Shown here in pieces: positions 1 to 64,000 of a DNA stretch of 64,000 nt. Positions within the stretch are counted from its first letter, which is position 1; each line of letters starts with the position of its first letter. The notes below the pieces were generated by a model. The model had not been told where the DNA came from. It ran no database searches and saw only the letters and a program-made list of their open reading frames with translations. Origin of the DNA: Eggerthella lenta DSM 2243 (GTDB taxonomy: Bacteria; Actinomycetota; Coriobacteriia; Coriobacteriales; Eggerthellaceae); the NCBI RefSeq assembly GCF_000024265.1, contig NC_013204.1, forward strand, positions 2,282,180 to 2,346,179, written 5' to 3'. The position numbers and the translations under genes were made by a program.

Positions 1-29
1 TCCCCCCCCCCGTCTCATTCCCGCACGCG

Positions 30-60
30 AAAAAGGATCCCCCGCCGAAGCAGGGGATCC
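30..60 (-). terminator. Intrinsic terminator of the arc operon
   Basis: Read on the minus strand, GGATCCCC, a loop and GGGGATCC form a stem that is followed by a run of five T. It lies 45 bases after the stop codon of the YfcC-type transporter and closes the minus-strand arginine deiminase operon. Confidence 0.85.
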
Positions 61-104
61 TCGAAACGCGTCGGTTCATTGCGGCTATGCCGCGGGTTGC
101 ACGC

Positions 105-1715
105 TTACGCGGTGCCCGGGATAACCATCATCGCAACCGTCAAGATGATCACGCAGGCGACGCCCAGCACCACGAACAGCTTGCCGCCGAACTTCAGCCA
201 TGTGGAGTATTCCACCTTGGCCAGCGCCAAACCGCCCATGATAGCACCGCTCGTCGGGGTGAACAGGTTCACCAGGCCGTTGCCGGCGCTGAAGATCATG
301 ATCATGACGTCGGTCGAGAAGCCCAGCGAGTTCGCCAGCGGGCCCATGATGGGCATGGACACCGTGGCCATGCCGGACGACGACGGGATCAAGAACGACA
401 GCACGATGTACAGCAAGAACGACATCGGCGCGAAGATGACCGCCGACAAACCGTTCAGAGCGTTCGCCGCGTTGTTCAGGATCCACATGTCGAGACCGGT
501 CTCGCCCATAAGCACGGTGATAGAACGAGCCATGGCGATGATCAGCACGACGCTCATCATATCGGCGGTGCCGTTGATGAATGCCTTGACGAAACGGCTC
601 TCGGACACGCCACCCACGATACCGATGATGATAGCCATGATGAGGAACCAGGTGGAAGCCTCATCGAAGTACCATTGACCCAACGGCAGACCCGTCAGGA
701 ACGCGGACCAACCCTGGGAGATCTCTTCTTCGGCCGTGACCGTGCCGGTCACATCGCCGTCGAACGTAATCTCGCCACCAACCTTCTTGTCGGTCCAAGC
801 CGCGGAGATGTCGTCGCCGCTAACCTGCGTGGTGACCTCTTCCGTCGCCGCACCGGCATCGAACACCTCGACGCCGAAGTCGCCCCAAGGGATGAAGCCG
901 ACGATCATGACTACGAACGTCAGGGCGAACACGATGAGCGTCCACTTCTGACGACCCGTCATAAGCTTCTCGTTCGGGTTCGCCTCAGCGGTTTCAGCTT
1001 CCTGCTGAGCCTCGCCGAACTCGGCCTTCATGGTTTCCTGTTCCTGCAAGGACAGGATGGTGGAACCCTTGTTGGCCTTGACCTTCTTCGCGTAGCGCAT
1101 GACGAAGACGATGGAGATCGCCAGCGTCACGAGCCACAGCACCACGCCCAGCAGGATGATGGTGCCCTGGTTGATCACGATGCCGGAAGAGCTCAAAGAG
1201 TCCACGGCAGCACCGACGGCAAACGGGTTGACCGTCGAACCGAGCACGCCGCAACCGGCACCCAACAGCACGACCGCGGCACCGACAACGCTGTCGAAGC
1301 CTGCGGCGACCATGGTGGCCGCGAGCAGCAGGTAGAACGGAACCGTTTCCTCGCACATACCGTACGTCGTACCGCCGATGGAGAAGATGAACATCAGAAT
1401 GGGAATGAGGATGAGCTCATTGCCCTTGAGCTTCTTCACCAGCGCTGCGATACCGGCGTCCAGCGCGCCCGTTTCCGTGACGATACCCAGGAAACCGCCC
1501 AGGATCAACACGAACAGACAAACAGGCAGGGCGTCGGTAAAGCCCTTGACGGGAGCCGTGGCCACATTGGCGACCGTGGCGCCTTGGACCCCTTCCACAC
1601 CGGCCAGCGACATCACTACCGTGACCAGCGCCAGCACGATCAGGATGATCAGCAGGATGGTAAACGATGATATAGATCGCTTTTTCTTGCTCTTTTCTTT
1701 TGCCTTCTCGGTCAT
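105..1715 (-). CDS. YfcC/ArcD2-type basic amino acid antiporter
   Basis: This 536-residue polytopic membrane protein has the hydrophobic pattern of the YfcC family, in the DcuC/ArsB-like transporter group. A short basic N-terminus rich in Lys and Ser precedes the first membrane helix. It lies downstream of arcA, arcB and arcC on the same strand and is followed by the operon terminator. The likely role is therefore exchange of arginine for ornithine across the inner membrane to feed the arginine deiminase pathway. The ATG follows a good Shine-Dalgarno (AGGAGGGG on the minus strand). A hydrophilic, acidic, Thr/Val-rich stretch of about 60 residues near residues 270-335 interrupts the membrane segments and looks like an extracytoplasmic loop. 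The family call is firm. The substrate is inferred from context, and citrulline or another amino acid cannot be excluded. Confidence 0.85.
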   Translation of the reverse strand: MTEKAKEKSKKKRSISSFTILLIILIVLALVTVVMSLAGVEGVQGATVANVATAPVKGFTDALPVCLFVLILGGFLGIVTETGALDAGIAALVKKLKGNELILIPILMFIFSIGGTTYGMCEETVPFYLLLAATMVAAGFDSVVGAAVVLLGAGCGVLGSTVNPFAVGAAVDSLSSSGIVINQGTIILLGVVLWLVTLAISIVFVMRYAKKVKANKGSTILSLQEQETMKAEFGEAQQEAETAEANPNEKLMTGRQKWTLIVFALTFVVMIVGFIPWGDFGVEVFDAGAATEEVTTQVSGDDISAAWTDKKVGGEITFDGDVTGTVTAEEEISQGWSAFLTGLPLGQWYFDEASTWFLIMAIIIGIVGGVSESRFVKAFINGTADMMSVVLIIAMARSITVLMGETGLDMWILNNAANALNGLSAVIFAPMSFLLYIVLSFLIPSSSGMATVSMPIMGPLANSLGFSTDVMIMIFSAGNGLVNLFTPTSGAIMGGLALAKVEYSTWLKFGGKLFVVLGVACVIILTVAMMVIPGTA

Positions 1716-1819
1716 AACAACCCCTCCTAATTATGAGGATCGAGTCGGATATTTTGGCGAACGAGAAATTTTCAAGCGGATCAGTGGAAGCGTAACCGCA
1801 GACCGCTGTACCCCTGTTG

Positions 1820-1849
1820 CGGTGGCATGCGCCGAAACGCATGCCACCG
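1820..1849. other. Perfect 12-bp stem-loop between arcC and yfcC
   Basis: CGGTGGCATGCG, a CCGAAA loop and the exact complement of the first arm form a strong hairpin in the 184-base gap between arcC and the antiporter gene. No T-run follows on either strand, so it is more likely an mRNA processing or stability element than a full terminator. That reading is an inference. Confidence 0.6.
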
Positions 1850-1899
1850 CCCATCGTGCGGAAGCTGGGGGAAGCCTTCCGCTCACACGCAAAAAAGCT

Positions 1900-2853
1900 T
1901 TACGCCGTGATGACGGTGCCCGTCTTGCCTTCGATACCGGCAGCGGCGCACTCGAGCGACGTGATGAGAGCCTTGCCCTCGGGGAACGCGCGCACGTACT
2001 CGATGCACGCCTCCACCTTCGGGAGCATGGAGCCGGGGGCGAACTGGCCCTGGGCGATGAACTCCTCAGCCTCGGCAATGGTCATCGTGTCGATCTCGGC
2101 CTGGTCGGGCTTGCCGAAGTTCACGCAAACCTTCTCGACAGCCGTCAGGATGACCAGCATGTCGGCGCCGAAGTCGGCGGCCAACTTGGCCGAGGAGCGG
2201 TCCTTGTCGATGACCGCCGGGACGCCCTCGTACAGGCCCTCCTTCTCGAACACCGGCACCCCGCCGCCGCCCGTGGACACCACGATGTAGCCGGCGTCCA
2301 TGAGGTCCTTCACCGCGTCGAACTCCACGATGCGCACCGGCTTCGGGGAGGCGACGACCTGGCGCCAGCCGCGGCCCGCGTCCTCCTTGAAGGTCCAGCC
2401 GGTCTCGGCGGCCTTGGCCTTGGCCTCCTCCTCGGAGAGGAAGGCGCCGACGGGCTTGGTGGGGTTCTGGAACGCCGGGTCGGCCGGGTCTACCACGGTC
2501 TGCGTCACGACGCAGGCCGTCGAGCGGTCGATGCCGCGCAGCTTCATGTCGTTCAGGATGGCCTGGGACAGCTGGTAGCCGATGTAGCCCTGGCTCATGG
2601 CGCCGGCCTCGGGGAACGGCATCTCGGGCGTCTTGCCGTCGTTGGCGGACGCGTACGCGAACGCGTTGTTGATCATGCCGACCTGGGGGCCGTTGCCGTG
2701 GGAGACCACGACGTTGATGCCCTCTTCGACCATGTCGACGATGTTCTTCGCCGTCGCCTTCACGAGCTCGAGCTGCTCCTGGGGCGTGTTGCCCAGAGCG
2801 TTGCCGCCGAGCGCGATGACAACCGACTTACCTTCACCCTTCTGATAAGGCAT
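1900..2853 (-). CDS. arcC: Carbamate kinase
   Basis: This 317-residue cytoplasmic enzyme of the amino acid kinase fold is the last catalytic step of the arginine deiminase pathway. It transfers phosphate from carbamoyl phosphate to ADP, giving ATP, CO2 and ammonia. The N-terminal phosphate-binding motif ALGGNAL and the motif SHGNGPQVG are intact, and the length matches bacterial ArcC (about 310). The gene lies 24 bases after arcB, so the two are very probably co-transcribed. It yields the ATP gain of the pathway. I see nothing unusual in the protein. Confidence 0.97.
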   Translation of the reverse strand: MPYQKGEGKSVVIALGGNALGNTPQEQLELVKATAKNIVDMVEEGINVVVSHGNGPQVGMINNAFAYASANDGKTPEMPFPEAGAMSQGYIGYQLSQAILNDMKLRGIDRSTACVVTQTVVDPADPAFQNPTKPVGAFLSEEEAKAKAAETGWTFKEDAGRGWRQVVASPKPVRIVEFDAVKDLMDAGYIVVSTGGGGVPVFEKEGLYEGVPAVIDKDRSSAKLAADFGADMLVILTAVEKVCVNFGKPDQAEIDTMTIAEAEEFIAQGQFAPGSMLPKVEACIEYVRAFPEGKALITSLECAAAGIEGKTGTVITA

Positions 2854-2877
2854 GTTTGTTCACCTAGTCTTTCTGAG

Positions 2878-3873
2878 TTAGGAGAGCGTCGCGTACATGA
2901 CGGCCTTGATGGTGTGCATGCGGTTCTCGGCCTCGTCGAACACCTTGGACTGCTTGGACTCGAACACGCCGTCGGTGACTTCCATCTCCGTGACGCCGAA
3001 GCGCTCGGCGATGTCGGCACCGGTGGTGGTGTTGGTGTCGTGGAACGACGGCAGGCAGTGCAGGAAGATGGCGTCCTTGCTGGCCATGGCCATGACTTCC
3101 TCCGTCACGCGGTAAGGCTCGAGGAGCTTGATGCGCTCGGCCCACACCTCGTCGGGCTCGCCCATGGACACCCACACGTCGGTGTAGATGACGTCGGCGC
3201 CCGTGCAGGCATCCTTCACGTCTTCGGTCAGCTTGATCGTGCAGCCGTTCTCGGCGGCGATGGCCTCGCAGGTCTCCACGAGGTCGGCGGCCGGCATGTT
3301 CTCCTTGGGGCCGCAGGCGACGAAGTTCAGGCCCAGCTTGGCGCACACGACCATGAGCGAACGAGCCACGTTGTTGGCAGCATCGCCCATGAACACCAGC
3401 GTCTTGCCCTTGATGTCGTAGTTGAAGTTCTCCTGAACCGTCAGGATGTCAGCGAGCATCTGGGTGGGATGCCACTCGGTGGTCAGGCCGTTCCACACCG
3501 GCACGGAAGCGCCGGCAGCCAGCTCTTCCACGTCGGACTGCGCGAAGCCGCGGAATTCGATGCCGTCGTAGAAACGGTCGAGCACGCGGGCGGTGTCCTC
3601 GATGGACTCCTTCTTGCCCATCTGGGAGCTGCCCGGATCGAGGTAGGTCACGCCCATGCCGAGATCCATGGCGCCGACCTCGAACGCGCAGCGCGTGCGG
3701 GTGGACGTCTTCTGGAACAGCAGGACGATGTTCTTGCCCTCGAGGTAACGATGGGGGGTACCGGTCAATTTCAGGTTCTTGAATTCGCGGGACAACTTCA
3801 GCAGGTACTCGATTTCCTCGGTGGTGAAGTCGAGGAGGCGCAGGAAGTCGCGACCGCTCAGGCTAGTAGGCAT
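2878..3873 (-). CDS. arcB: Ornithine carbamoyltransferase (catabolic)
   Basis: This 331-residue enzyme has the carbamoyl phosphate-binding motif STRTRCAFEVG near residue 57 and the ornithine-site motif HCLPSFHD near residue 272, both diagnostic of the family. Between arcA and arcC it would run in the catabolic direction: citrulline plus phosphate gives ornithine plus carbamoyl phosphate. The start codon is preceded by GAAAGGAATG on the minus strand, a good ribosome-binding site. The 182-base gap upstream, between it and arcA, contains hairpins that could separate transcript levels. The anabolic paralogue ArgF is the alternative name, but the operon favours ArcB. Confidence 0.97.
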   Translation of the reverse strand: MPTSLSGRDFLRLLDFTTEEIEYLLKLSREFKNLKLTGTPHRYLEGKNIVLLFQKTSTRTRCAFEVGAMDLGMGVTYLDPGSSQMGKKESIEDTARVLDRFYDGIEFRGFAQSDVEELAAGASVPVWNGLTTEWHPTQMLADILTVQENFNYDIKGKTLVFMGDAANNVARSLMVVCAKLGLNFVACGPKENMPAADLVETCEAIAAENGCTIKLTEDVKDACTGADVIYTDVWVSMGEPDEVWAERIKLLEPYRVTEEVMAMASKDAIFLHCLPSFHDTNTTTGADIAERFGVTEMEVTDGVFESKQSKVFDEAENRMHTIKAVMYATLS

Positions 3874-4020
3874 AGATCATTCCTTTCAACGTTGCTTACA
3901 GAACAAAACAAAATACGCACCGGCGGATAGAGCCAAGTTTCCGTCCGCCCCTTTTCGAACGCCAGGGCCGCGTTGCACGGCCCCGGCAATCCGGAAAAGG
4001 CAAGGGTAGCTCTCATAGCA

Positions 4021-4046
4021 CTCGTGCGCATGCAGCTGCGCACGAG
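4021..4046. other. 10-bp perfect stem-loop between arcA and arcB
   Basis: CTCGTGCGCA, a six-base loop and TGCGCACGAG form a perfect stem ten bases past the arcA stop. A weaker GGCCG/CGGCC hairpin lies at about 3965-3981. Neither is followed by a T-run, so I read them as intercistronic stability or attenuation elements. Confidence 0.55.
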
Positions 4047-4055
4047 CTTGGTACC

Positions 4056-5273
4056 TTAGTCCTCGCGCACAAGCGGCATGCTCATGCAGCGCGGGCCGCC
4101 ACGGCCGCGAGACAGCTCGGCGGAGGGCATCTCGAGAACCTTGAGGCCCTTCTCCTTGAGCAGCGCGTTCGTCACGTCGTTGCGCTCGTACACCACGATG
4201 GTGCCCGGCGCGATGCACAGCGTGTTCGAGCCGTCGTTCCACTGCTCGCGCTCGGCCGCGATGCGGTCGCCGCCGCCGCAGGGAATGAGCTCCACGGGGT
4301 TGCCGACGTACTTCTCGAGGATGTCCTCGAGCTTGCCGCTCATCTCCTTGACCTTGATACCGTCGCCCTCGGCGGTGATCTCGAAGACGGTCAGCGGGCC
4401 CATGATGCCGGGATGGATGGTGAACTTGTCGACGTCGATCTGGGTGAACACCGTGTCAAGGTGCATCATCGCGCGGTTGTTCGGGATGTTGAACGCCAGG
4501 ATGGTCTCGACCGGGCTGGTCTCGTCCTCGAAGATGTTCTTCGCGATGGCGTCGATGGCGTCGGGCTCGGTGCGCTGGGAAATGCCGATGGCCAGCACCT
4601 TGTCGTTGATGTTGAGGATGTCGCCGCCCTCGATGTGGAACGTGTTGTAGCGGCTGTAGTACTCGGGAACATCCGCGAAGTCCGGATGGTTTCCGAAGAT
4701 GTACTCGGCGTAGATCGTCTCGCGGTTGCGCGTGACGGAGTACATGCGGTTGATGGACACGCCGTTGCCGATGGACGCGAACGGATCGCGGGTGAAGTAC
4801 AGGTTCGGCATGGGGGCGATGACCATCTTGGAGGACTCGCTGACGAGATCGACCAGGGAGTTCGACTTGTCGGTGTGAAGCTCGGTGAGGTTGATGCCCT
4901 CCATCGTCTTCATGACCAGGTCGAGGTTATCGGGGTAGTTCTCCTGCATATAGTCGAAGATGATCTTCTGGTAGCGGTCGGTGCGGATACCGGCCTCTTC
5001 GATCCACTGCTTGAGGAACTTCTCGCGCAGTTCGGGTTTCTGATCGAGGACCTCGGCCATGAGCTTCTCGAGGTACACGACCTCCACGCCGTTGTCGCGC
5101 AGAATCTGCGCGAAAGCGTCGTGCTCCTCCTGAGCGACCTTCAGAAACGGGATGTCGTCGAACAGCAGCTCTTCGAGCGTGTTCGGCGTCAGGTTCAGAA
5201 GCTCTCGACCAGGGCGGTGGAGAAGAACTTTTTTCAAGGGCTTGATCTCGCTCTTGACGTTCAAACCAGCCAT
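4056..5273 (-). CDS. arcA: Arginine deiminase
   Basis: This 405-residue guanidino-group hydrolase converts arginine to citrulline and ammonia, the first step of the pathway. The family motifs are all present: [10 protein letters not shown] near residue 163, [15 protein letters not shown], and the C-terminal GGPRCMSMP carrying the catalytic Cys near residue 397. The length is typical. The start has AAAGGAGGG upstream on the minus strand. It is the first gene of the arcA-arcB-arcC-antiporter unit and has a 540-base upstream region with possible operators. In gut Eggerthella this pathway is a main energy source. That fits the locus but is background knowledge. Confidence 0.98.
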
Positions 5274-5489
5274 AGCAACCCTCCTTTTCCTTTATGCATT
5301 TTCCAGATTTTAGGCTTGCGGAAGCGCCCGTTGCGCACCGGGCGTCCGTTCACCTCGCCAAAATCTCATGGTTCGGATCAAATTGCAACCACAAAAACGA
5401 AACAAAACGGTACCCCTCGTCATACCTCGTGGTTTTTCGGCGAATGGTCATCACCTAGCCGAGTACTATTCACAGTTTCTTCATATTTG

Positions 5490-5505
5490 CTTTATTGCGA
5501 TAAAG
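5490..5505. promoter_or_regulatory. Palindrome, possible Crp/Fnr-family operator
   Basis: CTTTAT, TGCG, ATAAAG is a perfect dyad with a four-base centre, the same geometry as Fnr-type sites (five-base arms, four-base centre) but with TTTAT in place of TTGAT. It lies about 217 bases upstream of arcA. Arc operons in other bacteria are often controlled by Crp/Fnr-family proteins, so this is a candidate operator by analogy only. Confidence 0.4.
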
Positions 5506-5587
5506 TGTTGAAGTGGTTGCTGAAGCTGGTTTTCAGGGCTGGAACGCCCCATCGACGGACGTTGGGAGTGCATATTTGATTAACTCG

Positions 5588-5605
5588 AATGCATAAACAT
5601 TCAAA
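5588..5605. promoter_or_regulatory. ARG-box-like sequence
   Basis: On the minus strand the 18 bases read TTTGAATGTTTATGCATT. The left half-site TNTGAAT is exact and the right half departs by a few bases from the usual ATTCA. ArgR-family regulators bind such boxes upstream of arginine genes. The site is far from arcA (about 315 bases), which lowers confidence. Confidence 0.35.
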
Positions 5606-5813
5606 AAGATGCATTTAGGATGCAATCGTTTCGCCACATGCCGATCGGATGCTGAGAGCACGAGGCGCCCCGAGCCGATACTCTTGCAGCTTTCGAGCGC
5701 AAAACGCCAGATATATGGCTAATTTTCAGCCATCGCTCCCCCGCCGGTGCGCTCTACGCATCCATCGGTTGCAGGAGGGAGTTTTACGGTATAATACCGG
5801 TGCTCGCTGAAAC

Positions 5814-5889
5814 GCGCCCGTGGCTCAATGGATAGAGCAACGGACTTCTAATCCGTCGGTTGCAGGTTCGAGTCCTGCCGGGCGCGCCA
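5814..5889 (+). tRNA. tRNA-Arg (anticodon TCT)
   Basis: The cloverleaf is complete: acceptor GCGCCCG pairs with CGGGCGC, the anticodon stem ACGGA/TCCGT frames the loop CTTCTAA, the T-arm contains GGTTCGAGTCC, and CCA is encoded. A TATAAT box at 5790-5795 and TTGCAG at 5769-5774 make a plausible promoter with a short 15-base spacer. Confidence 0.97.
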
Positions 5890-6176
5890 TCTTCTGCTTG
5901 CGTCGGCGCTTCGTTCGTACCTGCCTTTTTTGGCAATTTGAATAAAATTTAATTATTATCTCAAACTTTTTTCTAAAATACAATAGGAAGTTCTAAGTTA
6001 GTCACAAGGCGATGACGGACAGCTCTGTTTTCGGACGCAGGATGCGGCGTTGTCAACCGATTGGCAACATCCTTCGCAAGCTAACTCGATCTTCTTATTC
6101 GATGGCGTACTATTGAAAGCTCTATAACCTCCTAGCTCATGACTATTCTTAGATCGCACATCGAGAGGAGCTGCGC
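5890..6176. other. AT-rich intergenic stretch, no gene seen
   Basis: The 287 bases between tRNA-Arg and the glutaredoxin gene include a markedly AT-rich core (about 5930-6000) that differs from the surrounding GC-rich DNA. I find no convincing coding frame, no repeat of the tRNA 3' end and no structured RNA. GAGAGGAG at its end is the ribosome-binding site of the next gene. Confidence 0.4.
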
Positions 6177-6419
6177 ATGCCGTACATGGAGAACCATACG
6201 TTGTACTACAAGAAGCAGTGCCCGTTCTGTCAAAAGGTTCTACGCTTCATGGACGACAACAAGATCACGATGGACACGCGAGACACCTTGCAACCCGGCA
6301 ACCAGAACGACCTCGTTCGCATCGGGGGAAAGAAGCAGGTTCCCTGCCTCGTCATCAACGGCAAACCCCTCTACGAATCAGACGACATCATCGCCTACCT
6401 GCGCTCGACGAACGCTTAG
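6177..6419 (+). CDS. Glutaredoxin-like protein
   Basis: This 80-residue thioredoxin-fold protein has the redox motif CPFC at residues 15-18, the cis-proline motif VPCLV, and a C-terminal ESDDIIAYL segment typical of glutaredoxins and GST N-terminal domains. It would catalyse thiol-disulfide exchange in the cytoplasm. GAGAGGAG lies just upstream of the ATG. ATG at 6186 is an alternative start. The gene is monocistronic, with its own terminator 30 bases after the stop. Confidence 0.88.
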   Translation: MPYMENHTLYYKKQCPFCQKVLRFMDDNKITMDTRDTLQPGNQNDLVRIGGKKQVPCLVINGKPLYESDDIIAYLRSTNA

Positions 6420-6448
6420 CGCCGCTTTCATAGCACCTGCGCCATCGA

Positions 6449-6479
6449 CCGTCCGCACTCGCTGCGGGCGGTTTTTTTT
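6449..6479 (+). terminator. Intrinsic terminator after the glutaredoxin gene
   Basis: CCGTCCGCA, a short loop and TGCGGGCGG form a stem with one mismatch, followed by eight T at 6472-6479. Confidence 0.9.
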
Positions 6480-6600
6480 CATGCCGAAGCCTTTTGCAGC
6501 TCGTCCCTCCCCCGATCCACCGGGAGCACACGCGTCGACGAGACGCCGAACAGGCGGTAACGATGCGCAATCAAGTCGGGCGCGACGCCGGCCGGCAAAG

Positions 6601-6629
6601 AAAAGGCCGTGCACACTGGGTGCACGGCC
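6601..6629 (-). terminator. Terminator downstream of tRNA-Gly
   Basis: On the minus strand GGCCGTGCAC, a five-base loop and GTGCACGGCC form a perfect 10-bp stem followed by TTTT. It begins 11 bases after the 3' end of tRNA-Gly. Confidence 0.85.
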
Positions 6630-6639
6630 TGCAAATTCG

Positions 6640-6713
6640 TGGAGCGGGTGACGGGAATCGAACCCGCGTCATGAGCTTGGAAGGCTCAGGTTCTACCATT
6701 GAACCACACCCGC
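6640..6713 (-). tRNA. tRNA-Gly (anticodon TCC)
   Basis: On the minus strand the acceptor GCGGGTG pairs with CACCCGC, the anticodon stem TGAGC/GCTCA frames CTTCCAA, the T-arm contains GGTTCGATTCC, and the CCA end is encoded. Confidence 0.97.
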
Positions 6714-6789
6714 GTTTTGCGCGGCGACTATTGTACCGCAAGTTCGCCCGATGCGAGCGAAATTATCCGAGAAGAACCACGAGGTGCCC

Positions 6790-9258
6790 ATGACCTCCCC
6801 TTTGGACGACTACAACCGCAAGCGCAACTTCGACCGGACGGCCGAGCCGCCCGGCACCGCAGCGCCGCGCGACGACGGCGCCGCCGGCGGGTGCGACGGG
6901 CGCCTGCGCTTCGCGGTGCAGCACCACCTGGCCTCGCGCGACCACTACGACCTGCGCCTCGAATGGAACGGGACGCTGCTGAGCTGGGCCGTTCCCAAAG
7001 GTCCTTCGTACAACCCCCGCGATAAGAGGCTGGCCGTGCGCGTGGAGGACCATCCGCTGGACTACCGCACCTTCGAGGGCACCATCCCGCAGGGCGAATA
7101 CGGCGGCGGCACCGTCATGCTGTGGGACGAAGGCTGGTGGGAGCCGCTTGTGGACGTGGAGCAGGGGTTGCGCGAGGGCGACCTGAAATTCGCGCTGCAC
7201 GGGCATCGCCTGAAAGGAGCCTGGGTGCTCGTGCATATGAAGCCGAAGAAGGGCGAGCGCGACGTGAACTGGCTGCTCATCAAGGAGAAGGACGACTACG
7301 TGCGCGCGGATGCCGGCATCGATGGGTTCGAAACGTCCGTGCGAACCGGGCGCACCATGGACGAGATCGCGCGCGGGGAAGACGAGGCGTTCGCCGCGAA
7401 CCCCTTCGACCACGTGGACGTCGAGCTGGCCAAGCTGGTGAGCTCGACGCCGCCCGGCGACAACTGGCTGTTCGAGGTGAAGTACGACGGCTACCGCATC
7501 GTCGCATACGTCGAAGGCGGCCGGGCGCGCCTCGTCACGCGCAACGGCAACGACTACACCCGCCACTTTCCCGCCATCGCGCGCTCCCTGGAAGACTGGG
7601 CGGCGGGACGAGCGATGGTGCTCGACGGCGAGCTCGTGGTAACCGACGAGGCCGGAAAGACCGATTTCCAGGCGCTGCAGAACTTCCTGCGCGACCCTTC
7701 GGGCAAGCACCCCGCCTACGTGGCGTTCGACCTGCTGGCGTTCGAGGGAGACGATCTGCGCGACCGGCCGCTCGCCGAGCGCAAGGAGCTGCTGGAGTCG
7801 CTGATGAGCGACGCGCCCGACAACCTGCGCTACAGCGTGCACGTGCGCGGCAACGGTGCGGACAGCTTCCGCGCCGCCTGCAAGCAGCATCTCGAAGGCG
7901 TGGTGGGCAAGCGGGCCGATTCGCCGTACCGCGGCGTTCGCAACGGAGACTGGATCAAGCTGAAATGCGGAAACGAGCGGGAATTCGTCGTCGGCGGATA
8001 CACGCAGTCCGCCAAGCGCGTGCGCGGGATCAGCTCGCTCTTGCTGGGGCAGTACGAGGACGGCCGGCTCGCGTACGTCGGACGCGTGGGCTCGGGATTG
8101 AGCGAAGCGACCTCGCGCGAGCTGCTGGCCGCGTTCGAAGGCCTCGAGCGACCGGACGCGCCTTTCGCCGACGCGCCGAAGCCGCGCCCGGGCGAGCGCG
8201 TCGTATGGCTGGACCCCCAAACGATCGTGCAGGTGAAATTCGCCGAATGGACCGAGGACGGCCTGCTGCGACACCCCAGCTACCAGGGCATCCGCACCGA
8301 CAAAGACCCGCGCGACGTGCAACGGGAACCCGCATCGGAACCTGACGAGCAAACCCCCGACCGATTGGAGCGCCCCATGAATTCCGACAACGAGAAGAAC
8401 GGCGAGCTGCGCATCGACGGCGTTCGCATCACGAACCCCGGCAAGCTGTTGTTCGAAGACCCACCCATCACGAAGGAGGACGTGGTGCGCTACTACGCCA
8501 GCATGGCCGACCGCATGCTGCCCTACGCGTCCGGCCGCATCCTCAGCATCGTGCGATGCCCGCGCGGCGCGGATTCGGCCTGCTTCTTCAAGAAGCATCC
8601 CGGGCCTTCCACCCCGGGCGTGCGCACCGTGGACATCCCCACGAGCAGCGGCGACGAGGAGCCGTACTTCTACGTGGAGGATGCCGTCGGGCTCGTGTCG
8701 GAAGCGCAGATGGACACGTTGGAGTTCCATCTCTGGGGCAGCCGGGTGGACACGCTCGAACAGCCCGACATGATGGTATTCGACCTCGACCCCGACAAGG
8801 GGCTCGGCCTCGAGCAGGTGCGGCGCGGCGTGCGAGACCTGAAGGGCATCCTCGACGAGCTGGGGCTGAAGTCGTTTCTCAAGACGAGCGGCGGCAAGGG
8901 CTACCATGTGGTGCTACCGTTTCAGCCGGCAGCTTCCTGGGACGCGTTCCACGACTTCGCGCGGCGCACAGCCCAGGTGATGGCCGAGAAGTGGCCCGAC
9001 CGCTACACGAGCAACGTGCGCCTGGCGAAGCGCACCGGCAAGGTGTTCATCGACTGGATGCGCAACGGGCGCGGCGCCACGAGCATCGCCCCGTACTCCC
9101 TGCGCGCCCGCAGCGGCGCGCGCGTATCGATGCCGCTCAGCTGGGAAGAGCTGGACGAGGCGGCGCCCGACGCCTTCACGATGCACGACGCGCTCGCGCG
9201 CATCGAGGGCGACGACCCGTGGGACGGCTACTTCGACGTCGACCAGGCACTCGAGTAG
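6790..9258 (+). CDS. ligD: Multifunctional ATP-dependent DNA ligase LigD
   Basis: This 822-residue protein has the domain order phosphoesterase (about 10-170), ligase (about 210-510), polymerase/primase (about 535-820). The N-terminal domain shows LRFAVQHHLASRDHYDLRLEW with its catalytic His and Asp. The ligase nucleotidyl Lys is in KYDGYR at residue 231. The polymerase domain has the metal-binding FDLDPDKG near residue 663. In other bacteria LigD seals double-strand breaks with Ku. I chose ATG 6790, with GAGG six bases upstream, over ATG 6751, which starts 38 bases after the tRNA end and has no ribosome-binding site. No ku gene is visible in the window. Confidence 0.96.
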   Translation: MTSPLDDYNRKRNFDRTAEPPGTAAPRDDGAAGGCDGRLRFAVQHHLASRDHYDLRLEWNGTLLSWAVPKGPSYNPRDKRLAVRVEDHPLDYRTFEGTIPQGEYGGGTVMLWDEGWWEPLVDVEQGLREGDLKFALHGHRLKGAWVLVHMKPKKGERDVNWLLIKEKDDYVRADAGIDGFETSVRTGRTMDEIARGEDEAFAANPFDHVDVELAKLVSSTPPGDNWLFEVKYDGYRIVAYVEGGRARLVTRNGNDYTRHFPAIARSLEDWAAGRAMVLDGELVVTDEAGKTDFQALQNFLRDPSGKHPAYVAFDLLAFEGDDLRDRPLAERKELLESLMSDAPDNLRYSVHVRGNGADSFRAACKQHLEGVVGKRADSPYRGVRNGDWIKLKCGNEREFVVGGYTQSAKRVRGISSLLLGQYEDGRLAYVGRVGSGLSEATSRELLAAFEGLERPDAPFADAPKPRPGERVVWLDPQTIVQVKFAEWTEDGLLRHPSYQGIRTDKDPRDVQREPASEPDEQTPDRLERPMNSDNEKNGELRIDGVRITNPGKLLFEDPPITKEDVVRYYASMADRMLPYASGRILSIVRCPRGADSACFFKKHPGPSTPGVRTVDIPTSSGDEEPYFYVEDAVGLVSEAQMDTLEFHLWGSRVDTLEQPDMMVFDLDPDKGLGLEQVRRGVRDLKGILDELGLKSFLKTSGGKGYHVVLPFQPAASWDAFHDFARRTAQVMAEKWPDRYTSNVRLAKRTGKVFIDWMRNGRGATSIAPYSLRARSGARVSMPLSWEELDEAAPDAFTMHDALARIEGDDPWDGYFDVDQALE

Positions 9259-9265
9259 CGAGGGG

Positions 9266-9829
9266 CTACACGCGCAGCGAGCCGCGGAAGCCGCGCGAAG
9301 CGTAGTAGGACTCGGCGCCGTTGTGGAAGGTGAACACGCGGTTGAAGCGGCGATCGCAGAACAGCGCGCCGCCCAGCGCGCGCACCTCGACGGGCGTTTC
9401 GATCCAGCTCGACGTCTTGACGTCGAACTCCCCCAGTTCCTGCAGCGCGCGATACTGCGCCTCGGTCAAAAGCGCGATGCCCATCGCGGCAGCCGCGTCG
9501 ACGGCGTTGCCCTCGGGCTTGTTGCGCTTGCGCGCCTCCCAAGCCGCACGGTCGTAGCACAGGTTCCTGCGGCCTGCCGGGCTTTCGGGAGCGCAATCGT
9601 AGAACACGTAGGCATCTGCCGCGTGATCGTAGGCGACCACATCGGGCTGTCCTCCCGTCTTCTCCATCGCGAAGAGCGAGCGCAGCTTGCCGTCGTCCGC
9701 TTCCAGCTTCGCCCGCACGTTCTCCCAGGCGATACCCGGATGAAGGCGCTCGTTGCGTTCGAAGCGCGCTTGCAGCGTGTCCAACAACGCGGTGCGTTGC
9801 TGGACGGTGAGAGTGTTCGCGGTTTCCAT
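9266..9829 (-). CDS. DUF4256 family protein
   Basis: This 187-residue soluble protein matches the DUF4256 pattern: an N-terminal LQARFERNERLHPGIAW segment, the central YDCAPESPAGRRNLCYD, and the C-terminal RVFTFHNGAESYYASRGFRG. No biochemical function is established for the family to my knowledge. It is convergent with ligD, with seven bases between the stops. The ATG has AAGGATCTGCC upstream on the minus strand. Nothing ties it to DNA repair beyond position. Confidence 0.85.
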   Translation of the reverse strand: METANTLTVQQRTALLDTLQARFERNERLHPGIAWENVRAKLEADDGKLRSLFAMEKTGGQPDVVAYDHAADAYVFYDCAPESPAGRRNLCYDRAAWEARKRNKPEGNAVDAAAAMGIALLTEAQYRALQELGEFDVKTSSWIETPVEVRALGGALFCDRRFNRVFTFHNGAESYYASRGFRGSLRV

Positions 9830-10106
9830 GGCAGATCCTTCGATCGCGGGCGAGTGTTTCCGCCAATAGTAGAGCGACAGCCCACTTCCGGAAGCACAGC
9901 GTGTGCAATGCGCAGCAAGCCGTTACCGGACGGCCATCCCGCCTACATGGGCTTGAGGTCCCTCAAGGCGGTCGAGTATCCATGCGAGGCAGCTGGCGCG
10001 GCCGGCATCCTGGCACCGAAGTACGGCGGAGATCAGGTTGCCCGCGCATGATTCGGAGATGTTCTTCGGCTGAGTTCTGCTATACTAACTCCTGCCGTTT
10101 TCGCGT

Positions 10107-10183
10107 CGGGATGTGGCGCAGTTTGGTAGCGCGCCTGCTTTGGGAGCAGGATGTCGCAGGTTCGAATCCTGTCATCCCGACCA
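10107..10183 (+). tRNA. tRNA-Pro (anticodon TGG)
   Basis: The cloverleaf is complete: acceptor CGGGATG pairs with CATCCCG, the anticodon stem CCTGC/GCAGG frames TTTGGGA, the T-arm contains GGTTCGAATCC, and CCA is encoded. TATACT at 10081-10086 is a good -10 box. Confidence 0.97.
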
Positions 10184-10192
10184 TTTTCCCTC

Positions 10193-10255
10193 ATGCACGC
10201 TTTTGACAAGCGAAATCGCTTCTATTGGTTGCAGATGGTTGACAAAAGCGTGCAT
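10193..10255. repeat. Hairpin repeat, copy 1 (flanks the AbiEi/DUF559-like gene)
   Basis: The arm at 10193-10211 reads ATGCACGCTTTTGACAAGC. Its complement returns at 10238-10255 with one mismatch. The same arms occur at 11480-11542 on the other side of the next gene. The loops differ in sequence, so the arms are what is conserved. Confidence 0.85.
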
Positions 10256-10298
10256 CAAGCAGCAATTCACGCAACTTCTTCAAACGTTCGCCCCGCTT

Positions 10299-11438
10299 TC
10301 ACCTGCAACGCGGGACGCGAGCCGCTTCGAGGATCGAACGCAAGCGCTCGGGCCGCATGAGATCGTCCCAGCCGATGCGCACGAACCGAAACCCGAGATT
10401 CCCTATGGCATTTTGCCGCTGTCGCTCTCTTTCCAAAATTTCGGCATAATCCTGCCGGTACTTCAGCTTGCCGTCGAAGTCGATGACGATGGAGCCGTTG
10501 TCTCCAAGCCGCCTGCATTGGAGAAAGCGCCCGAACCTGCTATCGCTTCGATAGAGGCTCTTCTGTACGGCTTCAGAAGGCCAAAGCCCGTCGACGCGAC
10601 CAAGATGCCTCCCGTTCGAAGGGTCGAGAATGTTGACCTGCAGATAGGGAATTTCGAAGCCAAGTTCGACGCAACGGGCGATCAGAAACGACTCGGCCGG
10701 CGATTCGACCTGGTCGGTAAAGTACAGCCCCGCCTTCAACGCGCTGCGTATTCCGCGTTTTCCTCCATTGGCGAAGCAGAGCTGCGCGAAGGCGAGCCAC
10801 AGAAGCTCGGCTTCCGGCGAAACGAATCCGGTCACGCGCGCAGCGCTGTAGTTAGCAAGGAATTCAGGTTCTTCCATGTCGAGCATGCGGGTATCGAACG
10901 CAGAGCGGATGCTCGCTTCCCCGCTCCCAGAGGTTGCAGGCTCCCATACGAGCGCTTCGGTCGTACTCTCGTCAATATCCCTGCATGCCACAAGACCGCC
11001 CTGCGCTTTCGCGGAAGAACGACGCAACAGATAATTCGCAGCCAAAAGCGCATCCGGCAAAGGAGAGGTCGAGGCGCACTCGAAAAGCGTTTGCGCTACC
11101 GGGTTCGATGGCGTCTCAAGCGAAGCCTCGTGAAAAGCGCAGCCGTCCTGCTTGCTCTTGGCGTGGCTTCGCGCGCCGCCGAAATGCAAAGGCGCTCCGC
11201 CGAGGACCGGCGCGCCCTCAAGAGCGGCTGCGGTGATCCCCCACGCTCGAAGCTTCGCATGCGTCGCAAGAAACGCCTGGGCACGAGCCCGGTATCTTCC
11301 AGAGATATCGAGCGCCGCGTACTCCTGCGCGTCCATGTACGCGCCACGGAACAGGCGCACGAGACGATGCTTTTCCGCCTGCTGTCGAAGAGCTTGCCTG
11401 CTCATGCTCGAATTCGAATGCGTGATGATACCGGGCAC
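10299..11438 (-). CDS. AbiEi-like winged-helix plus DUF559/Vsr-like nuclease-fold protein
   Basis: This 379-residue protein has two recognisable parts. The N-terminal ~110 residues (RQQAEKHRLVRLFRGAYM, then a segment ending in AALEGAP) follow the AbiEi-type winged-helix pattern. The C-terminal ~120 residues follow the Vsr/DUF559 PD-(D/E)XK pattern, with SPAESFLIARC, GRVDGLW and IVIDFDGKLKY giving the likely Glu, Asp and DxK metal-site residues. Such fusions are common in actinobacteria, often next to mobile or defence genes. The role is unknown, and DNA cleavage or regulation are both possible. It may start at ATG 11405. It is solitary, with no AbiEii-type toxin partner. Hairpin repeats flank it on both sides, immediately after tRNA-Pro. 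Confidence 0.7.
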   Translation of the reverse strand: MPGIITHSNSSMSRQALRQQAEKHRLVRLFRGAYMDAQEYAALDISGRYRARAQAFLATHAKLRAWGITAAALEGAPVLGGAPLHFGGARSHAKSKQDGCAFHEASLETPSNPVAQTLFECASTSPLPDALLAANYLLRRSSAKAQGGLVACRDIDESTTEALVWEPATSGSGEASIRSAFDTRMLDMEEPEFLANYSAARVTGFVSPEAELLWLAFAQLCFANGGKRGIRSALKAGLYFTDQVESPAESFLIARCVELGFEIPYLQVNILDPSNGRHLGRVDGLWPSEAVQKSLYRSDSRFGRFLQCRRLGDNGSIVIDFDGKLKYRQDYAEILERERQRQNAIGNLGFRFVRIGWDDLMRPERLRSILEAARVPRCR

Positions 11439-11479
11439 GTTGCCTCTTCTCGTAGTGGCGAAAGCTGATCATGCAGCTG

Positions 11480-11542
11480 ATGCACGCTTTTGACAAGCAA
11501 TCACGCGCTTTTCAGGCGGTTTCGCTTGTCAAAAGCGTGCAT
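11480..11542. repeat. Hairpin repeat, copy 2 (flanks the AbiEi/DUF559-like gene)
   Basis: ATGCACGCTTTTGACAAGC at 11480-11498 pairs perfectly with GCTTGTCAAAAGCGTGCAT at 11524-11542. The left arm is identical to that of copy 1 at 10193-10211. Confidence 0.88.
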
Positions 11543-11566
11543 CAACGTAACATTGCCGACGCAGCC

Positions 11567-12172
11567 TCACCGCTCGCCCTGCGCGAGCTTCGCGCGCAGC
11601 TGACGGAGGGCGTTGCCGCGATGGGACACGGCGTTCTTCTCTTCGGGCAAGGCCTCGGCCAGGGTGCGGCCGTCTTCGAACATGTCAGGAAGGAACAGCG
11701 GGTCGTATCCGAAGCCGTGACGCCCTCGCTCCTCGCGGCCGATGCGTCCCTCTATCGTGCCGCGCGCGACCGTTTCGGTTCCGTCCTCGTCGATGAACAC
11801 GAGCGTGCACACGAAGCGACCCGTGCGCTTCTCGTCGGGTACGTCGGCCAATTCAGCAAGCAGCTTGGCGTTGTTCGCCGCGTCGTCGCACGGCTCGCCC
11901 GCGTAGCGCGCCGAGTGCACGCCGGGCGCTCCGTCGAGCGCGTCCACGGCAAGCCCCGAGTCGTCCGCGAGCACGGCCAAGCCGCCGCTGGCCGCACGGG
12001 CGGCCTGCGCCTTGATGCGCGCGTTGCCCTCGAACGAATCGGCGTCCTCGGCCGGATCAGAGTCCAGCCCCAGCTCGCGCAGCGTGCGGAACTCCCAACC
12101 GGGGAACGCGAGCGCCGTGGCGATCTCCTCGGCCTTGTGCGCGTTGTTGCTGGCGATGACGATGGTCTTCAT
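11567..12172 (-). CDS. rdgB: XTP/dITP pyrophosphatase (RdgB/HAM1 family)
   Basis: This 201-residue enzyme hydrolyses non-canonical purine triphosphates such as dITP and XTP to monophosphates, keeping them out of DNA and RNA. The N-terminal nucleotide-binding motif IASNNAHKAEEI, the central LADDSGLAVDALDGAPGVHSARY and the C-terminal FGYDPLFLP and KNAVSHRGNALRQL motifs are all intact. The start is set by family alignment: MKTIVIASNN. It lies 32 bases after murI and is almost certainly co-transcribed with it, a common pairing. Confidence 0.96.
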   Translation of the reverse strand: MKTIVIASNNAHKAEEIATALAFPGWEFRTLRELGLDSDPAEDADSFEGNARIKAQAARAASGGLAVLADDSGLAVDALDGAPGVHSARYAGEPCDDAANNAKLLAELADVPDEKRTGRFVCTLVFIDEDGTETVARGTIEGRIGREERGRHGFGYDPLFLPDMFEDGRTLAEALPEEKNAVSHRGNALRQLRAKLAQGER

Positions 12173-12204
12173 ACGGTGAAGCTCCTTCTCCTTGAACGGT
12201 TGCG

Positions 12205-13116
12205 CTACGAAGGGAACGCGACGCGTCCCACCCGGTCGATGTCGGTACGGAACACGCGCGCGCCGAAGCTGCGGAATTCCTCCACGTCCTCCCCCGTCGT
12301 GTAGAAGTCGTAGCTCGGCTCGTGATCTTCCGAGGCCAGCGCGCCGCGGCGCGAAAGGATGTGCGCCACGTCGTGAGCCGCCTCCTGCGCCGACGAGATC
12401 AGCGTGACATCGCGTCCCACCACGCCGCCGATGAGCGCCTTGAGCAGCGGGAAGTGCGTGCACCCCAGCACGAGCGTGTCGATGTCGCAGCGGCGCAGCG
12501 GCTCGAGGTACTCGCGGGCGATCTCCTGGAACGCCGGACGGATGTACACGGTGGACACGAGGGAGGTGAAATCCTCGATGGGGCCCTCGGCCATGCGCAG
12601 GCCCTGCTCGGCTATCTCCACGAAACGCGGCGTGGCCGTGGAGAACACGGTGATGCCGGCATCGAGATGGCGGATGGCCTTGGTATAGGCGTCCGACTCC
12701 ACCGTGGCCTTCGTGGCGATCACGCCCACGCGGCGGTTCTTCGTGGCATGGGCCGCAGCGCGGGCGCCCGGCTCCACCACGCCGATGACCGGCACGGGAA
12801 ACGTCCGCTGCGCATGCGACAGGCCGGCCGCCGTGGCCGTGTTGCACGCGATGACGACGAGCTTCACCCCGCGCTCGACCAGCCACGCGCCGATCTGCTG
12901 CACGAAGCCGTCGACCTCGTCCAAGCTGCGCGGCCCGTAGGGGCAGCGTGCCGAATCTCCCAGGTAGACGATGGATTCGCGCGGTAGCTCCTTGGCGATC
13001 TCGCGCGCCACGGTAAGGCCGCCGAACCCCGAGTCGAACACGCCGATGGGCGCGTTGTCGAAGCGCGGCGCATCCGCGCCTTCGAGCGGCTCTATCGTTG
13101 TCTCGTTGGTATCCAT
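12205..13116 (-). CDS. murI: Glutamate racemase
   Basis: This 303-residue cytoplasmic enzyme makes D-glutamate for peptidoglycan. The catalytic cysteines are in VIACNTATA and LGCTHFPLL, and the N-terminal IGVFDSGFGGLTV motif is intact. About 20 residues before that motif are extra. ATG 13116 lies six bases after a TATACT box (13123-13128 on the minus strand), so the mRNA would start at or next to the ATG and be leaderless. That argues against the longer frame extending to 13278. It is followed by rdgB. Confidence 0.96.
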   Translation of the reverse strand: MDTNETTIEPLEGADAPRFDNAPIGVFDSGFGGLTVAREIAKELPRESIVYLGDSARCPYGPRSLDEVDGFVQQIGAWLVERGVKLVVIACNTATAAGLSHAQRTFPVPVIGVVEPGARAAAHATKNRRVGVIATKATVESDAYTKAIRHLDAGITVFSTATPRFVEIAEQGLRMAEGPIEDFTSLVSTVYIRPAFQEIAREYLEPLRRCDIDTLVLGCTHFPLLKALIGGVVGRDVTLISSAQEAAHDVAHILSRRGALASEDHEPSYDFYTTGEDVEEFRSFGARVFRTDIDRVGRVAFPS

Positions 13117-13231
13117 CGCCCCAGTATACCGCAGGGTTCGTTCGTTGTTTGCAATCGATACCGGCCGGTCATAGTTTCTGCTAACCTGGTTCACGAGCGA
13201 AAGAAGCAAGACGAGAAACGAGGCGAGGCTC

Positions 13232-13846
13232 ATGAAAGTTCTGCTGGTCAACGGGAGTCCGAACGAGAAGCGCTGCACCTACACCGCGCTGTCCGAAGTA
13301 GCCGGCGCGCTGGAAGCACAAGGCGTCGACACCGAGATCGCCTGGATCGGGCGCGACCCCGTTCGCGGCTGCCTGGGCTGCGGCGGTTGCTCCAAGCGCG
13401 GCGACAACCGCTGCATCTTCGACGACGACGTGGCGAACGGGCTCATCGAGAAGGCAGTGGAAGCCGACGGCCTCGTCGTCGGCACGCCGGTGTTCTACGC
13501 GGGAGCGAACGGTGCCCTGCTGGCCGTGCTCGACCGCCTGTTCTACGCCGCCTCGGCACGGCTGCGCTTCAAGCCCGCTGCCGCCGTCGCCTCCGCGCGC
13601 CGCGCCGGCACTACGCCCGCCATCGACCAGATCAACAAGTATTTTCAGATCAACTGCATGCCGGTGGTATCGTCCAACTACTGGCCCATGGTGCACGGCC
13701 GAAGCGTCGAAGACGTACGGCAGGATGCCGAGGGTCTGCAGATCATGCGCGTGCTGGGCACGAACATGGCCTGGATGTTGCAGGCGACGTCCGCTGTGCC
13801 TGCGCCGAACGTCGAGCAGAAGATCACGACGAGCTTCATCCGCTAG
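13232..13846 (+). CDS. NADPH-dependent FMN reductase / flavodoxin-fold protein
   Basis: This 204-residue protein starts with the flavodoxin-like FMN phosphate loop LLVNGSPNEKRCTYTAL. It then has the Cys cluster GCLGCGGCSKRGDNRC near residues 49-66, typical of iron-sulfur flavoprotein relatives, and VVGTPVFYAGANGALLAVLDR. The role is likely electron transfer or quinone/nitro reduction with FMN. The substrate is not predictable. It has AGGCGAGGC before the ATG and is followed 18 bases later by ybaK, so the two may form an operon. It is divergent from murI. Confidence 0.88.
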   Translation: MKVLLVNGSPNEKRCTYTALSEVAGALEAQGVDTEIAWIGRDPVRGCLGCGGCSKRGDNRCIFDDDVANGLIEKAVEADGLVVGTPVFYAGANGALLAVLDRLFYAASARLRFKPAAAVASARRAGTTPAIDQINKYFQINCMPVVSSNYWPMVHGRSVEDVRQDAEGLQIMRVLGTNMAWMLQATSAVPAPNVEQKITTSFIR

Positions 13847-13864
13847 CGCGAACGCGAGAAAGCC

Positions 13865-14350
13865 ATGTCCAAAGAACACGACCGCAAGACGAACGCCATG
13901 CGCGTGCTCGATGCGGCGGGAACGCCGTACGAAGCGCGCTTCTTCGACTGCCCCGAGGCCGTCTCGGGCGTGGAAGTGGCGCGCATACTGGAACTCGATC
14001 CGGACACCGTGTTCAAGACGCTGGTCACGCGCGGCAAATCGGGCGAGCATTACGTGTTCATGATCCCCGTAGCCTGCGAGCTGGATCTCAAGAAGGCGGC
14101 GGCCGTCGTGGGCGAGAAAGCGGTGGCCATGATCCGCTCGCGCGAGCTGCTGGGGCTGACCGGCTATGTGCACGGGGGCTGCTCGCCGCTGGCCATGCTG
14201 AAGCCCTTCCCCACCGCCATCGACGAGACGTGCCGGCTGCACGAGCGCATCGCGTTCTCGGGCGGGCGCATCGGCTGCCAGATCGAGATGGCGCCCGACG
14301 ACCTGGCGCGCGCAGTGCCCCTCGCCGTGGCCGATCTCACCGTGGTGTGA
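13865..14350 (+). CDS. ybaK: Cys-tRNA(Pro)/Cys-tRNA(Cys) deacylase YbaK
   Basis: This 161-residue member of the YbaK/EbsC family hydrolyses mischarged Cys-tRNA(Pro). It shows FKTLVTRG with the conserved Lys, YVFMIPVACELDLKKAA, and the C-terminal GGCSPLAMLKPFPTAIDET and GGRIGCQIEMAPDDL motifs. Length and ends agree with the family. It lies 18 bases after the flavodoxin-like gene. Confidence 0.94.
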   Translation: MSKEHDRKTNAMRVLDAAGTPYEARFFDCPEAVSGVEVARILELDPDTVFKTLVTRGKSGEHYVFMIPVACELDLKKAAAVVGEKAVAMIRSRELLGLTGYVHGGCSPLAMLKPFPTAIDETCRLHERIAFSGGRIGCQIEMAPDDLARAVPLAVADLTVV

Positions 14351-14385
14351 AAACGCCTGAACGAGAACCTTCCCCGTTCGCGACG

Positions 14386-14413
14386 AAAAACGGGCCCGCT
14401 CGATGCGGGCCCG
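14386..14413 (-). terminator. Terminator of the L,D-transpeptidase gene
   Basis: CGGGCCCGC, a TCGAT loop and GCGGGCCCG form a perfect 9-bp stem. On the minus strand it is followed by TTTTT. Because the ybaK stop lies 36 bases away on the other strand, the stem may also help to end ybaK transcripts. Confidence 0.85.
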
Positions 14414-14446
14414 TTGCACAATCGGGATAGGGACGATCGCGTCATG

Positions 14447-16126
14447 CTACCAGTGCGACACCACCGTGTCGCCCGACGACAGCATGCCGTAGAGCTCGGC
14501 GGCCTTCGACGGCGGCAGGTTCACGCAACCATGGCTGCCCGCGCCGTCGGCGTACAGCGTGCCCCCGAACGCAGACTGCCAATCGGCATCGTGGAACCCG
14601 ATGTAATTGCCCACGAACGGCATCCAGTACTGCACCTCGGTCTCGTAGATCTTCTCGTTGCCGTTGTAGCCGATCAGCTTCGACGGGCTCTCCTTGGCGT
14701 TCACCATATAGACGCCCGTGGGCGTGTCGTGCTCGCCGTCGGGCTTGCCGGTGATGATGTCGGACTCCCAGATGATGGCGCCCGACGCATCGTAGAAGCG
14801 CGCATGCTGCTCGGACAGGTCGACGTCCATGTAGCGGGGGCCCCAATCCTGGCTGCCCGCGCCGTTGTACGCGTCGCCCGTCTGCGTGCACGGGATGTCC
14901 ACCGTGTCCGCCGTGCCGTTCGCCACGCCGTCCTTCACCAGAGCGAGCAGGGAGTCCTTGTCCACTTCCCACCCGTACGTGCCGCCGACCACCGTGACCG
15001 ACTTGCCGTCGGGACGGGTGTAGGTGCGCTGCGTGCCGATGGTGTTGCAGGCGGCCGCCAACTCGTCGACCCAGGCCGTCAGCGCGCCCTCGTCCAGCGT
15101 GACCGCCAGGTCGTCGTCGAGCGTCACCCATTGGGAGATCAGGCTCGCGTCCACCGTTCCGGCGACCGTGCCGGCCATGAGCAGCTCGAGATCGGCCTTG
15201 ATCATGGTGTTCGCCGAGTCGGCCGCCGAGGTGAGCTTCGGGTCGGTGGACAGCACCGTCGGCTTCAACAGCTGCTCGGAGGTCAGCTTCACCTGCGGGT
15301 CGAGGTCGGCCACCGCTTCATCGGCGGCCTTGATCACCGCGTCGGCATCGAGCGCCGTGCCCACGGCTTCGGGCTTGACGACGAAGGCGGCCTGCGCTTC
15401 GTCGAAGCCGATGGCCGCGTTCGCAGGCTGCGTGGCATCCTCGTTGAACGCCGCCACCGCGGAGCGGATGGCGTCTTCCAAGCCGGTGCCGTTGTACGTG
15501 GCCACGAGCTTGGCCGTTTCGTCGTGGCCTTTCTGCAGCTCGAACGGCCATGCCCACGGGTTCATGTCGGACAGCATGTCGTGGACGACCTTGCCCTCGT
15601 CGATGGACAGGCCCGCGTCGCTGGCCGTGAGCTTGAGCGAGAAGCCCTGGCCGTCGATGGACAAGGCGTAGTCCTTGATGGAATCGGCCAGCACTTTCTC
15701 GGCATCGCCCGCGCTCATGAGCGACACGTTGATGTCGCCGATGTTGGAGTTCGGCATGAAGCGGTCGGTGAAGTACAGCGCCACGCCCGCATACGCGATC
15801 AGAAGCAGCGCGACGATCACGCCGAACGTGATGCCGAGGATCTTCAAGGGCTTGTGCTTGCGATCGATGGCGAACGCCTGGGCCGTATCGACCGGGCGCA
15901 TGGGGTCGAGCGGCTTGAACACCTGGTCGGTCGCATAGCGCATCGGAGGCACCTGCCCCGAGGCGGGTCGCGGCGGCGAAGCGGTCGGCGGCATGGCGGC
16001 CGTGGGCTGCACGGGAGGGACGACCGGTTGCGGTTGCGGCTGCGGAAGGGGCCCGCTGCTCGCGCTATGGTGAGCGCCGGCGGCGTGACGGCCGCGCGAC
16101 GGCTTGTCAGACTTGTTTTCGCTCAT
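14447..16126 (-). CDS. Membrane-anchored L,D-transpeptidase (YkuD) with peptidoglycan-binding-like domain
   Basis: This 559-residue protein has a Pro/Gln-rich cytoplasmic tail (1-90), one membrane helix (ILGITFGVIVALLLIAYAGVALYF, near 107-130), a long extracytoplasmic region of the PG_binding_4 type, and a C-terminal YkuD domain. The YkuD active site is seen as GSHGCVNLP, with the catalytic Cys and its His. It would form 3-3 cross-links or attach proteins in the cell wall. I start it at ATG 16126 because an extended -10 box (TGCTACAAT on the minus strand, 16158-16166) places the transcript start near 16151. That is inside the longer frames reaching 16159 or 16249. Confidence 0.93.
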   Translation of the reverse strand: MSENKSDKPSRGRHAAGAHHSASSGPLPQPQPQPVVPPVQPTAAMPPTASPPRPASGQVPPMRYATDQVFKPLDPMRPVDTAQAFAIDRKHKPLKILGITFGVIVALLLIAYAGVALYFTDRFMPNSNIGDINVSLMSAGDAEKVLADSIKDYALSIDGQGFSLKLTASDAGLSIDEGKVVHDMLSDMNPWAWPFELQKGHDETAKLVATYNGTGLEDAIRSAVAAFNEDATQPANAAIGFDEAQAAFVVKPEAVGTALDADAVIKAADEAVADLDPQVKLTSEQLLKPTVLSTDPKLTSAADSANTMIKADLELLMAGTVAGTVDASLISQWVTLDDDLAVTLDEGALTAWVDELAAACNTIGTQRTYTRPDGKSVTVVGGTYGWEVDKDSLLALVKDGVANGTADTVDIPCTQTGDAYNGAGSQDWGPRYMDVDLSEQHARFYDASGAIIWESDIITGKPDGEHDTPTGVYMVNAKESPSKLIGYNGNEKIYETEVQYWMPFVGNYIGFHDADWQSAFGGTLYADGAGSHGCVNLPPSKAAELYGMLSSGDTVVSHW

Positions 16127-16157
16127 ATTCACTCTCAAACGTCTCGGTCTTCCGTTC

Positions 16158-16166
16158 ATTGTAGCA
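16158..16166 (-). promoter_or_regulatory. Extended -10 promoter of the L,D-transpeptidase gene
   Basis: On the minus strand TGC precedes TACAAT, an extended -10 element. The predicted start near 16151 leaves a 25-base leader with GAGAG close to the ATG. Confidence 0.55.
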
Positions 16167-16325
16167 AGTCGAGGGTAATTCTCCTGTAACAAAACGATTC
16201 GCTTCCCGGCTGGGCTGCGATTGTCACAATTTCGACATGGGGCGCGCATGAGACGTCCGCAAGTTCGCCAACCGGAGCTTGAGCGTCGGTTGGACTACGG
16301 CGCTTCCACGCCGCAGCGATCGTCC

Positions 16326-16353
16326 TTGACAAACGACGGTCTGCGGATAGAAT
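16326..16353 (+). promoter_or_regulatory. ssrA promoter
   Basis: A perfect -35 TTGACA (16326-16331) and the -10 TAGAAT (16348-16353) are separated by 16 bases. The mature tmRNA starts at 16417, so about 55 bases of 5' leader would be removed by processing. Confidence 0.75.
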
Positions 16354-16416
16354 GGATGTTCGCGGCAAAGCCGCGGGTACATTGACAAGGTGGGCCTTCG
16401 ACCCCGCACTTCTTCT

Positions 16417-16785
16417 GGGGGCGACTGGTTTCGACATGGTACGTTTGAAATGAGGAGCAGGTCGTGGTCTCCTCGCCACGTTAAACAGGGGTACCGTCAA
16501 TTTAATTGGCAAGAACAACACTCAGAGCGCTCCGGCGCTCGCCATGGCTGCTTAATAGCGCCTGGCTGTCGGCCTTGGGACTTCCCCGCCCCTCGGTCCG
16601 GCATCAACCTAGGGGAATGCGCTTGAGCACGTAGCCGGTATGGCTCAGGCAAAGATCGAACCGGCTAGGGTGCGTCTCGCTTGTCCGCGGGCCGGCCGCA
16701 TCCGAATCCCGACCACGGACTAAGCTTGTAGAGCCTCATGGAGAAGGTAGTATGGACCGGAGTTCGATTCTCCGCGCCTCCACCA
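16417..16785 (+). ncRNA. ssrA: tmRNA
   Basis: This 369-base transfer-messenger RNA rescues stalled ribosomes together with SmpB. The tRNA-like ends are present: GGGGGCG at the 5' end pairs with CGCCTCC at the 3' end, with GACTGGTTTCGAC after the 5' acceptor strand, a T-arm containing GGTTCGATTCC... in the form AGTTCGATTCT, and an encoded CCA. The tag frame begins at 16508 and encodes GKNNTQSAPALAMAA followed by TAA TAG. The ALAMAA end is a typical proteolysis signal. The 3' end is an integration site, and a copy of its last bases occurs at 19734-19749. smpB lies 3.9 kb downstream on the other strand. Confidence 0.97.
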
Positions 16786-16786
16786 C
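16771..16786. repeat. Left attachment-like repeat (end of ssrA)
   Basis: TCCGCGCCTCCACCAC, the last 15 bases of tmRNA plus one, is repeated exactly at 19734-19749 in direct orientation. This is the hallmark of site-specific integration into the 3' end of ssrA. Confidence 0.8.
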
Positions 16787-16852
16787 ACTTTTTCCAGACG
16801 AACCCAATCTACTGTTACGCAGGAGGATTCGCGGTAAACGTCTGGCTATGAA

Positions 16853-16893
16853 GAAAAAGACGGTCAATCTTCGGATTGGCCGTCTTTTTTTTG
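16853..16893. terminator. Bidirectional terminator after ssrA / XRE gene
   Basis: GACGGTCAATC, a TTCG tetraloop and GATTGGCCGTC form a stem followed by eight T on the plus strand. An A-rich run upstream lets it work for the minus-strand XRE gene too. It was brought in by the island and replaces the native ssrA terminator, which now lies at 19757-19793. Confidence 0.88.
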
Positions 16894-16894
16894 C

Positions 16895-17116
16895 CTACAT
16901 CCCTTTGAACATTTCTTCTAATCCGATTCCCATGCCGTCGGCGATCTTCTTCAACATGACGATTGACACGCCGTGCCGCCCTTGCTCGATGTGCGCGTAA
17001 TAGGCTCTGTCAACGCCTATCGAGTACGCGAACTTCTCTTGGCTTAGCCCGGTCTTCTCTTTGCGCAGGGCTTTGAGCCGCACGCCCACTTGCTTTTGAA
17101 CGAAGCGGTTTCGCAT
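16895..17116 (-). CDS. XRE-family helix-turn-helix regulator
   Basis: This 73-residue protein is a single Cro/CI-type helix-turn-helix domain: GVRLKALRKEKTGLSQEKFAYSIGVDRAYYAHIEQGRHGVS. It would bind DNA as a dimer and most likely regulates island genes, since it is divergent from the 328-residue protein with only about 60 bases between their starts. The stop falls next to the bidirectional terminator. Targets cannot be read from the sequence. Confidence 0.9.
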   Translation of the reverse strand: MRNRFVQKQVGVRLKALRKEKTGLSQEKFAYSIGVDRAYYAHIEQGRHGVSIVMLKKIADGMGIGLEEMFKGM

Positions 17117-17176
17117 GTTACATTGTTATTTGAACCCTAGCTTGGATAATGTTGATCACAGAAAAGGCATTTGGGA

Positions 17177-18163
17177 ATGAGCGAGCATATCGTTATCACA
17201 AATCATTGGCGGTTTAACGAATTAGGTAAGGCAAACTTGTCTGACTTACGCTTCGGATTCATGGGGTCAAGACCCATGGATACAATTGTTGTAACGGATA
17301 TAATTCCGAACCAAGAGCAGTTTGAAGCCGTCTTTGAAATTGGGAAAATATGCGGTAAATATCATCAGGTCAAGTGGCTATACAGCTCCGCGCGAGAAAA
17401 CATCGATAGCCTTATGGAGGCATACAATTTGCGAGAAGACGGACTCATCAGCATGCCTTCAAACCCGGTTGACTGTTATAGGTATTTTAATCGAGCAGAT
17501 GCTTTGTTTCATGCAATTATCGCTTCAGCAAAATGCTTTATTGATAAGGCTGAACTTCTTCTTAAATCACGCTTCGGTGAATCATCTGAATCCTTTTCAC
17601 GATGGAAGAGCATTACCTCAAAATCGTATGACAGTAGCCTGGTTTACGCACTACTTTACGATCTGAGAAATCATGTCGAGCATGATTTTTGGACTATCAG
17701 CCTCGTTAACCACAATGTAACAACCCGGGAAGCCGGCCTGGCAATAAACATAGACAACGATCTATTTGGCTTAAAGCTTAAGAAACCTTTGCGTACCAGG
17801 CTTTGTGAATGGTCTGAGAAACGCGCAAAAAGCGGAGAAACAGCCTGGTTATCACTCGGAAAATGTGCTTCAACCTATCGAGAAATGTTAACGGTACTTT
17901 ATGTCATTTTTCTCTCTGATTACACTGACAGCGCAACTCAATGCGTAGAACGTTGCAGAAAAGAGCTAGATGCCATTCCCGGCAATCTTCTGATCTGGGA
18001 TGGAAAAGAAGCCTGCGCATATTCAGCGACCGGACAACGACGAGCTTACCACATAGCAGAGACGAGTTTTCCAAGCTCACTCAAAAAAGAATTGGATCTG
18101 CTTGAAGACTACTTGAAGACTTTCATGCGACCAGACGAAAAACGAAATCACATTGTTAAATAG
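17177..18163 (+). CDS. Putative HEPN-domain protein (candidate RNase)
   Basis: I do not recognise the full-length family of this 328-residue protein. Its middle (about residues 110-185) is helical and ends in YDSSLVYALLYDLRNHVEHDF. The RNHVEH segment (Arg164, His169) fits the R-x4-H catalytic motif of HEPN ribonucleases, preceded by the usual Leu-rich helix (LLYDL). HEPN proteins often act as RNA-cleaving toxins or phage-defence effectors, so that role is an inference. ATG 17177, with AAAAGG nine bases upstream, is preferred to the TTG six bases earlier. It is AT-rich compared with the chromosome, divergent from the XRE gene, and convergent with the 243-residue gene. Confidence 0.7.
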   Translation: MSEHIVITNHWRFNELGKANLSDLRFGFMGSRPMDTIVVTDIIPNQEQFEAVFEIGKICGKYHQVKWLYSSARENIDSLMEAYNLREDGLISMPSNPVDCYRYFNRADALFHAIIASAKCFIDKAELLLKSRFGESSESFSRWKSITSKSYDSSLVYALLYDLRNHVEHDFWTISLVNHNVTTREAGLAINIDNDLFGLKLKKPLRTRLCEWSEKRAKSGETAWLSLGKCASTYREMLTVLYVIFLSDYTDSATQCVERCRKELDAIPGNLLIWDGKEACAYSATGQRRAYHIAETSFPSSLKKELDLLEDYLKTFMRPDEKRNHIVK

Positions 18164-18189
18164 CAATTCATACTTCTTGCATTCATACT

Positions 18190-18921
18190 TTATGCAGAAG
18201 TTTCAGAGTAAAACACGTCCTCGCTATCGCCTTGGATCTGTTGTTTAAAGCCCTCCGCAAGTGGCAAAAAGCAATCATTTGCCGCATCATATAACCAACA
18301 TGGCCATCTATCTCCATTCCGATGGGTGACACGCCATAATGAAAAATTCCCTACACCGCAGCACCGAACATCCGGTACTTCCTTTGTCAGATCGATATCG
18401 CAGGGTGCTTCAATAGCTTTAATTATTCTACCTGAATCCTTTTCTTTCTTTGACAATTCAAGCATCGAGCGAATCAGCTCGTCATAATTTACATATTCGC
18501 TATTAACTCCGGCATTACAGTTTGCCTTAATAATTAAATCGCAATCCGCTACTTCGATAACGGCATCGGCAAAACATGCAGCCTGCAAACCCTCGCCTGA
18601 AATCGCTCCTTTGATTTTTACGACAAGCCCTTTTAGAGCAGCACTGATCAACCCCGCCGCAATGTCTTCTGCAACAGCCGCCACGACGTTAAAAGCCAAA
18701 CCTACGCCACACGCTACGGAACGTTCCCCTCGAACGACAATGCTGCAATTGCACGAGTTTAGTTCGTTTCTTATTGCCTGCTCTTGGTAAAAACGATACT
18801 CGCTACCCACTAAATCTACTCGAATGTAATTCACGATCTTTAAAGCATCATCTGTCTGCAAAACAAATAGCACCTCCGCAACCAGTATTATAGGCTGATA
18901 TTTCTCTACAATGTTGTACAC
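18190..18921 (-). CDS. Hypothetical island protein, 243 residues
   Basis: I do not recognise this protein. The N-terminal half contains a Gly/Ala/Val-rich stretch (ACGVGLAFNVVAAVAEDIAAG, near residues 70-92) that could be a buried or membrane-active helix. The C-terminal part has several Cys (near residues 190-200) and an aromatic segment with FSLWRVTHRNGDRWPCWLYD. The frame opens with GTG at 18921 without a clear ribosome-binding site. A TTG at 18861, preceded by GGAGGTG, is a good alternative start giving 223 residues. It is convergent with the HEPN-like gene, with 26 bases between stops. Confidence 0.6.
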   Translation of the reverse strand: MYNIVEKYQPIILVAEVLFVLQTDDALKIVNYIRVDLVGSEYRFYQEQAIRNELNSCNCSIVVRGERSVACGVGLAFNVVAAVAEDIAAGLISAALKGLVVKIKGAISGEGLQAACFADAVIEVADCDLIIKANCNAGVNSEYVNYDELIRSMLELSKKEKDSGRIIKAIEAPCDIDLTKEVPDVRCCGVGNFSLWRVTHRNGDRWPCWLYDAANDCFLPLAEGFKQQIQGDSEDVFYSETSA

Positions 18922-19228
18922 ATTTCTGCAATACCAAGCATCCTGAATTCTAAATATTTATTTCGGATAGAACAATTTATTAACGAATACACGCATCCGC
19001 ACAATAGTCGCAAACCTCATAGGCTCGATAATTGCCATTTGAACAAGTTCGCAGTTGCTCACTAGCTCGTACAAATCATTTAGCTCGGTAAGGCTACATT
19101 CCAATCTACATACTGCTGTTCCACCACCGATGACAGGAGCCCCGTCGGCAATCACGCTGGCGGGGCTCCTTTGCGTTCGACTACCCTTATGTGCTACAAT
19201 GTCTTACAACAAGCAAAGGAGGAAAGAG
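18922..19228. other. Intergenic stretch with internal copy of the ssrA terminator
   Basis: Apart from the att-like repeat described separately, these 307 bases hold only a 65-codon frame on the minus strand (18958-19155) that runs through the repeated terminator, so I do not count it as a gene. The right end carries the ribosome-binding site AAGGAGG of the RelB-like gene. Confidence 0.5.
19120..19176 (+). repeat. Internal partial copy of ssrA end plus terminator
   Basis: TCCACCACCGATGAC and the following terminator hairpin (AGGAGCCCC ... GGGGCTCCT, then TTT) match the right-hand copy at 19742-19796 with a few differences in the loop. The 5' part of the 16-bp core is missing. It looks like a scar from an earlier insertion and still makes a plausible terminator. 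Confidence 0.75.
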
Positions 19229-19459
19229 ATGCCCAGCTCGACGATGACTATACGGCTCGACCAGAACGAGAAAAACCTCATAGCCGACTACGCTCAGGCC
19301 TTCGGCACGTCGGTATCCGAATTCATGCGGAAAGCAGCGCTCGAACGCATCGAGGACGACATCGACCTGAAAACGTGGTACGCCGCTAAAGCGGAATTCG
19401 ACGAGAATCCCGTCGCCCACTCCAACGACGAAGTCATGCGCGAGTTCGGATTACGATGA
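19229..19459 (+). CDS. RelB/DUF6290-type antitoxin
   Basis: This 76-residue protein begins with the ribbon-helix-helix pattern STMTIRLDQNEKNLIADYAQAFGTSVSEFMRKAALERIED, followed by an extended C-terminus that would wrap the toxin. It should neutralise the next gene product and repress the operon. AAGGAGG lies six bases before the ATG. Its last four bases overlap the start of the toxin gene (ATGA), which is typical of such pairs. Codon use and GC are closer to the host than in the left part of the island. Confidence 0.9.
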   Translation: MPSSTMTIRLDQNEKNLIADYAQAFGTSVSEFMRKAALERIEDDIDLKTWYAAKAEFDENPVAHSNDEVMREFGLR

Positions 19460-19725
19460 GCTGGGCGCTCGCGTACTCCGAAAGGGCGAGACGCCAACTG
19501 CGCAAGATGGATCCAGGCCAGCGTGCCATCGTCTTATCCTGGATGGACAAGAACATCGACGGCTGCGACGATCCGCGCGCACATGGCAAGGGTTTGACGG
19601 CAAACCGTTCCGGCCAATGGCGCTATCGCATAGGCGACTATCGGGTGCTCTGCGATATCGTCGACGAAAAACTGACCGTGCTCGCTATCGAGATCGGACA
19701 CCGCAGCAAGATATACGAACGGTAG
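19456..19725 (+). CDS. RelE/ParE-family toxin
   Basis: This 89-residue protein has the RelE fold pattern: an N-terminal SERARRQLRKMDPGQRAIVLSWM, then RAHGKGLTANRSGQWRYRIGDYRVLCDIVDEKLTVLAIEIGHRSKIY. Conserved basic residues (R..Y..GDYR, GHR..IY) suggest ribosome-dependent mRNA cleavage. A ParE-like gyrase activity is the alternative. It is translationally coupled to the antitoxin and ends nine bases before the right attachment-like repeat. Confidence 0.92.
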   Translation: MSWALAYSERARRQLRKMDPGQRAIVLSWMDKNIDGCDDPRAHGKGLTANRSGQWRYRIGDYRVLCDIVDEKLTVLAIEIGHRSKIYER

Positions 19726-19733
19726 CAAATCTT

Positions 19734-19749
19734 TCCGCGCCTCCACCAC
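19734..19749. repeat. Right attachment-like repeat
   Basis: This is an exact 16-base copy of the end of ssrA (16771-16786) in direct orientation. It is joined to the sequence that originally followed ssrA. Confidence 0.8.
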
Positions 19750-19756
19750 CGATGAC

Positions 19757-19793
19757 GGGAGCCCCGTCGGCGCGCAGCCGCGGGGCTCCTTTG
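19757..19793 (+). terminator. Native ssrA terminator, displaced by the island
   Basis: GGAGCCCCG, a GC-rich loop and CGGGGCTCC form a stem followed by TTT. It now serves the RelBE pair, being 31 bases after the toxin stop. Confidence 0.75.
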
Positions 19794-19814
19794 CGTTTCC
19801 TAGGCTGCGTCAGG

Positions 19815-20627
19815 CTACTTCTTCAAAAAAGACGTGAAGTCGAGCGCGCTCTTGATGTCGTCGAAGGCGCCCTTGAGCTCGGCCGCCACGGCGATGCCGT
19901 CCTTGTAGATGGCGTTCATATCGTTCGTGGCCTCGGCCACACCTTCCTTCGTGATGCCCAGATCGTAGGGGTTGTCCTCTTCTTCGGCTTCTTCCTCGTC
20001 CTCTTCGACGTAGTAGTACTCCGCCTCTTCGCCGTCCTCCATGAGCACGAAGCCGATGACGTCGCCGTCCTCGTCCTCGATGTAGCGCACGATGTCGTCA
20101 TCGTCGAGCTCGAGCTCCACCAGTTCGTAGCCGTCGTCCTCGGCGCTCGGCTCGATGATGACCACGTCCTGCACGTCGTCGTCTTGGCCGTCCTCCAGCT
20201 CTTCGAGGGCGTTCGCCTCGTCGACCTCAGGCACGGAGCCGGCGGTCGCGTCGCCGTCCTCGTTCAGCGCATCGGCATCGTAGCTGTCGAGCGAGCCGTT
20301 CTCGTAGAGCTGCGCCTCCTCGTCGGCCTCGTCGCCGTCGACGATATGGAAGCCCTCCTCGGACAGGTCGATGCCCGCCGCCTGCGACGCGACGGCCGCC
20401 AGGCCCCCGTCCTCGCCGTCGAGCGACGTCTCGCCCTCTCCGTCGGGGCCTTCCTCGGCGAAGAAGCCCTCGTAGGCTTCCTCGAGGTCGGTCTCGTCGT
20501 CGGAAGGATCGAACTCCTCGTCGTTTTGGAACTCTTCGACGTCCTCGAGTTCGGTCTCCTGGTCGATCTGCTCGGCTTCCGTCTCGGCGCCGTCCTCGAT
20601 GGTTTCCAGTTCCTCGTCCAAGCCCAT
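19815..20627 (-). CDS. Highly acidic hypothetical protein
   Basis: This 270-residue protein is dominated by Asp and Glu, with long acidic runs through residues 1-225. It then has a short, more ordinary C-terminus (ITKEGVAEATNDMNAIYKDGIAVAAELKGAFDDIKSALDFTSFLKK) that should form helices. There is no signal peptide or membrane segment. I recognise no family. It could be disordered and bind basic partners, which is speculation. AAGGAGG lies six bases before ATG 20627. It lies 62 bases downstream of smpB on the same strand and is probably co-transcribed with it. Confidence 0.8.
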   Translation of the reverse strand: MGLDEELETIEDGAETEAEQIDQETELEDVEEFQNDEEFDPSDDETDLEEAYEGFFAEEGPDGEGETSLDGEDGGLAAVASQAAGIDLSEEGFHIVDGDEADEEAQLYENGSLDSYDADALNEDGDATAGSVPEVDEANALEELEDGQDDDVQDVVIIEPSAEDDGYELVELELDDDDIVRYIEDEDGDVIGFVLMEDGEEAEYYYVEEDEEEAEEEDNPYDLGITKEGVAEATNDMNAIYKDGIAVAAELKGAFDDIKSALDFTSFLKK

Positions 20628-20689
20628 GATGGCCTCCTTCGCGTGGTTCGCACGTCGGCGCAAAGCGCGGCGTGGTTCGTCGTTGCAGC

Positions 20690-21157
20690 TTAGTAGCGGC
20701 TGCGTTCCTTCAGCGCGCGCTCCACCTCGCGGCGGGAATCGCGCGCCGCCATGGTGGCGCGCTTGTCGTAGAGCTTCTTGCCGCGCGCCACGGCCAGCTC
20801 CACCTTCACGAGCGAGTTGTCCTTGAAGTACATCTTCACGGGCACGAGCGCCATGCCCTTCTCCTTGACCTGCTCCTGCAGCTGGCGGATCTGCTTCTTG
20901 TGCAGCAGCAGCTTGCGCTTGCGGTCGGGATCGGGATTGGCGATGTTGCCGTTGAGGTACGGCGGGATGTGCACGTTGTGCAGCCACACCTCGCCGTCTC
21001 GGATGAGTGCGAAGCAGTCGGTGAGCTGGCAGTGGTTGTCGCGCAGCGAGCGCACCTCGGTGCCCGTCAGCTCGATGCCCGCCTCCAGCGTCTCGAGGAT
21101 CTCGTACTCGTGAAACGCCTTCTTGTTCTTGGCGATGGTCTTCTCTTCGCGTTTCAC
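20690..21157 (-). CDS. smpB: SsrA-binding protein SmpB
   Basis: This 155-residue protein has the SmpB signature: YEILETLEAGIELTGTEVRSLR, then IPPYLNGNIANPDPDRKRKLLLHKKQI, then KMYFKDNSLVKVELAVARGKKLYDKR. It binds tmRNA and brings it to stalled ribosomes. It ends with the basic C-terminal tail that enters the mRNA channel. The ssrA gene lies 3.9 kb away, with the genomic island between. It follows the M42 peptidase gene by eight bases. Confidence 0.98.
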   Translation of the reverse strand: MKREEKTIAKNKKAFHEYEILETLEAGIELTGTEVRSLRDNHCQLTDCFALIRDGEVWLHNVHIPPYLNGNIANPDPDRKRKLLLHKKQIRQLQEQVKEKGMALVPVKMYFKDNSLVKVELAVARGKKLYDKRATMAARDSRREVERALKERSRY

Positions 21158-21165
21158 GGCCGTAC

Positions 21166-22317
21166 CTACTCCACGCCCGTCTCGTCGAACTGCATCTGCG
21201 CAGCGGACTCGGCGCCAGCGCCGTCGCCCTCGGTCACCGCGTCGCCCATGCCCGGCACGAAGCAGGCGTCCTCGTCCAGGTCGCGCGCGAAACGGGCGAG
21301 CAGCTTCACCGTTGCGTCGAGGTCGTCGAGGCTGACCACCTCGGTGGGCGTATGCATGTAGCGCAGGGGCACCGACACGAGGCCGGTGGGGACGCCGCCG
21401 CGGGAGATCTGGATGGAACGGGCGTCGGTGCCGGTGACGCCGGGCTCGGCCTCGATCTGGTACGGCAGACCCTCGGCCTCGGCCGCCGCCACGAGGCGCT
21501 CGAACACAGCCGGGTTGATGTTGGGGCCGCGCGCGATAACGGGACCCTCGCCGCAGACGATCTTTCCGTACTTCGTCTTGTCGATGCCGGGATAGTCGGT
21601 GGCGTGCGTCACGTCGAACGCGATGGCCACATCGGGGTCCAGGCCGTACGCGGACGTAATGGCGCCGCGCGTGCCGATCTCCTCCTGAACGGTGGCGGCC
21701 ACGATGAAGTCGCCGGGCGCGCGGCCCTCCTTAGCGAGCGTCTCCAGCACGCGCACAGCGACCCACACGCCCGCCTTGTCGTCGAAGGCGCGCGAGACAG
21801 CCATGTTCTTGCCGAAGCGCTCGAAGCCCACGCCGAAGGTGATGACGTCGCCCACCATGACGAGCTTCTTCACACGCTTCGCCGGCATGCCGAGGTCGAT
21901 GACCAGCTTGTCGATGGGCGTGACGTTCTTGCGCTCGTCGGGCTCGATGAGGTGGATGGGCTTGCGGCCCACCACGCCGCGCAGCGGCTCGAAGGAGTTC
22001 GACGCGTGCACGTCCACGCGCATGCCCGGGAGGATGGCCGCGTCCACGCCGCCGACGGACGACACGGACAGGAAGCCCTCGTCGGAGATGTACGTGACCA
22101 TGAGGCCGATCTCGTCCATGTGGGCCGACAGCATGAGCGACGGGGCCACGCCCGTGCCCGACAGGCGGGCATGGACCGAGCCCATGACGTCGGTCTGGAT
22201 CTCGTCGGCCGTGCCGGCCAGGCGCTCGCGCACCAGTTCGGCCACGGCGATCTCGGTGCCGGTGGCCGACGGGGTCTCGAGCAGTTGCTTGAGGAATTTC
22301 ACCTGCTTGTTCTTCAT
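21166..22317 (-). CDS. M42-family metallopeptidase
   Basis: This 383-residue enzyme belongs to the M42 glutamyl/tetrahedral aminopeptidase family. Metal and catalytic motifs are visible: SAHMDEIGLMV (His, Asp), FDDKAGVWVAV (Asp) and TVQEEIGTRGA (catalytic Glu pair), plus AFDVTHATD. It should be a cytoplasmic, di-metal, oligomeric aminopeptidase that degrades peptides. The start is set at ATG 22317 (MKNKQVKFLKQLLETPSATG), with GGGAGC upstream. It is eight bases upstream of smpB, suggesting one transcript for peptide breakdown and ribosome rescue. Confidence 0.94.
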   Translation of the reverse strand: MKNKQVKFLKQLLETPSATGTEIAVAELVRERLAGTADEIQTDVMGSVHARLSGTGVAPSLMLSAHMDEIGLMVTYISDEGFLSVSSVGGVDAAILPGMRVDVHASNSFEPLRGVVGRKPIHLIEPDERKNVTPIDKLVIDLGMPAKRVKKLVMVGDVITFGVGFERFGKNMAVSRAFDDKAGVWVAVRVLETLAKEGRAPGDFIVAATVQEEIGTRGAITSAYGLDPDVAIAFDVTHATDYPGIDKTKYGKIVCGEGPVIARGPNINPAVFERLVAAAEAEGLPYQIEAEPGVTGTDARSIQISRGGVPTGLVSVPLRYMHTPTEVVSLDDLDATVKLLARFARDLDEDACFVPGMGDAVTEGDGAGAESAAQMQFDETGVE

Positions 22318-22486
22318 AAATGCTCCCTGTTCTGGGCGAGGCCGCGCGCAGGCGCGGCGCGTTCGTTCGGTATGGGAACCAGTATAGCCCTTGCATCGTC
22401 CGAGCAGCCACCTCATCGCGGTGATGAAGCGAGGCCGTCACCGGAGTACCATGAAGCGTCCGGCGCCGACGGCGGGCGTTGCGGGC

Positions 22487-22768
22487 CTACCAGTACTCTT
22501 TCTTCTTCGCGCGCTTGCGCTCGGGCTTCGGCGGGCGGAAGTCCAGCGCCAGTTGTCCGTCCTGCGAGGCGACGGACGCTTTCTTCCGCTCCACGCTGTC
22601 GATGGTCCACGACACGGCGTCCTTGCCGTACAGCTCCAGCATCTTGAGGCGCGCGTCGCGCAGGTTCCCCTTCGTGTTGGCGCGCGAGTCGCTTTCGAAC
22701 TCGAAGAGCCCCGTGCCTCGCACGTCAGCAGCCGCGGGAGAGATGTAATGGGCGATGTAGGTCTGCAT
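22487..22768 (-). CDS. Hypothetical protein, 93 residues
   Basis: This small soluble protein begins MQTYIAHYISP, followed by DVRGTGLFEFESDSRANTKGN and a basic, Lys-rich C-terminus (KPERKRAKKKEYW). I recognise no family. The FEFESDSRANTKGNLRDARLKMLELYG segment looks structured. GAAGGAT before the ATG supports translation. It stands alone between the M42 gene and the trehalose gene. The basic tail might bind nucleic acid. Confidence 0.7.
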   Translation of the reverse strand: MQTYIAHYISPAAADVRGTGLFEFESDSRANTKGNLRDARLKMLELYGKDAVSWTIDSVERKKASVASQDGQLALDFRPPKPERKRAKKKEYW

Positions 22769-22960
22769 ATCCTTCCTTCGACGGTCGTGGTTTTCGCACT
22801 GTTCGCATGATACCCCAAGGCGACGGCCGCCGCTGCGCAACGCGCGAGAAAAAGGCGCGTTCACGGCCGCCTGACGGCAGCGAAACAAGGGCGCAACCGC
22901 TTCGGGGAAGCGGCGGCGCCTTCCCTACAATGGCAGAAAAGACAGCAAAGGTGGACTTCC

Positions 22961-25327
22961 ATGCCAAACACTCACAGCACCGCGGCGACCCTTCTGCGCG
23001 ACACGCCGCTCCCCTTACCCCTCGCGCGCATCGACCGCCCCCGGGAAGAGAGCGCGGCAGCTCGGCGCGCGCAGCATGACGCGCGCAGCGTCGTCGCGCC
23101 CGAGGCCGGGCGGCTGATCATCGTGTCGAACCGGCTGCCCTACCGTTTCGAAGACGACGGCGAAGGCGGCTTCGAGCTCGAGCGCAGCGTGGGCGGCCTG
23201 GCCACGGGCCTGGGCCCCTTGCACGAGCAGGACGGCAACCTCTGGATCGGCTGGGCCGACGCGGATGCGGGCATGGACGACGACGAGCGCGCCCGGCTGG
23301 CCGCGGCGTTCGACGAGCGCGATTGCCGCGCGGTGTTCTTGGACGACCGCGACGCCGAAGCCTACTACGAGGGCTTCTCCAACTCGGCCATCTGGCCGCT
23401 GTTCCACGGGTTCCCCCAGTTCACCCGCTTCGACGAGGAAGAATGGGAGGCATACCGGCGCGTGAACGAACGGTTCTGCGAGGCAGCACTGGCAGAAGCG
23501 CGCCCGGGCGACACGCTGTGGATCCAGGACTACCACCTCATGCTGCTGCCGTCGATGCTGCGAGAGGCACTGCCGGATGCGTCCATCGGGTTCTTCCTGC
23601 ACATCCCCTTCCCCGACTACGAGACGTTCCGCACGCTGCCGTGGCGCGACGAGATCGTCCGCGGCGTGCTGGGAGCCGACCTCATCGGCTTCCATGCCTA
23701 CGACTACGTGCGCCATTTCCTGTCCAGCTGCCGGCGCGTGGCGGGCATCGAGAACACGAGCGGCACGCTCACGGTTGACGGACGCGTGGTGCAGGTGGAC
23801 GCCTTCCCGCTCGGCATCGACTACGCGCGCTTCCGCGACGCCGCACGCACACCGGAAGTGCAAGCAGCAGTGGAAACGCTCGCGGCCGAGAAGGGACACG
23901 AAGGTTGCAAGGTGATGCTGTCGGTGGAACGGCTGGACTACTCGAAGGGCATTCCCGAGCGGCTGGACGCCTTCGACGCGTTCCTCGACAAGCACCCCGA
24001 GTGGAAGGGTCGCGTGGTGCTCATGCTGGTCACCGTGCCGTCGCGCGAGAACGTGGCGTCGTACCGCGCGCTCAAGAAGCGCATCGACGAGCTGGTGGGC
24101 CAGGTGAACGGCAAACACTCAACGATGGACTGGACGCCTGTGGACTACTACTACCGCTCGTTGCCGTTCGAGCAGCTGGTCAGCCTGTACGCCGCGAGCG
24201 ACGTGATGCTGGTCACCCCGCTGCGCGACGGCATGAACCTCGTATGCAAGGAGTACCTGGCCTGCCACGACGGCGACGGAGGCGTGCTGGTGCTGTCGGA
24301 GATGGCCGGCGCGTCCTACGAGCTGCACGAGGCTCTGTGCGTGAACCCGTTCGACCGCGCGGGCATCGCCCGTGCCATGCAGGAGGCGCTCACCATGCCA
24401 CCCGACGAGCAGCGCAAGCGCAACGCACCCATGCAACAGCGCCTGGCACGCTACACGTCGAAGAAGTGGGCGCGCGAGTTCCTCGATGCCGTGGCCGACG
24501 TGAAGCGCCGCCAGGCGGGCATGAGCGCGCATCTGCTGGGCCCCACGTCGGCCGGCCGGCTGCTGGAGGCGTACCGCCGCGCGGATCGGCGCGCGCTGCT
24601 GCTGGACTACGACGGCACGCTCATGCCCTTCTCGGACGACCCCGCGCGCGTCGCGCCCGACGAACGGCTGCTGGACGTGCTGGCGCGCCTGGGCGGCAGC
24701 GCGGACAACGACGTGGTGGTGGTGTCGGGGCGCGACCACGCCACGCTCGAGGCATGGCTGGGCCGGCTGCCCGTCGACCTCGTGGCCGAGCACGGCGTTT
24801 GGTTCGCCGCGCAAGCGGACGGAGGCACGGCGAGCGGGCGGGCATGGACGCTGCAGGAACCGCTCGACAACAGCTGGAAGGACGCCATCCGCCCCGTGCT
24901 GGCCGACTTCGTCGACCGCACGCCCGGATCGCTGCTGGAAGAGAAGGACTACTCGCTGGTGTGGCATTACCGCATGTGCAGCCAAGAGCTGGCCGAACGG
25001 CGCGTCATCGAGATCAGATGCGCACTGGGAGACGGCCTGGCCGACCGCGGCATCGCGCTCATGGACGGCAATAAGGTGATCGAGGTGAAGCCGCGCGGCG
25101 TCGACAAGGGGCACGCGGCCCACCGCTGGTTCCGCGACCCCGCCTACGGCTTCTTGCTGGCGGCCGGCGACGACCGCACCGACGAGGACGTGTTCGAAGC
25201 CGCGCCCGACGACGCGTGGACCGTCAAGATAGGCGGCGGCCCCACCCGCGCCCGCTTCGCGCTCAAGAACAGCGCCGAGATGCGCCAGCTGCTGGAAGCG
25301 ATGGCCGAAGCCGAGCCGGTCCGCTAG
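22961..25327 (+). CDS. Bifunctional trehalose-6-phosphate synthase / phosphatase
   Basis: This 788-residue fusion makes trehalose in two steps. Residues ~45-500 are a GT20 (OtsA-like) domain that joins UDP-glucose and glucose-6-phosphate, with [31 protein letters not shown] and [10 protein letters not shown]. Residues ~540-780 are a HAD phosphatase (OtsB-like), with [12 protein letters not shown] near 546 (nucleophile Asp) and [13 protein letters not shown]. Such fusions are well known in eukaryotes and occur in some bacteria. The frame starts at ATG 22961, with a low-complexity first ~45 residues. It points to trehalose as an osmolyte or stress protectant. It is monocistronic. Confidence 0.95.
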
Positions 25328-25884
25328 AACGCGCAAGAGGAGCCGCGAAGCGGGCCGACGGCCGTCGTTTCCGCCTCGACGGACGCATCGTCGCCGGTCA
25401 AAAACGCGAGCACGCGGCTCAACAGCGCTTCCAGATCGTCTTCGGAAAGCGTGCGGGAGAAGCCGCTATCGACGAGGTTCTCGAAGGCGGCGGCGTTGCG
25501 ATAGCGGATGCCGTCGAGGAAGAACGCCTTGCGCCGGTCGGCACGGTCGCGCAACACGACGACGGTCTGCGACGGCAGCGCCTCGTAGGCGCGCTCGTCG
25601 AGCCCGAGCTTCTTCCCGTACCAGTCGGGCACGTTGCGCACGCCCTCGTCGGCGAAGAACGCGCGGATCTCCCCGCACCCCGCCAACGGGTACGGCGGCA
25701 GGTCGTAGCCCCGATGGCGCGCGTACGCGAATATGTAGCGGGACGCATCGCCCACCTGGGCGCGGTCGCCCAGCACGAACGACAGCAGCTCGAGCGCCCG
25801 ATGAGGCCGCCACCGGTCGCCTTCGAGCTCCAACAAGCGCGCGATCCGGGAAACGACGTCGTCGCCGGCGCTTCGCAGGCTCAT
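25324..25884 (-). CDS. Hypothetical protein, 186 residues
   Basis: I do not recognise this protein. It is soluble, mostly helical, with a central stretch [55 protein letters not shown] and a C-terminal [17 protein letters not shown]. It overlaps the GIY-YIG gene upstream by four bases (ATGA), so the two are co-translated. Its stop overlaps the stop of the trehalose gene on the other strand by four bases. Confidence 0.75.
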
Positions 25885-26246
25885 CGCGCCTCCCCTCCGA
25901 CATCAACACCTTCCGTGTCTTCGCGCACACCCGCCGCGGGCATGAGGTCGCTCAGAACCTGCTCGAACGGCTCGCGCGCGGCACGGCGCACGAGCCGTTC
26001 TTTCTGACGGCGCATGAGGCGCTTGAAGCGGTACTCGGCGCTCATGGCCTCGTGCTTCGTCGCGTAAGCCGCCTGCGCGAGCAGGCGCACGGGAAGGCGG
26101 CTGCGCGTGTACTTCGCGCCCGCGCCGGCGTTATGCGCGCGCACGCGTTCGGCGACGTCCACGGTGTAGCCCGTGTACCATGTGCCGTCGGCGCATTCGA
26201 GCACGTACAGGTAGAACGACGGATCGTTTTCTGCCCGGGGATCCAT
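25881..26246 (-). CDS. GIY-YIG nuclease-domain protein (YhbQ/UPF0213-like)
   Basis: This 121-residue protein has the compact GIY-YIG fold: [20 protein letters not shown] (the Y...YTG motif), then [23 protein letters not shown] and [16 protein letters not shown]. This is the stand-alone YhbQ-like group, thought to act on DNA, although its activity is little known. It has a ~35-residue C-terminal tail. It starts at ATG 26246, six bases after the YhcH-family gene upstream, and overlaps the next gene by four bases. Confidence 0.9.
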
Positions 26247-26251
26247 GCGCG

Positions 26252-26707
26252 CTACACGAGCACCTTGACGACGATCTTGCGCACGCAGCATGGGGCGTCG
26301 AGCGCGCATCCCGGCTTGTGGGCGTCTTCGGGTGCGAGCACGGCCACGTCGCCCGCACGCAGCACGATGGAGCTGGGACGCTCGGGTGTGCAGTACAGCC
26401 CGAAATCGGCGTCTTCGTCAAAGGGCTGTACTTTCGCGAGGCCTTCGAGCGGCGCATACTGCATGACCTCCTCGCCCGACACGACGAACTGCACGTCGTA
26501 GTAGCGGCGGTGCGCCTCCAGCTGCTTCTCCTCGGCGGGAACCGTGTCGTATTCCTGCACGTTGGCGAACACGGCGTCCCCGTCGATGTCGACGCGGCCG
26601 AGCGGGAGCGACCCGAGGTCATCCCTGTTCAAAAAAGCATACGCCTTCTGAAAACGCGCGGCGAGGTAATCGTTGCCAGCGGCATGGTCGAGGGTGGTAA
26701 CCAGCAT
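26252..26707 (-). CDS. YhcH/YjgK/YiaL-family (DUF386) protein
   Basis: This 151-residue cupin-like protein matches the family that includes YiaL and Nan[35 protein letters not shown], then an acidic DEDADFGLY, and [11 protein letters not shown]-like residues as [15 protein letters not shown]. The conserved His and Glu likely bind metal. Relatives act on sugars such as sialic acid or galactose anomers. The substrate here is unknown. GAAAGGACC lies before ATG 26707. It is the first gene of a three-gene minus-strand group. Confidence 0.88.
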
Positions 26708-26910
26708 GATCGGTCCTTTCGGTACGGGTGCACGGCGCGCAAAGCGACTCGCAGTATACACCCGAGGACGTCAGCGCGGACGCAACAGAACGTTTGCGCA
26801 TTCCGCTTGAAGTCTAGAAAGGGATCGTGGACGGCAGCTTGAGCAAGGCAGATAATGACCGTATCGACCCTGCGCCGAAGAGACGGCGCCGTTCATCGAA
26901 GGAGCGAGGC

Positions 26911-28716
26911 ATGATCAACAAGTTCTGCAAGAAGCCGCTGTGGGAATGCTCGAAAACCCTGTCCGCCGTCGCCCAGGGGCTCGCGCCCGCCGAGACGGTG
27001 ATCAAGGGCGCGAAGCTCGTGAACGTGTGCACGGCCGAGATCCAGGAGGACGTGGACGTGGCCATCGCCGAGGGCCGCATCGCCTACCTCGGCCGGGCAG
27101 ACCACTGCATCGGCGAGGACACGCAGGTCATCGATGCGAAGGGGCAGTACATCGCGCCAGGGTTCCTCGACGGGCACATCCACGTGGAATCGTCCATGAT
27201 GGGCGTGGGCGAATACGCGCGCGCCGTCGTGCCGCACGGCACCACGGGCATCTACATGGACCCGCACGAGATCTGCAACGTGCTAGGCCTCGACGGCGTG
27301 AAGGTGATGGAGGAGGACGCGCGGCGCACGCCGCTCAAGACGATGATCACCACCCCGTCGTGCGTGCCCGCCGTGCCCGGCTTCGAGGACACCGGTTCGT
27401 CCATCGGCCCGGACGACGTGGCCGAGACGATGGCATGGCCGAGCGTCGTGGGGCTCGGCGAGATGATGAACTTCCCGGGCATCCTAGGAAGCACGGACCA
27501 CGCGCATGGCGAAGTGGGTGCCACGCTGGAGGCAGGCAAGATCGTGACCGGCCATTACTCCATGCCCGAGACCGACCGGGGCCTGAACGCCTACATCGCC
27601 TCGGGCGTGCGCTGCTGCCACGAGTCAACGCGCCCCGAGGACGTGTTGGCGAAGATGCGCCTCGGCATGTACGCCCAGCTGCGCTACGGCTCGGCATGGA
27701 AGGACCTGCCGGTGCTGGCCGAAGCCGTGCTGGCGAACGACATCGACACGCGCTTCGCGACGCTGGTCAGCGACGACACGCACCCGCACACGCTGGTGGC
27801 CGACGGGCACCTCGACCACATCGTGCGGGTGGCCGTCGGGCTGGGGATCGACGCGGTGACCGCCATCCAGATGGTCACCATCAACTGCGCTCAGTGCTTC
27901 CAGATGGACCACGACCTGGGCTCCATCGCGCCGGGCAAGTGCGCCGACATCGTGTTCTTGGACGATCTGGAGGACCTGAGGGTCACCCGCGTGCTGATCG
28001 ACGGCGACGTGGTGGCGGAAGACGGCCGCGCCCTGTTCGACCTGCCGCCGTTCCAATTCCCCGACTGGGTTACGCACTCGATGCACCTGGGTCGCGAGCT
28101 GACGCCCGCATCGTTCGAGGTGCCCGCACCCGAAGGCGTTGCCGACGGAACCGTGCGGGTGCGCGCGATCGAGATCATCCCCGCCAAGGTCGGCACGTTC
28201 GAGGCGCATGTGGACCTGCCGGTCGTGGACGGGCGGCTTGAGTCCGACCTTCAGCAGGACGTGCTGAAGACGTTCGTGTTCGAACGCCATCACGAGACGG
28301 GCACGTGCGGCTGCGGCTTCGTGAAGGGCTTCGGCATCAAGCGCGGCGCGATGGCGTCCACCGTGGCGCACGACGCGCACAATTTGCTGGTGGTGGGCAC
28401 GAACGACGAGGACATGGCCCTGGCCGCGAACACGCTGGCCGCCTGCGGCGGCGGCATGGCGGTGGTCGCCGACGGGGAGATCCTGGGGTTGGTGGAGCTT
28501 CCTATCGCCGGTTTGATGGACTCGCTCGACGCCGTAACGATGAGCGAGAAGGTACATGCTTTGGAGGGCGCATGGGCCGAGATCGGCTGCACCATGCCGT
28601 CGCCGTTCATGACGATGGCCCTGATCCCGCTAGCATGCCTGCCCGAACTGCGCCTGACGAACCGCGGCCTGGTTGACTGCACGACGTTTGAGTTCGTTGA
28701 TTTGGTGGTGGAGTAG
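26911..28716 (+). CDS. ade: Adenine deaminase
   Basis: This 601-residue amidohydrolase converts adenine to hypoxanthine and ammonia for purine salvage. It has the metal-binding FLDGHIHVESSM near residues 90-101, HGTTGIYMDPHEICNV, ITGHYS-like VTGHYSMPE, and the C-terminal AHDAHNLLVVGTND typical of the Ade family. The length is usual. ATG 26911 has AAGGAGCGAGG just upstream, so I prefer it to the ATG at 26827. It is monocistronic, followed by a 13-bp stem-loop. Confidence 0.95.
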   Translation: MINKFCKKPLWECSKTLSAVAQGLAPAETVIKGAKLVNVCTAEIQEDVDVAIAEGRIAYLGRADHCIGEDTQVIDAKGQYIAPGFLDGHIHVESSMMGVGEYARAVVPHGTTGIYMDPHEICNVLGLDGVKVMEEDARRTPLKTMITTPSCVPAVPGFEDTGSSIGPDDVAETMAWPSVVGLGEMMNFPGILGSTDHAHGEVGATLEAGKIVTGHYSMPETDRGLNAYIASGVRCCHESTRPEDVLAKMRLGMYAQLRYGSAWKDLPVLAEAVLANDIDTRFATLVSDDTHPHTLVADGHLDHIVRVAVGLGIDAVTAIQMVTINCAQCFQMDHDLGSIAPGKCADIVFLDDLEDLRVTRVLIDGDVVAEDGRALFDLPPFQFPDWVTHSMHLGRELTPASFEVPAPEGVADGTVRVRAIEIIPAKVGTFEAHVDLPVVDGRLESDLQQDVLKTFVFERHHETGTCGCGFVKGFGIKRGAMASTVAHDAHNLLVVGTNDEDMALAANTLAACGGGMAVVADGEILGLVELPIAGLMDSLDAVTMSEKVHALEGAWAEIGCTMPSPFMTMALIPLACLPELRLTNRGLVDCTTFEFVDLVVE

Positions 28717-28725
28717 CGATCCGAA

Positions 28726-28762
28726 GGACGTCTGCGCCTTTCGCAACTCGGCGCAGACGTCC
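28726..28762 (+). terminator. Stem-loop after adenine deaminase
   Basis: GGACGTCTGCGCC and GGCGCAGACGTCC form a perfect 13-bp stem with an 11-base loop, ten bases after the ade stop. There is no T-run, so efficiency is uncertain. It lies where an ade terminator is expected. Confidence 0.55.
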
Positions 28763-28894
28763 GACGAGCAAAACTCGGAATCAGCGAATCAATCCGCGTT
28801 CTCGATAGGAAGCGACGGCAAGGATCGGTCGCCCCTTCGTTAGGGAGCGACAGAACCTGCCGAAACGCTGCTCGATTTCAACCCGGATACCCTG

Positions 28895-29031
28895 CTTCTA
28901 CCCGCGCGCCCGCGAGTGGTACGACCGACCACGCCTCGGCCGTACCACGACAGCTGCGCGCGACTTCAACCCGCGCGCCCGCAAGCTGAACGATGACGTG
29001 TCAGCGTTCAGCTTGCCAGCCAACCCGAACA
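28895..29031. repeat. Degenerate repeat units and hairpins at the distal end of the CRISPR array
   Basis: Two copies of CTTC(A/T)ACCCGCGCGCCCGC, at 28895-28914 and 28964-28983, resemble the array repeat (TTTCAACCCGC...) but have lost its palindrome. Each runs into its own dyad. GTGGTACG pairs with CGTACCAC at 28916-28948. GCAAGCTGAACG pairs perfectly with its complement at 28981-29016. A third remnant, ATTTCAACCCGG, lies at 28875. These are most likely decayed oldest repeats. Confidence 0.6.
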
Positions 29032-30208
29032 GTTTCAACCCGCACTCCCATGCGGGGAGTGACCCGCGCGTTCTCGAGCACGGAGTACACCGCGGTGCCA
29101 TTTCACCCCGCACTCCCCATGCGGGAAGTGATCTACATCCGTTTCAACGAATCGCGTATATTCCTCATTTCAACCCGCACTCCCCATGCGGGAAGTGACC
29201 CCGTGAATGCATAGGACGCCATGGCATCGTAGATTTCAACCCGCACTCCCCATGCGGGGAGTAACTGGCCGAGGCCAACGACAAGGCCGTCAACGCCTAC
29301 CTGATTTCAACCCGCACTCCCCATGCGGGGAGTGACCGCCTACATGGGTTCGCGCCTTTTCCCCGACATATTTCAACCCGCACTCCCCGTGCGGGGAGTG
29401 ACCAGGTACTCGACGTTCTGGGTGATCGCGGTGGGATTTCAACCCGCACTCCCCATGCGGGGAGTGACGTTTGCAGCCTTGACGCTTTCGTTCACGTCAG
29501 TGCCATTTCAACCCGCACTCCCCATGCGGGGAGTGACTAACGGCATCACGGTCGGCACGCCGGTGCAGCTTTTCATTTCAACCCGCACTCCCCATGCGGG
29601 GAGTGACTTGAGCCAGCCGAGACCCTGCGAGAGGCTGCCAATTTCAACCCGCACTCCCCATGCGGGGAGTGACGGTTATCAAAATGCGTCTGTTCAAGTT
29701 CGTTTAATTTCAACCCGCACTCCCCATGCGGGGAGTGACCAGCTCGACGAACGCGACGAGCGAAAAGAGGCTATTTCAACCCGCACTCCCCATGCGGGGA
29801 GTGACTCGTGGGTGCGGTTGTAGCCGTCCAGCACGTCGGCAAATTTCAACCCGCACTCCCCATGCGGGGAGTGACACGGCCTCAGCTCCTCGGTACTGTA
29901 AACATAGTAATTTCAACCCGCACTCCCCATGCGGGGAGTGACGCGGCGCTGACTTTTCTTTGGGTCGTCAGCCCATTTCAACCCGCACTCCCCATGCGGG
30001 GAGTGACCCATCATGGGCGCTATCGTCGTGGTCGGCATCGATTTCAACCCGCACTCCCCATGCGGGGAGTGACGCCGAGGTGGCTGCCGCGAGGAACGGC
30101 GACAACAAATTTCAACCCGCACTCCCCATGCGGGGAGTGACCGGCCACAGGGTATGCATGCATGAGAGCGTATCCATTTCAACCCGCACTCCCCATGCGG
30201 GGAGTGAC
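29032..30208 (-). CRISPR. Type I-C CRISPR array, 18 repeats, 17 spacers
   Basis: The 33-base repeat, read on the minus strand, is GT, CACTCCCC, GCAT, GGGGAGTG, then the 11-base handle CGGGTTGAAAT. That is an 8-bp stem plus handle, typical of type I-C. Repeats start at 29032, 29100, 29167, 29233, 29304, 29370, 29436, 29505, 29575, 29641, 29707, 29773, 29843, 29910, 29975, 30041, 30109 and 30176. Spacers are 32-38 bases. Repeats from 29436 rightward are identical, and those at 29032-29233 and 29370 carry changes. The leader and newest end are therefore at the right, next to cas2, and transcription runs on the minus strand. I see no spacer that matches elsewhere in the window. Confidence 0.98.
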
Positions 30209-30364
30209 CGCAATATTATGCGCAAAATTTACTGCCTCGATCAACATATAGCGCCAATAGACAAACAAGGTACACGCAACAAGCGCGTCAGGCATCTTTA
30301 TGTCACACTATTTGGTGCGAACCTCACGTATGTCATATGCGAGCTTCGTGCTCGCACCATGGTC
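30209..30364 (-). promoter_or_regulatory. CRISPR leader
   Basis: This 156-base AT-richer gap lies between the cas2 stop and the first repeat. On the minus strand a CATAAT box lies about ten bases before the first repeat. GGTGCGA at 30314-30320 can pair with TCGCACC at 30352-30358, and GCGAGC at 30339-30344 can pair with GCTCGC at 30350-30355. The two pairings share bases and exclude each other. Confidence 0.7.
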
Positions 30365-30664
30365 CTACAATGCCAAGAACCCTTCAGCTTCGTACGTTGG
30401 CTTCGCACCTACATGCTCAATCTTCGTCTCATATTTGCTTCCAAGACTGTAGAATCGCAAACTATCTTTCTCCGGATCGATCAGCTCGACGAGCTCGCTC
30501 TTGATACGAACCATCGTCGCAGCATCGGCAACGCATTCGAACACTGAGTTCTGGACACGCTGACCGTAATTGACGCAATGTCGCGCCACTTTTCGCAAGC
30601 GACGTCGGCCTGCCGGATCCTCGGTATTCACGTCGTAGGTAATCACTGTCAGCATGCCAACCAT
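30365..30664 (-). CDS. cas2: CRISPR-associated Cas2
   Basis: This 99-residue ferredoxin-like protein forms the adaptation complex with Cas1. It has the N-terminal strand LTVITYDVNTED with the conserved Asp, then RRRLRKVARHCVNYGQRVQNSVFEC. That is the standard type I-C Cas2 pattern. It may start three codons later, at MLTVITYD. It follows cas1 by one base and precedes the leader. Confidence 0.97.
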   Translation of the reverse strand: MVGMLTVITYDVNTEDPAGRRRLRKVARHCVNYGQRVQNSVFECVADAATMVRIKSELVELIDPEKDSLRFYSLGSKYETKIEHVGAKPTYEAEGFLAL

Positions 30665-30665
30665 C

Positions 30666-31697
30666 TCACTTCCATAGAAACGGCGGGTAGCCGTCTAGAT
30701 CGCCGCGCAAGCAACGAGCGAGCAACAGCGCCTGCACATGCGGCACAAGCCCCCGGGGAATCTTCTCCTTCAAAAAGGGATGGGTGATCGTCTCCTTCTT
30801 TCGCTCTTGCCAAGCGCCGAACAAAGCCCGTCTCCCTTCATCGCCCAACCGAACCTCACCCGATTCCCGCTTCTCAAAATCCTTCGAACTCACCACCCGG
30901 TTGTTCAAGGCGGAAAGCACGAACCGATCGACGAACACCGGCCGCAGCTCCTCCATTAAGTCCAAAGCAAGCGAGCGTCGACCAGGCCTATCCGCATGCA
31001 TGAAACCCACGAACGGATCAAGCCCAACACCCTCAAGCGCAGACGCGCAATCGAAAGCCAGAACCGTGTAGAACAGAGACAGCATGGCGTTCATCGCATC
31101 GGTCGGAGGACGCCGCGCTCTACCTGTAAAACGAAACGTCTCCTTATCTCGCAACACCAGCTCATCGAACACGCCGAAATACTCTGCAGCCGCGTCGCCC
31201 TCAATCCCTCGCAAGGAATCCATCGTTTCGCACTCAGCCGCACTGCGAAGCGAACCGTCAAGCCTCATGCTGGCTGCCTTCACCGATCCCGTATCAATAC
31301 GCAACCCATGGTCGCGCACCGCCCGTTCGAGCACCCAACGACCGTTGTAGAGCTTTCCCACAATGAAATTCCGAGCGATAGCAAGGCTCTTTTCGGTTTC
31401 TTCAGACCATGCATACTGCGTTTTTCGCAGCAGCACGTTTCCGCGTTGCTCGCCGTATGCGCCTGCAAGGAAACGACCCTTCCGATCGAAGAAAGACAGG
31501 CCGACGCCCCGTTCGACGCAGGCGCCCATAAGGGCAGGACTTGCACCTCGGTACGAGAAGCAGAGGATACCCTCAAGCGTATGGAGCGGCACTCGTCCAA
31601 GCTCTGCGCCATCGCGACGTACAACCACGTTCTCCCCATCGAGCATGAGATACGCGTCTTCCGTGAACACGTAAAGCGTGTTGAGCAAATGTCTCAT
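30666..31697 (-). CDS. cas1: CRISPR-associated Cas1 (type I-C)
   Basis: This 343-residue integrase of new spacers has the metal-binding residues in place: Glu in SLRGIEGDAAAEYFGVF, and His and Asp in GFMHADRPGRRSLALDLMEELRP. The length and the N-terminal MRHLLNTLYVFTEDAYLMLDGE are typical of type I-C. It overlaps the end of cas4 by four bases, so translation is probably coupled. Confidence 0.98.
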   Translation of the reverse strand: MRHLLNTLYVFTEDAYLMLDGENVVVRRDGAELGRVPLHTLEGILCFSYRGASPALMGACVERGVGLSFFDRKGRFLAGAYGEQRGNVLLRKTQYAWSEETEKSLAIARNFIVGKLYNGRWVLERAVRDHGLRIDTGSVKAASMRLDGSLRSAAECETMDSLRGIEGDAAAEYFGVFDELVLRDKETFRFTGRARRPPTDAMNAMLSLFYTVLAFDCASALEGVGLDPFVGFMHADRPGRRSLALDLMEELRPVFVDRFVLSALNNRVVSSKDFEKRESGEVRLGDEGRRALFGAWQERKKETITHPFLKEKIPRGLVPHVQALLLARCLRGDLDGYPPFLWK

Positions 31698-32356
31698 AGC
31701 TCCTCCTCGAAAAGCCTTTTGGCCACATACTCCCCGACCGTCGCCCGATTGATGGCGCGCGGCAGGCAGAGGTCATTCAACGAGCACGACCGACAGGCCG
31801 AAAAGGGCTTCACCCGTGGAGTATGACGGCGTCGATACAAAGCATGCATCTCCTCCACCATCGAGCCAACCAAAGCGCACAACGACTCGTCGAACTCCAC
31901 CTTTTCGCGCGAACGCGTTTCGCCGTAGTAAAGGAACCCAATGGGCACATCCGCCCCAAGCATCTCCTCCAAGCACAACGCCTGTGCGCACAATTGCAGT
32001 CGGTCGGCATCGTTCGCCTTGCTCGAACCGCGCTTGTACTCCACCGGCACAGCGCGCCAAAGGCCATCCTCTCCTGTGAGAGTATGGCCATGCGAGTTCT
32101 TGCGGAATTCGACGACGTCGCACTTCCCTGACAAGCCGAGCGCACGCGAATGCACCGACAAGCCGCGAACGACGAGGGTATCACCTCGCCGTTCGCGCAG
32201 CTCTTCATCATGGGCGCGTTTGTGCATGAGCTCGCCTTGGGCTGTCAACACGTTGTCGGCCCACGCTTGCTCGATATGGATGAGCGCCCACTGTCGTCGA
32301 CAGAACGCGAAGTGCTGGATACCAGACAGCGCGAGGAACTCGTCCTCGTCGTACAC
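31694..32356 (-). CDS. cas4: CRISPR-associated Cas4 exonuclease
   Basis: This 220-residue RecB-like nuclease helps choose and trim pre-spacers with the correct PAM. The first iron-sulfur Cys is in FAFCRRQWALIHIEQ. Three more are in CRSCSLNDLC at the C-terminus. The nuclease core shows VEYKRGSSK and LQLCAQALCLEEML. It lies two bases after cas7 and overlaps cas1, as expected in a I-C operon. Confidence 0.96.
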   Translation of the reverse strand: MYDEDEFLALSGIQHFAFCRRQWALIHIEQAWADNVLTAQGELMHKRAHDEELRERRGDTLVVRGLSVHSRALGLSGKCDVVEFRKNSHGHTLTGEDGLWRAVPVEYKRGSSKANDADRLQLCAQALCLEEMLGADVPIGFLYYGETRSREKVEFDESLCALVGSMVEEMHALYRRRHTPRVKPFSACRSCSLNDLCLPRAINRATVGEYVAKRLFEEEL

Positions 32357-32358
32357 CG

Positions 32359-33258
32359 CTACACCATCCTCAGAACCGTGACTCCCTCGGGCACGGCGCC
32401 CTCGTCAACGGTGATCTCCTCGTAGTCGTCGATGGAACGCGGAGCCTCCACGCCGGCTTTCTTCTGGGTTGAAACAGCGTCGAACAGCTTGTACGACGGC
32501 GCATTGCCAAGCTCGCTGTCATGCTTGAACACCACGAGCGCACGAACCGCCATCTTGCCGCGCGCAGCCGAGTGATCGTGCTCGAACATGTTGACGATAG
32601 CATCCCACAGAAGGGCGAGGTCGTCCTCCGAGAATCCCGTCGATTTGCGCGCCAAGTTCGCCGAAACGTAGCCCTCCCCGCGATAGAGCGCATAGGGAAC
32701 CACGTACTTGCGACCCATCTCGGTGCCCTTCTTCTCGGCATCGGCTTCGGTGGTGATGGCTACGCGCGTGATGGTGACCTCCTGCGGAATGATAGGATCG
32801 ACGCTGCGCGCGAACGTCAGCTGCACCGGCCCGCGCACCTGCCCGCAGTTGAGCGCGCCTTTGACGAACGTGGTCATCACCGCACCGAACGTGCGCACAT
32901 CATAGAATGTCTCGCACATGAAATCGCGAATCTTCTCGTCGAGCGCAGGATCGTCTTTCTTGAGTTTTTTGATGGCTTTATCATCGGTTCCCACGCCGAA
33001 CTCGTCGAGCGCCCGTCGGTCGCTCGCATTGAGCGGCACGCCGTCCTTGATGTATATCTCGAAACCCCGCTCGCCTTCCTTCACCGTCTCCACGTAGTTG
33101 CGGATCTTGCGCTTCAAGCACACGTCAGTCACGATGCCGAGGCTCGTCTCGGGATCGATGCGCGGCATGTTGCCGGCATCGGGATCGCCGTTGGGGTTAC
33201 CGTTCTCCACATCGAAGTACACGACGAAGTCGTAACGGTTCTTGATCGTATCGCTCAT
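32359..33258 (-). CDS. cas7: Type I-C Cascade backbone Cas7 (Csd2)
   Basis: This 299-residue RAMP protein forms the backbone along the crRNA spacer. The N-terminus NRYDFVVYFDVENGNPNGDPDAGNMPRID is the Csd2 signature. NCGQVRGPVQLTFARSVDPI and the C-terminal SDLALLWDAIVNMFEHDHSAARG-like segment also fit. It lies three bases after cas8c. It is under the control of the promoter described at 35731-35759. Confidence 0.97.
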   Translation of the reverse strand: MSDTIKNRYDFVVYFDVENGNPNGDPDAGNMPRIDPETSLGIVTDVCLKRKIRNYVETVKEGERGFEIYIKDGVPLNASDRRALDEFGVGTDDKAIKKLKKDDPALDEKIRDFMCETFYDVRTFGAVMTTFVKGALNCGQVRGPVQLTFARSVDPIIPQEVTITRVAITTEADAEKKGTEMGRKYVVPYALYRGEGYVSANLARKSTGFSEDDLALLWDAIVNMFEHDHSAARGKMAVRALVVFKHDSELGNAPSYKLFDAVSTQKKAGVEAPRSIDDYEEITVDEGAVPEGVTVLRMV

Positions 33259-33261
33259 GAT

Positions 33262-35010
33262 TTAACCCTCCTGATCGTTTTTCTTCTCGTAACGTTTCTG
33301 CGTTTGATGGTAGTATCCCAGGATAAAGCCACCCTGTTCCGACAGCGAAAGACGTTTGGGAAACCCTTGGATTCCGTTGCATAACTCCTGTATCTGCTTT
33401 TCGTAGAACACCGCGAGTCCTTTTCGGTCGCCCGCGATCTTATTCAGATGGTTCTGGCCAAGCTTCATGATGACCGGGAACACCACACTCGGCATCGCGT
33501 TCGCCGAATCGAAGTACCGGTTCTTGATTGTAGTTTTTATGCCCGGATTGGCCTCTTCCTGCACGCGTTCCAGCACGGAGAACAATCGTCCCAGCATATA
33601 GGGGGTATCTCTTTTCGTTTCGTCGAGTGACACCGTCACCGCCTCCTTGTTTAGATTCTTGATTAGATACGCTTTAATGATCGCCACACGTCCGCGCGTC
33701 ACCTTGCGCGTGCGGCGGTCATCGTCGTCCTGCGTCGCTCGCACTCGCAACAGCACGTTCGAGTACAGCGCTTCGGGATACGGCGCATCGGCCAAGATCG
33801 AACGCATGAGAGCGCCTGCGAGCACCGACGTAGCGGCCGCTTGCTTGGCATTCGGGTTCGCCGTCTCCGCAAGCAGGAAATACGGCGAGAGGTATTTCTT
33901 CTCGTACGGCGCGCGGGTGATATCGATACGGTCGTAATGCTTCCGCAGATTGTCCAGCATAGAGCCGAACATGCCAGACATGAAGAACCTTACCGACAGC
34001 CTTGCCGCATTCGGGGCAAGCCCTAACACGTGGAATGTCGCATCGAGCTTTGCGCTTTCCACCTGCCGTCCCGCCGCCAAGGCACCCATGATCGCGTCGA
34101 GCTTTTCATCAGGGTCGTCTTCGCCCTCAGCTCGTTCTCCAAAGTTCGGGTTGATGGCTTGCGAGAACAAGGCTGCACAATCTTCATCATCGCTATCGGC
34201 CCAGTACACGATCGTCGTATCACCAAGGCGAATATGATGATTGCGATCAGACAGTAGATAGTTCAGGGCAGTCGTGTAAGCGAACGTCACCCGTTCGCTT
34301 ACTGGGGCATTCAACCCCTGCTCTTCATCGTGCCCGTACGACTCAAACGCACGCGCGTTAAAGCCCACGAGCGATGCCCCCATCGACTGCGCCCCCATCA
34401 CGCCTTTGATGGCAGGATGCAGTCGAGCGATAGGAGCCTTCTCGCCAGTGACCAGGCATGTCGTTACCTCTTCGTCTTTGCCGGATCGTTCGCAGCGTCG
34501 ATCCCATGCCGCGCAGATGTCGCGATCGGCGAGGGCTTCGCAACCCTGAACGAAGAACACGAGATTGCCTCCCGCAAGCAGCCCCTCGCCAGCATCCACC
34601 ACACGAGGGTGCTCCGACGCCTCCTCCACATTCCACGTTTCAAAGTAAGACCGGATCGCGGTTGCAACCGGCGAATCGACATCAGCGAGCAGCTCGAGAT
34701 GCTTCCGCCGTGCATCGTCGAAGCACCGACGGGCGCGCTCTGGTTTGCCTTTGGCATCGAGACCTAGCAGATAGGTCGCGTTATCGCACAAGAGATTGGC
34801 CGTCACGCCCACAGTGCGCTTCGCTTGCTCGGGCACCTCCCTCGTCCAGCCCCGCTTCTCCTCGGCAGGAATCACGTTGACCAACTCGCCATCGGGCGAA
34901 AGCTCCAGCATGAAAGCCACCTGGCGCGAACACCATCCCGGTCGCGCGATCCTTTCGGGATGTTCTCTAGACAGCTGCTCATAGTAGTCGGCAAGCGCTT
35001 GCAGGATCAT
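33262..35010 (-). CDS. cas8c: Type I-C Cascade large subunit Cas8c (Csd1)
   Basis: This 582-residue large subunit recognises the PAM and recruits Cas3. In I-C systems the small subunit is usually made from an internal start in the same gene. The N-terminus MILQALADYYEQLSREHPERIARPGW and the segments HIRLGDTTIVYWAD and MLGRLFSVLERVQEEANPGIKTTIKNRYFDSANAMPSVVFP are typical of Csd1. The start overlaps the cas5c stop by four bases. The candidate internal start for a Cas11-like product was not fixed. Confidence 0.96.
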   Translation of the reverse strand: MILQALADYYEQLSREHPERIARPGWCSRQVAFMLELSPDGELVNVIPAEEKRGWTREVPEQAKRTVGVTANLLCDNATYLLGLDAKGKPERARRCFDDARRKHLELLADVDSPVATAIRSYFETWNVEEASEHPRVVDAGEGLLAGGNLVFFVQGCEALADRDICAAWDRRCERSGKDEEVTTCLVTGEKAPIARLHPAIKGVMGAQSMGASLVGFNARAFESYGHDEEQGLNAPVSERVTFAYTTALNYLLSDRNHHIRLGDTTIVYWADSDDEDCAALFSQAINPNFGERAEGEDDPDEKLDAIMGALAAGRQVESAKLDATFHVLGLAPNAARLSVRFFMSGMFGSMLDNLRKHYDRIDITRAPYEKKYLSPYFLLAETANPNAKQAAATSVLAGALMRSILADAPYPEALYSNVLLRVRATQDDDDRRTRKVTRGRVAIIKAYLIKNLNKEAVTVSLDETKRDTPYMLGRLFSVLERVQEEANPGIKTTIKNRYFDSANAMPSVVFPVIMKLGQNHLNKIAGDRKGLAVFYEKQIQELCNGIQGFPKRLSLSEQGGFILGYYHQTQKRYEKKNDQEG

Positions 35011-35669
35011 CGGAACACCTCGCTTCCCGCCACGTCGATCACGCCATTGCGCATAACAGCTCGAAAAAACATCGGCATAATGTTCTGCGGATCGACGTAA
35101 TCCATGTCGTAAAGCATTAAGCCGAGATCGCGCTCGCCGGAATCTGCATAGCACCCCTGGGGAGCGTCTCCGTCACATGCCTTGAAGTGAGCTGCGAACT
35201 CACGAGTTCCGAAGTACGGGGTTGAGTAGCATTGCCCTCGATCAAGCCTCCGCCTTATGATATCCTTGAATTTGCCGGGGTTGTCTTCGGGCTTCGCTCG
35301 GTCGGTCAATTCGAAATGCGCTTCTATCACATAGCGCACGTCGGTGAGGATCAGTGAGGCTCGTTGCTGGATATCCTCTTTCGTGTTTATGTAGGGCAAC
35401 TCGCCTCCGTGCGTCATGACGCTTCTTATGGAGCTGGCGAGCGCTTTCGATTTAACCTCGTTGCGCCGCACGTTGGTGAAGCGAATGGGATTGAGCACGT
35501 GTATTCGATCGATCGTATATCGCATACCCGGATGCCAGTATATCGATTCGATCAGACCACGAGCCGCCGAAGGCGTGATCACATCGTACGAAACGCGTTC
35601 CACCGACAGCTCCGGCCTCGTGAAGAGCGCCCGCTCGCCCCAAACCTCGATTTGGATTCCATATGCCAT
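35007..35669 (-). CDS. cas5c: Cas5c, pre-crRNA endoribonuclease of type I-C
   Basis: This 220-residue protein takes the place of Cas6 in type I-C. It cuts the repeat 11 bases before its 3' end and then caps the 5' handle in Cascade. It starts MAYGIQIEVWGERALFTRPELSVERVSYDVITPSAARGLIESIYWHP, the Cas5d signature. ATG 35669 has AAAGGAGGT eight bases upstream. It is the first gene of the cas5c-cas8c-cas7-cas4-cas1-cas2 operon. The frame stays open upstream to 35789, but that stretch is the promoter and untranslated leader. Confidence 0.97.
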   Translation of the reverse strand: MAYGIQIEVWGERALFTRPELSVERVSYDVITPSAARGLIESIYWHPGMRYTIDRIHVLNPIRFTNVRRNEVKSKALASSIRSVMTHGGELPYINTKEDIQQRASLILTDVRYVIEAHFELTDRAKPEDNPGKFKDIIRRRLDRGQCYSTPYFGTREFAAHFKACDGDAPQGCYADSGERDLGLMLYDMDYVDPQNIMPMFFRAVMRNGVIDVAGSEVFR

Positions 35670-35690
35670 ATGATACCTCCTTTCATTTTT

Positions 35691-35728
35691 TTCATTCTTA
35701 TAAAGGTTTAGGTTAAAATCTACTGCAT
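35691..35728. promoter_or_regulatory. Putative self-target (PAM plus protospacer) over the cas5c transcription start
   Basis: TTC at 35691-35693 is the type I-C PAM. The next bases on the plus strand, ATTCTTATAAA from 35694, match the first 11 bases of the pseudo-spacer at 35842 except at position 6. Over 19 positions, 14 match. Mismatches at 6, 12 and 18 are the positions flipped out in type I R-loops. A 34-base footprint would cover the predicted start near 35724. Confidence 0.7.
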
Positions 35729-35730
35729 TC

Positions 35731-35759
35731 GTTATACCATCAGAAATTGCAACCGTCAA
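35731..35759 (-). promoter_or_regulatory. Promoter of the cas5c-cas2 operon
   Basis: On the minus strand TTGACG (35754-35759) and TATAAC (35731-35736) are separated by 17 bases, close to consensus. Transcription would start near 35724, leaving a 55-base leader with AAAGGAGGT before cas5c. This separates cas5c-cas2 from cas3. Confidence 0.75.
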
Positions 35760-35778
35760 TGTCACCATATGCTTATAT

Positions 35779-35807
35779 TTGATTTTCAAGGTGCTTTAGT
35801 TCACAAT
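35779..35807 (+). promoter_or_regulatory. Possible promoter of the crRNA-like RNA
   Basis: TTGATT (35779-35784) and CACAAT (35802-35807) are 17 bases apart, four of six consensus bases each. The predicted start falls at about 35814, the first base of the repeat-like element. Confidence 0.45.
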
Positions 35808-35813
35808 GTCCAC

Positions 35814-35903
35814 GTCATTGCGTTGCAATGGGGGTTGAAACATTCTCATAAACAGTTAAGCGGTAACGGCACAGGGGCGCTCCAAGCGCCCCTGTGCCGT
35901 TAC
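35814..35903 (+). ncRNA. Putative Cas-regulating crRNA-like RNA (CreR-type)
   Basis: The element copies the layout of the array repeat: GT, a 6-bp stem (CATTGC at 35816-35821, loop GTT, GCAATG at 35825-35830), then exactly 11 bases, GGGGTTGAAAC (35831-35841). The genuine repeat has GT, an 8-bp stem and the 11-base CGGGTTGAAAT, so the handles agree at nine of 11. A 22-base pseudo-spacer (35842-35863) follows, then a strong hairpin. The pseudo-spacer partly matches a TTC-flanked site in the cas5c promoter region. I infer a crRNA-like guide that lets Cascade repress its own operon without enough pairing to trigger Cas3. It is divergent from the cas5c operon and convergent with cas3. Expression is not shown. 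Confidence 0.7.
35863..35903. terminator. 18-bp perfect hairpin between cas3 and the crRNA-like element
   Basis: GTAACGGCACAGGGGCGC, a TCCAA loop and the exact complement of the first arm form an 18-bp stem that overlaps the cas3 stop codon. No T-run follows on either strand. Its place, between convergent cas3 and the crRNA-like RNA, suggests a bidirectional transcription barrier. Confidence 0.6.
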
Positions 35904-38098
35904 AGGAATATCCCCTTTCCTTCTTCGTTTTTCAGATCCAATCCGCGTTGATCCGAGTAGCATGTTCCATCGACCAGCACGAACAAGTCCTCGGCAAGAG
36001 TCTCTATCTTGCCGCTCCGCAGTAAAGCCTTGATATCCCCATCGTAAACGCCGACGGCGTAGCGCGAGAGCCTGCGTATGGTCGAGCGATTCGCGAAACC
36101 GGTTTTCACCGCGAGGATATCGGATTCGATTTCCGGATCGGGTATCACCACCGTGCGCGAGCCTTCCTCGATCATGCGGAAATCGTCGGCCGCGCGCTTG
36201 AAGGGTATGTTGAGGGATTTTAGGCTGAACCCTTCGAGATCGCGCAGCACTCCCGATGCGTCGAGCGCTCCTTCGCGCACGGCGTACAGCCTTGCAAAGT
36301 ATGCGTCGATCGCCTCGAGAGCCCCGATATCGCACGACTCGCATGCCGCTCCCTCCATCTCGCTTATGACGCTTCGTGCTATCGCCACTTTCTGCGCGAC
36401 ATCGGAAGGCAGAGCGTAGTCGTCGGCGGGCTCGAACACGTGCACGATGCTTTCCTCGGCCGACTGCCGGCCTTCTCGATTGCATCGCCCAGCCGCTTGC
36501 ACCATGCTGTCCACACCAGCGAGCGCGCGGTAGACCACAGGGAAATCAACGTCGACGCCCGCTTCTATCAGGCTCGTCGCCACAACCCGGCAAGTCCGGC
36601 CCTCGCGCAGACGTTGCCGGATCTCGTTCAGCACGCGCTCACGATGTACAGGGTGCATGAGGGTTGTCAGATGGTACGAGTCTTCCCCGTCGAGCAGCTC
36701 ATGCAGCCGCCTCGCCTGCTTGCGGCTGTTCACGATGCAAAGCGACTGGTCGCGATCTGCCAAACGTGCTGCAAGATCGTCATCACCGAGCACGCCGTCG
36801 AAACGATACGAGACGCGTTTAAGCTTTTTGAACAATTCCGACGGCGCAGGTGCGATCTCGCGCACGGCGAACCCCTTTCGTCCAAGCATCCCGTTGAAGG
36901 CCGGCTGCGTCGCCGTGCACAGTACCACCGAACAACCGTAGTTCGCCACGAGCTCTATAAGCGCGCGCAGACAAGGAAGCAGCTGCTTGGTGGGAACCAT
37001 CTGCGCCTCGTCAAGCACGATCACGCTGTTCGCGATATTGTGCAGCTTGCGGCAGCGCGATGTCCGATTAGCGTAGAGCGACTCGAAGAACTGTACGTTC
37101 GTCGTCACCACGATGGGCGCGTCCCAATTCTCGGACGCTCGGCGAAGCGCCTTCTTCGCGTCGCCTGACTTGTACGACTCCACCTCTTCGTCGAAATCGA
37201 AATCGAAGTTCGCGTGATGCTCCAAAACGCTGCGCTCTCCCAGCACATCGCGAAAGACGCGGGCGTTCTGCTCGATGATCGACGTATAGGGCACGGCGTA
37301 TACTACGCGACGTGCATCGCGCTTAACCGCATGCTCGAGCGCGAATAGCAGCGACGCGTACGTTTTTCCACCTCCGGTGGGAACCGTTAGCGAGAAGAAA
37401 CCGGGGTGGTTCGAAGCAGCTCTGATGCATGCATCCAGCACCTGGCAGCGCGTTTCGTTGAGCGCGCTCGTCGGCGGGTAGAAGCGAGCTACCTCTTCTT
37501 TCAAGCAACCCAGGAGATCGACAAGGGATTGCTCCGAAAGAGGATCGCGTCCTTCGCCCTGCATGAATCTCTCGGTGCAAAGGAAGTCCGCATCCACCAA
37601 ACAGGAGAATACCATGCGCGTCAAAAACGAAAGCGAATAGGCTCCGTCCTCCCGATCGCGAGAAACAGGCAGAACGGAAGGGCCTTTCGGAACGTTAAGC
37701 TCGACTTCGCGCGCATAGGCGGCGCAATCGGGGATGCTACCGTGTTGTGCCCGCAGCAGTCGACCGCGCAGAGTCGGACAGTCTTCGACATCTGCCGTAG
37801 TGCCCCCGTCGGGAAGCCCTGCATGATGGCCGGCAACGCAGTAAGCGAGCAATTTCAAACCCAACTGATCAAGCAGAGCAGCCCCCGCCGTGGAGTGATC
37901 GACTTTATGCCCGTCGCATAGGATGCGGTTCTGGAATTCCGTGGAATACTTGCCGATGTCGTGCGCCATTCCTGCGGCATAGGCCCACGATTCGGCCCCG
38001 AACGGCCGCGCGAACTCGGCCGCCATCTCGGCCACCTCCCGCAGGTGGTCGGCCACTTCTTCGATGCGCCCGTCTTCGGCAACATGGGATACGTGCAT
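35900..38098 (-). CDS. cas3: CRISPR-associated helicase/nuclease Cas3 (type I-C)
   Basis: This 732-residue effector degrades target DNA after Cascade binding. The N-terminal HD nuclease shows YAAGMAHDIGKYSTEFQ. The SF2 helicase has Walker A TVPTGGGKTYASL, the DExH-type box VLDEAQMV and RVVATSLIEAGVDVDFPVVYRAL, so both activities look intact. GGGAGGT lies before ATG 38098. The 240 bases upstream are AT-rich and should hold its own promoter, but I could not fix the boxes. It is separated from cas5c by 230 bases with the 18-bp hairpin, so it is probably a separate transcription unit. Confidence 0.97.
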   Translation of the reverse strand: MHVSHVAEDGRIEEVADHLREVAEMAAEFARPFGAESWAYAAGMAHDIGKYSTEFQNRILCDGHKVDHSTAGAALLDQLGLKLLAYCVAGHHAGLPDGGTTADVEDCPTLRGRLLRAQHGSIPDCAAYAREVELNVPKGPSVLPVSRDREDGAYSLSFLTRMVFSCLVDADFLCTERFMQGEGRDPLSEQSLVDLLGCLKEEVARFYPPTSALNETRCQVLDACIRAASNHPGFFSLTVPTGGGKTYASLLFALEHAVKRDARRVVYAVPYTSIIEQNARVFRDVLGERSVLEHHANFDFDFDEEVESYKSGDAKKALRRASENWDAPIVVTTNVQFFESLYANRTSRCRKLHNIANSVIVLDEAQMVPTKQLLPCLRALIELVANYGCSVVLCTATQPAFNGMLGRKGFAVREIAPAPSELFKKLKRVSYRFDGVLGDDDLAARLADRDQSLCIVNSRKQARRLHELLDGEDSYHLTTLMHPVHRERVLNEIRQRLREGRTCRVVATSLIEAGVDVDFPVVYRALAGVDSMVQAAGRCNREGRQSAEESIVHVFEPADDYALPSDVAQKVAIARSVISEMEGAACESCDIGALEAIDAYFARLYAVREGALDASGVLRDLEGFSLKSLNIPFKRAADDFRMIEEGSRTVVIPDPEIESDILAVKTGFANRSTIRRLSRYAVGVYDGDIKALLRSGKIETLAEDLFVLVDGTCYSDQRGLDLKNEEGKGIFL

Positions 38099-38341
38099 GA
38101 ATACCTCCCGTCAGTTAGCGCAATCGCGCGCCGTTCAGCTATAAAATATAACTCATCTTGACATGCATAAGCTCTCTAATCATTTTTATAGCTCTCGATG
38201 ATACTCTGGAAACTGTTTTCGCATGTCCCCCAAGCGGGACTTGCAGAAAAGCGTTTTCGTTTATCATTGAAAGAATGTCTAATCCAAAAAACAGGTGCAT
38301 GAAGCATGCCCGAAGAACAACCGGGTTGTACAATACTCCCC

Positions 38342-38926
38342 ATGTCCCTCGCTACCGACATACGCTCCTACCAACCCTTCAACCAGCAGGAGGCATCCGA
38401 TCGCGAGGTTATCCTCCGGCAGTTGGAAACCGACCCGCACGTGTTCGACCGCGACTCGCTCGCGCATATGACGTGCTCGATCTGGACGGTCGATCCGACC
38501 GTCACCCAGACGCTCACGGTGTTCCACAACACGTACGGATCGTGGAGCTGGATCGGCGGGCACGCCGACGGAGAGCGTGACCTGGAGCGGGTGGCGCTGC
38601 GCGAATTGGAGGAGGAGACCGGAGTCGCCGACGCGCGCATCGTGCCATGCGGGCCGGGGAACATCTTCTCGCTCGAGGTGCTCACCGTGGACGGGCACGA
38701 GAAACGCGGGCGCTACGTCAGCTCGCATGTACACCTCAACGTGACGTATCTGGCCGTCGCGTCGCCCGACGACCCGCTGCGCGTCAAGCCCGACGAGAAC
38801 AGCGGCGTGCGCTGGATGGACTTCGACGAGGCGCTGGCCGCATCGACGGAACCGTGGATGCGCGACCGGATCTACCGCAAGCTCGTCGACAAGCTGGCCG
38901 CGGTCGACCTCGAAATGAGACGTTAG
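38342..38926 (+). CDS. NUDIX hydrolase
   Basis: This 194-residue protein has the complete NUDIX box GHADGERDLERVALRELEEETGV, which binds metal and hydrolyses nucleoside-diphosphate-linked compounds. The rest (N-terminal SLATDIRSYQPFNQQEASDR, C-terminal RWMDFDEALAAS) resembles the common actinobacterial NUDIX proteins of unknown substrate. ATG 38342 lies seven bases after a TACAAT box (38329-38334), which suggests a leaderless mRNA. ATG 38306 is the alternative start. It overlaps the end of the next gene on the other strand by four bases. Confidence 0.9.
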   Translation: MSLATDIRSYQPFNQQEASDREVILRQLETDPHVFDRDSLAHMTCSIWTVDPTVTQTLTVFHNTYGSWSWIGGHADGERDLERVALRELEEETGVADARIVPCGPGNIFSLEVLTVDGHEKRGRYVSSHVHLNVTYLAVASPDDPLRVKPDENSGVRWMDFDEALAASTEPWMRDRIYRKLVDKLAAVDLEMRR

Positions 38927-39987
38927 CCCCGTCCCTTCGCCTCATCCCAAAGCTCGCGGGGAAGATAGTACGATTCGAAGTCCTGCATGAGGCCGTCGGG
39001 GGTTGCTTCGGCGCCGTGGATGGTGCCCTCGTGGACGAAGCCCGCCTTCTCGATCACGCGGCGCGAACGATCGTTGAACGTGTAGTGCGTGCACGTGATC
39101 AGGCCAAGCCCCAGCTCCTCGAAGCCGTAGCGCAGCATCTCGTCCGCCGCCTCGGTCATGCAGCCCCGCCCCCATGCCGTGCGCGCGAGCGCATAGCCCA
39201 GCATGAGGCAGTCGACGTTGCGCCGCTGCGGATCGCGGATGAGGCCGATCGACCCGATGCACGGCCCCGTGGCTCCCGTCCCCGCGCCCGTCTTCTCGAA
39301 GATGCCGAACACATGAGGCTCGCTCGCGATCACCTCCACGAACATGCGCGAGTCCTCGCGCGTGCGGTGCGGGGCCCATCCGGCATCGGGCCCGACGGCG
39401 GGGTCGCTGCAGTAGGCGTACACGTCGTCGATATCGTCGGAAACGAACGGGCGCAGCACGAGGCGCTCGGTCTCGAGCGCAGGGCACTCCCCCGACGTCA
39501 CCGCCAGAATCGCCGGCGGACAACCGGGATGCCGCGCCTCGCCGGCCCGAACGCAAGCCGCGAACCGCACCTCGTCGAGCACCCGCACGCCCGCCTCGCG
39601 CAAGGCGCGCGCCGCCACGCCGTAACCGGGCACGAGCTCGCCGGCGAACGCGCCGTCGTACACGAGGCCGCATCCGCACGAAGGGCTCTTCGCCTTGAGC
39701 ACGGCCAGCTTGCACCCCTGCTCCTGCGCCAGCTCCACCGTCTTGGCGGCTCCGGCCAAAAACGCGTCCGTGACGTCGACCCCGTCCGCGTCCGTCACGC
39801 GCAGCGCGCGCTCGGCGGCGGCGATCTCGCAGGGGGCATGCGGCACAGGCAGCCCGCCCAGCACCTCGGGGCACACGGGAACCATCTCGCAAGCGTCGTG
39901 CAGCTTCAGCACGTCCTCGCAGGGACGCGACTTCCCATCGTAGCGGCACGGCTCCCCCAGCAGGCATGCGCTCACGGCTATCGGCAT
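38923..39987 (-). CDS. DUF523 - GNAT acetyltransferase fusion
   Basis: This 354-residue protein joins two domains. Residues 1-150 are DUF523 (IAVSACLLGEPCRYDG, VCPEVLGGLPVPH, LKAKSPSCGCG), with conserved Cys residues that suggest metal or cluster binding. Residues ~180-350 are a RimJ/RimL-like GNAT N-acetyltransferase (LETERLVLRPFVSDDIDDVYAY, YALARTAWGRGCMTEAADEMLRYGFEELGL, NDRSRRVIEKAGFVHEG). The substrates of both are unknown. The start is ATG 39987. It is convergent with the NUDIX gene. Confidence 0.88.
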   Translation of the reverse strand: MPIAVSACLLGEPCRYDGKSRPCEDVLKLHDACEMVPVCPEVLGGLPVPHAPCEIAAAERALRVTDADGVDVTDAFLAGAAKTVELAQEQGCKLAVLKAKSPSCGCGLVYDGAFAGELVPGYGVAARALREAGVRVLDEVRFAACVRAGEARHPGCPPAILAVTSGECPALETERLVLRPFVSDDIDDVYAYCSDPAVGPDAGWAPHRTREDSRMFVEVIASEPHVFGIFEKTGAGTGATGPCIGSIGLIRDPQRRNVDCLMLGYALARTAWGRGCMTEAADEMLRYGFEELGLGLITCTHYTFNDRSRRVIEKAGFVHEGTIHGAEATPDGLMQDFESYYLPRELWDEAKGRG

Positions 39988-40045
39988 CGCTCGTCCTCGT
40001 TTCGTCGAAAAAACCCAGTATAGCAAAGCCCGCGACTCCGCTGCG

Positions 40046-41239
40046 TTAGCGCGTGCGCGCGAACACTAGAACCGTGGCGACGGCCGCGAACATGGCCAGC
40101 GCCGCAAGCACGCCCACGAGCGTCGTCGCGCCCACGAGCGCGCCCATCATCCCGCTAAGAACCGCCGATCCCGTGTAGCCGATGAGATTGATGGTCGACA
40201 CCACCGTCGCCGTGCTGCGCATGTCGGCCCGCGCGAACAAGAGGCGCAGGCTGCCCGACAGGCACATGCCCGTGGACAGGCCGAACAACGCCACCAGCAC
40301 GAGGAAAGCGCCCAAAGCCCCGGCCGCCATCGCTACGCACATCGCGCACGTGAACACGAGGAGCGCCGCCATCGAAACACGCAACGACACGCCCGACGGC
40401 ATGCGCGCCTCAAGCGGCGCCCCCAACGCGCTGGGCGCCATCGACAGCGCGAGGATAGCCGATGCCATGAACGGGTCGCTCGAACCGAAGCATTCCGCCG
40501 CCACCGGCGAGCTGAACGATTGGAAGAACGTGCCCACGCCCCACGACGCGACGTAGGCGCACGCGGCGATGGGCAGCACACCACGCAGCTTCGCATCCAC
40601 GCCGATCACCGGCTTGCAGGCGGTTCGCAGCGGCACGCGGCTGACGACCGTTTCGGGAGCCGCGGGAATGAGGATCGCGCCCAGCGCCAGCAACGCGATC
40701 ATGATCCAATAGATCAGCGCGTGCTGTTGGGTGACCAAGGACAAGAACCCCACGGCCAGCGAGCCCGCCATCACGCCCAGCAGCGCGCCGCAACCGGCCA
40801 CCGCCAGCCCGAACCCCTCGTAGCGCCCCACGGCGGAATCGACGACCAGCGCCGAAACGGCGCTCATGGCCAAGCCGCACGACACGCCCTGCACGGCTCG
40901 CGCAACCAGCACGATCGTCGGATCGGCCGCTCTCAAGAACAGGAAACAACCGAGCATGGCAAGCAGCAGCGACGCCGCCGCCAAGGGGCGCCGTCCCGCC
41001 GCATCGGACAGCGATCCCGACAAGAACAGCGTCAGCACGACGCCGAACAGGTACATGAGCATGGTGGCGGAGATGTCGGCGTCGGTGAGCCCGATCGCCC
41101 CTTTGTACTCGGAGTACAAAGGGATAGGCACAGCCGAAGCGGCGAACACGGTGACGAAGGCGAACGTGGCGATGACGAGGCCTCGCACCCCTTGCCGAGG
41201 CTGCGAGGATTCCGACGCGTCGACTGCATGCGCGAGCAT
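40046..41239 (-). CDS. Major facilitator superfamily transporter
   Basis: This protein of about 397 residues has twelve predicted membrane helices and MFS features, including SLSDAAGRRPLAAASLLLA (the loop 2-3 G-R-R motif) and RAVQGVSCGLAMSAVSALVVD. The first helix begins near residue 20 (VIATFAFVTVFAASAVPIPLYSEYKGAIG). The YSEYKGAIGLTDADIS segment is typical of the YbfB/CynX-like or drug-efflux groups in actinobacteria. The substrate is unknown. The start is uncertain, as the frame extends to 41362, but family start and hydrophobicity favour 41239. It is divergent from the SNF2 gene. Confidence 0.85.
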   Translation of the reverse strand: MLAHAVDASESSQPRQGVRGLVIATFAFVTVFAASAVPIPLYSEYKGAIGLTDADISATMLMYLFGVVLTLFLSGSLSDAAGRRPLAAASLLLAMLGCFLFLRAADPTIVLVARAVQGVSCGLAMSAVSALVVDSAVGRYEGFGLAVAGCGALLGVMAGSLAVGFLSLVTQQHALIYWIMIALLALGAILIPAAPETVVSRVPLRTACKPVIGVDAKLRGVLPIAACAYVASWGVGTFFQSFSSPVAAECFGSSDPFMASAILALSMAPSALGAPLEARMPSGVSLRVSMAALLVFTCAMCVAMAAGALGAFLVLVALFGLSTGMCLSGSLRLLFARADMRSTATVVSTINLIGYTGSAVLSGMMGALVGATTLVGVLAALAMFAAVATVLVFARTR

Positions 41240-41391
41240 GGCACCATCCGTTCGTTCACCGCGAATTACACCCGCGCTCTTCCCTGCGAGGAGCGATTGC
41301 GGACAGCATAGCATTCCGAACGGACGCAGGGAACACCCGCGTTCGCCCAACGCGGCGCGCACGGTTCTGGATTTCTGGTACCATTGTACGG

Positions 41392-44300
41392 ATGTTCTGC
41401 AATGCTTTCGAGGGAGGGCCGCCGCACCGCATGCTATCCGAAGACGACATCAGCAGGCACTGCCATGCGCGCACGTTGCAACGGGCACGGTCCATCGCAG
41501 CCTCCGACCGCAACATCCTCACAAAGCAGGTCCGCTACAACCCTCCCGAGACCACGCTGTCCGCGTTCGTTGCCAGCAGCAGCGGCTGGAACGACCGTTA
41601 CCGCACCTCCGTCACCTTCGACGAGGACGAAGGCGACCTGGTCGACTACGCCTGCACCTGCCCCGCCTACCGCGAGTATGACGGCATGTGCAAGCACTGC
41701 GTGGCTCTGGCGTTGACGTATCTGGACGCGCCTGAGAAGTTCATGGGCTACCGAGCCCATCGCGCGCCGACCACGTCTTCATGCCTGCTCGAGCTCATGG
41801 AGCGCAGCAAAGCCGCTGCAGAAGCTGAGGAACAGGGCGGCATCGATCTGGAAGCAACCGTCGTGTACGGCTATCGGTCGTGGTCGGCGCACTTCAAGGT
41901 CGTCGGCCCCCAGGGCTCCTACGTCATGAAGAGCATCTCGGACTTCGTCGGCCGCATGCGGCGCGGCGAGCGGTTCTCCTACGGCAAGAAGCTCGCGTTC
42001 ACGCACGTCCCGGCGATGCTCGCCGAGTCGGCGCGCCCCATCGCCCGGTTCCTCGACCGCGCCGTGGCGCTGCGCGAGCAGGCCACCGGCAGCGCGTTTT
42101 GGCGCTACCGCGGACGCGACGAGATCGGACGCGACCTCGACCTGTCGGACTACGAGCTCATCGAGCTGTTGGATCTGCTGGACGGCCGCCCCTTCACCGT
42201 CGAAGGCACCGACTACGGAACGCGCTCCCTCACCCGCGCGCATGTCGTCAGCGCCGACCCCGATGTCGAGGTCTCGGTGCGGCGCACCGACGACGGCGGC
42301 TACGCCATCGAAGCCGACGAGCTGCCTTTCGTGGCGCAGGGCGACCGCATGTACCTGTGGCAGGGCGAGACGTTCTTCCGCTGCTCGGCCGACTTCGCGC
42401 GCACGGCGGGCTTCCTGCGCACCGTGTACGAGAACGACGATGCCCGCCTGTTCGTCAGCCTCGCCGACATGCCCCTGTTCTGCGCCACCGTGCTGCCCGC
42501 CATCGAGAAGCGCCTCCATGTGGAAACGCCGACCGAGATCGGGCTGTTCCGCCCCGTGCCGTGCAAGCTGGAGTTCTACTTCGACAAGACCGACCGCGAC
42601 GTCACCTGCGACGCGCAAGCCGTGTACGGCGAACGCCGCTATCCGCTGCTCGACTCCCCCGCTCGCGACGAGGCGGGCCCCCTGCGCGACGAGAAGCTGG
42701 AGGGTCGCGCGAGGCGGCTGGTCAAGCAGTATTTCGACACATTAGAAGCTCCCCCATCCATCATGCTGAGCGACGAGACGGCGGTGGCCGACCTCGTGTT
42801 CGGCGGCCTTGTCCAGTTCCAGGCGCTGGGCCAGGCGTTCACCACGCCCGCGTTCGACCGGCTGCTCGTAGACAAGAAGCCACGCATCTCGGTGGGCATC
42901 TCGCTGGCGGGCAACCTCATCAACCTGGCCGTGTCCACCGACGACCTGCCCCCGGCCGAGGTGGCGGCGCTGCTGGCGAGCTACCGGCGGCGCAAGCGCT
43001 TCCACCGTCTGAAGAGCGGTGCGTACCTCGATCTGACGGAGTACGACCTCGCTCAGCTCGACCACCTTGCGGAGGACTTCGGCTTCACGCCCAAACAGCT
43101 GGCCGCAGGCGCGGTGGAGCTTCCCGCCTACCACGCGTTCTACCTCGACGAGCAGTTCAAGGGCGCAGAGCGCAACCGCTCGTTCATGCGCTACCTGGAA
43201 AGCTTCCGGGCATCGGCCGGCGAGCCGTGCCCGGTGCCCGACCAGCTGGCCGCCACGCTGCGCCCCTACCAGGCGGAAGGGCTGCGCTGGATGAGCGCGT
43301 TGGCCGACCGCGATCTCGGCGGCATCCTGGCCGACGAGATGGGCCTGGGCAAGTCGGTGCAGCTCATCGCGTTTCTGCTGGCACGCCAGAGCGAGGCGCG
43401 CGCCGTTGGGCCCAGCCTCATCGTGTGCCCCGCCTCCCTCGTGTACAACTGGATGGCCGAGTTCGAGCGCTTCGCCCCGACCCTAGACGTGCGCGCCGCG
43501 GTGGGCGCCAAGCGCGAGCGCATGCGCATCCGCGCCGAGGCGTGCGAGAGAGACGCACGCGAAAGCGAGCTTGCCCGCGACGGGCGCTGCTGCGACGTGC
43601 TGATCACCTCCTACGACCTGCTGCGCATCGACGCGGAGGACTTCGCCCGGCGCGAATTCTACTGCTGCGCGCTCGACGAGGCGCAGTACGTGAAGAACCA
43701 CGCCACCAAGACGGCGCGCGCCGCGAAGCGCGTGCGGGCGCGCCACCGCTTCGCGCTGACCGGAACGCCGATGGAGAACCGTCTGAGCGAGCTGTGGAGC
43801 ATCTTCGACTTCCTCATGCCCGGGCTTCTGGGATCCTACATGCGCTTCCGCGAGCACTTCGAGCTGGACATCACCGGAGGCGACGAGGACGCCGCCCGCC
43901 GTCTGCGCTCCCTCGTGGCACCGTTCATGCTGCGCCGCTTGAAGGCCGACGTGCTGCAAGACTTGCCCGACAAGCTGGAATCGGTGGTGTACGTCCCCAT
44001 GGAGGCCGAGCAGCAGCGCCTGTACGCCGCCCACGAGCAGCAGCTGCGCGACGCGCTGACCCTGCAGAAGAACAACCGCAACAACAAGCAGTTCCACGAG
44101 CGCAAAGTGGAGGTGCTCGCCGAGCTGACGAAGCTGCGCCAGCTGTGCTGCGACCCGCGCCTTCTGTACGAGAACTACGCCGGGCACGCGGCAAAGCTGG
44201 ACGCCATCGCAGAGATCGTGGAATCGGCCATGGACGCCGGCGAGAAGACGCTTGTGTTCTCCCAGTTCACAAGCTTCCTTTCGCTGATCGCCGAAGTGCT

Positions 44301-44700
44301 GGACGCGCACGGCGTGCCCTACTTCACCATCACGGGAACCACGCCGAAGAAGCGCCGGCTCGATCTGGTGAACGCGTTCAACGACGACGACACGCCCGTG
44401 TTCCTCGTGTCGCTCAAAGCGGGTGGCACCGGGCTCAACCTCACCGGCGCGTCGGTGGTGGTGCACGCCGACCCCTGGTGGAACGCCGCTGCGCAGAACC
44501 AGGCCACCGACCGCGCGCACCGCATCGGCCAGACGCAGGTGGTGAGCGTCCACAAGGTCATCGCGAAGGACACCGTCGAAGAGCGCATCCTGCATTTGCA
44601 GGATGCGAAGACCGACCTCGCCGACCAGGTGATCGGCGCCGGCGGCGTGTCGCTGGCGAGCCTGAGCCAGGAGGAGCTGCTCGATTTGCTGGACGGATGA
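41392..44700 (+). CDS. SWIM zinc-finger SNF2-family helicase
   Basis: This 1102-residue protein is a bacterial Snf2-type DNA translocase. Residues ~70-105 hold the SWIM zinc finger (CTCPAYREYDGMCKHCV). The C-terminal half has the SNF2 helicase: DEMGLGKSVQLIAFLL (Walker A), LDEAQYVKN (Walker B), LTGTPMENRLSELW, and GTGLNLTGASVVVHADPWWN with ATDRAHRIGQ. The middle is a helicase-associated region of unknown fold. The role is likely remodelling of protein-DNA or RNA polymerase complexes. An extended -10 (TGG TACCAT, 41376-41384) ends seven bases before ATG 41392, suggesting a leaderless start. ATG 41431, after GAGGGAGG, is the alternative. Confidence 0.93.
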   Translation: MFCNAFEGGPPHRMLSEDDISRHCHARTLQRARSIAASDRNILTKQVRYNPPETTLSAFVASSSGWNDRYRTSVTFDEDEGDLVDYACTCPAYREYDGMCKHCVALALTYLDAPEKFMGYRAHRAPTTSSCLLELMERSKAAAEAEEQGGIDLEATVVYGYRSWSAHFKVVGPQGSYVMKSISDFVGRMRRGERFSYGKKLAFTHVPAMLAESARPIARFLDRAVALREQATGSAFWRYRGRDEIGRDLDLSDYELIELLDLLDGRPFTVEGTDYGTRSLTRAHVVSADPDVEVSVRRTDDGGYAIEADELPFVAQGDRMYLWQGETFFRCSADFARTAGFLRTVYENDDARLFVSLADMPLFCATVLPAIEKRLHVETPTEIGLFRPVPCKLEFYFDKTDRDVTCDAQAVYGERRYPLLDSPARDEAGPLRDEKLEGRARRLVKQYFDTLEAPPSIMLSDETAVADLVFGGLVQFQALGQAFTTPAFDRLLVDKKPRISVGISLAGNLINLAVSTDDLPPAEVAALLASYRRRKRFHRLKSGAYLDLTEYDLAQLDHLAEDFGFTPKQLAAGAVELPAYHAFYLDEQFKGAERNRSFMRYLESFRASAGEPCPVPDQLAATLRPYQAEGLRWMSALADRDLGGILADEMGLGKSVQLIAFLLARQSEARAVGPSLIVCPASLVYNWMAEFERFAPTLDVRAAVGAKRERMRIRAEACERDARESELARDGRCCDVLITSYDLLRIDAEDFARREFYCCALDEAQYVKNHATKTARAAKRVRARHRFALTGTPMENRLSELWSIFDFLMPGLLGSYMRFREHFELDITGGDEDAARRLRSLVAPFMLRRLKADVLQDLPDKLESVVYVPMEAEQQRLYAAHEQQLRDALTLQKNNRNNKQFHERKVEVLAELTKLRQLCCDPRLLYENYAGHAAKLDAIAEIVESAMDAGEKTLVFSQFTSFLSLIAEVLDAHGVPYFTITGTTPKKRRLDLVNAFNDDDTPVFLVSLKAGGTGLNLTGASVVVHADPWWNAAAQNQATDRAHRIGQTQVVSVHKVIAKDTVEERILHLQDAKTDLADQVIGAGGVSLASLSQEELLDLLDG

Positions 44701-44708
44701 GGCGCGGC

Positions 44709-47261
44709 TTAGAACTTGCCGAAGCGTTCGTAGCGGGCTCGCAGCAGCTCGTCGGTCGGCGTTGCGCATAGCTCGTCAAGCGTGGCGCACACGTAGGAGC
44801 GCACGCCCTCGGCCGCCTGCTCGGGGTTCTCATGCGCAGGGCCCGCTCCTTCGGACAGCACGGCGTCCACGATACCCATCTCGCAGGCTTCGGCCGCGCT
44901 CATCTTCATGACGGCGGCCGCCTCGGCGGCGCGCGTGCGATCCTTCCACAGGATGGACGCGAAGCCCTCCGGCGACAGCACCGAGTACACCGCGTGCTCC
45001 TGCATGGCCACGCGATCGGCCAGCGCCAGCGCCAGCGCGCCGCCCGAGCCGCCCTCGCCCAACAGCACGCTCACCACGGGCACGCGCAGGCCCGCGAGCG
45101 CCAGCAGGTTGTCGGCGATGGCGTTGCCCTGCCCGCGCTCCTCGGCCTCCATGCCGCAGAACGCGCCTTGCGTGTCCACGAGGCACACCACGGGGCGGCC
45201 GAACTTCTCGGCCTGACGCATGAGGCGCAAAGATTTGCGGTAGCCCTCCGGCTGCGGGCAGCCGAAGTTGCGCGCGATGCGCTCTTTGAGGTCGCGTCCT
45301 TTCTCTTGCGCGATCACCGTCACCGCGCGACCCCCGATCCAGCCGAGGCCGCACACCACGGCGCCGTCGTCGCCGAACATGCGATCGCCGTGCAGCTCGA
45401 TGAACCCGTCCACGAACGAGTCGATGTAGGCGAGCGCCGTGGGACGATGCACGTTGCGCGCCAACTGAACGCTCTCCCATGCGCGGTTCGACGTGGGCGC
45501 AGTGGCCTCGCGCGCCGCAGCGGACGCGTCCTCCAAAGACACGCCGGCCTCCGCATCGAAACCGCCCGTGCTGAGCGCCTTCTCCAAACGCTTGCGCATG
45601 GAGGAGCCGCGGCGGTCGAAGCGCTCGGTGACGGCCGCCATGCGCCCGCGCAGCTTGGCGCGCGCCGAGTCCACCCCTCCGGCGAAAGGCAAGCCGCCGC
45701 CCACGGTCAAATCGCCGTACGTCACCGTGTTGTACGTATCGGTGCCGCTGGCCAGGTTCTCGCGCACCGCCTCGTAGCTGACGAGGATATCGCGATCGCC
45801 CGGCTCGTGCTCCTGCTCGCCGCGCACAGCCGATGCCGTGGCAAGGTGCAACGCCAGCAAGTGAGCCAGCACGCTGCGCAGCTCGCCGCGCTCCACGATG
45901 GCGTCGATCAGCCCGTGATCCAGCGCGAACTCGGCCGTCTGGAAGCCTTCGGGCAGCTCCTGCTTGATGGTGTCCTTGATGACGCGCTGGCCCGCGAAGC
46001 CGATCAGCGCGCGCGGCTCGGCCAGGATCACGTCGCCCTGCATGGCGAACGACGCGGTCACGCCGCCCGTCGTGGGATCGGTGAGCACCGAGATGTAGGG
46101 GAGCTTCGCCGCAGCATGGCGCTCCAGCGCGCACGACACCTTCGCCATCTGCATGAGTGACACGAGACCCTCCTGCATGCGCGCGCCGCCCGACGCGGTG
46201 AACACCACCACGGGCAGACGCTCGTCGGTCGCGCGCTCCACGAGCCGCGCCACCTTCTCGCCCACGACCGAGCCCATCGAGCCCATGAAGAACTGCGACT
46301 CCATGATGCCGATGGCCACGCGCAAGCCCGCGATACGTCCGACGCCGGTGCGCACGCCCTCCTCCAGACCCGTCTTCTCGCGCTGAGCCTCGAGCTTGCC
46401 CAGGTAGCCGGGGAACTCGAGCGGGTCGGTTTCGGGAACCGTGCGGTTCCATTCCACGAAGCTGTCCGCATCCAGCAAGTCGTCGATGCGCTCGCTCGAC
46501 GACATGCGCAGGTAACCGCCGCAAGCGGGGCACACGTAATGGCCGGCGGCCAGGCTGGGGCCGTCGAACTTGAGGCCGCAGTGCGGGCACGCGCGCCACG
46601 AATCGCCGTCGATAGCGGGTTTGTCGGTAGTGCACAGCACCCAGCCCAGAAGCGGCGCGTCATTGCTGAGCGGGCGGAACACCCGCACGCCGCGAGCCGC
46701 CGTGCGAGCGAGAAAGCTGTCCACCTCGGCCAGCGGCAGCGCCTCGTCGCACAGCAGAACCACCGAAGCCCCGCAGGAGTCGATGGCCGTCAGCACGGCA
46801 TGGCCGTTGCAGAACAGCGCGTCGGAGTACTTCTCGCCCAGGCTCACCGCGCTTTGGGCGAGCTTGATGTGGCTATCGCCCCGATGATCCTGCGTGTACA
46901 CTGCGCAGGCGGCGAAACCCGCATCGCCCACGGCCTGCATCAGGCGCTTCGCGGTTTTCGGGCGCGCCATGACGAGCGCGACGGGCTTGGAGCCCGCATC
47001 GATCCCCCCGGCGCCTTTCGGCGTGCGCGGGGCGGCGGTGGCCAACGCCCGCGGCACGGCGGTGTAGTCGGCCGCGTCGGCAGCATCGTGCGCGTTCGGC
47101 GCTATGGGAAGCGAAGCGGCGGCCTCCTCGGCCATGCGCGCAAGGCGGTAGGCCACGTCGGCCGATTCGCCGATAGGCTCGGCCGCCTTGCGCGGCTTGC
47201 CCTGGGGCAGCACCGTTCCGTCGGATCCGATGGTGATGTAGTTCTGCTTGGCACTCTTCAT
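44709..47261 (-). CDS. accDA: Acetyl-CoA carboxylase carboxyltransferase, AccD-AccA fusion with AccC-like N-terminus
   Basis: This 850-residue protein joins both carboxyltransferase subunits. The AccD part begins with the zinc ribbon (Cys225, Cys228, Cys244, Cys247 in ACPHCGL and VCPACGG), followed by FTASGGARMQEG. The AccA part follows (RMFGDDGAVVCGLGWI, SVLLGEGGSGGALALALAD). Together they transfer carboxyl from biotin to acetyl-CoA, forming malonyl-CoA. Residues ~90-200 resemble the first domain of biotin carboxylase (AGFAACAVYTQDHRGDSHIKLAQSAVSLGE), but the usual NRGEIA motif reads ARPKTA. No accB or accC is seen in the window. It is the last gene of the fatty-acid cluster, 20 bases after fabZ. 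Confidence 0.95.
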   Translation of the reverse strand: MKSAKQNYITIGSDGTVLPQGKPRKAAEPIGESADVAYRLARMAEEAAASLPIAPNAHDAADAADYTAVPRALATAAPRTPKGAGGIDAGSKPVALVMARPKTAKRLMQAVGDAGFAACAVYTQDHRGDSHIKLAQSAVSLGEKYSDALFCNGHAVLTAIDSCGASVVLLCDEALPLAEVDSFLARTAARGVRVFRPLSNDAPLLGWVLCTTDKPAIDGDSWRACPHCGLKFDGPSLAAGHYVCPACGGYLRMSSSERIDDLLDADSFVEWNRTVPETDPLEFPGYLGKLEAQREKTGLEEGVRTGVGRIAGLRVAIGIMESQFFMGSMGSVVGEKVARLVERATDERLPVVVFTASGGARMQEGLVSLMQMAKVSCALERHAAAKLPYISVLTDPTTGGVTASFAMQGDVILAEPRALIGFAGQRVIKDTIKQELPEGFQTAEFALDHGLIDAIVERGELRSVLAHLLALHLATASAVRGEQEHEPGDRDILVSYEAVRENLASGTDTYNTVTYGDLTVGGGLPFAGGVDSARAKLRGRMAAVTERFDRRGSSMRKRLEKALSTGGFDAEAGVSLEDASAAAREATAPTSNRAWESVQLARNVHRPTALAYIDSFVDGFIELHGDRMFGDDGAVVCGLGWIGGRAVTVIAQEKGRDLKERIARNFGCPQPEGYRKSLRLMRQAEKFGRPVVCLVDTQGAFCGMEAEERGQGNAIADNLLALAGLRVPVVSVLLGEGGSGGALALALADRVAMQEHAVYSVLSPEGFASILWKDRTRAAEAAAVMKMSAAEACEMGIVDAVLSEGAGPAHENPEQAAEGVRSYVCATLDELCATPTDELLRARYERFGKF

Positions 47262-47280
47262 CGAACGGCCTCTCGCTCTT

Positions 47281-47730
47281 TTAAGCTTCCGCTTTCGCCA
47301 GCACGTACTTCTGCGTCGCCGACGCGCACACCGCGCCGTCGACGCTCGCCTCCACCTCTGCGACGCACAGACGCGACGAGGACTTCACGATGCGCCCTTT
47401 CAGCGTGAGCGTCTCGCCCGGCTCCACCTGGCGGCGGAACTTCGCGCCGTCGATGCCGGTGAGGAACCCGATGGAGCCCTCGGCTCCGCGCTCGACGAGG
47501 ATGCAGAACGATGCCGCCTGCGCGAGCGCCTCCATGATGATGACGCCCGGCAAAACGGGATGCCCCGGGAAATGCCCCGCGAACAGCGCCAGCTCCGGGT
47601 CGACGTCGAGCTCGGCCGTCACCTCCACGCCCGGCTCACACGCGACGATGCGGCTCACCCAGCAGAACGGGTCGCGATGCGGCAGCACCGCCTCGACGAC
47701 GTCCTTGCCGCAAGGGTATTCGATGTCCAT
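47281..47730 (-). CDS. fabZ: 3-hydroxyacyl-[ACP] dehydratase FabZ
   Basis: This 149-residue hotdog-fold enzyme removes water from 3-hydroxyacyl-ACP in fatty-acid elongation. The catalytic His is in LPHRDPFCWV and the catalytic Glu in HPVLPGVIIMEALAQAAS. Length and motifs match FabZ. FabA is less likely, with no isomerase-type features seen. It follows fabF by 18 bases and precedes accDA by 20 bases, in one minus-strand operon. Confidence 0.97.
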   Translation of the reverse strand: MDIEYPCGKDVVEAVLPHRDPFCWVSRIVACEPGVEVTAELDVDPELALFAGHFPGHPVLPGVIIMEALAQAASFCILVERGAEGSIGFLTGIDGAKFRRQVEPGETLTLKGRIVKSSSRLCVAEVEASVDGAVCASATQKYVLAKAEA

Positions 47731-47748
47731 GGTTCGGCTCCTCCCAAC

Positions 47749-49038
47749 CTATGCGCGATACGGCGAAACGGCCAAGCTCGCGTTATGGCCGCCGAATCCG
47801 AGCGAGTTCGACAGCGCCACCTTCTGAGGATAGCCCGTCTTCGCCTCGATGACGACGCTGACCGGGCATTCCGGATCGGCCTCGGCGAAGCCGGCCGTGG
47901 GCGGCACGCAGTCGTTCATCACGGACAAAGCCGTGACGATGGCCTCGATAGCGCCCGCGGCGCCCAGCGTGTGGCCCGTCGTGCCCTTCACCGACGTCAC
48001 CGGGATCCGGCTTCCCGCCTCTTCGCCGCACAGCGCCAGCAGCGCCTTGGACTCGGTGGCGTCGTTCGCCGGCGTGCCGGTGCCGTGGGCGTTCAGATGC
48101 CCCAGGTCGTCCGGCGTGAAGCCGCCCTCCTCCAGCGCCTGGCGCATCGCGCGCGCCACGCCCTCGCCGCTGGGCTCGGGAGCCGTCATATGGTAGGCGT
48201 CGCCCGTGGAGCCGAAGCCCGTGATCTCGGCCAGCACCGTGGCGCCGCGCTCGAGCGCATGCTCCAGCGACTCCAACACCACCGCGCCCGCGCCCTCGCC
48301 CGCCACGAATCCCGCGCGGCGCACGTCGAACGGCAGGGAGGCCTGCGTCGGATCCTCGGCCTTCGACAGCGCGCCGAGGTTCGAGAACCCGGCCAGGCAG
48401 ATGGGCGACACGGACTCTTCCGAGCCGCCGGCCAGCGCCGCGTCGATGTAGCCGTGGCGGATGTCGCGCACGGCCGCGCCGATGGAGTGCGCGCCGGTGG
48501 CGCAGGCGGTGACCACGTTCAGGCATTCGCCGCGCAGCCCGTAGCGGATGGAGAGGTTGCCCGCCGCGATGTTGCCGATCATCGTGGGGATGAACAGCGG
48601 GCTCACGCGCTTCGGACCCTTCTCGGCCAAGGTGAAGAAGCCGCTTTGCAGCTCGTCGATGCCGCCGATGCCGGTGCCGAACACGCACGCGATGCGCGCG
48701 GTGTCCTCGGCCTCGAGGTTCAGGCCCGACTGCGCCAGCGCCTCGTCGGAAGCGACGATGGCGTACTGCACGAAGCGCTCGAACCGGCGCGCCTCCTTCT
48801 TCGTGATGCCGTGCTCGGCAGCGTCGAAATCGCGCACCTCGGCGGCGATGTGCACGTCGTAGTCGGCCGTGTCGAAGCGCGTGACCGGGCCGATGCAGCA
48901 GGCGCGGCCCATGACCGCGTCCCACAGCGCCTGCACGCCCACGCCGGCCGGCGACACCGCGCCCATGCCGGTGATGACCACGCGGTGCGTGCCGTCGGGG
49001 CGGCGCGTGCTCGCCGCGTTCGCAATGTTCTCGCTCAT
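47749..49038 (-). CDS. fabF: 3-oxoacyl-[ACP] synthase II
   Basis: This 429-residue condensing enzyme has the catalytic Cys in NVVTACATGAHSIG and the two catalytic His in LNAHGTGTPAND and TTGHTLGAAGA. It extends acyl-ACP with malonyl-ACP. The first ~15 residues (MSENIANAASTRRPD) are extra to the usual core. It overlaps fabG by four bases, which couples translation. No fabH is seen in the window. Confidence 0.97.
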   Translation of the reverse strand: MSENIANAASTRRPDGTHRVVITGMGAVSPAGVGVQALWDAVMGRACCIGPVTRFDTADYDVHIAAEVRDFDAAEHGITKKEARRFERFVQYAIVASDEALAQSGLNLEAEDTARIACVFGTGIGGIDELQSGFFTLAEKGPKRVSPLFIPTMIGNIAAGNLSIRYGLRGECLNVVTACATGAHSIGAAVRDIRHGYIDAALAGGSEESVSPICLAGFSNLGALSKAEDPTQASLPFDVRRAGFVAGEGAGAVVLESLEHALERGATVLAEITGFGSTGDAYHMTAPEPSGEGVARAMRQALEEGGFTPDDLGHLNAHGTGTPANDATESKALLALCGEEAGSRIPVTSVKGTTGHTLGAAGAIEAIVTALSVMNDCVPPTAGFAEADPECPVSVVIEAKTGYPQKVALSNSLGFGGHNASLAVSPYRA

Positions 49039-49799
49039 AGCGACATACCTCCGTCGATGCAGACAACCTGTCCGGTGATGTAGCCCGCGTCCTCGCTGGC
49101 CAAGAAGCGCACGAGCTTCGCCACGTCCTCGGGCTCCCCGAGGCGCTTGGACGCGATGCGCCCCACGATGGCCTCGCGCTGCTTCTCGGACAGCGCGTCA
49201 GTCATGTCGGTGGCGATGAAGCCCGGGGCCACGGCGTTGGCCGTGACGTTGCGGGCCGCCAGCTCGCGGGCGATGGACTTCGTGAGCCCGATGACGCCGG
49301 CCTTCGAGGCCGCATAGTTCGCCTGGCCCGCGTTGCCCGCCACGCCCACGACGCTCGACATGTTGACGATGCGTCCGTAGCGCTGCTTCATCATGCGCTG
49401 CGCCGCGGCCTTGCAGCAGTTGAACGTGCCCTTGAGGTTCACGTCGATCACCGCGTCGAAGTCCTCGTCCTTCATGCGCGCCAGCAGCCCGTCGCGCGTG
49501 ATGCCGGCGTTGTTCACCAGCACGTCCACGCGGCCGAACGCTTCCTGGGCGGCGTCGACGAGCGCAGCGGCCTCGGCGGCGTCCGCCACGTTGGCGGCCA
49601 CCGCGATGGCGCGCACGCCGCAGTCGGCCTCCAGGGCTGCGGCGAACGCCCGCGCCTCGTCCAGCCCGCGCTCGCTCGAGCAGTTCACGCACACGTCGAA
49701 GCCCGCGCGCGCCAGCTCCTCGGCCACCGCGCGGCCGATGCCGCGGTTCGAGCCGGTGACGACCGCGCTTCGACGCGGAGTTTCGGTTTCGTTGGTCAT
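49035..49799 (-). CDS. fabG: 3-oxoacyl-[ACP] reductase
   Basis: This 254-residue short-chain dehydrogenase has the NADPH-binding GSNRGIGRAVAEEL, the NNAG motif (VLVNNAGITRDGLL), the catalytic Ser in NMSSVVGVAGN and the YAASKAG pair. AGFIATDMT completes the FabG signature. It reduces 3-oxoacyl-ACP to 3-hydroxyacyl-ACP. It is 14 bases after fabD and overlaps fabF by four bases. Confidence 0.97.
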   Translation of the reverse strand: MTNETETPRRSAVVTGSNRGIGRAVAEELARAGFDVCVNCSSERGLDEARAFAAALEADCGVRAIAVAANVADAAEAAALVDAAQEAFGRVDVLVNNAGITRDGLLARMKDEDFDAVIDVNLKGTFNCCKAAAQRMMKQRYGRIVNMSSVVGVAGNAGQANYAASKAGVIGLTKSIARELAARNVTANAVAPGFIATDMTDALSEKQREAIVGRIASKRLGEPEDVAKLVRFLASEDAGYITGQVVCIDGGMSL

Positions 49800-49813
49800 G
49801 GGAGTAGAAGCTC

Positions 49814-50878
49814 CTATTCGGAATCGGTTGCGGAAGCGACGGCCAGACAGCCGTCGAAGCTCGCGCGGTCCTGCACGCAGGCGCGCGTCGCGGTCTTGTC
49901 GATGCGTTTCACGAGGTTCGCCAGAACGCCGCCGAAGCCGACTTCGACGAACATGTCCGCCCCTGCGGCGGTCAACGCAGCCACGCTCGCATCGAAGCGC
50001 ACGGGGCTCGTGAGGTGGCGCACGAGGTTCTCGCGCGCGTCGGCGGCGGACAGCGGCGCGGCAGTGACGTTGCAGACGAGCGGGATGCGCGCCTCCGAGA
50101 ACTCGACGTTATCCAAGTAAGCTGCGAGCCCCGCCGCCGCATCGGCCATGAGCGGGCTATGGAACGCGCCCGAGGTGGCCAAACGCGACGAGCGCTTCCC
50201 CGCCTCGGCCCATGCCGCCTCGGCGCGCTCGACGGCCGCGGGCGCACCGGCGATGACGATCTGCCCCGGGCAGTTGAAGTTCGCGGGCACCAGCACCTCG
50301 CCCTCGGCGCACTGCTCGCAGAGCGCAGCCACGCCGTCCTCGTCGGCCTTCAGCAGCGCGCTCATGACGCCGGGGTGCGCCGCAGCGGCCTCGGCCATAA
50401 GCTCGGAGCGCGCTTTCACCAGCGCGAACGTCGCCTCGTCGCTCAGCATGCCCGACACGGCCAGCGCGCTCACCTGCCCCAGCGAGAAGCCCAGCACCGC
50501 CGCAGGCTGCACGCCGCGCGCCATGAGCGCGCGGGCGATGCCCACCGACAGCACGCACAGCGCCGGCTGGGCGTTGCGCGTGTCGTTGAGCTCGTCGGGA
50601 TCGGCATTGAGCACGAGATCGGCCACGTCGTACCCCAGCACGTCGGACGCGCAGGAAAACGTTCCCTTCACCTCGGGAATATCGAGCAGGTCCGCGCCCA
50701 TGCCGGGCTTCTGCGCCCCTTGCCCCGAGAACATGAAGACGGGCGCGCGCGCGAGGAGGGGCGGCAACGTCCAGTCGCTCAAACAGTCCTCGCTTCGCTG
50801 CGGAACTCGCTTGGTGGACGCCGCCGCCCCTCCTCGCTCCACACCCACAGGCTTCCGAAGCCCTTTTTCCTCATCCAT
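49814..50878 (-). CDS. fabD: Malonyl-CoA:ACP transacylase FabD (variant active-site motif)
   Basis: This 354-residue protein transfers malonyl from CoA to ACP. The fold is clear (FMFSGQGAQKPGMG, RSELM with the malonyl-binding Arg, SGAFHSPLM with the catalytic His). The nucleophile motif reads GFSLGQ where the family usually has GHSLGE. The Ser is kept, but the His and Glu neighbours are replaced. Before FSGQGAQ there are about 50 extra residues, of which ~14-42 are encoded by a palindromic repeat. ATG 50878 has AGGGGG upstream, and 50899 is the other start. It is ten bases after fabK. Confidence 0.93.
   Translation of the reverse strand: MDEEKGLRKPVGVERGGAAASTKRVPQRSEDCLSDWTLPPLLARAPVFMFSGQGAQKPGMGADLLDIPEVKGTFSCASDVLGYDVADLVLNADPDELNDTRNAQPALCVLSVGIARALMARGVQPAAVLGFSLGQVSALAVSGMLSDEATFALVKARSELMAEAAAAHPGVMSALLKADEDGVAALCEQCAEGEVLVPANFNCPGQIVIAGAPAAVERAEAAWAEAGKRSSRLATSGAFHSPLMADAAAGLAAYLDNVEFSEARIPLVCNVTAAPLSAADARENLVRHLTSPVRFDASVAALTAAGADMFVEVGFGGVLANLVKRIDKTATRACVQDRASFDGCLAVASATDSE
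50751..50837. repeat. Palindromic repetitive element inside the start of fabD
   Basis: The arm at 50751-50773 begins GCGAGGAGGGGCGGC. Its complement at 50815-50837 agrees at 21 of 23 positions. The 41-base centre is unpaired. It lies in frame in the fabD coding region, where the family has no conserved residues. Confidence 0.7.
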
Positions 50879-50888
50879 CAAGAGCCCC

Positions 50889-51866
50889 CTAGATCGCACG
50901 CCCGCGCCGGGCGCTCAGCGCAGCCAGTGCTTCCAAGTCGAGACCGCCCAGAGCCTCGGCTTCTTCGATCATCCGAGCGATAGCCTCGGCCGCCGTGGCG
51001 CGCTCGTGCACGAGCGCGGCCGACTGGCCCGCCATCATGGTGCCGTTGTCCACGTCGCCCTCCACGGCGCGGCGCAGGGAACCCACGTACATAGCCTCCA
51101 GCTCGTCGCCGTTGGCGGCGACGTCGCCTTCGAGCTTGCGCACGGTACGGGCGAACTTGTTCTTGAGGCAGCGCACGGGATGCCCGCTGCCGCGGCCTGT
51201 GACGATGGTGTCGGCGTCCTTGGCGGCGATCACGCGCTCTTTGTACGCGTCGGCGATGGTGCACTCGTCCACCGTGAGGAAGCGGGTGCCCGCCTGCACG
51301 CCCTCGGCGCCCAGCGCGAAGGCGGCGGCCATGCCGCGCCCGTCGGCGATGCCGCCTGCGGCGATCACGGGGATGGACACGGCGTCGCATACTGCGGGGA
51401 TGAGCGCCATCGTGGTCAGCTCGCCGATATGGCCGCCGGCCTCGGTGCCCTCGGCCACCACGGCGTCGGCTCCGAGGCGCTCCATGCGCGCGGCCAGCGC
51501 GCTGGAGGCCACCACGGGCACCACCTTGATGCCGGCGTCCTTCCACAGCTGCATGTAGTTCGCGGGAGAACCCGCGCCCGTCGTGATGACGTCAACACGC
51601 AGCTTCGCCAGAAGCTCGGCCGTCTCGCCCGCGTTCGGATCCATGAGCATGACGTTCGCGCCGATGGGCTTGTCGGTAATCGAGCGGGCGATGCGCACCT
51701 GCTCCTCGACCCAGTCGAGCGGCGCGCCGCCGCATGCGATGATGCCGAGGCCGCCGGCCTCGCTCACCGCGCCGGCCAGGCTCGCATCCGCGATGCGCGC
51801 CATCGCGCCCTGCACGACGGGCACCTCGATGCCCAGCAGTTCCGTTACCCGCGTCTTCATGCTCAT
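50889..51866 (-). CDS. fabK: Enoyl-[ACP] reductase II (FabK, FMN-dependent)
   Basis: This 325-residue TIM-barrel protein belongs to the nitronate monooxygenase/FabK family. It has the N-terminal GIEVPVVQGAMARIADASLAGAVSEAGGLGIIACGG, VVAEGTEAGGHIGELTTMALIP, and IPVIAAGGIADGRGMAAAFALGAEGVQAGTRF for FMN and phosphate binding. In this fatty-acid operon the role must be the last reduction step, enoyl-ACP to acyl-ACP, in place of FabI. The start ATGAGCATG has GGAAGAG upstream. It follows acpP by 80 bases. Confidence 0.95.
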   Translation of the reverse strand: MSMKTRVTELLGIEVPVVQGAMARIADASLAGAVSEAGGLGIIACGGAPLDWVEEQVRIARSITDKPIGANVMLMDPNAGETAELLAKLRVDVITTGAGSPANYMQLWKDAGIKVVPVVASSALAARMERLGADAVVAEGTEAGGHIGELTTMALIPAVCDAVSIPVIAAGGIADGRGMAAAFALGAEGVQAGTRFLTVDECTIADAYKERVIAAKDADTIVTGRGSGHPVRCLKNKFARTVRKLEGDVAANGDELEAMYVGSLRRAVEGDVDNGTMMAGQSAALVHERATAAEAIARMIEEAEALGGLDLEALAALSARRGRAI

Positions 51867-51915
51867 GCTCTCTCTTCCTCGAACCCACGGCCCCGTTCGG
51901 GCCCCGTCATACAAG

Positions 51916-51935
51916 CGGGCCCCGTACGGGGCCCG
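51916..51935. other. 9-bp stem-loop between acpP and fabK
   Basis: CGGGCCCCG, TA and CGGGGCCCG form a very strong stem 11 bases after the acpP stop. There is no T-run. It may stop part of the transcription or protect the acpP message, so that ACP is made in excess of the enzymes. Confidence 0.5.
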
Positions 51936-51946
51936 ATCAACGCGCG

Positions 51947-52165
51947 TTACAGCGAATCGATGTGCGCGACCAGCTGACCCACCGTCTCGATTCCCTCGGG
52001 CTCGCCGAACTCGACGTCGCACTTCTCCTCGAGGTCGCAGATGAGCTCGACCATGTCCAGCGAGTCGATGCCGAGCGACTCCAGCGTGGCCTCCTCGGTG
52101 ATCTTCTCGGCCTCGAGATCGAGGTTCTCGACGAGGACTTCCTTCACGGTGTCGATGGTAGCCAT
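51947..52165 (-). CDS. acpP: Acyl carrier protein
   Basis: This 72-residue acidic protein carries the growing acyl chain on a phosphopantetheine attached to the Ser of GIDSLDMVEL (Ser36 region). Length and motif are typical. The ATG has AAAGGAACG upstream. It is the first gene of the fatty-acid operon (acpP-fabK-fabD-fabG-fabF-fabZ-accDA), all on the minus strand. A FabT-like palindrome lies 31 bases upstream. Confidence 0.97.
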   Translation of the reverse strand: MATIDTVKEVLVENLDLEAEKITEEATLESLGIDSLDMVELICDLEEKCDVEFGEPEGIETVGQLVAHIDSL

Positions 52166-52195
52166 GGTGCGTTCCTTTCGCTTCATGCAATTTAG

Positions 52196-52208
52196 TTTGA
52201 TAGTCAAA
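52196..52208. promoter_or_regulatory. FabT-like operator upstream of acpP
   Basis: TTTGA, TAG, TCAAA is a perfect dyad 31 bases before the acpP start. It is close to the FabT-type box and shares GATAGTCAAAGT with the site at 52993-53005 upstream of the MarR gene. Confidence 0.65.
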
Positions 52209-52467
52209 GTATTTCTCCGGAAGTAATGGTATGGTGACGGGACTCCGATTGCAAGAGCCGCCATGCGCCCTCCACGATTTCTGCGCCCTTCCTCTTATTC
52301 CCACCGCCCCGTTCCAGGCGCACCCAAGACAGGCCCCCTCGACGCATCCAGCCGAATAGCCCAACCGCGAACAGGGCGTGAGCGGTCATGCAGTGCGACG
52401 AGCAATCGCTGCGTGTGCGAGGAGAGCTGCGTGACCGCTCACGCCTGCCCCGCAGGTCGCAAACTCC
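52209..52467. other. Gap between acpP operator and marR stop, no gene seen
   Basis: The ~260 bases contain the acpP promoter on the minus strand. I see no convincing coding frame and no structured RNA. The inverted GTGAGCGGTCA-like segments near 52378 and 52433 (AGCGGTCATGC and GACCGCTCACGCC) could form the marR terminator. Confidence 0.4.
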
Positions 52468-52938
52468 TCACGCCTGCGCGTCGAAGAAGCCCTTCACCTT
52501 CTTGAGCGCCCCGGCGAACACGCGCTCCTCCTCCTCGGTAAGATCGGCCAACGCCTCGTCGATCATCTGATGGTGGAACAGGTTGTGCGCGCGCAGCACC
52601 TGCCTGCCTTTCTTGGTGAGCGAGACCAGCACCTTGCGACGATCGTCCTCGGCGCGCGTACGTTCCACGAAGCCCTTGTTCGCCAGTTTGTTCACCGCCG
52701 TGGTCAGCGTAGCCAAGGTCACGTTCAGGCGCGCGGCTATCACGTTCATCGGATTGCGCTCGTGCAGGCCGATAGCCACGATGGTGTGGACCTCGGTTAT
52801 GGTGAGCCCGTGCGTCAGGCGGTTGTCCAGCGACTGCTCCTCGATGCGCAGGATGGAGTTGAACGTGCCGGACAGCAGGTCGTCGATTTCCTCGCGCCGT
52901 CTTTGAGAAGCGCTCGCCGTCTCGTTCGAACCGTCCAC
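52468..52938 (-). CDS. fabT: MarR-family regulator, FabT-like
   Basis: This 156-residue winged-helix protein has the MarR pattern: helical dimerisation ends and LTITEVHTIVAIGLHERNPMNVIAARLNVTLATLTTAVNKLANKGFVERTRAEDDRRKVLVSLTKKGRQVL. It lies next to the fatty-acid operon and two matching operator-like sites flank the locus, one before acpP and one before itself. By analogy with FabT it should repress fatty-acid synthesis in response to acyl-ACP. The symbol is based on this context, not on sequence identity. Confidence 0.85.
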   Translation of the reverse strand: MDGSNETASASQRRREEIDDLLSGTFNSILRIEEQSLDNRLTHGLTITEVHTIVAIGLHERNPMNVIAARLNVTLATLTTAVNKLANKGFVERTRAEDDRRKVLVSLTKKGRQVLRAHNLFHHQMIDEALADLTEEEERVFAGALKKVKGFFDAQA

Positions 52939-52992
52939 GATCCCCGCCTCCTCGTCCGTCGTTTCACATCGGCCGCATCATACCGTATGTAG

Positions 52993-53005
52993 TTAGATAG
53001 TCAAA
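52993..53005. promoter_or_regulatory. FabT-like operator upstream of the MarR gene
   Basis: TTAGATAGTCAAA differs from the acpP site (TTTGATAGTCAAA) at two positions. It lies 55 bases before the MarR start, overlapping the stop of the next gene upstream. Autoregulation is likely. Confidence 0.6.
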
Positions 53006-53808
53006 GTTTCGACATCGTCGGGCGGTGCGGGGGTGGGCACGAAACGTCGCACGAACCGGCCCTCGCCCTTGCTTTTGAGGTAGCGGTACCCGATGACCGA
53101 GAACACAAGCGCTCCGACGAAGTTCACGAACAGGTCTCCCATGGTATCGCGCAGCCCGATGTCCAGATATCCGCCGACACCTAGCTCCTGCCCGTTGACC
53201 TCGACGGATTCGATACGGTCTATACGTTGCGGATGCTGCGAGCCCGACGGATCGAGCAGCGTGCTGGAGATGCCGGTCATCACCGTGTCCTTCTGCATGT
53301 CGAGTCCGAACATCTCGTCCATGCCGAACTCGAAGAACTCCCACAGCACGCCGATGGTCATGGAAAAGCAGAACGCCACCACCACGCAGAAGAACGGCGA
53401 CAGAGAGAACGCGATGCGATCCGAGCGGTTAAGGATGGACACGAGGGCAAGGCCTATAGCGGCAGCCAGAAACCCGTTGAACGTATGCAGCAGCGCATCC
53501 CAGAACGGGAAGATGGTGTAGAAGTGGAGCAGCTCCCCCAGTATCTCGGCCGCGAAGATGAACAGCGCGATGACCACCTCGAGCGTCTCGGGGATGGAGA
53601 TGCTGAAGTTCACCTCTATGAACGTGGGGACGAGAAACAGCACGAGCGTGAGCAGGCACAGGAAGAACGCCTCGTAGTTGTCGAAGGCGAGCGAGCCGAC
53701 CGCGCATGCCAACACGATAAGGCGCAGCACCACGTATACCGCAAACGACCCTTTGTTCTTGCGCATCTCGCGACCCATGGCCGCGAAGACCTCGCGCACC
53801 CGTCCCAT
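52993..53808 (-). CDS. Multipass membrane protein, YjdF/DUF2238-like
   Basis: This 271-residue protein has about seven hydrophobic segments between residues 20 and 165 and one near 232-248. The motifs FWDALLHTFNGFLAAAIG and GVLWEFFEFGMD, with His, Asp, Trp and Glu, are like those of the YjdF/DUF2238 membrane family, of unknown function. A charged loop at ~170-215 (STLLDPSGSQHPQRIDRIESVEVNG) should be soluble. The C-terminus is cytoplasmic and basic. It follows rnr by nine bases, so the two may be co-transcribed. Confidence 0.8.
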   Translation of the reverse strand: MGRVREVFAAMGREMRKNKGSFAVYVVLRLIVLACAVGSLAFDNYEAFFLCLLTLVLFLVPTFIEVNFSISIPETLEVVIALFIFAAEILGELLHFYTIFPFWDALLHTFNGFLAAAIGLALVSILNRSDRIAFSLSPFFCVVVAFCFSMTIGVLWEFFEFGMDEMFGLDMQKDTVMTGISSTLLDPSGSQHPQRIDRIESVEVNGQELGVGGYLDIGLRDTMGDLFVNFVGALVFSVIGYRYLKSKGEGRFVRRFVPTPAPPDDVETLTI

Positions 53809-53817
53809 GCCGGCGCC

Positions 53818-55923
53818 CTATCGCTCGTCGCGGGCAGGACGAAAGTCCAAGCGCCGAGCACGCGGATCGGCAGAGACGAGCACGACGGCGAGCCGCTGCG
53901 CCAGGCGATACGACGCGCCCGTGTCCTGCCCGGTCAGACGATGCTGCACAGGATCGAGCGCGAAGTACTCCGAACCAAGGTTCTTGCACGGGATCAAACC
54001 TTCGGCCGTGTTGTCGAGGCGCACGTACGCGCCGTACGTCGCCACCCCCGACACCGTCGCCGAGAACGTCTGCCCCACGAACCGCTCGAGATACTCGATG
54101 AGCTTGACCTCCTGCGACTCGCGCGCAGCCTTCTCGGCTATGCGCTCCATGTCGGAGGAGTGCTCGGCGATCCATGGCAGCGCCGATTTTTCCTGGTCGA
54201 ACTTCTCCGGGCGTCCGCCGATGAGGGCCTTGAGCATACGATGCACCACAAGGTCGGGATAGCGCCTGATGGGAGACGTGAAATGCGTGTAGGCCCCGCT
54301 GGCCAGGCCGTAGTGCGCAGCGCAGTCGGGACGGTACACCGCCCGCTTCATCGACCGCAGCAGGAGCGTCGACACGAGCTCGCCCTCGGGACGCTCCGCG
54401 CTCGCCTCCAGCACGCGCTGGACGACGTGCGCATCGCCCGCGATGAAGTCGGCTTGATCGATGTCGCGGAACCACGCGAAGTCCTGGAACACGGGCACGA
54501 GCGCCGCCAAGCTGTCGGCCGAAGGCTGCTCGTGGACGCGGTACAGGCTGGGGAACTTCGCATCGCGCAGGTGCTTGGCGACGGTCTCGTTCGCAAGGAT
54601 CATGGCCTCTTCGATGAGCGAGGTCGCGTCGGTCTTGACGCGCAAGTCGATACCCGTCGGACTCCCCTCCTCATCGAGAACCACGCGCGCCTCGACCGAG
54701 TCGAAGTCGAGGCCGCCCGCCCTCTCGCGGGAGGCGAACCGCTGCTTCGCCAGGCGCGACAGCGCGGCGAGGCGGTCGGAAAGCCCGTCGCCCGGCGCGC
54801 AAGCGCCGTCGCGCCGCACGAGATCCTTCGACTCCGCGCCTTCGGCGCTCCGCTCAGGATGACAACGGTCCAGCAGCGCCTGCGCTTCCTCGTACGACAG
54901 GCGCGCATGCGAGCGGATGAGCGCCGGATACAGATCGTAGGCCACGAGCCGCGCCCGATCGTCGAGGTAGAGGTCGGCCGTCATCGTACGACGCACTTCG
55001 TCGGGCTTGAGCGAGCACAGATCGCCCGACAACTCGTCGGGCAGCATGGGAATCACACGGTCGACGAGGTACACGCTGGTCGCCCGCCTGCGCGCATCGA
55101 GGTCGAGCGAGGAATTCCACGGCACGTAGTGCGCCACGTCGGCGATATGCACGCCCAACCGCCAACGCGCCACCCCGAGCCCGCGCTCGTCCACCACGCG
55201 GATGCCGGTTCCAACCCCGCAGGTCGAAACGGGCTCCAGGCTGACCGCATCGTCGAAGTCCCTCGCATCGGCCGGATCGATGGTGAACGTGAAACGCTCC
55301 CTCAAGTCGCGGTACCCCGACGCCAACGCGCCGTCCTCGTCGAGCACCGCGCTTCGCGCCTCCGAAAGCGCCCCTTCGGAGAACACCGTCTCCAGCTTGT
55401 GACGGGCGATCACCACGTCTACGGCCGCGTGCTCGTCGTCGGCGAGCCCGAGCACCTCCTCGATAACGCCGGTGGCCGCCGTGTTGCGCGAAGGAAACGT
55501 CGTGATGCGCACGCGCACGAGCGATCCGTCTTCGATGTCGGGCCGGTCGGCACGCATGGTGAATATGTCATAGGGGATGTTCGCATCTTCGGGCACGACC
55601 ACGCCGAAAGGTTCGGCCACCTCGTAGCGCCCCACGAGCGTGTCGTGCGCACGGTCGACGACCCGCAGCACGCGCGCCGCCGGCTTCTCTCCTGCGCGAA
55701 GATCTGCTTTGCGTTCATGTGGCTGCTTCTTGCGGCCGCTCTGCACGGGCAGCGGCGCCACTTCCACGAGATCGCCGTCGAACGCACCCGCCATCTTGGA
55801 TTCCGGAACGAAGAACTCGCCCTCCGCCGTCTGCACGAAGCCGAAGCCGCCTCCGCGCACGCTCAGCACGCCCCGCGGGTTGCTACGGGGATGCCGGCGC
55901 GTATGGGAACGCGTCCGCCCCAC
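53818..55923 (-). CDS. rnr: Ribonuclease R
   Basis: This 701-residue 3'-5' exoribonuclease has an N-terminal cold-shock-like region (GVLSVRGGGFGFVQTAEGEFFV), the RNB catalytic domain with four Asp in IDPADARDFDDAVSL, and a C-terminal S1 domain (GVATYGAYVRLDNTAEGLIP). The family also works with tmRNA to clear stalled messages. The stretch RCHPERSAEGAESKDLV, near residues 354-370, is encoded by a repetitive element of the kind found between genes. It is inserted in frame inside the RNB domain. It lies two bases after the ctpA-like gene. Confidence 0.94.
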   Translation of the reverse strand: MGRTRSHTRRHPRSNPRGVLSVRGGGFGFVQTAEGEFFVPESKMAGAFDGDLVEVAPLPVQSGRKKQPHERKADLRAGEKPAARVLRVVDRAHDTLVGRYEVAEPFGVVVPEDANIPYDIFTMRADRPDIEDGSLVRVRITTFPSRNTAATGVIEEVLGLADDEHAAVDVVIARHKLETVFSEGALSEARSAVLDEDGALASGYRDLRERFTFTIDPADARDFDDAVSLEPVSTCGVGTGIRVVDERGLGVARWRLGVHIADVAHYVPWNSSLDLDARRRATSVYLVDRVIPMLPDELSGDLCSLKPDEVRRTMTADLYLDDRARLVAYDLYPALIRSHARLSYEEAQALLDRCHPERSAEGAESKDLVRRDGACAPGDGLSDRLAALSRLAKQRFASRERAGGLDFDSVEARVVLDEEGSPTGIDLRVKTDATSLIEEAMILANETVAKHLRDAKFPSLYRVHEQPSADSLAALVPVFQDFAWFRDIDQADFIAGDAHVVQRVLEASAERPEGELVSTLLLRSMKRAVYRPDCAAHYGLASGAYTHFTSPIRRYPDLVVHRMLKALIGGRPEKFDQEKSALPWIAEHSSDMERIAEKAARESQEVKLIEYLERFVGQTFSATVSGVATYGAYVRLDNTAEGLIPCKNLGSEYFALDPVQHRLTGQDTGASYRLAQRLAVVLVSADPRARRLDFRPARDER
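54821..54863. repeat. Repetitive element inside rnr
   Basis: The segment starts AGATCCTTCGACTCCGC and ends GCTCAGGATGAC, with the short palindrome GCGCCTTCGGCGC between. This is the pattern of a widespread intergenic repeat. It is in frame, and on the minus strand it encodes CHPERSAEGAESKDL. Confidence 0.7.
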
Positions 55924-55925
55924 GG

Positions 55926-57203
55926 CTAGCCCTTCACGAGGGACTGGGCGGTTTCGAGCGCGAGAGCCTTCTGGTTATCCTCGCCCTCCGCCAAACCCAC
56001 CATCACGTCGGGGGTGACGCCCACGCCTTCGATGTCGTGTCCGAGCGGGCTCTTGTAGAACGCGGCGGTGTAGCGCAGCGCTCCGCCGAAACTCAAATCG
56101 CGCGTCACCTGCACCGAGCCCTTGCCCAACGTCGTGGATCCCACGAGCGTGGCGCGCTGGTTGTCCTTGAGCGACGCGGCCAGCACCTCGGCGGAAGCGG
56201 AGGTCTTGCCGTTCACGAGCAAGACCAGCGGCTTCTCCGTCACGTAGGGGCGCGAGGTGGTCTTGGACGTCTCCTCGGCCTTCGTCTGGATCTTCACAAT
56301 GGTGCCGCTCTTCACGAACAGGCTGGCGATATCCACCGACTGCGTGAGGAAACCGCCGGGGTTGTCGCGGATATCGAGCACGAACGATGTGGCGCCTTGC
56401 GACTCGAGGTCGGCGACCGCGTTCTTCACGAGGTCTGCCGCGTTCTGCGTGATCTGCTTGAGCTTGATGTAGCCCACCGTGTCGGAAAGCTCGGTCTCCA
56501 CGTTCTTCACCGCGTAGTTCGAGCACACGAGCGTCGTAGTGAACTCCTCGCCGCCCTCGTCGTCGAGCGAGCTGGCGCGCCGCCACGTGATGACGACGTT
56601 CTCGCCCTCCTCGCGCTTGAGCGCGGAGGTCACCTCGTTCGTGGTCCACTCGTGTCCGCGGTCGCCGTCGATGGCCACCACGAAATCGCCGCTGCGCACG
56701 TCGGCCATCTGGGCGGCCGAACCCTCGAACACGTCGGCCGCGTAAGCGCGCCCTTTGTATTCGGAGAACAGCACGCCGATGCCCGCCGACTGCTCGGCGC
56801 TGTCCTGCATGAGCGCGGCGTAGCGCGCAGGATCGTAATAGCGCAGATACGCGTCTTCCGTCGTGTCCGAAAGCGCGTTCAGCACGTTGGTCGTGGCCAT
56901 GTTCAAATCGTAGGAGTCCAAGCTGTCGTTGTCGATGATGCCCTCGACCTCCTCCACGCGCGCCCCGAGGGAGTCGTAGGTGTCGCCCGACGTGGTGGAT
57001 CCCGGATTGCGGTCGACGTCCACCACAAGCGACGTGAAGCCGAGCGACTCGAGAAGAGAAGCGTCGCCTCGCGCAGTAAAGCCCGCGACGAAAGCGACGC
57101 TCACGACGATGACGACGATGCAGGCCTTGATAAGGCGCATGTTGCGCGCCCGCGCTCGACGGGCGGACGCCGCAACATGCGAAGTGTCAGTATGCTTGGC
57201 CAT
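55926..57203 (-). CDS. S41-family C-terminal processing peptidase
   Basis: This 425-residue protease has an N-terminal membrane anchor (residues ~23-44, KACIVVIVVSVAFVAGFTA), a PDZ domain (GIGVLFSEYKGRAYAADVFEGSAAQMADVRSGDFVVAIDG) and the S41 domain. The catalytic Ser is in NGKTSASAEVLAAS and the Lys in LGKGSVQ. It should act outside the membrane on cell-wall or secreted proteins, like CtpA. It follows ftsX by 14 bases and precedes rnr by two. The ftsE-ftsX-ctpA order is common in Gram-positive bacteria. Confidence 0.93.
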   Translation of the reverse strand: MAKHTDTSHVAASARRARARNMRLIKACIVVIVVSVAFVAGFTARGDASLLESLGFTSLVVDVDRNPGSTTSGDTYDSLGARVEEVEGIIDNDSLDSYDLNMATTNVLNALSDTTEDAYLRYYDPARYAALMQDSAEQSAGIGVLFSEYKGRAYAADVFEGSAAQMADVRSGDFVVAIDGDRGHEWTTNEVTSALKREEGENVVITWRRASSLDDEGGEEFTTTLVCSNYAVKNVETELSDTVGYIKLKQITQNAADLVKNAVADLESQGATSFVLDIRDNPGGFLTQSVDIASLFVKSGTIVKIQTKAEETSKTTSRPYVTEKPLVLLVNGKTSASAEVLAASLKDNQRATLVGSTTLGKGSVQVTRDLSFGGALRYTAAFYKSPLGHDIEGVGVTPDVMVGLAEGEDNQKALALETAQSLVKG

Positions 57204-57217
57204 GGCCGTTCAACCGG

Positions 57218-58123
57218 TTACACCTTGAGGTAGCGGCGCATGGCGAACGCCGAACCCAGCAGGCCGATGAGCAGGCCCGCGCCCACCAGCACGGCGTAGA
57301 TGAACAGGAAGGTGTTCAGGCTCAGGTCGAAGTTGAGGAACATGAGCGCGCTCTGCAGCTTCGGCAGCGCGAGCGTGCGCAGAAGCTCAAGGCAGCCCAC
57401 CGCCAAAAGCGAGCCGATGATGGCGTGCAGCGCGCCTTCCATGAGGAAGGGCCCGCGGATGAAGCCGTTCGACGCGCCCACGAGGCGCATGATGGCGATT
57501 TCCTTGCGGCGCGCCAGAATGGCCAGGCGGATGGTGTTGTTGATGAACACCATGGCGATGAAGATGAGCAGAGCCACCAGCGCGATGCCGATGTAGCGCA
57601 CGTAGTTCGTGAGCGTGAACAGGCGGTCGACCGTCTGCTGGCCGTACTTGAGCGACTGCTCGGGCGTGTCGTACCCGATGATCTGCTGGTAGGTGGAGTT
57701 GCCGCGGATCGCATCGGCCACCTGCTCGACCAGCTGCGGGTCGGACAGCTCGACGTCGATCGAGCGCGGCAGCGGGTTCTGCCCGTCCAGCGTGTCGATG
57801 ATGTCGGACGTCGTGGAGGAGCGGAACTTCTCGAGCGCCTGCTCCTTGTTCGTGAAGCCCACCGATGCCACGCCGTCGAGCCCCTCGATGAAGTTCTCGA
57901 CCGACTGGATATCGGCATCGGAGGCATCGTCGGACACGTAGGCCGTGATGGACACCTCGCTCTCCACCGACGAGACGAGCTTCTCGACGACGAAGCCGCC
58001 GACGAGGAACACGCCGATGATCAGCAGCGACAGGAAGATGGTCACGATGGATCCCAGCGCCGTCGACAGGTTGCGCGTGAAGCCCTTGAGGGACTCCTTG
58101 ATAAAGTAGAAGAAACTAGACAT
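57218..58123 (-). CDS. ftsX: Cell division protein FtsX
   Basis: This 301-residue ABC-permease-like protein has the FtsX layout: a short cytoplasmic N-terminus, a first helix ([27 protein letters not shown]), an extracellular domain (~55-165) that controls cell-wall hydrolases, and three more helices after residue 170. It starts [18 protein letters not shown], as in other FtsX. It overlaps ftsE by eight bases. Confidence 0.95.
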
Positions 58124-58958
58124 CGAAACCGTACACCCCCCGATCCTGGTCGCGGGTGAGGTGTCCGCGGTCGAGCGCGATGACGCGTCGGCGCATGTTG
58201 TCCACCATCTCGCGGTCGTGCGTCGCCACGAGCACCGTGGTGCCCGTGCGGTTGATGCGCTCGAGCAGATCCATGATGCCGCGCGACGTCTGCGGGTCGA
58301 GGTTGCCGGTAGGCTCGTCACACACCAGAAGCGGCGGGCGGTTCACGATGGCGCGCGCGATGGACACGCGCTGCTGTTCGCCGCCGGACAGCTGGTCGGG
58401 GCGCTTGTTGAGCTTGTCCTGCAGACCGACGAGGCGCAGCACCTCGGGTACCTGCGTCTTGATGACGTGGCGGCTCTTGCCGATTACCTCGAGCGCGAAC
58501 GCGACGTTCTCGAACACGGTCTTGTTCGGCAGCAGCTTGAAGTCCTGGAACACGCAGCCGATGTTGCGGCGCAGGTAGGGCACGCGCCAGTTGCGCATGG
58601 TGGTCAGGTCCTCGTCCGCGACGTAGATGTGGCCCTGCGAGGGCTTCACCTCTCGGATGAGCATGCGGATGAACGTGGACTTGCCGGAGCCGGAATGGCC
58701 CACGAGGAAGATGAACTCGCCCGCGTAGATCTGCAGGGATATATCGTTAAGCGCCGGCTTGTTCGGCTGAGCCGGGTACACCTTCGTCACATGGTCGAAC
58801 GTGATGACCGGCGTGCCTGTTTGCTGGGGAATGTCATCGACTTCCAGCACCGGCAGCGACGCAGAAAGCTGCGACGTGGTCTGCCGCGCGGGCGCCGCGT
58901 GGGCGCCGCCGCGTCGTGCGGGACGCGCGGGAACCCCTTGGCTTATGTCGTTCGTCAC
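58116..58958 (-). CDS. ftsE: Cell division ATP-binding protein FtsE
   Basis: This 280-residue ABC ATPase has Walker [10 protein letters not shown], the signature LSGGEQQR, Walker [13 protein letters not shown] and the switch His in VATHDREMV. It forms a complex with FtsX at the division site. The first ~50 residues (Ala/Arg/Pro-rich, then [13 protein letters not shown]) are extra to the usual 220-residue FtsE and probably disordered. The frame is otherwise intact. Confidence 0.96.
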
Positions 58959-59013
58959 AGAGTGCTCCGTTCGAATAGTAGGGTACTGAGACGGGTTGAT
59001 TCTAGCAGAAGCA

Positions 59014-59979
59014 CTATCGGGCCATGACCTTCTTCACAGCTTCGACAATCGCCCTGGAACCCAGGTCGAAGTAGTCGAGCAGCTCCTCGAATTCGCCCGA
59101 TTTGCCGAACTGGTCGCGCATGCCCACGAACTCGACCGGAGCCGGATTCGAGCGCGCGAGCGTCTCGGCCACGGCCGACCCGAGGCCGCCGTACACGCTG
59201 TGCTCCTCGGCGACCACGGCGCGCCCCGTCTTCCCCACCGACGCGAGAACGGTGTCCTCGTCGAGGGGCTTCACGCTGAACGCGTCGATGACCTCGACCT
59301 CGACGCCCTCGGCGGCCAGCATCTGGGCAGCCTTCAGCGCCTGCTCCACCTCGACGCCGCAGGCGACGATGGTGGCGTCCGAGCCTTCGCGCAGCACGTA
59401 GGCGCGCCCGAGCTCCAGCTCCACCCCGTCGGCATAGACGGCCGGCACCGATGCGCGGCCCATGCGCACGTACACAGGGCCTGGCGTTTCAGCAGCCAGT
59501 CGGATGGCCGCGCGAGCCGCGGCGTAGTCCGCCGGCACGAGCACGCGCATGTTCGGAAGCCCGCGCATGAGCGAAACGTCCTCGAGCATCTGATGGCTGC
59601 CGCCGTCGGGGCCGACGGAGATGCCGGCGTGCGTGGGGGCGATCTTCACGTCGAGGTTGCTGTAGCACACGGTGTTGCGGATCTGGTCGTAGGCGCGACC
59701 CGTTCCGAACACGGCGAACGAGCCGGTGTAGGCGATATGGCCGGTGGCCGCGAGGCCGGCGGCCACATCCACCATGTTCTGCTCGGCGATGCCGCAGTTG
59801 AACAGACGGTCGGCGAAGCCCGCGTCGGCCAGCTTCTTCGTGGTGGTGGAGCCCGTCAGATCGGCGTCCACGGCCACCACAGGCAAACCCTCGTTCGCCA
59901 GCTCGGCCAACGTGGCGCCGTATGCGGCGCGCGTGGCACGTTTGACCTGGGACTGCTCTTCGTTCGCCAGCTTAACCAC
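59014..59979 (-). CDS. Transketolase, C-terminal subunit
   Basis: This 321-residue protein is the pyrimidine-binding and C-terminal half of a split transketolase. It begins near [33 protein letters not shown] and has [20 protein letters not shown] with the catalytic Glu. It overlaps the N-terminal subunit gene by eight bases and should form an active heteromer with it, moving two-carbon units in the pentose-phosphate pathway. A 1-deoxyxylulose-5-phosphate synthase subunit is less likely. Confidence 0.92.
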
Positions 59980-60811
59980 GGCTGGACTCCTCTCCGCTCG
60001 GCGCCGCCAGCTCGGCCAGCGCGGTCTCCATCTGCTCGGCGTTCGGCGCCTTGCCGTGCCAACCCGCCTGGTTCTCCATGAACGACACGCCCTTGCCCTT
60101 CACCGTGCGCGCGATCAGCGCATGGGGCTTGCCCGCGCGATCGGCCTTCGCCGCAGCGAGCGCCTCCACGAGCGCGGCCATGTCGTGGCCGTCCACTTCG
60201 CGCGCATCCCAGCCGAAGGCCTGGAACTTCGCTGCGAGATCGCCCGGATCGCACACATCGGCCGTGTCGCCGTCGATCTGCAGGCAGTTGCGGTCCACGA
60301 CGGCCACCAGGTTGTCGAGGTTGCGATGCGCCGCGAACATGGCAGCCTCCCATACCTGCCCTTCCTGGCATTCGCCGTCGCCGAGCAAGGCGAACACGCT
60401 CTGCGGCTTGCCGTCCAGCTTGAGACCGGCCGCGGCGCCCGCCGCGACGGACAGGCCCTGGCCGAGCGAGCCCGTGGACACCTCGACGCCCGGCACGAGG
60501 TTCGAGTCGGGATGGCCCTGCAGTCGCGTGCCCAGCTTGCGCAGCGTGAGCAGCTCCTCGCGGGGGAAGTAGCCCGCCTGGGCGAGCACGGCGTACAAAG
60601 CCGGAGCCGCATGGCCCTTCGCCAGGATGAAGCGGTCGCGCTCTTCCCAATCGGGTCGCTCGGGATCATGATCGAGCACTCCGCCGAAGTACAGCGCCGC
60701 AAGGATGTCGGCGCACGACAGCGACCCGCCGGGATGCCCGCTGCCCGCCTCCGCGATCATGCGCACGATGTCGGAGCGCATCTCGTTCGCCCGTCGTTCA
60801 AGTTCGGTCAT
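59972..60811 (-). CDS. Transketolase, N-terminal subunit
   Basis: This 279-residue thiamine-diphosphate-binding half has GSGHPGGSLSCADILAALYF, the TPP motif GDGECQEGQVWEAAMFAAHRNLDNLVAVVDRN, and the substrate loop EVDGHDMAAL. The C-terminus HGKAPNAEQMETAL is usual. GAAAGGAAC precedes the ATG. The pair is preceded by a ~110-base imperfect palindrome. Confidence 0.93.
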   Translation of the reverse strand: MTELERRANEMRSDIVRMIAEAGSGHPGGSLSCADILAALYFGGVLDHDPERPDWEERDRFILAKGHAAPALYAVLAQAGYFPREELLTLRKLGTRLQGHPDSNLVPGVEVSTGSLGQGLSVAAGAAAGLKLDGKPQSVFALLGDGECQEGQVWEAAMFAAHRNLDNLVAVVDRNCLQIDGDTADVCDPGDLAAKFQAFGWDAREVDGHDMAALVEALAAAKADRAGKPHALIARTVKGKGVSFMENQAGWHGKAPNAEQMETALAELAAPSGEESSRG

Positions 60812-60852
60812 GCCTGTTCCTTTCTAGAACTCAACAATGTAAACAACAGGTT

Positions 60853-60964
60853 GGCTGTGGTGGTGCAGGTTGCCTTGAAGGTTCCGCGCGGCTGAGCTAA
60901 GCGGCCTGATGGGCCGTGTGCGAAGCCGCGCGGGTTCTGAAAGGCAAGATGCGCCGCCACAGCC
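60853..60964. repeat. Long imperfect hairpin between prfB and the transketolase genes
   Basis: Two 41-base arms are complementary over most of their length: GGCTGTGG...TTGCCTT...CCGCGCGGCT on the left, matched by AGCCGCGCGG...AAGGCAA...CCACAGCC on the right. A small inner stem (GGCC...GGCC) closes the top. Bulges are paired changes of one or two bases. It fills the 172-base gap downstream of prfB and upstream of the transketolase start. Confidence 0.7.
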
Positions 60965-60983
60965 GGCCGTCATCCAGCAACCG

Positions 60984-62078
60984 TCATTGAGATACTCGCC
61001 AACGGTGGTAGCCTATTACGAACTCATCCAACTCCCCATCCAGCACGGCGTCGACGTTGCCGGTCTCGATGCCGCTGCGCACGTCCTTCACCATCTGGTA
61101 GGGGTACAGCACGTAGTTGCGGATCTGGCTGCCGAAGGTGTTGTCCATGCGGTCGCCGCGCAGCTCGGCCAGCTCCTCTTGGCGCTTCTGCTCCTCGCGC
61201 TCGTAGAGCTTCGCCTTGAGCACGCGGAACGCCGCTTCCTTGTTCTGCAGCTGGGACTTCTCGTTCTGGCACGTCACCACGATGTTCGTGGGGATGTGCG
61301 TAAGGCGCACGGCCGAGTCGGTGGTGTTGACGCACTGGCCGCCGGGGCCGCTGGAGCGGTACACGTCCACGCGCACGTCGGCGGGGTTGAGATCCACCTC
61401 GATGTCGTCGGGCAGCACCGGCAGCACCTCCACGCCCGCGAACGTGGTGTGACGGCGCTTCTTGTCGTCGGTGGGGCTGATGCGCACGAGGCGGTGCACG
61501 CCGCTCTCGCTTTTCAGCATGCCGAAGGCGTTGCGTCCTTCGATCTGGATGGTGGCCTTGTCCAGCCCGATGCCCTCGCCCGGGACCACGTCGAGCACGG
61601 TGACCTTCCAGTCCTTCTTCTCGGCGTAGCGCACGTACATGCGGTAGAGCATGTCGGTCCAGTCCTGGGCCTCGAGGCCGCCGGAGCCGGGGTTCACCGT
61701 CAGGATGGCGTCGCCGCCGTCGAAGCGCTCCGAGAACCACGAGCTGATCTCGAGCGCGTCCAGCAGCTCGTCGAGCTTGTCGAGAGCCGCGGAGGCCTCC
61801 TCGGCGAACAGCTCGTCCTCCGATGCCAAGTCGAACGCGGCGCGCGCATCGTCCAACAACGCTGCGGCCTCGTCGTACTCTGCGATGGTGTCGCGCAGCA
61901 CGCTGGCCTGCTTCGACACGCTCTGGGCATGCGAGGCGTCGTCCCAGAAGCCGGGCTGCGCGATCTCCTCGTCGAGCTTCGCCAGCTCCGCCGCGCGCTC
62001 GTCGATGTGCAGGTAGCCGTGCGCCGCCTCGACGCGCTGGGCTACCTTCTCCAAGTCTTTTTCGTCTCTATCAGCCAT
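60984..62078 (-). CDS. prfB: Peptide chain release factor 2
   Basis: This 364-residue class I release factor has the GGQ motif (SSGPGGQCVNTTDSAVRLTH), which triggers peptide release at UGA and UAA. The codon-recognition tripeptide reads SPT (RISPTDDKKRRHTTFAGVEV) where most RF2 have SPF. The frame is open through the position where many RF2 genes have an in-frame UGA and a programmed frameshift (here GYLHIDERAAEL), so this gene has no autoregulatory frameshift. It is six bases after secA. Confidence 0.96.
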   Translation of the reverse strand: MADRDEKDLEKVAQRVEAAHGYLHIDERAAELAKLDEEIAQPGFWDDASHAQSVSKQASVLRDTIAEYDEAAALLDDARAAFDLASEDELFAEEASAALDKLDELLDALEISSWFSERFDGGDAILTVNPGSGGLEAQDWTDMLYRMYVRYAEKKDWKVTVLDVVPGEGIGLDKATIQIEGRNAFGMLKSESGVHRLVRISPTDDKKRRHTTFAGVEVLPVLPDDIEVDLNPADVRVDVYRSSGPGGQCVNTTDSAVRLTHIPTNIVVTCQNEKSQLQNKEAAFRVLKAKLYEREEQKRQEELAELRGDRMDNTFGSQIRNYVLYPYQMVKDVRSGIETGNVDAVLDGELDEFVIGYHRWRVSQ

Positions 62079-62084
62079 GATTCC

Positions 62085-64000
62085 TTATTGATCTCGTCCG
62101 TGACACTTCTTGTACTTGAGGCCCGAGCCGCAGGGGCACGGCTCGTTGCGCCCGACGTTGGCGAAGGGATCGTCCTTGTCCTTCGTGTACGTCTGGGGCT
62201 TCGCCGCCGCGGGCTTGGGCGGAGCCGCCGGGGCGCCGCTCGGCGACGCGGCCGCCTGCTTGCGCGCGGCGCCCACGCCCGTCTGCTCGAGAGCCTGCTC
62301 GGGAGACGAGTAGCTCACCTTTCCGTCGAGCGGGCTCTTGTCCTCCGCCAACGCCGGCTGCTCCTGCTTCACAGCCACCTGGAGCCGCAACAGCGTGCGC
62401 AGATAATCCTCGTACATGCCCGCAGTCAGGTTCTGGAACGCGTTGTACGCCTCGTTCTTGTACTCCACCAGCGGGTCGCGCTGGCCGAACGCGCGCAGGC
62501 CGATACCGGCCTTGAGATAATCCATCTCCTGGAGGTGCGCCATCCAGCGCGTGTCGATCATGCGCAGCATGACCTGGCCCTCCAGCATCTTCATCACCGG
62601 CTCGCCCAGCTGCTCGGACTTGCTCGCGAACACGTCCTCCAAGTACGCTTCCAACGCTTCGGACAGCACGGCGGGGTCGTCGTCGTGGTCGACCTCGGCC
62701 ACGCTGAAGTCGTCGCGACCCGTCATGTTGGCGGCCCACAGCTCCACGGCCTTGGCATCCCAGTCGTCGCTGGGCACCTTGGCCGGGCAGTTCTCCGCGA
62801 CGACGGCTTCCACCGCGTCGCCGATGATCTCGGGGATGCGCTCGTCCATGTCTTTGCCGTCGAGGATGGCGTTGCGCTCACTGTAGATGGCCACGCGCTG
62901 CAGGTTCATGACGTCGTCGTACTCGAGGACGTTCTTACGGGCGGCGAAGTGCATGCTCTCCACCTGGCGCTGGGCGCCTTCGATGGCCTTCGACACCATG
63001 CCGGCCTGGATGGGCATGTCCTCGGGCATGTCGGTCTTCTCCATCATGCGGGCGATGGAGTCCATGCGGTTGCCGCCGAACAGGCGCATGAGGTCGTCTT
63101 CGAGCGACAGGTAGAACTGCGTCACGCCGGGGTCGCCCTGACGGCCGGCACGGCCGCGCAGCTGATTGTCGATACGGCGCGACTCGTGGCGCTCGGTGCC
63201 GATGACGGTGAGGCCGCCGGCCGCGATGACCTGGTCGTGCTCCTCGGCGCACACGCGCTTCGCCTCGGCCAGCGCGTCCGCGCGCTGCTCGTCGGTGGGA
63301 AGGGCCGGGTTCGGCTCGCCGTCCTCGGTCAAAGGTTCGGCGTCCGGATCGAGCCCGCGCTCGCGCAGCACGTCGTCGGCCAGCACGTCGGGGTTGCCGC
63401 CCAACAGGATGTCGGTGCCTCGGCCGGCCATGTTCGTGGCGATGGTCACGGCGCCCACGCGGCCCGCCTGCGCGATGATGTGTGCCTCGCGCTCGTGGTT
63501 CTTCGCGTTCAAGGTCTCGTGCTTGATGCCGCGCTTGTCCAGCAGGCGCGACAACTTCTCGGAGCTCTCGATGGACACGGTGCCGATGAGGCAGGGCTGG
63601 CCCGCCTTGTTGCGCTCGGCCACGTCGTCGGCCACGGCGTTGAACTTCGCCTCCACCGTGCGGTAGATGAGGTCGTCCTCGTCCTTTCGGGCGACTGGGC
63701 GGTTCGGCGGGATGGCCACGACCGGCAGCTTGTAGATCTCGCGGAACTCGGCGTCCTCGGTCATGGCCGTGCCGGTCATGCCGGAGAGCTTCTCGTACAG
63801 GCGGAAGTAGTTCTGCAGCGTGATGGTGGCCAGCGTCTGGTTCTCCTCGCGCACGAGCACGCGCTCTTTCGCCTCGAGCGCCTGGTGCAGGCCCTCGGAG
63901 TAGCGGCGGCCTTCCATGATGCGGCCGGTGAACTCGTCGACGATCTTCACCTCGCCGTTCACCACGACGTAGTCCACGTCGCGGTGGAACAGGAACTGGG
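62085..64000 (-). CDS. secA: Preprotein translocase ATPase SecA (C-terminal part; 5' end outside the window)
   Basis: The gene runs off the right edge, and about 638 codons of the C-terminal part are present. SecA drives export through SecYEG. Visible are LSGMTGTAMTEDAEFREIYKLPVVAIPPNRP, the second nucleotide domain with ATNMAGRGTDILLGGNP and GTERHESRRIDNQLRGRAGRQGD, and FGGNRMDSIARMM. The C-terminal zinc SEC-C motif CPCGSGLKYKKCHG is also present. Nucleotide-binding domain 1 and Walker A lie beyond 64000. It is followed by prfB six bases later. Confidence 0.97.
   Translation of the reverse strand, partial: QFLFHRDVDYVVVNGEVKIVDEFTGRIMEGRRYSEGLHQALEAKERVLVREENQTLATITLQNYFRLYEKLSGMTGTAMTEDAEFREIYKLPVVAIPPNRPVARKDEDDLIYRTVEAKFNAVADDVAERNKAGQPCLIGTVSIESSEKLSRLLDKRGIKHETLNAKNHEREAHIIAQAGRVGAVTIATNMAGRGTDILLGGNPDVLADDVLRERGLDPDAEPLTEDGEPNPALPTDEQRADALAEAKRVCAEEHDQVIAAGGLTVIGTERHESRRIDNQLRGRAGRQGDPGVTQFYLSLEDDLMRLFGGNRMDSIARMMEKTDMPEDMPIQAGMVSKAIEGAQRQVESMHFAARKNVLEYDDVMNLQRVAIYSERNAILDGKDMDERIPEIIGDAVEAVVAENCPAKVPSDDWDAKAVELWAANMTGRDDFSVAEVDHDDDPAVLSEALEAYLEDVFASKSEQLGEPVMKMLEGQVMLRMIDTRWMAHLQEMDYLKAGIGLRAFGQRDPLVEYKNEAYNAFQNLTAGMYEDYLRTLLRLQVAVKQEQPALAEDKSPLDGKVSYSSPEQALEQTGVGAARKQAAASPSGAPAAPPKPAAAKPQTYTKDKDDPFANVGRNEPCPCGSGLKYKKCHGRDQ

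What the first reader, a model, noticed from the sequence alone, without database searches (positions are those of the whole stretch)
35691..35728. The pseudo-spacer matches a TTC-flanked site over the cas5c promoter start
The pseudo-spacer starting at 35842 and the site starting at 35694 agree at positions 1-5 and 7-11 and differ at 6. Mismatches at 6, 12 and 18 are those that type I Cascade tolerates, because every sixth base is flipped out. The bases just before the site are TTC, the known I-C PAM. The footprint would cover the predicted transcription start near 35724. The expected effect is negative feedback: free Cascade represses cas5c-cas2, and loss of Cascade (for example through anti-CRISPR proteins) relieves it. 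Pairing is too short to license Cas3 cleavage.
Basis: partly seen in the sequence, partly recalled or inferred. Interest (0 to 1): 0.92.

Follow-up and report, generated by a model that had tools for sequence, protein, structure and literature searches.

The report
Guide RNA silencing its CRISPR operon
Between two genes of a bacterial CRISPR defence system lies a small guide RNA gene that very probably steers the system's own DNA-binding complex back onto its promoter, a built-in thermostat that dozens of related loci share, each with its own matching guide and target sequence.

Summary
A degenerate type I-C repeat (35814-35841, +) precedes a guide at 35842 whose nucleotides 1-5 and 7-11 match a TTC-flanked site at 35694, just inside the cas5c transcription unit. 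Shuffled promoters give this 2 times in 20,000.

Of 124 non-redundant type I-C loci, 39 carry 40 repeat-like handles upstream of cas5. For 33 of the 40, the following bases match a site in the same stretch at 1-5 and 7-11, no PAM demanded; the bases before it are TTC 29, TTT 3, TTA 1. Starting the guide 1-4 nt off gives 0-2 of 40; swapping guides between loci, 6 of 4059. Positions 6 and 12 are at background, 13-17 are matched, beyond 18 nothing.

So this is a CreR-type element: a crRNA-like RNA guiding Cascade onto its own cas5c-cas2 promoter. Repression is inferred, not measured. A review lists CreR in I-B, I-E and V-A; the two primary surveys were not readable, so priority for I-C is open. 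In some Lachnospiraceae loci similar guides face a DUF3990 toxin-like pair placed before cas5.

The parts
35691..35693 (+). TTC, PAM of the target site
   Evidence: sequence; upstream trinucleotide of the 33 sites (this one included): TTC 29, TTT 3, TTA 1
35694..35728 (+). protospacer-like target (35 nt footprint); paired at 35694-35698, 35700-35704, 35708-35710
35724..35724 (-). predicted cas5c transcription start (approximate)
   Evidence: about 7 nt from the -10 box; prediction only
35731..35736 (-). -10 box TATAAC of the cas5c promoter
   Evidence: prediction
35754..35759 (-). -35 box TTGACG of the cas5c promoter
   Evidence: prediction
35814..35841 (+). pseudo-repeat (degenerate type I-C repeat); stem 35815-35821/35825-35831, handle GGGGTTGAAAC 35831-35841
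   Evidence: array repeat GTCACTCCCCGCATGGGGAGTGCGGGTTGAAAT; fold
35842..35858 (+). guide, functional 17 nt (runs to about 35862)
35863..35903 (+). 19-bp stem-loop that ends the guide; overlaps the cas3 stop codon; terminator or 3' cap of the RNA
   Evidence: z -7.0 for the whole 94-nt stretch
35007..35669 (-). cas5c, first gene of the proposed repressed operon (start codon placed by eye)
   Evidence: TIGR01876 E 5e-52 for 35007-35678
33262..35010 (-). cas8c (start codon placed by eye)
   Evidence: TIGR01863 for 33262-35019
32359..33258 (-). cas7c
   Evidence: TIGR02589
31694..32356 (-). cas4
   Evidence: TIGR00372
30666..31697 (-). cas1c
   Evidence: TIGR03640
30365..30664 (-). cas2
   Evidence: TIGR01573
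29033..30208 (-). CRISPR array (33-nt repeats; left end degenerate)
35900..38098 (-). cas3, upstream and not under the target promoter
   Evidence: TIGR01587

Best explanation
A solitary, degenerate type I-C repeat plus a 17-nt guide, transcribed away from cas5c and closed by a stem-loop, makes a crRNA-like RNA (CreR type). Cas5c processes it, it assembles with Cas8c and Cas7 into Cascade, and this complex binds the TTC-flanked site just inside the cas5c transcription unit and blocks transcription of cas5c-cas2. The partial match (1-5, 7-11, part of 13-17) gives binding but probably no Cas3 cleavage. When ordinary crRNAs or anti-CRISPR proteins take Cascade away, the promoter is released. Shown here: anatomy, the single genomic target, PAM, co-variation of guide and target in relatives, and the 6-nt periodicity. 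Inferred: transcription, processing, assembly, repression and sensing.
For: Window pair. Relatives: 33 of 40 handles (the window's own included) with a 10/10 site in their own stretch, against 0-2 of 40 for reading starts shifted by 1-4 nt and 6 of 4059 for swapped guides; TTC before 29 of the 33 sites without being demanded. Positions 13-17, not used to select the pairs and only used to choose between sites of equal seed, matched 26, 30, 28, 21 and 20 of 33 against backgrounds of 0.29, 0.34, 0.51, 0.27 and 0.33; 6 and 12 at background; 18-35 near background in 26 pairs. The 33 elements lie in cas3-cas5 gaps of at least 150 nt (33 of 57), none in the 57 shorter gaps; for 10 of the 124 loci the gap was not measured. 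TTC and TTT are the PAMs reported for a type I-C system used for gene repression (PMC10865793, passages). A haloarchaeal CreA has the same 1-5/7-11 pairing beside TTC (PMC8501985, passages and one section).
Against: No RNA or expression data. The window's own match is at the weaker end (mismatches also at 13 and 14). The -10-like box before its guide is poor (4 of 6) and the stem-loop has no T run after it. Seven of 40 handles gave no 10/10 site: L039, L061, L070 and L125 have 9/10 beside TTC, L129 and L058 have at most 8, and the first of two tandem repeats in L028 has at most 5 beside TTC. The three closest Cas5c relatives (L004, L005, L018; 84-93% identical, L018 over only 44 residues) show no element, so it is easily lost or gained. 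None was found in 22 loci of other classes or phyla.
Confidence: 0.86

Rival explanations
1. The RNA is an antisense sRNA that pairs with the cas5c mRNA leader rather than guiding Cascade.
For: In the window the guide is complementary to the cas5c mRNA leader (target on the + strand, mRNA on the - strand).
Against: 7 of 33 targets lie on the other strand, where the guide has the same sense as the mRNA and cannot pair with it (9 of 30 in the differently chosen set). A PAM and unread positions 6 and 12 make no sense for RNA-RNA pairing.
Confidence: 0.04
2. The element is a CreA-like antitoxin: Cascade represses a toxin, and the cas genes only ride along.
For: Same architecture as CreTA. In Lachnospiraceae loci L035, L036, L038 (10/10) and L060 (9/10) the target lies before a DUF3990 gene.
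Against: In the window only about 55 nt separate the predicted start from cas5c, with no room for a typical protein gene; a very small RNA toxin was not excluded.
Confidence: 0.05
3. A decayed mini-array or a chance duplication of the promoter, without function.
For: The repeat is degenerate and the guide matches only partly.
Against: Matches begin exactly at nucleotide 1 after the PAM for 33 of 40 handles with mostly different seeds; shifted and swapped controls are near zero.
Confidence: 0.03
4. A viral decoy or RNA anti-CRISPR (Racr) left in the locus.
For: Racrs are solitary repeats, and a type I-C one is known (PMC10651486, passages).
Against: It lies in the host cas locus with a matching target; exact patterns for two of the guides (window and L010) gave no hit in the viral contigs.
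Confidence: 0.02

Closest known systems
CreR, cas-regulating RNA (Liu et al. 2023, Cell Host Microbe, not held; known here from passages and sections of reviews PMC12737573, PMC13131331, PMC12948488)
   Same: crRNA-like RNA, partial match to the cas promoter, Cascade as repressor, expected to sense crRNA load and anti-CRISPRs
   Different: One review names types I-B, I-E and V-A; this is I-C. The operon controlled starts at cas5c and leaves cas3 out. The guide is cut short by a strong stem-loop (whether CreRs share that I could not check).
CreA of CreTA (H. hubeiense, PMC8501985, passages and section 12)
   Same: Pairing at 1-5 and 7-11 beside TTC; one-repeat forms with a terminator instead of a second repeat exist
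   Different: Target is a toxin promoter; type I-B; Cas6 processing. No typical toxin gene fits in the window.
Standalone repeats / mini-arrays in cas loci (Shmakov et al. 2023, NAR gkad495; not held, recalled)
   Same: Survey of repeat-derived guides aimed at cas promoters, mostly type I (recalled)
   Different: I could not check whether I-C examples are listed.
Natural single-guide RNA and Cas9 autorepression (Workman et al. 2021, Cell; seen only as a reference)
   Same: A CRISPR effector is guided to repress its own promoter (recalled)
   Different: Cas9 and tracrRNA, no Cascade (recalled)

Membership tests
CreR | solitary repeat-like unit outside the array, inside the cas locus | tested here: met
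   35814-35841, compared with the own array repeat
CreR | guide partly complementary to the cognate cas promoter, next to the PAM | tested here: met
   33 of 40 handles
CreR | small RNA is made and processed by the Cas processing enzyme | not testable with these tools
   no RNA data; hairpin and handle kept
CreR | Cascade-dependent repression of cas transcription | not testable with these tools
   needs a reporter assay
CreR | relief by anti-CRISPR or excess crRNA | not testable with these tools
   needs an assay
CreTA / CrePA | target promoter drives a toxin gene | tested here: not met
   for the window: about 55 nt from predicted start to cas5c, too short for a typical protein gene; a tiny RNA toxin was not excluded
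Racr (RNA anti-CRISPR) | encoded by a phage, prophage or plasmid, not by the cas locus | tested here: not met
   lies between host cas3 and cas5c and has one genomic target there
type I-C CRISPR-Cas | Cas5c, Cas8c/Csd1, Cas7/Csd2, Cas1c set | tested here: met
   each over its curated I-C cut-off

The most novel reading that the evidence does not exclude
The cas3-cas5 gap of type I-C loci in gut Bacillota and Coriobacteriia is a dedicated site for self-regulating guide RNAs whose guide is capped at about 17-25 nt by a stem-loop. They build a regulatory Cascade that represses cas5c-cas2 but leaves cas3 out, and in some Lachnospiraceae the same wiring holds down a DUF3990 toxin-like pair placed at the head of the cas operon, so that loss of Cascade both raises cas expression and releases the pair.
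Probability: 0.45. Interest if true: 0.72.

Novelty: new member of a known kind. Interest (0 to 1): 0.56.

Why it matters
It brings type I-C into the set of CRISPR systems that appear to regulate themselves by RNA, with guide and target matching over dozens of loci with mostly different seeds. The 33 natural guide-target pairs act as a mutational scan: they show which guide positions selection reads (1-5, 7-11, 13 to about 17), which it ignores (6, 12), and where pairing stops (about 18). That is directly useful for off-target rules and for designing Cascade-based repression. The rule also lets such elements be found by a short script.

Tried and rejected
Antisense-RNA reading: rejected because 7 of 33 targets lie on the mRNA-sense strand. 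Chance: rejected. Selection against pairing at 6 and 12 (to avoid self-cleavage): not supported, matches there are at background rather than below it (12 of 33 against 0.28; 7 of 33 against 0.22). Rfam: five matches, all far below the gathering scores (four microRNA-model rows and one Streptomyces sRNA). Phage-borne copies of two guides (window, L010): none in viral contigs. Elements before cas3 in loci without one in the cas3-cas5 gap: none found, though only 36 of the no-element loci reach more than 300 nt beyond cas3. Wider distribution: none in 16 loci from other classes of the phylum (L149-L164) and six plasmid loci from other phyla (L165-L170; 6 of 56 plasmid records with a match were fetched), whose stretches end about 1.5 kb upstream of cas5. 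Clustering guides at 4 or fewer seed differences merged nearly all AT-rich seeds and was useless. A type I-C structure paper (PMC11417383) held none of my search terms in its stored text.

Rows dropped: 139 loci were reduced to 124 by shared 25-mers; 8 of the 124 had less than the full 600 nt upstream, one of them almost none. Loose handles (TTGAAA[CT]): 68, of which 30 had 9-10/10 beside TTC; strict handles: 40.

Full report
WHAT IS THERE. The window lies in a 3.63-Mb single-contig genome. One relative used here, G061, has a contig of the same length as the Enteroscipio rubneri record of L019, and the two loci share their sequence, so the window's family is that of Enteroscipio. On the minus strand runs a complete type I-C locus: cas3, a gap, cas5c, cas8c, cas7, cas4, cas1, cas2, then an array of 33-nt repeats. 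In the gap, on the plus strand, sits GTCATTGCGTTGCAATGGGGGTTGAAAC (35814-35841). It keeps the GTC start, a hairpin and the GGGTTGAAA handle of the array repeat (GTCACTCCCCGCATGGGGAGTGCGGGTTGAAAT), although the stem letters have changed. A guide follows at 35842, and from 35863 a perfect 19-bp stem-loop.

THE MATCH. The guide ATTCTCATAAACAGTTA faces ATTCTTATAAAGGTTTA at 35694, directly after TTC. In 1-17 the mismatches are 6, 12, 13 and 14. A 10/10 seed (1-5, 7-11) beside TTC arose in 2 of 20,000 shuffles of the promoter. The pattern TTCATTCTNATAAA occurs once in the genome, as does its reversed control: the cas5c site is the only target, which is not in itself improbable. The site lies between the predicted cas5c start (about 35724) and the ribosome-binding site. 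The promoter boxes TTGACG-17-TATAAC are a prediction; the consensus scanner reported none because its last -10 base must be T.

RELATIVES. In the 600 nt upstream of cas5 (less in 8 loci) I looked on both strands for the handle [TCG]GG[AG]T[TA]GAAA[TC] without regard to any target: 40 handles in 39 loci, 39 of the 40 pointing away from cas5. Taking the next bases as guide and asking for a 10/10 seed site in the same stretch, with no PAM asked for, 33 of 40 have one (8 loci of the first two sources, window included, and 25 of the third). The three bases before the site are TTC in 29, TTT in 3 and TTA in 1. Starting the guide 1-4 bases early or late gives 0-2 of 40. Giving each of the 33 guides to the other 123 loci gives a 10/10 site in 6 of 4059, 2 of them beside TTC or TTT. 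TTC and TTT are the PAMs given for a Neisseria type I-C system (PMC10865793, passages). Four further handles have 9/10 beside TTC (L039, L061, L070, L125). L129, L058 and the first of two repeats in L028 have no convincing target.

THE PAIRING RULE. Over the 33 pairs, position 6 matches in 12 (background 0.28) and position 12 in 7 (0.22), that is, they are not read. Positions 13-17, which were not required for a pair and served only to choose between sites of equal seed, match in 26, 30, 28, 21 and 20 (backgrounds 0.29, 0.34, 0.51, 0.27, 0.33). In the 26 pairs, position 18 matches in 11 (background 0.36) and positions 19-35 are near background. This is what a Cascade-bound guide with every sixth base flipped out predicts (structural knowledge, recalled), with pairing over about 17 nt. 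Seeds differ by a median of 7 of 11 positions; 9 of 528 locus pairs differ by 3 or fewer, so a few loci are related and not fully independent.

ANATOMY ACROSS LOCI. The 33 elements sit in cas3-cas5 gaps of at least 150 nt (33 of 57 such loci; 0 of 57 with shorter gaps; gap not measured in 10). Pseudo-repeats can form a stem ending at the handle more often than shuffles do (28 of 37 at score 5 or more; shuffles 36%). In 24 of the 30 loci the best stem-loop after the guide starts at guide nucleotide 18-35; in the other six (L007, L057, L069, L071, L088, L132) my simple finder placed it later. A -10-like box (5 of 6 or better) lies 34-60 nt before the guide in 22 of 33 loci, against 25% in shuffles; in the window it is only 4 of 6. 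In one search, 28 of 30 35-nt footprints overlap the best-scoring predicted promoter; these are predictions in a short region and the overlap has no chance control. Targets lie on either strand (26 and 7 of 33).

HOW IT WORKS. Best reading: the RNA is processed like a crRNA, loads Cascade, and the complex sits on the start of the cas5c unit and blocks it. Supply of Cas5c/8c/7 thus limits itself. Anything that takes Cascade away (crRNA, anti-CRISPR) lifts the block. Because the target is downstream of cas3, only cas5c-cas2 would be controlled. Shown: sequence anatomy, guide-target matching in relatives, PAM and periodicity. Inferred: every biochemical step. The antisense-RNA rival fails on the 7 targets of mRNA sense; the chance and duplication rivals fail on the controls above.

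WHAT IS KNOWN. Reviews describe CreR RNAs that guide Cascade or Cas12a to the cas promoter and sense crRNA and anti-CRISPR (PMC12737573, passages and sections 9 and 10; PMC12948488, passages); one lists I-B, I-E and V-A (PMC13131331, passage). CreA of H. hubeiense pairs at 1-5 and 7-11 beside TTC (PMC8501985, passages and section 12). Degeneration of such repeats ties a guide to its own system (PMC9458426, abstract), which fits the altered stems here. A structured-RNA survey reports a palindromic candidate about 300 bases upstream of cas3 in I-C loci (PMC9067536, passages); whether it is related is unknown. In the listings of ten paper searches I saw no type I-C CreR, but the two key papers are not held (Shmakov 2023; Liu 2023), so I do not claim priority. 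Verdict: a real CreR-type element in type I-C; a new member of a known kind.

A SIDE FINDING. In six Lachnospiraceae loci (L035 fragmentary, L036, L038, L044, L051, L060) a DUF3990 gene and a 146-aa partner stand upstream of cas5, in five of them between cas3 and cas5 (for L044 no cas3 was seen in its short stretch). The L036 proteins match PF13151 (E 3e-52) and the PADLOC candidates PDC-M10A and PDC-M10B; the other loci were recognised by similarity to them. Of the five with DNA well upstream of the pair, L035, L036 and L038 have a 10/10 TTC target before DUF3990, L060 has 9/10, and L051 has no room. A model of the DUF3990 protein (mean pLDDT 75.8) resembles the RES toxin of Xre-RES weakly (Foldseek E 0.012, probability 0.98, TM 0.47; no match below E 0.001). 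This resembles CreTA/CrePA wiring, but toxicity is untested.

Noticed in passing
L035, L036, L038, L044, L051, L060 (upstream of cas5): DUF3990 plus a 146-aa partner (PADLOC candidates PDC-M10A/B) head the cas5 operon; in L035, L036, L038 (10/10) and L060 (9/10) a solitary-repeat guide matches a TTC site before DUF3990, a possible Cascade-held toxin-like module.
   Followed up: partly
L028, about 290-390 nt upstream of cas5: Two tandem pseudo-repeats with a spacer of about 34 nt between; only the second guide has a target.
   Followed up: no
L058, immediately upstream of cas5: A repeat-like handle in cas5 sense directly before the ribosome-binding site, with no good target; unexplained.
   Followed up: no
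L129, 173 nt upstream of cas5: Complete-looking pseudo-repeat whose guide has at most 8 of 10 seed matches beside TTC: possibly decayed.
   Followed up: no
L032, cas3-cas5 gap of 708 nt: A RelB-like ORF (PF04221, E 1e-9) lies in the gap on the strand opposite to cas5.
   Followed up: no
L004, L005, L018: Closest Cas5c relatives of the window (84-93% identical; L018 over 44 residues only) have short gaps (102-152 nt) and no element: recent loss or gain.
   Followed up: partly
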